The translations under genes and the position numbers were made by a program. A stretch of DNA of 32,232 bases from Deltaproteobacteria bacterium (lineage in GTDB: Bacteria; Desulfobacterota; Syntrophia; Syntrophales; UBA2210): the NCBI GenBank assembly GCA_016933965.1, contig JAFGTS010000015.1, positions 1 through 32,232 on the forward strand, read 5' to 3'. Each line of letters opens with the position of its first letter. Within the stretch, counting starts at the first letter, position 1. The notes under the pieces are model-generated. The model had not been told where the DNA came from, did not search any database, and saw only the letters and a list, made by a program, of their open reading frames with translations. Below are positions 1-32,232 of the stretch, in pieces.

Positions 1-254
1 CGTTCAAAAAGGGTGGGTTCGCCACCGCTATGGATATGGGGTTCCCCGTGCTACCCGTCACCGTGAACGGAAGCAGGCGGATACTGCCGAAAAAAAGCAC
101 CGTGTACCATTCAGGTCCGATAGAGGTGGTCATCGATGAACCAATTGATATTGCTGATTATCTTCCGGATCGTATCGACGAACTCCTGGAACGGACCCGC
201 TCCGTGATCGTTTCCAACTTCAATCCCGAGTACCCCTCCCGCAGGGGACCGTAA
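1..254 (+). CDS. plsC: 1-acyl-sn-glycerol-3-phosphate acyltransferase, C-terminal part (5' cut by window edge)
   Basis: Only the C-terminal ~84 residues are present, read in frame from base 3. The visible stretch begins FKKGGFATAMDMGFPVLPV, which matches the third conserved block of PlsC-type acyltransferases (FK.G....A...G.P..PV), followed by a strand-rich segment (VVIDEPIDI) and a helical tail (DELLERTRSVI). The family transfers an acyl chain to lysophosphatidic acid at the inner membrane to make phosphatidic acid. The catalytic HX4D block lies outside the window, so activity cannot be judged. The ATG at 30 is internal to this block and is not the start. The gene converges on the HD-domain gene. 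Confidence 0.8.
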   Translation, partial: FKKGGFATAMDMGFPVLPVTVNGSRRILPKKSTVYHSGPIEVVIDEPIDIADYLPDRIDELLERTRSVIVSNFNPEYPSRRGP

Positions 255-314
255 AGAGGATGACGGCAACCGATACCGGCCGGTCTGTGTGGTCATTCCG
301 GCTGAGCGGAGCCA

Positions 315-908
315 TCAGGGGGACAGGAACCCTTTGGCAACGGCATCATCGATAAGCGTGGAAACAAATTCCCACAGGAGCGGAGCGGCTTCTTTTACCG
401 GAGAGATCCGGTTCATCACCTGGGGACGGGTGATGCTGTTTTCACGCCACATCCTGCCGCCGGTGCAGTAATTGTGGATAACCGGCTGCAACCGGTCGAG
501 AGCGGCGGCAAATTGTGATTCAGCGGTCCGGCCTTCCTCGAATTCCTCCCAGAGGCCGCGGAATTCCCTCTCCTGGTCCGGCGGAAGGAGGGCAAATATC
601 CGGTCAGCCGCCTTCCGTTCCCTTTCCGGCCGGTCCCGCCCCGTTTTCTCGTCATAACAATAGGTGTCGCCAGCGTCGATCTCAACGATATCATGTATCA
701 GGACCATTCTGACAACCCGTTCGACATCGAGGTCCGGCGAGCGGGAATATTCGCGAAGAAGTGATGCCATGACGGCGATATGCCACGAATGCTCCACGGA
801 ATTCTCCCGTCGGCTGCCATCGGTCAGGAGCGTCTGCCGGTCGACCCCCTTGAGCTTGTCGATCTCTATGCTGAACCGGACCTGCTGTTCCAATCGTGAT
901 GCATTCAT
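315..908 (-). CDS. HD-domain metal-dependent phosphohydrolase (YfbR/HDDC2-like)
   Basis: This 197-residue protein has the HD-superfamily layout: a metal-binding His in ENSVEHSWH (about residues 36-43), the HD pair in LIHDIVEIDAGDT (about 70-82), and a late Asp in AALDRLQPV (about 137). The order and spacing resemble the YfbR/HDDC2 group, whose characterised members are 5'-deoxynucleotidases acting on dNMPs. That activity is a family-level inference; the substrate here is unknown. The ATG at 908 follows a purine-rich leader (GGAAGGAACGGGG). It converges on the plsC-like gene and is divergent from the ABC-F gene, so it is probably transcribed alone. Confidence 0.8.
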   Translation of the reverse strand: MNASRLEQQVRFSIEIDKLKGVDRQTLLTDGSRRENSVEHSWHIAVMASLLREYSRSPDLDVERVVRMVLIHDIVEIDAGDTYCYDEKTGRDRPERERKAADRIFALLPPDQEREFRGLWEEFEEGRTAESQFAAALDRLQPVIHNYCTGGRMWRENSITRPQVMNRISPVKEAAPLLWEFVSTLIDDAVAKGFLSP

Positions 909-1040
909 CGTCCGTCTTCCCCGTTCCTTCCTTTCTTACAATGCACCATATACCGAAAGGGCCTTAAAATCAATGAAGGCGCCCCGGAGGTGTGTCGTCC
1001 CCAGCCGGCGCGGCCGTATCCATGGGAGGAAGACCGGCGA

Positions 1041-1070
1041 TTGACATATTGACCTGCCGCCCCACTTAAT
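1041..1070 (+). promoter_or_regulatory. Putative sigma70-type promoter for the ABC-F gene
   Basis: TTGACA at 1041-1046 (perfect -35) is followed by an 18-bp spacer and CTTAAT at 1065-1070 (4 of 6 to the -10 consensus). Transcription would begin near 1077, between the upstream in-frame ATG (1069) and the preferred start (1129), which argues for the latter. Confidence 0.35.
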
Positions 1071-1128
1071 GATAAGGCACAATGCCGTTGCCAAAATCTC
1101 CACACCCGGGGCGGAGCGTTCACCGGTA

Positions 1129-3102
1129 ATGATCGAACTGCAGAACATATCCAAACAATATGGATCAAAAATACTCTTTCGTGATGCCTCTCTCCGCATC
1201 GCCGACGATTCCCGCATCGCCGTGGTCGGTCCTAACGGGTCGGGGAAATCGACACTGCTCAAGATCGTTACCGGACAGGTCGAAGCCGACAGCGGAGGTA
1301 TACACCGGTCACGCTTCACGAACACGGGATACCTCCCCCAGGACGGCATCTACCACCGGGGAAGGACCCTCTACGAGGAAGCGGAAAGGGTATTTCAGGA
1401 ACTGCAGTCACTCCAGGCCCGGCTCGATAGTATCAGCCGGGAGATCGCCGCCCGCTCCGCGACGGAACCACCGGGTTCGGCCCCCCTTCAGAAGCTCATG
1501 CGTGACATGGAGGAAGCTCAGCACCTCCTTGAGCACCGTGATGGATATCAGAGGGAGACGCGGATCCGAAAGATCCTCTTCGGCCTGGGCTTCACGGAAA
1601 AGGACCTGCACCGGCGGACGGAGGAGTTCAGCGGGGGATGGCACATGAGGATCGAGATCGCGAAGCTTCTCCTGACGGAGCCTTCAGTGCTTCTCCTCGA
1701 CGAACCGACCAACCACCTTGATATCGAGTCCCTTCAGTGGATAGAAGAATATCTCACGGGATACCGGGGCGCGCTTGTTCTTGTGTCACATGACAGCCGT
1801 TTTCTCGACAATCTCGCCGGCAGGGTAGTGGAGATCGCCCTGGGCGGGCTTACCGAATATCGGGGGAATTTTTCCTCATTCCTGAAACAAAAAACCGAAC
1901 GGACCCGCATACTGCAGGCCACGTACGATAATCAGCAGCGTCTCATCGAAAGGACACAGCGGTTCATCAACAAGTCCCGCGCGGACAAGAAGCGCGCCCG
2001 CCAGGTTCAGAGCAGGATAAGGATGCTGGACAAGATGGAACGGATCACCGTCGAGGAATGGGAAAAGACCATCTCCTTCTCGTTTCCCGAATCGCCGCGG
2101 GCGGGACGGGTCGTCATGTCCCTTGAAAGCATAACGAAAGCTTACGGTTCCGAGGTGCTTTTCAGAGATCTGTCCATCCAGGTGGAGCGGGGAGACCGGA
2201 TCGCCCTTCTGGGAACGAACGGTTCCGGCAAATCAACGCTGGCCCGCATCATGGCGGAAACGGAGCCCATACAGGAAGGCTCGGTACGCCGGGGGCATAA
2301 TGTCATAACGGCGTATTTCGCTCAGGATGTGGCCGGTGATATCAATCCAGACGGGACCGTCCTTCAGACCGTGCAGGAATGCGCCTCCGGCATATCCCCG
2401 GGAGGGCTGCGCTCTCTTCTCGGAAGTTTCCTGTTCAGGGATGATGACATGACGAAACCCTTCTCGGTCCTTTCAGGAGGAGAGAAAAGCCGTCTCGCCC
2501 TTGCCAGAATGCTCCTGCGGCCGGCAAACTTCCTCATCCTGGACGAACCGACGAATCATCTCGACCGCCAGTCAAAACAAGCTGTTCAGGAGCGTCTTCT
2601 TTCTTTTCCCGGTTCCTACATCATCGTATCCCATGACCGGGATTTTCTGGCGCCCCTGATTAACAAGGTTTTTTCATTGAAAGACGGGAAGCTGTCCGTC
2701 CATCACGGTTCCGTCGACGACTATCTCGACAGGATGCATCGCGAAGCCTCCTCACTGCTTCTTCCCGAACAGACGCAGGTCACCTCACCGCCCACGCGGA
2801 CCGACAAAATCAAAAAACGGGAGGACGCGCTTCGAAGACAGGAGCGATACCGCCGGTTGAAACCACTGAAAGATTCTTTGTCGACGGTGGAAAGGGAGAT
2901 CGCCGCGGCCGAGCGGCGCAAGGAATCCATAGAGTCGACCTTTTCTGATCGTTCCATTTATGAACGTGAGGACACGCTGCGGGATCTTCATGTCGAGCAC
3001 GCAGAGGTCACCGCCCTGCTGGAAACACTGTACGGTCGGTGGTCGTTGCTCCAGGAGCAGGTTGAACGCATAGAATCAGAAGAGCAGGGTGAGACGCCGT
3101 GA
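1129..3102 (+). CDS. ABC-F family ATPase (YheS/YdiF-like)
   Basis: Two ABC ATPase domains lie in tandem with no membrane segments, as in ABC-F proteins that act on ribosomes. Domain 1 has Walker A GPNGSGKST, signature FSGGWHMR and Walker B LLLDEPTNHLD. Domain 2 has GTNGSGKST, LSGGEKSR and LILDEPTNHLD. A charged linker of the P-site tRNA-interaction type joins them (FINKSRADKKRARQVQSR), and a charged coiled coil closes the C-terminus (last ~90 residues). The length of 657 residues fits the YheS/YdiF branch (about 640). The start at 1129 gives MIELQNISKQYG, the usual ABC-F N-terminus; an in-frame ATG at 1069 would add 20 atypical residues and lies at or before the predicted transcription start. 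The precise ribosomal role (translation factor or antibiotic protection) cannot be told from sequence. Confidence 0.9.
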   Translation: MIELQNISKQYGSKILFRDASLRIADDSRIAVVGPNGSGKSTLLKIVTGQVEADSGGIHRSRFTNTGYLPQDGIYHRGRTLYEEAERVFQELQSLQARLDSISREIAARSATEPPGSAPLQKLMRDMEEAQHLLEHRDGYQRETRIRKILFGLGFTEKDLHRRTEEFSGGWHMRIEIAKLLLTEPSVLLLDEPTNHLDIESLQWIEEYLTGYRGALVLVSHDSRFLDNLAGRVVEIALGGLTEYRGNFSSFLKQKTERTRILQATYDNQQRLIERTQRFINKSRADKKRARQVQSRIRMLDKMERITVEEWEKTISFSFPESPRAGRVVMSLESITKAYGSEVLFRDLSIQVERGDRIALLGTNGSGKSTLARIMAETEPIQEGSVRRGHNVITAYFAQDVAGDINPDGTVLQTVQECASGISPGGLRSLLGSFLFRDDDMTKPFSVLSGGEKSRLALARMLLRPANFLILDEPTNHLDRQSKQAVQERLLSFPGSYIIVSHDRDFLAPLINKVFSLKDGKLSVHHGSVDDYLDRMHREASSLLLPEQTQVTSPPTRTDKIKKREDALRRQERYRRLKPLKDSLSTVEREIAAAERRKESIESTFSDRSIYEREDTLRDLHVEHAEVTALLETLYGRWSLLQEQVERIESEEQGETP

Positions 3103-3117
3103 CGGCGCAGCAGCATC

Positions 3118-3852
3118 TCATTGCCCGCCGAATTTCCAGTCAAAATATATAAATCCGGTCTGCGGGTCCAGCCAGCTTGATCCACCCGAGGGGCCGTTGA
3201 GGGAAGAGCGGAGCCCCCGGAGATTTCCCGCGGCAACGTCGCCGGCGATAGTGAAATAATTGATATCGGCCCCGATGGAAACGACATCGGGAAGGAACGG
3301 TCGTCTCCGGGCATCCGCCGTGGGTGACGGAACAAAAACCGGAATTCTGGTAACACCCGCATCAGGGGGCGTCATCGACCAGCGGCCCAGGCCGTGAACC
3401 GGCGCGTCAGGTTCCGGCACACCAAGAGGCTCCGTTGAGAGGTCTCTTACCTCTACGATCCATTCCCGGGCCCGTTCCGGGGTCAGGGAACCTCCTCCCT
3501 GCTGCTTCATGGCGCTCCAGGGCACCGAAAGGAACATTCCATCCGTGGGATCCATTGGGATTTCAGGGGAAAAGACACCCCCGTACACACTGTCTGGAAC
3601 AGGGTAGCCCTCCGGAAACGGCAGGTGCGTCATTCCACCCCTATATACGCCGATGCCGGTCCGCGGAAGGGCAAGTTCCCGGTCTGCGGTGAATTCCTCG
3701 AAAAGCGGCGAGATGACCACTTTCACCGTCGAATCGGCGCTGGGCATGGTCCCTCCGGCGTCCGGGACGGGACAACCCGGAAGCGCCGGCAAAAGGAGGC
3801 AGACCAGCAATATGAGCATTTCCATGACAGGGTACCGTTTCCCCCGTTTCAT
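3118..3852 (-). CDS. Hypothetical exported protein, putative lipoprotein
   Basis: I do not recognise this 244-residue protein. It begins with a basic n-region (MKRGKR) and a Leu-rich hydrophobic stretch ending LPALPGC, with Cys27 as a possible lipidation site; Pro at -2 makes the lipobox atypical. The rest is rich in Pro, Gly and Asp and has no further membrane segment or catalytic motif I can name. A GAGGTG ribosome-binding site lies 5 bases before the ATG at 3852. It starts 51 bases after the sensor kinase stop on the same strand, so the two probably share a transcript and it may act with the kinase at the envelope. It converges on the ABC-F gene with only 15 bases between stops. Confidence 0.6.
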   Translation of the reverse strand: MKRGKRYPVMEMLILLVCLLLPALPGCPVPDAGGTMPSADSTVKVVISPLFEEFTADRELALPRTGIGVYRGGMTHLPFPEGYPVPDSVYGGVFSPEIPMDPTDGMFLSVPWSAMKQQGGGSLTPERAREWIVEVRDLSTEPLGVPEPDAPVHGLGRWSMTPPDAGVTRIPVFVPSPTADARRRPFLPDVVSIGADINYFTIAGDVAAGNLRGLRSSLNGPSGGSSWLDPQTGFIYFDWKFGGQ

Positions 3853-3903
3853 GACGGCACCTCACCGCCGGCCATGGATGGCCCTGGGTCCCACGGCCTG
3901 CAT

Positions 3904-6267
3904 CTAAATCCTTCTTTTGTAGCTCAACGGCGTCAGCTTCATGGTCACGGTGGTCCCCTGTGAGCTCGTGATCTCAATGGTCCCCTGCATCTGCACCGAC
4001 AGGTCGCGAACGATCTGTAATCCCAGCGCCCCGACAGTTTCAGGATCCACTCCGGGCGGAAAACCGACACCCGTATCGCGAACCGTAAGCACTATCTCTT
4101 CTTCCTTGTCGCCCGGGCCGACCGTAACGATCACTTCTCCTTCCCTGCCCCCGGGAAAAGCGTGTTTCAAGGCATTCGCGACAAGTTCGTTGATGATCAA
4201 CCCCACGGGAACAGCCGTTTCTATGTCGAGATAGACCGCCGACGTTGACACGACGGGCCTGATACAGTTCGTGTTCACATGATAGAAATTAAAGATGCGC
4301 AGTATCAGATGGTTGATGTAGTCCCCGAAATCGATACGTGAAAGATCCCCGGCCTGATACAGTTTTTCATGAACGAGAGCCATGGCCCTGACGCGATTCT
4401 GACTGTCGAGGAACAATTCAGCCGTTTCTCTGTCGGCAACGCGCCTGGCCTGGAGACTCAGCATGCTGGCAATGATCTGCAGGCTGTTCTTCATCCGGTG
4501 GTGAATTTCCTGGAGAATACGCTCTTTTTCCTCGAGAGAGCGCCGTATATCATCCTCTCGTCTCGTTCGTTCCGTAACATCACGCGTGATACCGCGAAAC
4601 CCTACCGGCCGGCCCCCGTCATTTTTCATCAGGGCGGCGAAGGTTTCAACATCACATCGACCACCGTCCTTTCTCACCAGCCCCCAGTTAAAAAGTGTCC
4701 CCGGTTCCCCCGTCCGATAGATCTTGTTAAAAACTTCAAATACCCTGTGCGCGTTCTCCTCATCCATGTATTCATGGTAGTTCAAGCCCATAAGCTCATC
4801 TTCCCGATACCCGAGCATCCGCATGAAAGCATCGTTGTAAAAGGTGATGTTCCCCGTCAGATCCACTTCATAATACCCATTGTCCATGACGTCAAGGATC
4901 GATCGGTACTTCTCCTCGCTCCGGTGGAGTTCATGGAAGAGGCTGGCGTTTCGCAGGGTCACGGCGAGATGCGATGCGATGCCTGCAAGCAGGCTCATCT
5001 CACTGAAGGACAGGGCCCGGGAATCTTCCCTGTTTCCAACCGCCATGATTCCCAGTGATTCTTTCTCATAAACGATGGGAACACAGATGCAGGTTCCCAT
5101 AGGGGGATCATCGGACCAGGGCGGCACCGCTCCCTCTCCGCCTTCATGGGACATCAGGAGCGGTTCTTTGTTCCGCAGGACCCGGGCGGCGGGGCTTTGA
5201 TCGTCCATTCCGGAGGAATTCGACGCACTCTCCTGAGAGCATCCGATCCATCGTTCCAGTTCCTGCCGGTCACCGAAACCGGCATGATACCGCAGAGCCT
5301 GTTCACGCTCACCAAGCAGCCAGAGGGTGCCGGCGTCATAACCGAGCCTCTTTTCAACGGCGCCCAGGACCGCGTTCAGCAACTCGTCCCTGTCGAGAAT
5401 CATTGCCGTCGCCTTGCCGATCTCCTGCACAAGAAGGGCGTTATTATTGCTGTTCTGCACTTCGTCGAGCAACCGGGCGCCCCATTCCTGTTGAATATCG
5501 ACGGTCACCGCGAGCTCTTTCTTTTCCATGCTCTCAACGCGAAGCGCGACGGCCCCGACACCGGCAAGGAGGAACAGAAGCAGAAGGAGCCACGGGACGA
5601 GAGGAAGGAAAAAGTACAGGGTCCCCGCGGCAACGCATCCCGCGGCGGCCGAAATGTTCCGCATGCGTTTCCAGACCTGCGCCTGCGTGCGCTTCCAGGT
5701 GAGAATATACCGGCAGTCGTTATCGCCATGATGTACACAGGAGGGATGTTCCACCTGCGGATAGGCCCCGATGAAGTAGCGGACCATGGATTCAAAGGCC
5801 CCCAGGCGGTGCTCACATTGATAGGGTCGTTTAACGACGCCCGGCAGCGGCGTCACCCTGATCTCAGCGCTGTTCCCGGAAAGCATGCGCGATTCCGCGC
5901 GGGCGGCGCGGCTCAGAAAGGGATAGATTTTCTCCACCAGAAGGCACAATGATGCGATATTCATCATTCCCAGGGTATACCGTCCGACAAGGCCCGGGCG
6001 TCTCATAAAGGCCAGTTGGCGGCCTGCTTCCCGGGCGATGTTCTCCTCGCCCGTTCTTTCCACCAATTTTTCATAAAATCGGTCCATCTGTTCCTGGCTG
6101 AACCAGCGGTTCCGGTCGGCTATTTCATCCCTGGTCATTCCGGCATGGTTCAGAAGTTCTTCCACCGGTACCTCGGGGTATTGTTCGGTGACACAGTCGA
6201 GGTAGTTCCGCATGATACGGCTGCTGTACAGTTCTGCTTCGACCTTCGGAGATCCTGATCGTTCCAT
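3904..6267 (-). CDS. Membrane sensor histidine kinase (V4R-like / 2 TM / GAF / PAS / HisKA_2 / HATPase)
   Basis: This is a 787-residue multidomain kinase. Residues ~1-195 form an N-terminal sensor-like domain ending HPSCVHHGDNDCRYILTW, the Cys/His pattern of V4R (4-vinyl reductase-like) small-molecule domains. A hydrophobic hairpin at ~205-243 gives two close membrane segments. A GAF domain (~275-445) and a PAS domain with PAC tail (~454-575) follow. The kinase core is of the HisKA_2 type: H-box EIHHRMKNSLQ (~587-597), N-box ELVANALKHAF (~694-704) and G-box DTGVGF (~731-736). I prefer ATG 6267, 9 bases after GAGGA; an in-frame ATG at 6309 lacks a good ribosome-binding site. A promoter-like sequence lies upstream at 6337-6365. 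No response regulator is adjacent, so the partner is probably encoded elsewhere. The ligand is unknown. Confidence 0.85.
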   Translation of the reverse strand: MERSGSPKVEAELYSSRIMRNYLDCVTEQYPEVPVEELLNHAGMTRDEIADRNRWFSQEQMDRFYEKLVERTGEENIAREAGRQLAFMRRPGLVGRYTLGMMNIASLCLLVEKIYPFLSRAARAESRMLSGNSAEIRVTPLPGVVKRPYQCEHRLGAFESMVRYFIGAYPQVEHPSCVHHGDNDCRYILTWKRTQAQVWKRMRNISAAAGCVAAGTLYFFLPLVPWLLLLLFLLAGVGAVALRVESMEKKELAVTVDIQQEWGARLLDEVQNSNNNALLVQEIGKATAMILDRDELLNAVLGAVEKRLGYDAGTLWLLGEREQALRYHAGFGDRQELERWIGCSQESASNSSGMDDQSPAARVLRNKEPLLMSHEGGEGAVPPWSDDPPMGTCICVPIVYEKESLGIMAVGNREDSRALSFSEMSLLAGIASHLAVTLRNASLFHELHRSEEKYRSILDVMDNGYYEVDLTGNITFYNDAFMRMLGYREDELMGLNYHEYMDEENAHRVFEVFNKIYRTGEPGTLFNWGLVRKDGGRCDVETFAALMKNDGGRPVGFRGITRDVTERTRREDDIRRSLEEKERILQEIHHRMKNSLQIIASMLSLQARRVADRETAELFLDSQNRVRAMALVHEKLYQAGDLSRIDFGDYINHLILRIFNFYHVNTNCIRPVVSTSAVYLDIETAVPVGLIINELVANALKHAFPGGREGEVIVTVGPGDKEEEIVLTVRDTGVGFPPGVDPETVGALGLQIVRDLSVQMQGTIEITSSQGTTVTMKLTPLSYKRRI

Positions 6268-6336
6268 GTTGATGTTTCCTCGTCGCGTTCGACCGGCACG
6301 CATTCCCATGCTTCAACATTCACGCCGGGGAGTACG

Positions 6337-6365
6337 AATATAGGCAATTTCACGGACCCTGGCAA
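6337..6365 (-). promoter_or_regulatory. Putative sigma70-type promoter for the sensor kinase gene
   Basis: On the minus strand, TTGCCA (6365-6360) is followed by 17 bp and TATATT (6342-6337); each box is 5 of 6 to consensus. The predicted start is near 6330, giving a leader of about 60 bases to the ATG at 6267. It is back to back with the plus-strand promoter at 6391-6419. Confidence 0.55.
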
Positions 6366-6390
6366 GGTGATTTTTGGGTGACCGCCCGTA

Positions 6391-6419
6391 TTGACAGTGA
6401 GACCCCGTCCTCCTATAAT
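6391..6419 (+). promoter_or_regulatory. Perfect-consensus sigma70 promoter
   Basis: TTGACA at 6391-6396, a spacer of exactly 17 bp, and TATAAT at 6414-6419: both hexamers and the spacing match the housekeeping consensus. The first downstream gene starts at 6685, so the transcript would carry a ~260-base leader containing a hairpin and 8-bp-period repeats, or it could be a separate small RNA. Confidence 0.65.
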
Positions 6420-6467
6420 CAGCGAAAACGGACCTTCTCCTGTTTGGTTACAGGAAAGGTTTCGAGA

Positions 6468-6490
6468 TTTCAAGGGGCCAAGGGGTCGAG
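6468..6490 (-). repeat. Left inverted copy of 8-bp-period array
   Basis: Read on the minus strand this is CTCGAC, CCCTTGGC, CCCTTGAA, A: units of 8 bases resembling those at 6597-6636 on the other strand. The 9-mers CAAGGGGTC (6479-6487) and GACCCCTTG (6618-6626) are exact reverse complements, as are TTTCAAGGG (6468-6476) and CCCTTGAAA (6597-6605). Confidence 0.55.
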
Positions 6491-6596
6491 TGAAAAACGG
6501 GAATGCGCAAGAATTTGAAAGTATGTTATACGTCATATCGATCATACGTGGATACAGGCATCATAACATAAAGTGTTTCCCTAAAAAACAGCACAG

Positions 6597-6636
6597 CCCT
6601 TGAAACCTTGAACCCATGACCCCTTGAACCCTGAAA
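6597..6636 (+). repeat. Tandem array with 8-bp period (5 degenerate units)
   Basis: The units are CCCTTGAA, ACCTTGAA, CCCATGAC, CCCTTGAA and CCCTGAAA. The period and the CCYTTG-like core recur at 13712-13767, 7 kb away, also in a spacer. An 8-bp period is not a codon multiple, so it is unlikely to be a coding remnant. Confidence 0.65.
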
Positions 6637-6684
6637 AAGACAGTTTTTTCAGAGGTGAGCCTCAAAAAATGGTGATCTGATCGC

Positions 6685-7083
6685 ATGAGACGAATCCTCC
6701 GGTTCGAAACGACCGCCCGCGAGCAGCTGGTGGACATAACGGAACAGGTCAGGGCCGTCACCGCAGAAGGCGGCGATGATGTCAGTCTCTGCTGCCTTTA
6801 TGCGCTCGGCGCAACGGCGGCCATTATGATCCAGGAAAACTGGGACCCGAACATCAGGACCGACGTTCTGTCATGCCTGCGTTCGATGGTGCCCGCCGGC
6901 AGATGGATCCATGACCGCATTGACGGAAACGGTGATGCCCACATCAAGGCGGGCATCATTGGGCCCTCAGAGGTGATCCCTGTTCAGAGCGGACACCTTC
7001 TGCTCAGCACCTGGCAGAACATTTTTTTCTGTGAATTTGACGGCCCGCGTGATGTTCGAGAAGTGATCGTGACCCTGCTGTGA
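6685..7083 (+). CDS. YjbQ/UPF0047 family protein, variant motif
   Basis: This 132-residue protein has the UPF0047 fold signature: ENWDPNIRTD (51-60), then AHIKAGIIGPSEVIPV (85-100), then WQNIFFCEFDGPR (110-122). The family (YjbQ) is annotated as secondary thiamine-phosphate synthase from genetic suppression data; its physiological role is not settled. Where typical members carry HTTA just before the INEN segment, this one reads GATA (residues 42-45, within YALGATAAIMIQEN), so the usual His and one Thr are absent. The ATG at 6685 has only a weak ribosome-binding site. It is a lone plus-strand gene, convergent with the PHP gene (5 bases between stops), and probably depends on the promoter at 6391. 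Confidence 0.8.
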   Translation: MRRILRFETTAREQLVDITEQVRAVTAEGGDDVSLCCLYALGATAAIMIQENWDPNIRTDVLSCLRSMVPAGRWIHDRIDGNGDAHIKAGIIGPSEVIPVQSGHLLLSTWQNIFFCEFDGPRDVREVIVTLL

Positions 7084-7088
7084 ACTCC

Positions 7089-8147
7089 TCAGCTTTCCCT
7101 TTTCACGTAGACGGGATTTGAAAAGATCCAGGGCCGGTGTGCGCCGCGGGCCTTCAGGAACACCTCGACCCGGTAATTTCCATCCCCTGTGATCCTGTGT
7201 TCCAGTTCACGCCCGTCTTCCTGGCAACAGGGTTTCCCGTTCCTCATGACCCGTATTCTTCCCGGATACGGAACCGTTACGGACAGACGCGCCGACCGAT
7301 CAAGAAGAAAATCGTCACCCATGAGCGCTTCCCGTCCCCCGTCATCGACGCGGAACGTGAAGCCCCGGGCCTCCCGGAAGTATTCCAGCGCGAAGAACAC
7401 CCTCCCCCGCCTCAGGCATGCCAGAAGCGTTCGTATGTCATCGGCGTCCCGCCCCGAAAGGGGCGCGTCGGTCACGATATGGGTCCTGATGAAACGGAAG
7501 GCCTTTTCAAAGGGGAAAACTCTGAGGTCCAGGCCGAAAAAGCGGTAAATGGTACTGTGGTTGTCAAGTTCACCGATCCCAACGACCTTTCTGCGCCGGT
7601 TCAAATAATCCCAGCGGGACAGGGTGACCTTTCTCGGACCCCTCAGGACCCAGGCGGGAAAGAAATAGGCGGCAAGGGCCCGCGGGAAAGAGGTCAGTCC
7701 CGACTGCCAGTCGGTCATGAAATCCCATATCCCCATGCCCGTATATCCTTCCACGGACCAGTCCACCCAGGGGAAATGTTTCACGTGAAACATATCCGTT
7801 CCTTCATGGTCCGGGTGGGCGATGAATCCCATTCCGCCCGCTTGTGAAACTGCATCGATATATTCCTGAGGCGGCAGTTCCTCTTCCTCATCAACGACTA
7901 TCGGATCGTCGAGTCCGAATGCGATATAGTGGTTGAACCGTGGGGATATCTCCTGTCCAACGATCAGCAGCACCGATTTGTTCCATCCCTCGCGGCCCCG
8001 CGCGGCGAGGGTCGAGTGATCCGTCAGCATCAGGAAATCGAGACCTGTTTCCCGCGCCGCCTCCAGGATCTCACCGATGGGAACCGTGCCATCGAAAGAA
8101 TGATCTGAATGGAGGTGAACAACCCCGACGTAATCGCAGTTTTTCAC
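7089..8147 (-). CDS. PHP-domain metal-dependent phosphoesterase
   Basis: The 352-residue protein opens with the PHP motif VHLHSDHSFDG (residues ~10-20). LTDHST (~41-46), the motif IAHPDHEG (~109-116) and GELDNHSTIY (~196-205) follow; these are the His/Asp clusters that hold two or three metals in the PHP superfamily. The last ~90 residues form a beta-rich tail, as in exported or sugar-linked PHP proteins, but no signal peptide is present. The substrate is unknown (family members hydrolyse phosphoesters such as pAp or histidinol phosphate). Its start overlaps the stop of the endonuclease III-like gene by 4 bases, so the two are translationally coupled. The parS site at 7777-7792 is embedded in its reading frame and encodes the MFHVKH segment. 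Confidence 0.85.
   Translation of the reverse strand: MKNCDYVGVVHLHSDHSFDGTVPIGEILEAARETGLDFLMLTDHSTLAARGREGWNKSVLLIVGQEISPRFNHYIAFGLDDPIVVDEEEELPPQEYIDAVSQAGGMGFIAHPDHEGTDMFHVKHFPWVDWSVEGYTGMGIWDFMTDWQSGLTSFPRALAAYFFPAWVLRGPRKVTLSRWDYLNRRRKVVGIGELDNHSTIYRFFGLDLRVFPFEKAFRFIRTHIVTDAPLSGRDADDIRTLLACLRRGRVFFALEYFREARGFTFRVDDGGREALMGDDFLLDRSARLSVTVPYPGRIRVMRNGKPCCQEDGRELEHRITGDGNYRVEVFLKARGAHRPWIFSNPVYVKRES
7777..7792. promoter_or_regulatory. parS: parS centromere-like site (ParB binding)
   Basis: TGTTTCACGTGAAACA is a perfect 16-bp palindrome identical to the canonical chromosomal parS sequence recognised by Spo0J/ParB. It lies inside the PHP gene, 7.7 kb from parA and about 9.4 kb from dnaA. 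ParB would load here as a CTP-dependent clamp and spread, and ParA would move the origin region. It is the only perfect copy seen in the window. Confidence 0.95.
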
Positions 8148-8815
8148 AGCACCTCCTCACCGTTCAGTGGACAACCCAAGCAGCGAGCCCGTACGCGGCA
8201 GAAGAGCTTCGCGGTATGGACCAGCAGCGCGTGAAACTGATTATAGACCGAGACATCCGGCGGCAGGGCGTCCATGCAGAAACGCTGTATCGCTTCATAG
8301 GATTCGGATCCGTTTATCATTCCATGCCGCTCAAGGATCCTGCGGGTATAGGCATCAACGACAAAGACCGGCTTTCCTCCCGCGTACAGGAGAATGCTGT
8401 CCGCCGTTTCCGGTCCGATCCCGTGCACGGCAAGCAGTTTTGAGCGCAACAACGGAAGGTCTTCCGCGAACATGTTCTCGATGCTTCCGCCGTAGCCGTC
8501 GCGGAGAAATATCACGAATGCCTTAACCCTTTTCGTCTTAACGTTATAATAACCCGCCGGTCGTATGAGCTCTGCGAGGTCATCGGGGTCAGCCCGGTAT
8601 ATCGCCTCAACATCCAGCATCTTCCGGCCCTTCAGCCGGTGCATGGCGGCTTCTACGTTCTTCCAGTTGGTATTCTGGGTCAGGATCGCCCCCAGCGCCA
8701 CCTCAAAAGCCGTTTCAGCGGGCCACCAGTGAAGGTCGCCGAAATGCCCGTTCAGAATGTCATAGATCCTCAGCAGGCGCGCTTCGGCGGATGTTCTTCT
8801 CATGAGTCCTTTCAA
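8144..8815 (-). CDS. Endonuclease III-related DNA glycosylase (HhH-GPD, COG2231-like)
   Basis: This 223-residue protein has the HhH-GPD fold: ALGAILTQNTNWKNVE near the N-terminus, then the helix-hairpin-helix LAVHGIGPETADSILLYA, then the catalytic Asp in FVVDAYTRRI. Endonuclease III proper has Lys in the hairpin (G.GRKTA), which makes it a glycosylase/lyase. Here the position reads GPETA, so a monofunctional glycosylase is more likely. The C-terminal cluster shows C-x5-C-x2-C (CRVRARCLGC) and the chain ends eight residues later without the usual fourth Cys, so a standard 4Fe-4S loop is uncertain. It sits in an operon after the HtrA-like protease and is coupled to the PHP gene. The role is inferred as base excision repair; the lesion is unknown. 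Confidence 0.8.
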   Translation of the reverse strand: MKGLMRRTSAEARLLRIYDILNGHFGDLHWWPAETAFEVALGAILTQNTNWKNVEAAMHRLKGRKMLDVEAIYRADPDDLAELIRPAGYYNVKTKRVKAFVIFLRDGYGGSIENMFAEDLPLLRSKLLAVHGIGPETADSILLYAGGKPVFVVDAYTRRILERHGMINGSESYEAIQRFCMDALPPDVSVYNQFHALLVHTAKLFCRVRARCLGCPLNGEEVL

Positions 8816-8856
8816 TTCGCCGGTTATTCTCCCCGGGGGCGACGGTGAAGGTCCGT

Positions 8857-10338
8857 CTATTTTCGAATCACCACGAAGAACTTGGATTCCTCTCTCTGGA
8901 TCAGCAGCAACACGCTGTTTTTCTTGATCGCCCGTGCCATGACGGTCCGGTAACTATCAAGAGTGGTCACGCGGACCCGGTTCACCTGCAGAATGATGTC
9001 GCGCTCCTGGATGCCGGCGTTGCCGGCTGGCCCCCCCTCTTCAACGGCGGTCACGATGATTCCCTCCGTCACCGGGATGCCCAGATGTTCCGCGATATCC
9101 GGGGTTATCTCCTGCACCGTCATACCAAGATACTGTTCACCCATATCGGTCCCGGCAATGATATCACCTTCCGAACGTTCCGATACCACTACATTCAACG
9201 TCTTTTTCTTTCCGTTCCGCAGCACCGTAACCCCGACCTCCTTCCCCACGGGAATACCGGCGACGATCATCAGGAGGTCATGGGTGTCGGTGACTTTTCT
9301 GCCGTCGATCCCGACGATTATATCACCCGTTTTGATGCCCGCCTTGTCTGCAGGATCTCCGGTGAACACGTCCGAGACAAGGGCCCCGTCCTTCGATTCA
9401 AGATTCATGCTCTCGGCGATATCGTCCGTAATTTCCTGAACCGACACACCGAGCCAGCCCCTGACGACCTTTCCCTTGTCCTTCAACTGGGGCAGTATGG
9501 CTCGAGCCATATCGACGGGGATGGCAAACCCGATGCCCTGTCCCTGGGCGACGATCGCCGTATTGATACCGACGACCTCTCCCGCGAGATTGAACAGCGG
9601 GCCGCCGCTGTTCCCGGGATTGATCGAGGCATCCGTCTGAATGAAATCATCATAGGGACCGGCGCCGATGACGCGGCCTTTCGCGCTTACGATACCTGCC
9701 GTAACGGTCTGCGAAAGACCGAAGGGGTTCCCGATGGCGACGACCCAGTCACCGACCCGCAGATCGGCCGAACTGCCCAGTTTCGCAACGGGAAGGCCGT
9801 TCTTCGGTTCGATCTTCAGCAGGGCCAGGTCCGTGTTCTTGTCCCGGCCTTTCACTTCGGCCTTGTATTCAGCACCGTCGGAAAGCTTCACCAGGATCTC
9901 ATCAGCCTGCTCGACAACATGGTAGTTCGTAAATAAATAGCCGTCCTCGCTGATGATGAACCCGGAACCCAGGCTTTTCTGCTTGAACTGGCGCTGGGGC
10001 ATGTTCCTGAAAAAACGCTCAAAAAAGTCATCCCCGAAATACCGATCAAAGGGTGATTGAAAGGGTGATCCGAAGGGGCTGATCCCTCCCGTCACGACCG
10101 TTTTCGTTGTCCTGATATTGACGACGGCCGGCTTCAGTTGTTCCACAAGATCAGCAAAGGACGAAGGGGTATTTGAAAGGAACGGGACCGCCGCTTGAGC
10201 GGTCCGACCCACGGTCGGCGTGAACCGATCCGTCGGGGAATCCCCGTATCCCGCGAGAACCCCGCAGATCACGACTACAAGGAACAAAACAACCATTGAC
10301 GGGAGAGATCTTCCTCCCCACGGTACATATCCATTCAT
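8857..10338 (-). CDS. Do-family serine protease (DegP/HtrA-like), two PDZ domains
   Basis: The 493-residue periplasmic protease/chaperone has an N-terminal hydrophobic segment (about 14-32) for export or anchoring. The trypsin-like domain shows the triad His140 (TNYHVV), Asp170 (NTDLALLK) and Ser244 (GNSGGPL). PDZ1 spans ~293-388 and PDZ2 ~403-491, as in DegP, DegQ and MucD. The family degrades or refolds misfolded envelope proteins. I chose ATG 10338, which has GGGAGA 6 bases upstream; an in-frame ATG at 10374 would add 12 residues and overlap the preceding gene. It starts 49 bases after the FAH-family gene stop, with a small hairpin between (GTCCC/GGGAC), and is probably read from the promoter at 11230-11258. 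Confidence 0.93.
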
Positions 10339-10386
10339 GCCTGGTCTCCCTTTTACGGAATAATTCGGTCCCACGGCGGGACGACG

Positions 10387-11193
10387 TTATGCTTCGGCAA
10401 CGACCGGATTTGTCAGTTCTCCGATGGTTTCGATCGCCACCGTTACCTCATCACCGTTACCGAGGAATACGGGTGGCTCCCTCGTAAATCCCACCCCCTC
10501 AGGCGTCCCCGTCAGGATGACCGTCCCCGGAAGCAGCGTCATTGACCTGCTCAGGTCGCTCACGATCGTGGGAATGGAGAAGAGCATGTCCGATGTCATC
10601 GAATCCTGCATGGCCCGGCCGTTCAGAAATGAACGTATCCGCAGTTTGTTCGGCTCCGGGACGTCTTCCCTGGTCACGATACAGGGACCGAGGGGACAGA
10701 AGGTATCAAAGCTTTTACCCCGGGCCCACTGTCCGTTCTGCTTGCAGAGCTGCCAGTCGCGGGCGCTCACGTCATTGGCGCAGGTGTATCCCAGGATATA
10801 CTCTTCCGCCGATTCCGGCGACACATTTTTTGCTCTTTTACCAATGATAACCGCTAGTTCTGCCTCATAATCGACTTCGTCGGGCCCCGCTTTCGGCAGG
10901 ACGATCGGCGATCCGTGGGCAATGACGCTGCTGGTCGCCTTGATGAACACTACGGGCATTTCCGGGTACCGTTCATGGGTCTCTTCCGCGTGTTTGCCGT
11001 AATTCCAGCCGAGACAGAGAATGTTGACCGGGTCCAGGGGCGGAAGGATTGCCTTCACCTGTTCGATCCGGTCCGTCTCGGTTACTCCCGTAAAGAGATC
11101 CCCCGAGACGACACGGGCCTCCCGCGCCGACCCTGAATCGGCGATACCGTAAACGGCGTCACCCGAGTCGGTCACAAATCGTATCAGTTTCAT
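10387..11193 (-). CDS. Fumarylacetoacetate hydrolase (FAH) family protein
   Basis: This 268-residue protein has a short N-terminal domain and the FAH catalytic domain. NILCLGWNYGKHAEE is the usual entry motif. VDYEAELAVIIGKRAKNV supplies the metal-binding Glu pair, and YTCANDVSARDWQ and ILTGTPEGVGF are late signatures. The family includes acylpyruvases, 2-hydroxyhepta-2,4-diene-1,7-dioate isomerases and oxaloacetate decarboxylases; the specific substrate cannot be assigned. I place the start at 11193, where an exceptionally complete Shine-Dalgarno (GAGGAGGTGATC) precedes the ATG by 9 bases. An in-frame ATG at 11220 lies almost at the predicted transcription start. It appears to head the operon with the protease, glycosylase and PHP genes. 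Confidence 0.9.
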   Translation of the reverse strand: MKLIRFVTDSGDAVYGIADSGSAREARVVSGDLFTGVTETDRIEQVKAILPPLDPVNILCLGWNYGKHAEETHERYPEMPVVFIKATSSVIAHGSPIVLPKAGPDEVDYEAELAVIIGKRAKNVSPESAEEYILGYTCANDVSARDWQLCKQNGQWARGKSFDTFCPLGPCIVTREDVPEPNKLRIRSFLNGRAMQDSMTSDMLFSIPTIVSDLSRSMTLLPGTVILTGTPEGVGFTREPPVFLGNGDEVTVAIETIGELTNPVVAEA

Positions 11194-11229
11194 CTTTCGA
11201 GAGATCACCTCCTCATGCATGTTGCAGCG

Positions 11230-11258
11230 ATTATAATCCTTGGGATGGTAATTTTCAA
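11230..11258 (-). promoter_or_regulatory. Strong sigma70-type promoter of the FAH-htrA-nth-PHP operon
   Basis: On the minus strand, TTGAAA (11258-11253) is followed by 17 bp and TATAAT (11235-11230): 5 of 6 and 6 of 6 matches. Transcription would begin near 11223, leaving a leader of about 30 bases before the ATG at 11193. Confidence 0.7.
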
Positions 11259-11313
11259 CCTGGCTGAGCGCACCCGCGCCGCGGGAAGATCATTCACGAA
11301 CCCGGAGGACGGC

Positions 11314-11343
11314 GACGGGAGCGGCCGTGACCGCCGTCCCGTC
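11314..11343. terminator. Hairpin at the end of hldD (terminator-like, no clear U-run)
   Basis: GACGGGA (11314-11320) pairs with TCCCGTC (11337-11343), and GCGG (11321-11324) with CCGC (11331-11334), leaving a 2-base bulge and a 6-base loop. It overlaps the hldD stop codon. In the hldD direction no U-run follows, so intrinsic termination is uncertain. It lies before the FAH promoter and probably separates the two units. Confidence 0.35.
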
Positions 11344-12319
11344 ACTTTTCAAGGGTCTTTTCCCCCGCCGCGAGATAGGTGCCGACATAATCGGAAGCGG
11401 CATCTTCGAGAGAACGGAAAACGACAGGGCACCCCGCGGCCCGCAGCTTTTCAAGAGGGGCCTCGGTAAAGTACTGGTATTGATCCCGGATCGATGCCGG
11501 CATGTCGATATATTCGATATGAACGGGTTTGTTCAGGGCACTGAAAACGGCTCCGGCAAGGTCGTTCCAGGTCCGGGCGCGGCCCGTACCGAGGTTGAAG
11601 ATCCCCGATATGGTCCGCTCCCGCAGGAACCACCAGATCACATCGACACAATCCTTCACATACACGAAATCCCGCAGTTGCTCACCGTCGTTGAAGTCAG
11701 GCCGGTGCGACCGAAAGAGTTTCATGCCGCCCGTCTCCCCTATCTGCGACGCCGCCTTGTGAACAACGCTTCTCATGTCCCCCTTGTGATATTCATTCGG
11801 ACCGAACACGTTGAAAAACTTGATCCCCACGAAGCGCTTGTCGAGACCGTTTCTCAAGACCCACAGGTCGAACAGCTGCTTCGAATACCCGTACATATTG
11901 ATCGGCTGCAGGACGGGTGTCACGTCGTTGTCGTCGGAAAAACCGCGGGTCCCGTCACCGTATGTGGCGGCGCTGCTGGCATAGAGGAAACGGACATCGT
12001 GCGAGGCGGCCCATTCGGCCACATGTCTGCTGTACCGGTAGTTGTTCTCCATGAGGTAATCGGCGTCCCGCTCGGTCGTTGATGAGCAGGCCCCCATGTG
12101 AATGATGGTCTCCACGGGAAAGGGTACGCGGTCCGCCAGGATCATATTGAGAAAATCCTTCTTGTGAAGGTATTCGGCATAGGTCCTGTTAACGAGATTT
12201 TTCCACTTGCTTGTCTCCCCCAACCGGTCGACGATCACGATATCTCCCCGTCCCTCGTTATTCAGTTTCCATACGATGGCGCTTCCGATAAATCCGGCTC
12301 CGCCGGTCACCACGATCAT
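11342..12319 (-). CDS. hldD: ADP-L-glycero-D-manno-heptose 6-epimerase
   Basis: This 325-residue short-chain dehydrogenase/reductase-type epimerase carries the N-terminal dinucleotide motif VTGGAGFIGSAI. The catalytic Tyr/Lys is in MYGYSKQLFD, with the Ser/Thr of the active site in LYASSAATYG. KFFNVFGPNEYHKGDMRSV is characteristic of HldD (RfaD). It converts ADP-D-glycero-D-manno-heptose to the L-glycero epimer for the inner core of lipopolysaccharide, which implies an LPS outer membrane. The length is close to the usual ~310 residues. AAGGAAG lies 9 bases before the ATG. The other heptose-pathway genes are not in the window. Confidence 0.93.
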   Translation of the reverse strand: MIVVTGGAGFIGSAIVWKLNNEGRGDIVIVDRLGETSKWKNLVNRTYAEYLHKKDFLNMILADRVPFPVETIIHMGACSSTTERDADYLMENNYRYSRHVAEWAASHDVRFLYASSAATYGDGTRGFSDDNDVTPVLQPINMYGYSKQLFDLWVLRNGLDKRFVGIKFFNVFGPNEYHKGDMRSVVHKAASQIGETGGMKLFRSHRPDFNDGEQLRDFVYVKDCVDVIWWFLRERTISGIFNLGTGRARTWNDLAGAVFSALNKPVHIEYIDMPASIRDQYQYFTEAPLEKLRAAGCPVVFRSLEDAASDYVGTYLAAGEKTLEK

Positions 12320-12423
12320 AAGCGTTCACTTCCTTGTATGATTTTCATTCTCTTTTCGGCAGTTGCCCAAATATCTTTTGGCCTGCCCGGCCCCTGCCGG
12401 CCTGCAATGCATGAATGCCGTTG

Positions 12424-13533
12424 TCATTTCTCTATGAGCTTTTGCGCTGCCCGCTCTATCATACCCTTGTCGGCGGGTTCGATCCTGGCGGCGATCCATT
12501 CCCTGAGCCGTTCGCCTTCATCCCGGCCCCGCGCGCAGGGAACAAAATCAAGCGTGATCCCCAGTGCCTCCGCCGCCCGGAAGGCCAGCAGTGACCATGA
12601 CGTGTCGAGTCCCCCGGTGATGATGAGCGATTCCGGCTCGCCGGCCCTGTGATCACCTGGTGTCGGCGGAACATCATGGAGCGGGCCGTCGATGAGAACG
12701 ATAGTCCGCCTGCCGGAACATTCCGGCGGCGCCTCCCCGCCGCCCCACGGTCCTCCCTGTGTGAACCCGGCAGGAAACGTGCATCCCGGCCCGTCGGTGG
12801 ACGTAATGATCAGATGGGCCCGGTTCATGATCTCAGCTACCCGCCCGGAACGTTCCGACGGGGAAAGGGATTCCCTGATAGCCAGGCCGACGGCTCCCCC
12901 GTCGTCATCCAGGCAGGAGGGGGGAACCAGTACCGGAAGGCCTGCCCGCGCGCCCGCGCCTATCATGGTACCGGGGTCGGCCCCGTAGCCGGCCATCTCC
13001 TCGAAAGGAATGCGGCAGTGCCGGGACTGCGAAAGAACGAATCCGGAGAGGAGCGCCGTCCGCTTTCCGCCCGGCCAGGTCCCGCCGCCGGCCGGCTCGA
13101 CCGTGATGGTCCCCGGAGCTCCCAGCATTGCGCGATAGCTGCTCACGTCGATATCCATTTCATCTCTGAACCGCTCGATCATGCGCGGTGACAGGAGGGC
13201 CACGTTCATAACACCATCGGCGGAACCGCCTTCCCTGTGCAGGCCGGCCGGTGGCTTCTCGATGCGCTTGACCTTTTCAAGAACGCCGGACATTTCGTGA
13301 TCGATGATGACCGCCGTTGTCAGGACAGCGTCAACGATCCCCTTGCGCATCAGATCGGCGACAAGGAGCGTGATGCCCCGGGACAGATGCACTTCACCGG
13401 TGATAACGGCAACGACCCGCTGCCGTCGTTTTTTTGCCTCGACAAGAGAGGCCACGGCGTCATCGAGCCGTACCCGTTCATCATCCGGCAGCGCCCGGTA
13501 GCGTTCGTCGAGGAGATTCCTGTCCGTCCCCAT
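12424..13533 (-). CDS. Uncharacterised protein with distant deoxyhypusine synthase-like features
   Basis: I do not recognise this 369-residue protein with confidence. Two blocks recall the deoxyhypusine synthase fold. The first is VVAVITGEVHLSRGITLLVA followed by MRKGIVDAVLTTAVIIDHEM, like the family's segment on a Gly-rich strand followed by VDV.VTT....HD. The second is GAGARAGLPVLVPPSCLDDD, like its A...IPVF.P...D block. The centre and tail (PGCTFPAGFTQGGPWGGG and SLIITGGLDTSWSLLAFRAAEAL) do not match anything I can name. The start at 13533 is preferred because GGGAAAAGG precedes it; an in-frame ATG at 13623 would add 30 residues of unlikely composition reaching into the repeat spacer. It lies 104 bases upstream of hldD on the same strand. 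Its function is unknown. Confidence 0.6.
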   Translation of the reverse strand: MGTDRNLLDERYRALPDDERVRLDDAVASLVEAKKRRQRVVAVITGEVHLSRGITLLVADLMRKGIVDAVLTTAVIIDHEMSGVLEKVKRIEKPPAGLHREGGSADGVMNVALLSPRMIERFRDEMDIDVSSYRAMLGAPGTITVEPAGGGTWPGGKRTALLSGFVLSQSRHCRIPFEEMAGYGADPGTMIGAGARAGLPVLVPPSCLDDDGGAVGLAIRESLSPSERSGRVAEIMNRAHLIITSTDGPGCTFPAGFTQGGPWGGGEAPPECSGRRTIVLIDGPLHDVPPTPGDHRAGEPESLIITGGLDTSWSLLAFRAAEALGITLDFVPCARGRDEGERLREWIAARIEPADKGMIERAAQKLIEK

Positions 13534-13642
13534 TAATGCCTTTTCCCTTTCGCCGAAACCGGCATTCCCTTTATGTATCCATCCCTTTTGAAGCGGCCAT
13601 TGAAACGCTTTTACGGTGTTCAAGGGGTTTTCGTTTTAAAAA

Positions 13643-13673
13643 TCCCCCTTTATCCCCCTTTAGCAAAGGGGGA
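13643..13673. repeat. CCCCCTTT palindromic intergenic element
   Basis: TCCCCCTTTA occurs twice in tandem (13643-13652, 13653-13662). The second copy forms a perfect 9-bp stem with AAAGGGGGA (13665-13673) around loop AGC. Similar C5T3/A3G5 palindromes are scattered in spacers of many bacterial genomes. In the minus (trmJ) direction the hairpin is followed after ~10 bases by TTTTT, so it could weakly terminate trmJ transcripts. Confidence 0.6.
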
Positions 13674-13711
13674 ATTGAAGGAACTCTTGATATCATAAGT
13701 TTCACGATCTA

Positions 13712-13767
13712 CCCTTTGCCCCTTTGCTCCTTTGTCGCTTTGTCGCTTTGTCTCTTCACCCCTTTAC
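13712..13767 (+). repeat. Tandem array with 8-bp period (7 units)
   Basis: The units are CCCTTTGC twice, TCCTTTGT, CGCTTTGT twice, CTCTTCAC and CCCTTTAC. The period is exact over 56 bases while the sequence is degenerate. It shares period and core with the array at 6597-6636. Confidence 0.7.
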
Positions 13768-13819
13768 CACTGTGGGCGCTGAGCCGCGGGCAAGTCTTGA
13801 GATCGCCCGAAGCACTTCC

Positions 13820-14605
13820 TTACGTACCGGATTTCTTAAGTTTCCCGGTATTGAAAGTCAAGTCTTTTGTTTTTCCTTTGCCGTACAGCTCTATCTGGCG
13901 GCACAGGCCCATGATGATCTTGACGTCCTTGGCCGTCAGCTCGGACCTGGAAAGGAACTGTCTGATGCTGACCATGGAATATTCCGGGTTCTGTGGATTG
14001 ATGAAGTTGATCCGCAGGAGCGTGTCGCGCAGAAGATCGTACATCTTTTCTCTTTCCGCCACCGTCGCGAGGCGGGGTGAGAAGGGGGCACGGACCTCCC
14101 CGACGGCACGGTATGCTTCGTAACAGATGAGCATCACCGCGTGTGAGAGGTTGATCGATCTCATCCGATCCTCCGTCGGTATCGAAACGATCAGGTCGCA
14201 CAGGGTCAACTCATCGTTGGTCAGCCCTCTGTCCTCGGGACCGAAAAGAAGAGCAACCTTGTTTTTCGGCGCCATCACGGCCAGGGACACACCCATTGAA
14301 CGAGGATCCGTCATGGCACGCTTCAAATTCGTGTTTCCCGCCCGTGACGTCGTTCCCACGATATACTGGAAGGGCGCGAGCGCCTCACGCAGATCCTCGG
14401 CATACCGGATCGAATCGATGATCGGAGCTGCGAAATGGGTCGCCATCTGCAGTATTTTCCCCCTGTCGTAATCGGAACGCCGGACCACCACCAGATGCTC
14501 GATACCCATATTCATGGCACATCGTGCCGCCGATCCGATGTTCCCTTCGTGTTTCGGGCGGTTCAGAACAACAGCGATGTTATCGATCGCTTTTCTTTCC
14601 TTCAT
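13820..14605 (-). CDS. trmJ: SPOUT RNA methyltransferase, TrmJ-like (TrmH family)
   Basis: This 261-residue SPOUT-class methyltransferase has motif 1 in KHEGNIGSAARCAMNMG (with the catalytic Arg/Asn region). It has the knotted SAM-binding motifs LLFGPEDRGLTNDEL and SIPTEDRMRSINLSHAVMLICYEAYR. The presence of the CD..V.IPT segment and the extra C-terminal helical region fit TrmJ, which 2'-O-methylates tRNA position 32; other TrmH-family targets (tRNA 18, 23S rRNA) cannot be excluded. It is the last minus-strand gene before the strand switch, divergent from rsmG across 112 bases that contain a CCCGTC/GACGGG hairpin (14675-14691). Confidence 0.82.
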   Translation of the reverse strand: MKERKAIDNIAVVLNRPKHEGNIGSAARCAMNMGIEHLVVVRRSDYDRGKILQMATHFAAPIIDSIRYAEDLREALAPFQYIVGTTSRAGNTNLKRAMTDPRSMGVSLAVMAPKNKVALLFGPEDRGLTNDELTLCDLIVSIPTEDRMRSINLSHAVMLICYEAYRAVGEVRAPFSPRLATVAEREKMYDLLRDTLLRINFINPQNPEYSMVSIRQFLSRSELTAKDVKIIMGLCRQIELYGKGKTKDLTFNTGKLKKSGT

Positions 14606-14717
14606 GACCCTTCGACGGCCTCCTTTACAATTGCGGTTTTTCTTCTCTTAGCCTAAAATCTCACTCCAATCAAACCCGTCCTGCAGACGGGAAATACGCT
14701 GGTGGTGACGGTACCTC

Positions 14718-15401
14718 ATGGAATCATCGCGAGACACGCTGGTTTGGTCCGCCCGGGAAATAGGTGTCGATCTGCCGAGTACGGTCGCCGACCGTTTCGA
14801 AGCGTACCGCCGCGAGCTGCTCCTCTGGAATTCCCGCATGTCCCTCATATCAGCCCGTTCCGAGCGGGACATCGTGATCGGTCATTTCATCGACTCCCTG
14901 ACCATCGTCTCCTGTGTGAAAGACGGTCCGCAACGGCTTATCGACCTCGGGTCCGGCGCCGGCTTTCCTGCTATCCCGCTCGCGCTCGTGTTCGATGAGC
15001 TCCAGGTCACCCTGGTGGAACCATCGAGGAAAAAAGTTTCCTTCCTCAAGTCGGTGGTCCGCCTTCTCTCCCTCTCCACTGTGACGGTCATCCGTGAACG
15101 GACGGAGTCGCTCATGCAACAGGATCCTCTCCGGAACGCCTTTGATCTGGTGACGTCCCGGGCGGCTTTTCAACTGCCGGAACTGCTGCGCATGGCGGAT
15201 TATTTTCTGGGCGAGGAAGGACGGCTCATCGTCATGAAGGGAAGAACCGCCGACCGCGACCGGGCAGTCGAAGACCGATACAACTTTACTCTGTCGGAAC
15301 GCATGGACAGAGTCCTTCCCGGGACGGGACGCAAAAGGACCATCCTCGTCTACAGCCGCAACATGCCTCGGCGGAACGTCATTGAAGGCGACAAAGGGTG
15401 A
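14718..15401 (+). CDS. rsmG: 16S rRNA (guanine527-N7)-methyltransferase
   Basis: This 227-residue class I SAM methyltransferase of the RsmG (GidB) family has an N-terminal helical region with YRRELLLWNSRMSLIS. The SAM motif is LIDLGSGAGFPAIPLAL (~74-90), the acidic strand VTLVEPSRKKVSFLK follows, and the late motif is VTSRAAFQLPELL. It methylates G527 near the decoding centre; loss gives low-level streptomycin resistance in other bacteria. The ribosome-binding site is weak (GGTGACGG). It lies directly before parA and parB, the arrangement common near bacterial origins. Confidence 0.93.
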   Translation: MESSRDTLVWSAREIGVDLPSTVADRFEAYRRELLLWNSRMSLISARSERDIVIGHFIDSLTIVSCVKDGPQRLIDLGSGAGFPAIPLALVFDELQVTLVEPSRKKVSFLKSVVRLLSLSTVTVIRERTESLMQQDPLRNAFDLVTSRAAFQLPELLRMADYFLGEEGRLIVMKGRTADRDRAVEDRYNFTLSERMDRVLPGTGRKRTILVYSRNMPRRNVIEGDKG

Positions 15402-15496
15402 AACACCAATTTATTTCTTCTCAAAGAGGCGCTTCTGTGCTAGATTCGGCTCGATATGATCTGAACAAAATTCCGTGTTAGAATTGCGTCAAAAAA

Positions 15497-16267
15497 GTGT
15501 TTAAATCCATATGTATAGCCAATCAGAAGGGGGGGGTCGGCAAAACGACGACGGCTATCAACCTGGCCGCCTGTCTCGCCGCCGCAGAGCGGAAAACGCT
15601 CCTCGTAGACTGCGACCCGCAGGGGAACGCCACCAGCGGGCTCGGCATCGACCGCGAAACTGTCGGAGCGAAGGATCTCTATCACGCGTTGATCGGTGAT
15701 GTCCCCCTGAGCGAAACCATCGTGAACACCGAAATCCCCGCCCTGGATGTGGTCCCTTCCACTCAGGACCTGATCGGTGTCGAGGTGGAATTCGTTACCG
15801 TTGAGGATCGTGAGAAGCGTCTGCAAAAAACGCTGAAGCATATTGACAGCACCTACGAATTTATTATAATCGATTGTCCGCCATCGCTCGGGTTTTTGAC
15901 GGTCAACTCGTTGGTAGCGTCCGATTTTGTCATCATACCCTTACAGTGTGAATACTTTGCCCTCGAGGGACTCGGTCAGCTATTGAATACGGTCAAACTG
16001 GTTCAGGCGCGTCTGAATCCCCGGTTGACGCTGGCGGGAATCCTTCTCACCATGTTCGACACGAGAAACCGCCTCTCCCACCGTGTGGAGGAAGAGGTAA
16101 GGAAATATTTCGGGTCCAGGGTCTTTCACACGATCATTCCCCGGAACGTCCGGCTCTCGGAGAGTCCAAGCCACGGTCTGCCTATCATTCTTTATGATAT
16201 CAATTCCCGCGGCGCCGAGTCGTACCTTGAGCTGGCACGGGAAATTCTGACGAACGGAAGGATATAA
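15497..16267 (+). CDS. parA: Chromosome-partitioning ATPase ParA/Soj
   Basis: This 256-residue deviant Walker ATPase has KGGVGKTT (11-18, with the signature first Lys), LLVDCDPQGNATSG and IIDCPPSLGFLT. It binds DNA nonspecifically as an ATP dimer and is cycled by ParB at parS to move origins; Soj also regulates DnaA in Bacillus. GTG at 15497 is the only start possible downstream of the in-frame stop at 15479 that keeps the conserved MFKSICIANQKGG start. No clear Shine-Dalgarno is visible. The Walker A codons contain a run of eight G bases (15529-15536). The parB ATG follows the stop codon without a gap. Confidence 0.95.
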   Translation: MFKSICIANQKGGVGKTTTAINLAACLAAAERKTLLVDCDPQGNATSGLGIDRETVGAKDLYHALIGDVPLSETIVNTEIPALDVVPSTQDLIGVEVEFVTVEDREKRLQKTLKHIDSTYEFIIIDCPPSLGFLTVNSLVASDFVIIPLQCEYFALEGLGQLLNTVKLVQARLNPRLTLAGILLTMFDTRNRLSHRVEEEVRKYFGSRVFHTIIPRNVRLSESPSHGLPIILYDINSRGAESYLELAREILTNGRI

Positions 16268-17122
16268 ATGACCAAGCGGAACGCCTTAGGAAAAGGTCTC
16301 GGCGCCATTTTCACGGATCTCGTGGACGACGGGCAGGACAAACCGTCACTTATTACGTGCGGGATTGAAGAGCTGCGTCCCAACCGGTTTCAGCCCCGGA
16401 AAGATTTCGAGGGAAGGGAAACAGAGGATCTGGTCCGATCGATCCGGCAGAATGGCATTATCCAGCCCATCGTCGTGAGAAAATCTCAGCCCGGATATGA
16501 GATCATCGCTGGAGAGCGGCGCTGGAGAGCGGCACAGGCTGCGGGGTTGAAGGATGTCCCCGTCCTCGTTCGTACCGCCGATGACGAGGAAGTGGCGGAA
16601 CTGTCCCTCATAGAAAACCTGCAGCGGGAAGAACTGAACGCGATAGAAGAGGCCGAGGCCTACCAGACACTGATGGACACCTTTCACCTGACACAGGATC
16701 AGATATCTTCGAAGGTCGGCAAGGATCGTTCAACCATCACCAATTCCCTGAGGTTGCTGAAACTCTCCGCCGATGCCAGAACGGCCCTTTCGGACAGGCG
16801 GATATCGGCCGGACACGCACGGGCCCTCCTTGCCATATCGTCGAAGGATGGGCAGCAACGGGCACTGAAGGACATCATCGGGAAAAAGCTGAGCGTTCGG
16901 GAAGCGGAACGTCTCGCAAAGCGGTTCAACAGTGCGGGGGGAAAGAAGAAAACACGCGCCGACGGTTCGGTGGCGTATCTAGAAGACATGCTGTCCAAAA
17001 AGCTGATGACCAGGGTCACCATTCGCCGGACACGCAAAGGAGGTACGATAGAGATCACGTTCTCATCACCAGAGGACCTGAACCGTCTGTCCCAGTTACT
17101 TGCCGGCACGCATGAACGGTAA
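16268..17122 (+). CDS. parB: Chromosome-partitioning protein ParB (CTPase clamp)
   Basis: This 284-residue protein begins with the basic ALGKGLGAIF tail, which in ParB stimulates ParA ATPase. The N-terminal CTP-binding region shows IIQPIVVRK and GERRWRAA, followed by SLIENLQREELNAIEEA. A helix-turn-helix (QISSKVGKDRSTITNSLRLL) reads parS, and a C-terminal dimerisation domain ends the chain. It binds parS, here most obviously the site at 7777-7792, and spreads as a CTP-gated sliding clamp. Its start abuts the parA stop, so the pair is one operon. dnaA begins 48 bases after its stop. Confidence 0.95.
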   Translation: MTKRNALGKGLGAIFTDLVDDGQDKPSLITCGIEELRPNRFQPRKDFEGRETEDLVRSIRQNGIIQPIVVRKSQPGYEIIAGERRWRAAQAAGLKDVPVLVRTADDEEVAELSLIENLQREELNAIEEAEAYQTLMDTFHLTQDQISSKVGKDRSTITNSLRLLKLSADARTALSDRRISAGHARALLAISSKDGQQRALKDIIGKKLSVREAERLAKRFNSAGGKKKTRADGSVAYLEDMLSKKLMTRVTIRRTRKGGTIEITFSSPEDLNRLSQLLAGTHER

Positions 17123-17136
17123 CATCTATCAACACC

Positions 17137-17157
17137 TGTTTATAACTTTGTTTATAG
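17137..17157 (-). promoter_or_regulatory. Two DnaA-box-like motifs before dnaA
   Basis: TGTTTATAA (17137-17145) and TGTTTATAG (17149-17157) are 8 of 9 and 7 of 9 to the reverse of the DnaA box TTATNCACA. They lie 12 bp apart just upstream of the dnaA start. They could serve autoregulation or form part of the origin. The motifs are short and degenerate, so this is tentative. Confidence 0.35.
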
Positions 17158-17169
17158 AGGTGGGGGGTC

Positions 17170-18510
17170 GTGGAATCATATTGGATTGAAAGTACTAAGA
17201 TCATTAAGGAAAAGATAAGCCAGCAGAATTTTGAGACCTGGATCAGGCCAATCAGGGTTTCATCGGTGGAGGAAAACAATATCTTTCTGGCGGTTCCCAA
17301 TAAATTTTTCAAAGACTGGCTCGTGGAAAACTATCTTTCCGTGATCAGCGACTCCCTGTCGCAGACGATGGGAACCATCGTGAATGTCAATTTCATTGTT
17401 GATGAAGATGATATCAAAAAAACGGATGTTTCCACGAAAACATCCAAGAAAGGAGCAAAAAAGATCGCTCCCCAGCGTACGAACCCCTCCCTGAATCACA
17501 GTTATACCTTCGAGCGTTTTGTCGTCGGGGCATCGAACCAGTTCGCCCACGCCGCAGCGTTGTCCGTCGCCGAGCAGCCGGCATCCCACTACAATCCGCT
17601 CTTCATATACGGCGGCGTCGGTCTGGGGAAAACTCATCTTATCAATGCCATCGGCCTTCATACCTGTTCCGTCTTTCCCGACCGCAATGTTCTCTATATA
17701 TCTGCGGAGCAGTTCATGAACGAGCTCATCAACTCGATACGTTATGACAAGATGCCGAATTTCAGGGAAAAATTCAGAAAAATAGACTCACTTTTGATAG
17801 ACGACATCCAGTTCATCGCCGGGAAGGAACGAACGCAGGAAGAATTTTTTCATACCTTCAACGCTCTTCACGATTCAGGAAAACAGATCGTGGTGACGAG
17901 TGACAAATTCCCGAAGGACATACCGAATCTCGAAGGACGGTTGCGGTCGCGCTTTGAATGGGGGCTTATCGCCGATATACAACCGCCCGACATAGAAACA
18001 CGCATGGCGATCATAGAAAAGAAAGCTCATGAAAATAACATACAGATACCGGGAGAAGTAACACACTATATCGCAACAGTTGCTGATTCCAACATTAGGG
18101 AACTGGAAGGGATACTGACACGTATCGCGGCATACGCATCACTGACCGGCAAGGAGATAAACATCAATGTGGTCAAGGAGGTCGTCAAAAACATACTGAA
18201 GAACATTAAGGAAAAAACGATCACTGTCGACGAGATCATGAAGACCGTGGCCGCTTCATTCAACCTGAAAATAAATGACCTGAAATCTCAGAAAAAGAAC
18301 AAAAACCTGATACTTCCCCGCCAGATAGCCATGTATCTGTCACGGAAGCTCACACGTCTTTCCTTCCCTGATATCGGCACAAAAATTGGTGGCAGAGACC
18401 ATTCAACGGTAATATACTCTGCGAATAAAGTACGCTCACTGATGGAGAAGGACCCGTCGATCAAGCGTACCGTCGAGGAAATAGAAGAAAAACTGCAAAC
18501 CGGTTCCTAA
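17170..18510 (+). CDS. dnaA: Chromosomal replication initiator DnaA
   Basis: This 446-residue AAA+ initiator has four domains. Domain I (~1-80) is the DnaB/self-interaction region (FETWIRPIRV, FFKDWLVENY). A short linker domain II is Lys/Ser rich. Domain III has Walker A GGVGLGKTH (148-156) and Walker B LLIDDIQF. Domain IV is the DNA-binding part, with RQIAMYLSRKLT and the signature GGRDHSTVIY. It binds DnaA boxes at oriC and melts the duplex. The start is GTG 17170 after GAGGTGGGGGG. Codon use here is visibly more A/T-rich than in neighbouring genes. It is followed by a 132-base spacer and dnaN. Confidence 0.97.
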   Translation: MESYWIESTKIIKEKISQQNFETWIRPIRVSSVEENNIFLAVPNKFFKDWLVENYLSVISDSLSQTMGTIVNVNFIVDEDDIKKTDVSTKTSKKGAKKIAPQRTNPSLNHSYTFERFVVGASNQFAHAAALSVAEQPASHYNPLFIYGGVGLGKTHLINAIGLHTCSVFPDRNVLYISAEQFMNELINSIRYDKMPNFREKFRKIDSLLIDDIQFIAGKERTQEEFFHTFNALHDSGKQIVVTSDKFPKDIPNLEGRLRSRFEWGLIADIQPPDIETRMAIIEKKAHENNIQIPGEVTHYIATVADSNIRELEGILTRIAAYASLTGKEININVVKEVVKNILKNIKEKTITVDEIMKTVAASFNLKINDLKSQKKNKNLILPRQIAMYLSRKLTRLSFPDIGTKIGGRDHSTVIYSANKVRSLMEKDPSIKRTVEEIEEKLQTGS

Positions 18511-18642
18511 CAGGTTCGCCAACAGGTTTTTTCGTAAAAATATTCTTGGGATCGGGAACATAGGAAATGATATACACAGATTCACAGGTCCTACTAGTAC
18601 GACTATATTTTTTTAAAAAATAATTAAGGAGAGTATTTAGAG
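18511..18642. other. oriC: A+T-rich dnaA-dnaN spacer, candidate oriC or part of it
   Basis: ATATACACA (18570-18578) is 8 of 9 to the DnaA box, and AGATTCACA (18578-18586) 7 of 9. An A/T-only stretch around 18604-18626 could act as an unwinding element. Only two imperfect boxes are visible, so the true origin may lie elsewhere nearby, for instance upstream of dnaA or at the strand switch. Confidence 0.35.
18581..18609 (+). promoter_or_regulatory. Putative dnaN promoter
   Basis: TTCACA (18581-18586), 17 bp, TATATT (18604-18609): 5 of 6 in each box. The start would be near 18616, 27 bases before the dnaN ATG. The DnaA-box-like motifs overlap or abut the -35, so DnaA could repress or tune dnaN. 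Confidence 0.55.
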
Positions 18643-22177
<3,535 letters not shown>

Positions 22178-22282
22178 CAGAAGATCGAAACGACACGGCA
22201 GACCGTCTGAACCATTCCCGTCATTGAAATTGTTTGATGGCCTCTAAAGAACGCCGTTCGTTGTATATCCGGAGGAAGAAGA

Positions 22283-24805
22283 ATGGACCAACTGTACCAG
22301 CGCAATATGCCGGTCACCATTGAAGACGAAATGAAGAGATCCTACATGGAGTACGCCATGAGCGTCATTGTGGGGCGGGCGATCCCCGATGTCCGCGACG
22401 GACTGAAGCCCGTTCATCGAAGGGCGCTCTTTGCCATGGCGGATCTGGGAAACCGCTGGAACCGGTCTTACAAGAAATCCGCCAGGATCGTCGGCGATAT
22501 TATCGGGAAATACCATCCCCACGGCGATGCGGCGGCCTATGATACGATCGTACGGATGGCACAGGATTTTTCCATGCGATACCCGCTGATCGACGGCCAG
22601 GGGAACTTCGGTTCCATAGACGGTGACCCGCCGGCGGCGATGCGGTACACCGAGATCCGCATGGCCCGCATAACCGAGGAAATGCTTGCCGATCTCGACA
22701 AGGAAACGGTTGATTTCAATCCGAACTACGACGAGTCTCTCATGGAACCGGCGGTTCTGCCTACGAAGATCCCCGAACTGCTGCTGAACGGTTCCTCGGG
22801 GATCGCCGTAGGCGTCACCACGAATATTCCGCCCCATAATATCCGGGAGATCGCCGATGGGATCATCGCCCTGATACGGGATCCGCACATGACGGTGGAA
22901 TCCCTGATGCGGTACGTGCAGGGGCCCGATTTCCCCACGGCGGGGTTCATCAACGGACGGGGAGGGATCGTGAACGCCTACCGGACGGGACGGGGGATCA
23001 TCCGCATGAGGGCCCGGGCCATCGTCGAGAGGAACGCCCGGAGCGAGCGGGAAAGCATCGTGGTGACGGAACTTCCCTACATGGTGAACAAGGCAAGCCT
23101 CATCGAAAAGATCTCTGAACTGGTGAAGGAGAAAAAGATAGACGGCATCGCCGACCTGCGGGACGAATCGGACCGCGACGGCATGCGCATCGTCATCGAT
23201 CTGAAGCGGGATGAAATGTCCGGTGTCATCCTGAACCAGTTGTACAAGCATACACCGATGGAATCGACGTTCGGGATTATCATGCTCGCCATCGAGAACG
23301 GCCAGCCGAAAATTTTCAACCTGAAGGAAATGCTCCAGAGTTTCGTGGACTTCAGAAAACAGGTCATCACGCGGCGGACCATCTTCGAGTTGCGGCGCGC
23401 TCAGGAGCGGCTTCACATTCTCGAAGGGTTGATCATAGCCCTCGACAATATTGATGAGATCATCGCCATCATAAAGCAGTCCGAAAACGGTCAGGAAGCG
23501 GCACAGCAGATGACCGCCCGGTTCGGTCTTTCAGACGCACAGACGAAAGCGATCCTCGACATGAGACTCCAGCGCTTGACGGGCCTGGAGCGGGACAAGA
23601 TCCGTGACGAGCACCGGGAAGTGACGGTCCTGGTAGCGGAGCTGGAAGGAATTCTCGCGGACCCGCAGAAGATTCTTGATATCATCGTGGGGGAACAGGA
23701 AGAACTGAAGAACCGCTACGGTGACGCGCGCAGAACGGAGATCGTGCAGGACAGCGAAGAAATAGACATCGAAGACATGATCGTCGAGGAGGATATGGTG
23801 GTCACCATATCGCATCTCGGCTACATCAAGAGGAACCCCGTCAGCCTGTACCGGAGCCAGCGCCGCGGCGGGCGGGGCAAGGTCGGCATGGGGACCAAGG
23901 AGGACGATTTCGTGGAACGGCTCTTCGTGGCCTCCACCCACAGCCACATCCTCTTCTTCACGAACACGGGCCGTGTCCACTGGCTCAAGATATACCAGAT
24001 ACCCCAGGCGGGACGGGCCGCCCGCGGCAAGGCGATCGTCAACCTGATCGGCATCAGCAGCGGCGAGAGGGTAACGGCCGTGCTGCCGGTGACGGAATTC
24101 CTGACGGACCGCTTCATCGTTATGGCCACCAAGAAGGGTATTATCAAGAAAACGGATCTGATGGCCTATTCCAATCCGCGAACGGGGGGCATCATCGCCT
24201 TGACGCTGGACGAGGGTGACGAGTTGATCGCCGTGAGGCAAACGGATGGAGATCAGGAGATATTCCTCGGGACAAGAAAGGGCAAGGCGATCCGGTTCAG
24301 GGAGACCGCGGTGCGTTCGATGGGGCGGACGGCGCGGGGAGTCACCGGGATCAGGATGGGCAAGGATGATTCCGTTATCGGTATGGAGATCATGGGGGAA
24401 ACAAGCTCGATCCTGACAGTTTCGGAAAACGGATACGGAAAGAGGACCACTCTCGGAGAGTACCGCCTCCAGGCACGGGGAGGAAAGGGGATCATCAATA
24501 TCAAGACCGTTCCCAAGATAGGTCTTGTTTCCGGAATCAAGCAGGTCCTGGGGAACGAGGATATCATCCTTATCAGTAACGCCGGGAAGATAATCCGGTT
24601 CCGCGTCGAAGAGGTTCCCCTGCTGCACAGGAGCACCCAGGGCGTGAAACTGATAGGGCTCGATGAGGGAGAAAAGTTCGTCTCCATCGCCCGGGCCGAG
24701 CGGGAAGAACGGGAGGAACGAGAGGGACGGGAAAACGGCGATATACCGTTGGAGGAACTCCTGGAAGGCGAAGAAGAAACACTGCCCGACATGCCGGAGG
24801 AATAA
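22283..24805 (+). CDS. gyrA: DNA gyrase subunit A
   Basis: This 840-residue breakage-reunion subunit has the catalytic Tyr122 in [10 protein letters not shown]. Its N-terminal numbering is collinear with E. coli. The C-terminal beta-pinwheel (from ~510) contains the GyrA box QRRGGRGK, which wraps DNA and marks gyrase rather than ParC. The quinolone region reads [11 protein letters not shown], so residue 83 is Ala where E. coli has Ser; Asp87 is kept. The last ~35 residues form an acidic tail with REE repeats, as in other proteobacterial GyrA. GGAGGAAG precedes the ATG by 4-6 bases. It lies 105 bases after gyrB. Confidence 0.96.
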
Positions 24806-24901
24806 TGGGTGAGAGTCTTTCGCGCCGTGAAAACGATCCTTTCATTGTTCATCTTCCGGTTTTGATCCGCGGCGCCGGTCGGAACGGGGAGGACCATGAC
24901 G

Positions 24902-25339
24902 ATGGAACACAGGACCCGGGAAAGGATCCCGTACAGGATATTCGAGCATACGGCGGACCTCGGCGTCGAGATCTATGGCCGGAGTCGGGAGGAGCTGTTT
25001 TCGAACGCTGCAGGGGCTATTTGTGATATCGTAACAGAGGGCTGGGACGTCGGGACCGCTCATGAGCGTATTATAGAAGCGGAGGGGACCGACGGAGAAG
25101 ACCTCCTGGTGAATTTCCTGCGGGAGGTCCTTTATCTCCTGAACGGGAAGGGATTTATCTCCCGGGAATGCAGAGTCGCGTTCACCGGTGATGAAAGGCT
25201 TTCGGCCGCACTGCGGGGGGAGCCCCTTGATATGAAAAAGCACCGGCTCACCCGGGAAATAAAGGCGGTCACCTATCATCAGGTCTCGCTGAAGCAGACC
25301 GGCGATGGGTGGTCGGCACGGGTGATATTCGATGTCTGA
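24902..25339 (+). CDS. Archease (activator of RtcB RNA ligase)
   Basis: This 145-residue protein of the archease family has the N-terminal FEHTADLGVEIYG motif with the conserved Asp, LLVNFLREVLYLLNGKGF in the middle, and a C-terminal EIKAVTYHQV strand. Archease helps RtcB form its guanylated intermediate and allows multiple turnover. GGGGAGG lies 9 bases before the ATG at 24902 and only 3 before the in-frame ATG at 24896, so I prefer the second. The stop overlaps the rtcB start by 8 bases, which implies coupling and supports the pairing of function. Confidence 0.92.
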   Translation: MEHRTRERIPYRIFEHTADLGVEIYGRSREELFSNAAGAICDIVTEGWDVGTAHERIIEAEGTDGEDLLVNFLREVLYLLNGKGFISRECRVAFTGDERLSAALRGEPLDMKKHRLTREIKAVTYHQVSLKQTGDGWSARVIFDV

Positions 25340-26774
25340 CCTGAACATGGAAAAACTGGACGAGTATCGCTGGATCATTCCGCCCGTCGGCGGGATGCGG
25401 GTACCCGGACTGATCTATTCCTCGGCGAAGATGATCGGCGGGATCGGAGCCGATGAAAGCCCCCGGCAGGTTGCAAATGTTGCACATCTCCCCGGAATAA
25501 TTAAATATTCCATGGCAATGCCCGACATGCACTGGGGCTACGGATTTCCCATCGGCGGTGTCGCCGCCTTCGATACCGATGAAGGCGTCGTCTCGCCGGG
25601 CGGTGTCGGCTATGACATCAACTGCGGTGTCCGTCTCATGACGACGAAGCTCCGGCACGAGGAGATCGCCCCCGTCATGCCGAAGCTGGTACCGGCGCTC
25701 TTTCGTGAGATCCCGACCGGTGTCGGTTCCCGGGGTGCGCTGAAGCTGTCCCTGAAGGAGGAACGCAAGGTCCTGGTCGAAGGGGCCCGCTGGGCGGTCG
25801 CCAACGGATACGGGACACCGGAGGACCTGGAAACGACGGAAGACGGCGGCACGATGGCGGGAGCCGACCCGGGGACCCTCAGTGACCGGGCCCTCGATCG
25901 GGGTCGTGACCAGGTGGGGACCCTGGGTTCGGGGAATCATTTTCTCGAGATAGAGGTGGTTGAAGAGATCTTCGATGAGGAGGCGGCCCGCGCCTTCGGT
26001 CTTGAATTGGACCAGGTCGCCGTTGTCATTCATTCCGGTTCCCGGGGATTGGGATACCAGGTATGCGATGATTTCCTCGCCCGCATGATGAAGCAGGCCG
26101 ATGGACTGGGTTTTTCACTTCCCGACCGGCAGCTGGCCTGTGCCTATATCCGGTCGTCCATCGGCCGGGAATACCTGTCGGCCATGGCCTGTGCCGCCAA
26201 CTATGCCTGGGCGAACCGCCAGATGCTCATGCACTGGACACGGCAGACCTTCGAGACGACCCTTCAAAGATCACCACGGGAGATCGGTATGCGGCTCCTC
26301 TATGATGTCTGTCACAACATAGCAAAGATGGAAACGATCCCCCTGGAAGGGAAAGAGCGTCGGTTATGCGTCCACCGGAAAGGGGCGACGAGGGCCTTTC
26401 CCCCCGGCCATCCGGCCCTCCCGGGACGGTACCGCCCCGTGGGACAGCCCGTGCTTATCCCGGGAGATATGGGTACCGGGTCCTACGTTCTGGCGGGGAC
26501 GGAAAAGGCCTTTCAGGACACCTTCGGAAGCACCTGCCACGGTGCCGGGCGGGTGATGAGCCGCAGCCGGGCGAAAAAGGAAAGCAGGAACCGGTCCATC
26601 GGGAGGGAACTGGCGGACCGGGGCATTCTGGTCATGGCGACGGGCAAGGGGACCCTTCACGAGGAAATTCCCGAAGCATACAAGGACATCGATGATGTCG
26701 TCGATGTGGTCCATCGGGCCGGGATATCGAAGAAAGTTGCCAGACTCAAGGCGGTGGGGTGTATCAAGGGATAA
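25332..26774 (+). CDS. rtcB: tRNA-splicing/RNA-repair ligase RtcB
   Basis: This 480-residue GTP-dependent ligase joins 2',3'-cyclic phosphate or 3'-phosphate ends to 5'-OH RNA ends. Metal ligands appear in PGGVGYDINCGVRL (Asp95, Cys98), GSGNHFLEIE (His203) and VIHSGSRGLG (His234). The guanylated His is His403 in STCHGAGRVMSRS. HRKGATRAFPPGHP and IPGDMGTGSYVLAG are further family blocks. The length is typical. No rtcA cyclase or rtcR regulator is adjacent; the partner is archease instead. A GGTCCC/GGGACC hairpin follows the stop directly. Confidence 0.95.
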   Translation: MSDLNMEKLDEYRWIIPPVGGMRVPGLIYSSAKMIGGIGADESPRQVANVAHLPGIIKYSMAMPDMHWGYGFPIGGVAAFDTDEGVVSPGGVGYDINCGVRLMTTKLRHEEIAPVMPKLVPALFREIPTGVGSRGALKLSLKEERKVLVEGARWAVANGYGTPEDLETTEDGGTMAGADPGTLSDRALDRGRDQVGTLGSGNHFLEIEVVEEIFDEEAARAFGLELDQVAVVIHSGSRGLGYQVCDDFLARMMKQADGLGFSLPDRQLACAYIRSSIGREYLSAMACAANYAWANRQMLMHWTRQTFETTLQRSPREIGMRLLYDVCHNIAKMETIPLEGKERRLCVHRKGATRAFPPGHPALPGRYRPVGQPVLIPGDMGTGSYVLAGTEKAFQDTFGSTCHGAGRVMSRSRAKKESRNRSIGRELADRGILVMATGKGTLHEEIPEAYKDIDDVVDVVHRAGISKKVARLKAVGCIKG

Positions 26775-26790
26775 GGTCCCTGGGGGGACC
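26775..26790 (+). terminator. Hairpin directly after rtcB (no U-run)
   Basis: GGTCCC (26775-26780) pairs with GGGACC (26785-26790) around TGGG, immediately after the rtcB stop. No U-tract follows, so it may protect the mRNA end or pause transcription rather than terminate it on its own. Confidence 0.35.
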
Positions 26791-26855
26791 CTGCGCTCGC
26801 GGGGAGCACATGTAAAGCGACGAAGAAAGCGAAAACACGACGGAGAGGGTATGTG

Positions 26856-27812
26856 ATGGACAAGCAGGAAACATTCGATGTTATCATCATCGGCGGCGGG
26901 CCTGCCGGGTTGACCGCGGGTCTTTACGCGGCGCGGGCGAACCAGAAGGTTCTGCTGCTGGAGGGCAGCGTTACGGTCAGCCAGATCACCATCACCGACA
27001 TGATCGAAAATTATCCGGGCCTGCCCGAGGTAACGGGAGTTGAACTGGTACAGAACTTCAAGAACCAGGCCCTTGCCTTCGGCCTCGACATTCAGACGGA
27101 GCATGTTTCGAAGATCGAAGGAGAGACCCGTGACGAACTTCCCGGATGGAAGGTCACCACCGACGCGGGGGTTCATCGATCCCTTTCGGTTATCATGGCC
27201 ACCGGTGCGTCATGGCGACATATCGGCGTACCCGGGGAGGAGGGGTTCATCGGAAGGGGTGTCTCCTTCTGCGCTACCTGCGACGCGCCCTTCTACCGGA
27301 ACCGGGCCGTCGCCGTTGTCGGCGGCGGGGACACGGCCGTCCAGGAGGCCCTGTTCCTGACGAAATTCGCGAGCCGTGTCACCATCATCCACCGCAGGAA
27401 CCGGCTGCGGGCGACGGGCATTCTTCAGGAACGTGCCTTCGCCAACGAGAAGATAGCCTTTGCCTGGGATTCGGTGGTGGAGGAAATCATGGGCGATGCC
27501 GCGGGCGTCACGGGCCTGAAGCTACGAAACGTGAACGATAAAAGCCTTCAGGACCTTCAGGTCGACGGCGTGTTCGTCTTCATCGGCCTTGATCCGAACA
27601 CCGCGCTGGTCAAAGACCTTGTCAAATGCGACGATCGTGGTTATATTATCACCGATTCCGACATGAAGACATCGGTGAGGGGCATTTTTGCATGCGGTGA
27701 CTGCATTCGGAAGACCTTGAGACAGGTCATAACGGCCTGCGGTGACGGCGCGACGGCGGCTTTCAATGCCGAGTTGCATGTGGATGAATTGAAGGGGCAG
27801 GCCTATGATTAG
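26856..27812 (+). CDS. trxB: Thioredoxin reductase
   Basis: This 318-residue flavoprotein disulfide reductase of the low-molecular-weight TrxR type has the FAD motif IIGGGPAGLTAG (11-22) and the redox pair CATC (Cys139, Cys142). The NADPH-binding motif is VVGGGDTAVQEA with HRRNRLRA, whose basic residues favour NADPH, and the late FAD motif is FACGDCIRKTLRQVITACGDGATAA. It reduces thioredoxin in the cytoplasm. The segment normally reading GGQ is here VSQ (42-44), a modest deviation near FAD. GGAGAGGG lies 6 bases before ATG 26856; GTG 26853 is a weaker alternative. It precedes other redox genes (rubrerythrin, Sec oxidoreductase) on the same strand. Confidence 0.9.
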   Translation: MDKQETFDVIIIGGGPAGLTAGLYAARANQKVLLLEGSVTVSQITITDMIENYPGLPEVTGVELVQNFKNQALAFGLDIQTEHVSKIEGETRDELPGWKVTTDAGVHRSLSVIMATGASWRHIGVPGEEGFIGRGVSFCATCDAPFYRNRAVAVVGGGDTAVQEALFLTKFASRVTIIHRRNRLRATGILQERAFANEKIAFAWDSVVEEIMGDAAGVTGLKLRNVNDKSLQDLQVDGVFVFIGLDPNTALVKDLVKCDDRGYIITDSDMKTSVRGIFACGDCIRKTLRQVITACGDGATAAFNAELHVDELKGQAYD

Positions 27813-27833
27813 CCTGTTCGATGGAGACCGTAC

Positions 27834-28031
27834 ATGCCGATATATGAGTATCGATGCAAGAAATGCAAACATGAATTTGAAGAACTGAGATTTTCCGGTG
27901 ATCGGGACAGCGATGTGGTCTGTCCCAAGTGCGGAAAAAAGGCCGCTGAACGGATGATGTCCGTCTTCGGCGGCAAGGGAGGGTCCTGCGGTTCCTGTAC
28001 GTCCTGTTCCCCCTCATCTTCATTTACCTGA
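27834..28031 (+). CDS. FmdB-type zinc-ribbon protein
   Basis: This 65-residue protein matches the FmdB family of putative regulatory zinc ribbons: MPIYEYRCKKCKHEFE followed by VCPKCGKKAAERMMSVFGG. Two CxxC pairs would bind one Zn. The C-terminus is short and Cys/Ser rich (CGSCTSC). The name derives from a formamidase operon gene; no molecular function is established. It lies 21 bases after trxB and is probably cotranscribed. Confidence 0.88.
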   Translation: MPIYEYRCKKCKHEFEELRFSGDRDSDVVCPKCGKKAAERMMSVFGGKGGSCGSCTSCSPSSSFT

Positions 28032-28041
28032 GGCTGAGGCA

Positions 28042-28060
28042 TTCCGGCGGTGCGCCGGAA
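28042..28060 (+). terminator. Hairpin after the FmdB-type gene (no U-run)
   Basis: TTCCGGC (28042-28048) pairs with GCCGGAA (28054-28060) around loop GGTGC, 10 bases after the stop codon. The lack of a U-tract makes intrinsic termination doubtful. The remainder of the 160-base gap before lgt shows nothing I can name. Confidence 0.35.
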
Positions 28061-28191
28061 GGATATCCGTAAGATAATGGCCTGGCAAGGGGGACCGTGT
28101 TTCCGGGGTGACGCGGCGGTCGGCGCCGCCGGTACGCATATCCGGGGATCAGTCCCTTTTTCATGTGCCCGTGATATCGTGAAAGGTGTGC

Positions 28192-29046
28192 ATGTTGAGT
28201 CAAATTTTCCAGTGGTGGCAGACCATTCCCGAACATATCAGCCCCGTCCTTTTTTCCATCGGCACCTTTCAGATCAGGTATTACAGCCTCATGTATCTGG
28301 TGACGTTCTACGTGACCTATCGGCTGGTCATGAGAAGCGTGAGGCGCAGCAACCTCCCCTATACGGAGGAAACCATCCAGGAGTATTTTATCTGGGCGAT
28401 CTTCGGCCTGCTCCTGGGGGCACGGCTGGGATATGTGCTGTTCTATAACGCGTCCTATTTTCTTTCCCACCCGTTCGCCGTTATTCTTCCCTTTGATTTC
28501 AACCATGGCCGGGGGTTCGTCTACACGGGCATCAGCGGCATGTCCTACCACGGGGGGCTGGTCGGCGTCGCCGTCGCCACCCTCGCCTTCTGTTACCGGC
28601 GGTCCATCAATTTCTGGCGGCTTGCCGATCTCTTTTGTGCTGAGATTCCCCTTGCATATACCTTTGGCCGGCTCGGCAATTTTCTGAACGGAGAGCTCTA
28701 CGGGCGGATCACGACCATGCCCTGGGGCATGTACTTTCCGGGAGACCTCCACGGCCGGCTTCGTCATCCCTCACAGCTCTACGAGGCCTTCTTCGAAGGG
28801 ATCTTCATCTATTTCGTGATCCGGAGAATACGGAGAACAGCGGATTTCGACGGTTTCGTCTTTTCCCTCTATCTGATATGTTACGGGACAGTGCGCTTTT
28901 TCATAGAATTTTTCAGACAACCCGACGCGCACATCGGCTTTGTGACCGGTTCCTTCACCATGGGGCAGGTGCTCTGCGTATTCATGGTCATCCTGGGAGG
29001 GGCCGTCATGGCGGTTCGGAAGGCATCACGCGATCGGGAACCGTGA
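28192..29046 (+). CDS. lgt: Prolipoprotein diacylglyceryl transferase
   Basis: This 284-residue inner-membrane enzyme has about seven hydrophobic segments. It moves diacylglyceryl from phosphatidylglycerol to the lipobox Cys of prolipoproteins. Seen directly are the His motif MSYHGGLVG (the conserved YHGG), the Lgt signature GRLGNFLNGELYGR, HPSQLYEAF and the late GTVRFFIEFFRQPD. I chose ATG 28192 after GAAAGG; GTG 28186 would add two residues. Thirty-four bases separate its stop from the rubrerythrin start. The putative lipoprotein at 3118-3852 would be one substrate, if its lipobox is real. Confidence 0.95.
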   Translation: MLSQIFQWWQTIPEHISPVLFSIGTFQIRYYSLMYLVTFYVTYRLVMRSVRRSNLPYTEETIQEYFIWAIFGLLLGARLGYVLFYNASYFLSHPFAVILPFDFNHGRGFVYTGISGMSYHGGLVGVAVATLAFCYRRSINFWRLADLFCAEIPLAYTFGRLGNFLNGELYGRITTMPWGMYFPGDLHGRLRHPSQLYEAFFEGIFIYFVIRRIRRTADFDGFVFSLYLICYGTVRFFIEFFRQPDAHIGFVTGSFTMGQVLCVFMVILGGAVMAVRKASRDREP

Positions 29047-29080
29047 TCAACTCATCGAGAATGAAGAAAGGAGACAATTC

Positions 29081-29656
29081 ATGAAGAGCGTTAAAGGGAC
29101 ACAGACGGAAAAGAATCTTCTGGCCGCCTTTGCCGGGGAATCGCAGGCACGGAACCGCTATACCTTTTTCGCCGAGAAGGCCCGCGAGGAAGGATATGAA
29201 CAGATAGCGGCGATCTTTGAGGAGACCGCGGACAACGAGCGGGAACATGCCCGGCGGTTCTTCAGTTTTCTTCCCGGCGGCGATGTGGAGATACAGGCCG
29301 CCTATCCCGCCGGTGTCGTCGGGACCACGGCGGCGAACCTGAAAGAGGCCGCTGCGGGAGAGCATATGGAGTGGTCAAAACTATACAAAGAAGCGGCCGA
29401 TCTCGCCGAGAAAGAAGGGTTCAAGGAAGTGGCCTATCTCTTCAGGGCCGTTTCAAGCGTCGAAGTGGAGCACGAGAAACGGTACCTGAAACTGCTGAAG
29501 ACCCTGACGAGTGGAACCGTGTTCAAGAAGGGAAGGACCGTGACGTGGAAGTGTCGTAATTGCGGGTATATTTACAAGGGACCCTCCGCTCCGAAACGGT
29601 GCCCCACCTGTACCTATCCACAGGCGTATTTTGAGCTTCAGGCGAAAAACTATTAA
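29081..29656 (+). CDS. Rubrerythrin
   Basis: This 191-residue non-heme diiron protein has an N-terminal four-helix ferritin-like domain carrying the Glu and His ligands in AGESQARNRY, EETADNEREHA, AAAGEHMEW and VSSVEVEHEKRY. The C-terminal rubredoxin-like domain has CRNCGYIYKG and CPTC, binding one Fe. Rubrerythrin reduces hydrogen peroxide with electrons from rubredoxin or NADH-linked partners and is typical of anaerobes. GAAAGGAG precedes the ATG. The selenocysteine-type oxidoreductase begins 36 bases downstream, so the two are likely one oxidative-stress unit. Confidence 0.94.
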   Translation: MKSVKGTQTEKNLLAAFAGESQARNRYTFFAEKAREEGYEQIAAIFEETADNEREHARRFFSFLPGGDVEIQAAYPAGVVGTTAANLKEAAAGEHMEWSKLYKEAADLAEKEGFKEVAYLFRAVSSVEVEHEKRYLKLLKTLTSGTVFKKGRTVTWKCRNCGYIYKGPSAPKRCPTCTYPQAYFELQAKNY

Positions 29657-29692
29657 AGGGCCGTCGGCTGATCGCGGGAAGGAGAACGGTGC

Positions 29693-31030
29693 ATGAAGAG
29701 AAACCTTATCATTGTCGGTGGAGGCGCCGGCGGGCCGTCCGCGGCCGCTGAAGCCAGGCGGGTGGACCCCTCGCTGGAGATAACCATTCTGGAACGGGGA
29801 GAGTTCGTATCCTATGCTGCCTGACCGATGCCCTATTACATCGGCGATGTAATACAGGATAACCGGCGGCTGATCGCCCGGACCCCGGAAAAATTCGAGG
29901 AAACGGGTGTGCACGTGCGACTGAAGACCCGGGTCGAGGAAATTGACCTCGCGAAGGGGGCGGTGCGGCTTCATGGCGGCGAACAGGTTCCATACGATGT
30001 CCTGGTTGTTGCGACGGGTGCAACCGCCCGCGTGCTTGATATTCCCGGTATCGAGCGGGAAGGTGTTTTTATCCTGAAGCACCTTCGGGACGCCATAGAC
30101 ATAAAGCGCTACCTCGAAGAAAAGCAGTGCCGGAAGGCGTTGATCATAGGGGCGGGGTTCATATCCATGGAGATGGCCGAGGGTTTCGCGAGCCGGGGGG
30201 TGAAAACACAGATACTGTATCGGGGCGACCTTCCCGTCGGCCGTTGGGACCCCGAATTTTCGCGGGTCGTGCTGGAAGAACTTGAAGCCAGGGGTGTAAT
30301 CTTCGAAACGGGCGTTACGCCCGTGGCGGTCGAGGAAGGAAAGGAACACCGGTTACGGGTCCTGTCGAAGGACGACTCCTTTGAGGGAGATATCGTTCTC
30401 TGTGCCCTGGGAGTGCGGCCCGACACTACGCTTGCGGCCCATGCCGGTATCGAGATGGGGAAAACAGGGGCCATCGCCGTTGATAATTTCCAGCGGACGA
30501 ACCGGGAAGAAGTATATTCCGCCGGCGACTGCTGCGAGGTCTATCATCGGATCAGCGGTGAATGGGTCAATATTCCGCTGGGTGATATCGCCAATAAACA
30601 GGGGCGTATAGCGGGACGGAACATTGGTGGAAAAGAATCCTCCTTCGCGGGGATCGTCGGCGCCCAATCCTTCAAGGTCTTTGACCTCGAGCTGGGCGCG
30701 ACGGGGCTTGACGAATCCGCCGCCGCGAAAAGCGGGTTCGACCCCGTCAGCGCCCTGATCTGGAGCGCACCCGTCGCACGGTCATTGAATGTGCGCAAAC
30801 AGCGACTGGGGATAAAGCTGACGGCCGACAGAGCGTCGGGACGGCTTCTCGGTGCCCAGGCCGTCGGCCAGGCCGGTGCCGTGGGACGTATAAACACGCT
30901 TTCGGCGTGTCTCTGGGCCGGAATGACCGTCGACGAGGTCGGCTACATGGACCTTGCCTACTCGCCTCCCTTCGGCGGTGCCTGGGACCCCATCCATATA
31001 GCCGCCCAGGCCCTGCTCAAGGACATGTGA
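29693..31030 (+). CDS. Selenocysteine-containing FAD/NAD(P) oxidoreductase, CoA-disulfide reductase/NADH oxidase family
   Basis: The full gene is 445 residues if the in-frame TGA at 29822-29824 is read as selenocysteine. Upstream of the TGA lies MKRNLIIVGGGAGGPSAAAE, the N-terminal FAD motif, then ERGEFVSYAA. Downstream is PMPYYIGDVIQDN. In this family the block is SYAAC.(L/M)PYY, and its Cys (Cys42/43 in enterococcal NADH oxidase and staphylococcal CoA-disulfide reductase) is the single redox-active Cys; the TGA is codon 44, exactly there. The rest is intact: ATGATARV, the NAD(P) motif IIGAGFISMEMAEGF (151-165), AGDCCEVYH, and the dimerisation domain. A perfect 9-bp hairpin at 29834-29854 fits a bacterial SECIS. 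GAAGGAGA precedes the ATG by 7 bases. If the TGA were read as a stop, a start codon at 29828 would yield 400 residues without the FAD motif. It follows rubrerythrin and probably acts in thiol or oxygen defence; the substrate (CoA disulfide, polysulfide, O2) is undetermined. Confidence 0.9.
29834..29854 (+). promoter_or_regulatory. Bacterial SECIS-like hairpin
   Basis: TATTACATC (29834-29842), loop GGC, GATGTAATA (29846-29854): nine perfect pairs, with G in the first loop positions. The loop lies 18 bases after the UGA, within the usual distance for SelB-read bacterial SECIS elements. The 3' arm uses GTA and ATA codons, uncommon in this G+C-rich gene, which suggests selection on RNA pairing. 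Confidence 0.8.
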
Positions 31031-31082
31031 GGTCCTGTGCACCTGTGGTCAAAGGTGCGCGTTGATTGAGGCGGAGCGTGCC

Positions 31083-31367
31083 ATGAAACGCTGCCATTTC
31101 TGCGGAAGCGAACTGGACATGGAGGGCCGGGTCGGCCGGAGGGACCAGTGTCCCTTCTGCGGCCGCGATCTCCATATCTGTCTGAACTGCCGCTTTTACG
31201 ATCCCGGTGCGTACAATCAATGCCACGAACCCCAGGCGGAACGGGTGGTGGACAAGGAGCGAAGCAACTTCTGCGACTATTTCTCATTCAGGGAAGCCGG
31301 GGCCCCCGACGACCGGAAAGGGCACAAGAACGCCAGGGATACGCTGGAGAAGCTCTTCAAGAAATGA
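31083..31367 (+). CDS. Small Cys-rich zinc-ribbon protein of unknown function
   Basis: The 94-residue protein carries paired Cys motifs: CHFCG (4-8), CPFCG (24-28), CLNC (34-37) and later single Cys residues in NQCHEP and NFCDYF. It looks like one or two zinc ribbons followed by a charged tail (KNARDTLEKLFKK). The conserved-looking phrase NCRFYDPGAYNQCHEP followed by DKERSNFCDYF is familiar to me from hypothetical proteins in deltaproteobacterial genomes, but I know of no function. The start at 31083 follows GGCGGAG; a TTG at 31062 would add 7 residues. Its stop overlaps the TatD-like start (ATGA), so the two are translationally coupled. Confidence 0.75.
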   Translation: MKRCHFCGSELDMEGRVGRRDQCPFCGRDLHICLNCRFYDPGAYNQCHEPQAERVVDKERSNFCDYFSFREAGAPDDRKGHKNARDTLEKLFKK

Positions 31368-32119
31368 GCGTTCCTGAATTCATCGACGGACATGCCCACC
31401 TGGACGCGATATCCTCGCTTGATCCGATACTCGCGGAAGCACGCGTCGCCGGTGTCGAGGCCATCATCGCCGTGGGCATGAACAGGGAGTCAAATGAAAA
31501 AACCCTCGCCATCGCGGAACGGCACAAAGGATTTGTCTTTCCCGCTCTCGGATATCACCCCTGGGAGATCAGGGAGCCTGAGATTGCCGGGAACCTGGAA
31601 TTTCTCGCGTCCAATATGGATCGTGCAGTGGCGATCGGCGAGGTGGGCATCGATTACAAGATCCGGGTGAAAAAGGCCCTCCAGCGTGAGGTGTTCGGCG
31701 AGATCATCCGTTTGGCGGTCCGGCACGATAAACCCCTGATCCTCCACTGCCGGTTCTCCCATGAACGGGTGTTCGACATGATCGGTGAAGGCGGGGTCAA
31801 GAAGGCCGTCTTTCACTGGTACTCAGGATCCCTCGATCTGCTGCGGCATATCGTGGCGGCGGGGTATCATATATCGGCCACGCCGGCGCTTTGCTACAGT
31901 GAAGCTCACCGCCGTGCCATAGAGGCGGCGCCTCTTGAAAGGATACTGCTCGAGACGGACTGTCCCGTCGTCTATGGAGAACGGGAATCACGGCCCCGGG
32001 ATGTCCTGACGACGGCACGTGAGGTTGCCGGGATCAAAGGACTCCGGATCGAGGAGGTCGCCGCCGTGACGTCCCGCACCACGCGTCAATTCTACGGCGG
32101 CCTGGTGTCCGAGGTATGA
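31364..32119 (+). CDS. TatD-family metal-dependent hydrolase
   Basis: This 251-residue TIM-barrel amidohydrolase of the TatD group has FIDGHAHLDAI at the N-terminus (metal-binding HxH), ALGYHPWEI, the bridging Glu in AIGEVGIDYK, PLILHCRFSHERVFD and the late Asp in LLETDCPVVYG. Family members act as 3'-5' DNA exonucleases or D-aminoacyl-tRNA deacylase-like enzymes; the substrate here is unknown. The start at 31364 overlaps the preceding stop by ATGA. The frame is open upstream to 31148, but that part lies antiparallel in sense to the real zinc-ribbon gene's codons and is not part of the protein. Confidence 0.87.
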   Translation: MSVPEFIDGHAHLDAISSLDPILAEARVAGVEAIIAVGMNRESNEKTLAIAERHKGFVFPALGYHPWEIREPEIAGNLEFLASNMDRAVAIGEVGIDYKIRVKKALQREVFGEIIRLAVRHDKPLILHCRFSHERVFDMIGEGGVKKAVFHWYSGSLDLLRHIVAAGYHISATPALCYSEAHRRAIEAAPLERILLETDCPVVYGERESRPRDVLTTAREVAGIKGLRIEEVAAVTSRTTRQFYGGLVSEV

Positions 32120-32126
32120 TCCGCCG

Positions 32127-32232
32127 CTACTCCATCAGCAGCACCTTTGCCCCCCTGATCTTCCGTTCCTTCAGTTCCAGGAGCGCCCGGTTCGCTTCGT
32201 CAAGCCCGTATTCCTGTATCTGCGGCTTGAGA
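32127..32232 (-). CDS. Zinc-type alcohol dehydrogenase, C-terminal tail (5' cut by window edge)
   Basis: About 34 C-terminal residues are visible on the minus strand, ending at the stop codon at 32127-32129. The segment reads LKPQIQEYGLDEANRALLEL, followed by KERKIRGAKVLLME. The pattern P.IQ.Y.L.EAN.AL..LK...IRGA.VL is the usual end of medium-chain zinc alcohol dehydrogenases. Nothing can be said about active-site residues. It converges on the TatD-like gene with 7 bases between stops. Confidence 0.75.
   Translation of the reverse strand, partial: LKPQIQEYGLDEANRALLELKERKIRGAKVLLME

Follow-up and report, generated by a model that had tools for sequence, protein, structure and literature searches.

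A probable selenocysteine flavoenzyme of the CoA-disulfide reductase/NADH oxidase family in Syntrophales, with an in-frame TGA and a conserved SECIS hairpin

A selenocysteine (Sec)-containing 'NADH oxidase' was reported in 2006 from Geobacter metallireducens (PMC1794560), and its family has since been listed with WP_011365774.1 in a 2022 review (PMC9312934) and in a 2026 review (PMC13188914), the latter giving UGxP as the motif of that family. The assignment of WP_011365774.1 to G. metallireducens is drawn from the 2006 table read alongside the subsequent lists (PMC1794560, PMC9312934, PMC13188914). The Sec form of the family is thus of a known kind, as a preliminary description of the present locus had noted. 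Compared by description, the Geobacter Sec FAD-dependent oxidoreductase and the protein encoded in our window (the whole stretch of 32,232 nucleotides analysed) are of one family and, to judge from the listed UGxP, have Sec at the same position. The window protein reads UPMP (UPxP) rather than UGxP, and relatives of the UG type, which share about 34-39% identity with it, sit on different branches of the tree. Among proteins of known structure, the CoA-disulfide reductases (CoADR) and CoA-persulfide reductases 6ruz, 5l1n, 4fx9 and 8a56 resemble it in whole fold, in FAD, NAD and dimerisation domains and in catalytic position; they have Cys where the window protein has Sec, and its branch is without the dimer-domain HYYP stretch ('HYYPG' in CoADR), which other Sec branches keep at least partly. 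The NADH-dependent persulfide reductase of Archaeoglobus (6pfz; PMC7969121) is 34% identical, its flavoenzyme part aligning over the full window protein, but it carries a C-terminal rhodanese domain (PMC7969121) that the 445-residue window protein lacks. A literature search with most subscription journals and supplements outside its reach found no account of the UPxP branch, of its SECIS or of its neighbourhood. To the known kind the present analysis adds this Syntrophales UPxP branch with its SECIS, Sec/Cys switches that number at least a dozen and concern mainly genomes still in possession of selA, and a conserved trxB-lgt neighbourhood.

The gene occupies positions 29693-31030 of the forward strand and, with Sec at residue 44, would encode a 445-residue FAD/NAD(P)H flavoenzyme of the CoADR/NADH oxidase family. 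Reading of the sequence confirmed the coordinates first proposed for it: the frame opened by ATG 29693 is interrupted solely by a TGA at 29822-29824 (codon 44, in the context SYAA-TGA-PMPYY) and ends in a TGA stop at 31028-31030. The full-length protein matches Pyr_redox_2 and Pyr_redox_dim, with an FAD motif before codon 44 that is conserved in the relatives, and NAD and dimerisation domains that are intact after it, again as had been described. A plain list of open reading frames holds only ATG 29828-31030 at this locus, a product of 400 residues without the FAD motif, so the truncation expected of ORF callers is real. That shorter frame, being the one that a gene caller would list, could be taken for the true gene, with a start at ATG 29828 and no N-terminal FAD motif. 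This is very improbable, since across 73 Sec relatives the changes in codons 1-43 lie mostly at third codon positions, which argues that this segment is translated, and the FAD motif that it contains is conserved in the aligned relatives. Moreover, the residue that would start the short protein, Met46, is Met in only 65 of the 118 Sec relatives, and Shine-Dalgarno-like stretches lie 5' of the upstream start, in the window as AAGGAG at 29679-29684 (forward strand). Because standard gene calling gives the 400-residue fragment without FAD motif, the gene is likely misannotated in many genomes of the phylum. Elsewhere in the protein, a vicinal Cys pair (GDCCE; window 30530-30535, codons 280-281) has a first Cys that is invariant in all 157 aligned relatives and a second that is present in 80 of 116 Sec forms and 19 of 41 Cys forms.

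Relatives were collected from genomes of the same family, order and phylum and by a scan of a sequence collection, giving 214 gene copies, or 159 distinct by protein. The collection scan favours close relatives, as its peptide patterns included ACPMPYYI; the genome searches are free of that bias. Its named records are mostly Deltaproteobacteria, including Syntrophales, Smithella and Syntrophus. At codon 44 the 159 distinct relatives, from many independent assemblies, have TGA in 118, TGC in 22, TGT in 19 and any other codon in none, a distribution that is not due to chance and that bears out the earlier expectation of only Cys or Sec in this column. In the alignment codon 44 falls on the Cys within 'SYGACGLPY' (6ruz) and 'SHAPCGIPY' (5l1n), which places the TGA at the redox Cys of the family, as claimed; an in-frame UGA where homologues have Cys is what is expected of a bacterial selenoprotein. 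The TGA is one base from TGC and TGT, and the assembly is a draft in 55 contigs, both of which would suit a sequencing error or a recent nonsense mutation in what would be a pseudogene or an ordinary Cys enzyme. We regard this as exceedingly improbable: the 118 relatives that share the TGA already refute it, the remaining frame is intact, and the hairpin described below is kept in Sec relatives and not in Cys relatives. One relative, L159, has one internal TGA on reading its frame. The flanks of the Sec residue are specific to branches, namely UPxPYYIGDVI (that of the window), UExPYYIGDVV, ULMPYYIGDVA, U(G/S/A)xPYYVG(R/K)VVD and UGxPYNxADP; among 116 aligned Sec relatives, Sec is followed by Pro in 72, Gly in 15 and Glu in 14.

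Just downstream of the TGA lies a candidate bacterial SECIS element, on which the preliminary description was silent. It is a hairpin at 29834-29854 of the forward strand, UAUUACAUC-GGC-GAUGUAAUA, with nine base pairs, a GGC loop at 29843-29845 and 18 nt from TGA to loop. These features agree with the published rules for bacterial SECIS elements, which call for a loop of 3-9 nt, an upper stem of 4-16 bp, a G in the first two loop positions and 16-37 nt between UGA and loop (PMC13188914). Folded alone, the 27-nt hairpin piece has a z-score of -3.74. The single-sequence fold of the 45 nt from the TGA onward is weak in the window (z -1.80), and for this reason synonymous resampling, drawn from each gene's own codons, and covariation were used; it is from these comparisons that the strong evidence comes. 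Of the 96 Sec relatives that have a hairpin of this type, the eight inner pairs are complete in 92, where synonymous resampling predicts 12.3; near Cys relatives form all eight in only 1 of 24 and as a group fit the synonymous expectation. The mean z-score against synonymous recoding is -1.14 for Sec and +0.22 for Cys forms (Mann-Whitney p 4e-8, nominal because the sequences are related). Changes on both sides of a pair occur in three pairs, filling 13 cells versus 2.4 in shuffles, with none of 500 shuffles as high (again nominal, given the relatedness), and slid pairings score worse than the actual one. For instance, a C-G pair becomes U-A in L098 at the price of Val to Ile in the protein, a U-A pair becomes C-G in L167 with Tyr to His, and in several relatives pair 3 is C-G in place of U-A, with Val replacing Ile. 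The constraint is also visible in codon choice: Val53 is encoded by GTA in 94 of the 95 Sec relatives that have Val there, whereas GTA makes up 453 of 3398 Val codons (13%) over whole genes. The YYVG(R/K) Sec branches have a different hairpin in the same place, and the 22 Sec sequences outside the IGDV type have a mean z-score of -1.04; in distant Cys relatives the mean is 0.02. A second Sec branch (L129, L130, L131, L132, L133 and relatives) is distant from the window protein, at 34-42% identity, and carries another conserved hairpin, GUCGGC..UUGUCGAC, 3' of its TGA; it was found in five genomes of the window's order, four of which also have a UPxP copy.

The preliminary description had proposed a search of the genome for the Sec machinery. 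In this genome (2.85 Mb, 97% complete) selA and selB are present, as is selD, itself with an in-frame TGA. A tRNA-Sec (selC) match scores above the Rfam cut-off and has the anticodon loop CUUCAAA; the gene is cut by a contig end (L001) and is therefore incomplete in the assembly. ARAGORN made no tRNA-Sec call in L001, where the gene is so cut, and we therefore relied on the Rfam match and the anticodon loop. The set selA, selB, selC and selD looked for in a selenoprotein-producing bacterium is thus represented. Three genes of the molybdopterin-oxidoreductase family, of which formate dehydrogenase is a member, each have one in-frame TGA as well. A reading of UGA as some other amino acid, Trp or Cys, through a changed code or a near-cognate tRNA would likewise yield the full-length protein. 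Such readthrough is highly improbable, given that the gene's own stop is TGA, that the alternative at codon 44 is always Cys and never Trp, and that the Sec machinery is present together with a SECIS fitting the published rules (PMC13188914). Insertion of Sec at codon 44, as originally proposed, is therefore strongly supported as a prediction by codon conservation, hairpin and machinery. Judged from sequence, the gene of this anaerobic, Syntrophales-type bacterium very probably encodes a selenoprotein of the CoADR/NADH oxidase/persulfide reductase group, in which UGA codon 44 would be recoded by SelB, tRNA-Sec and the SECIS just downstream in the coding sequence.

When Sec and Cys are mapped on a quick tree of 157 proteins, 17 changes are counted, at least 13 of which are forced by well-supported branches. 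The UPxP branch has its Cys forms scattered inside groups of Sec forms, a pattern best read as repeated Sec-to-Cys replacement, bearing in mind that gains and losses look alike in unrooted counts. In L042, L070, L081 and L088, all of them Cys genes, 7 or 8 of the nine hairpin pairs are kept, apparently as decaying SECIS remnants after such replacement, in a background where 7 pairs are also reached by certain other Cys genes. The Cys forms are not in general due to loss of the machinery, since selA is still found in 9 of the 10 genomes where only the Cys form of the clade was seen, and four further genomes have both Sec and Cys copies along with selA. The evidence for the hairpin and for repeated replacement of Sec by Cys is unusually clear in the UPxP branch. 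Sec and Cys forms of the family make up a clean natural series, and most of the genomes concerned retain selA; this makes it directly testable why Sec is kept and how far a SECIS constrains the protein that it lies in.

The label CoADR/NADH oxidase given earlier is one for the family rather than for a demonstrated activity: the protein scores 379.7 bits against the CoA-disulfide reductase model TIGR03385, below its equivalog cut-off of 578.8. An AlphaFold2 model built from the window protein and 21 relatives (pLDDT 89, pTM 0.87) has its best PDB matches among CoADR and CoA-persulfide reductases, with TM-scores of about 0.92. The active-site Tyr pair of CoADR (Tyr361 and Tyr419 of the Staphylococcus aureus enzyme, going by PDB titles) was placed indirectly, through 6ruz and 5l1n. 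So placed, Tyr423 of the dimer domain, which is taken as the second Tyr, is invariant, and the Tyr of HYYP, taken as the first, is absent in the UPxP branch. The loss of HYYP and the score under the TIGR03385 cut-off both count against the name CoA-disulfide reductase, which on such comparisons does not appear to be a firm one. If the protein works as its Cys counterparts do, NAD(P)H would reduce FAD, electrons would pass from FAD to Sec44, and the Sec44 selenolate would attack a low-molecular-weight disulfide, persulfide or peroxide. Sequence analysis shows the recoding site, the conserved and covarying hairpin, the Sec machinery, the family and the fold; the actual insertion of Sec, the redox chemistry of Sec44 and the substrate are what we infer.

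Most relatives on the branch to which the window belongs share the gene order trxB, lgt and then the gene for this flavoenzyme, whether it is of the Sec or the Cys form. In the window, trxB (thioredoxin reductase; 26853-27812, forward strand) scores 379.4 bits with TIGR01292, above the cut-off, and is followed on the same strand by lgt (prolipoprotein diacylglyceryl transferase, PF01790; 28186-29046), which most of the clade's Sec and Cys relatives also have 5' of the gene. A tie to thiol redox balance may be suggested from the trxB neighbour. With about even confidence, we favour reduction of a disulfide or persulfide as the function, because the structures closest to it belong to CoADR and CoA-persulfide reductases and because trxB is a conserved neighbour. 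A different function for the same Sec protein would be that of a water-forming NADH oxidase or a peroxide reductase in oxygen defence, perhaps acting with rubrerythrin, as NADH peroxidase and Nox have the same fold and a rubrerythrin gene (29081-29656, forward strand; NF045767, above cut-off) stands directly upstream, between lgt and the selenoprotein gene. We consider this rather unlikely, given that CoADR and CoA-persulfide reductases come nearest among structures and models alike and that the conserved neighbours are trxB and lgt; among the 74 clade Sec relatives with more than 800 bases upstream, rubrerythrin is adjacent only in the window and in L050. As this adjacency is not conserved, rubrerythrin was rejected as a functional partner. 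A further proposal can be put forward tentatively and with some doubt: the UPxP branch may be a distinct Sec flavoenzyme whose substrate is not CoA disulfide and which is a partner of the adjacent thioredoxin system, with the flanking peptide YYIGDVI dictated by the SECIS RNA, so that hairpin and peptide would drift together once Sec gives way to Cys.

Farther upstream, window positions 14718-26774 show a gene order of the chromosome-origin type (gidB, parA, parB, dnaA, dnaN, gyrB, gyrA), followed by archease and RtcB. On the other side of the selenoprotein gene, a small zinc-ribbon-like ORF (31062-31367) overlaps the start of a TatD-family nuclease ORF (31148-32119) in a different frame; the zinc-ribbon ORF is directly downstream of the selenoprotein gene in several relatives.
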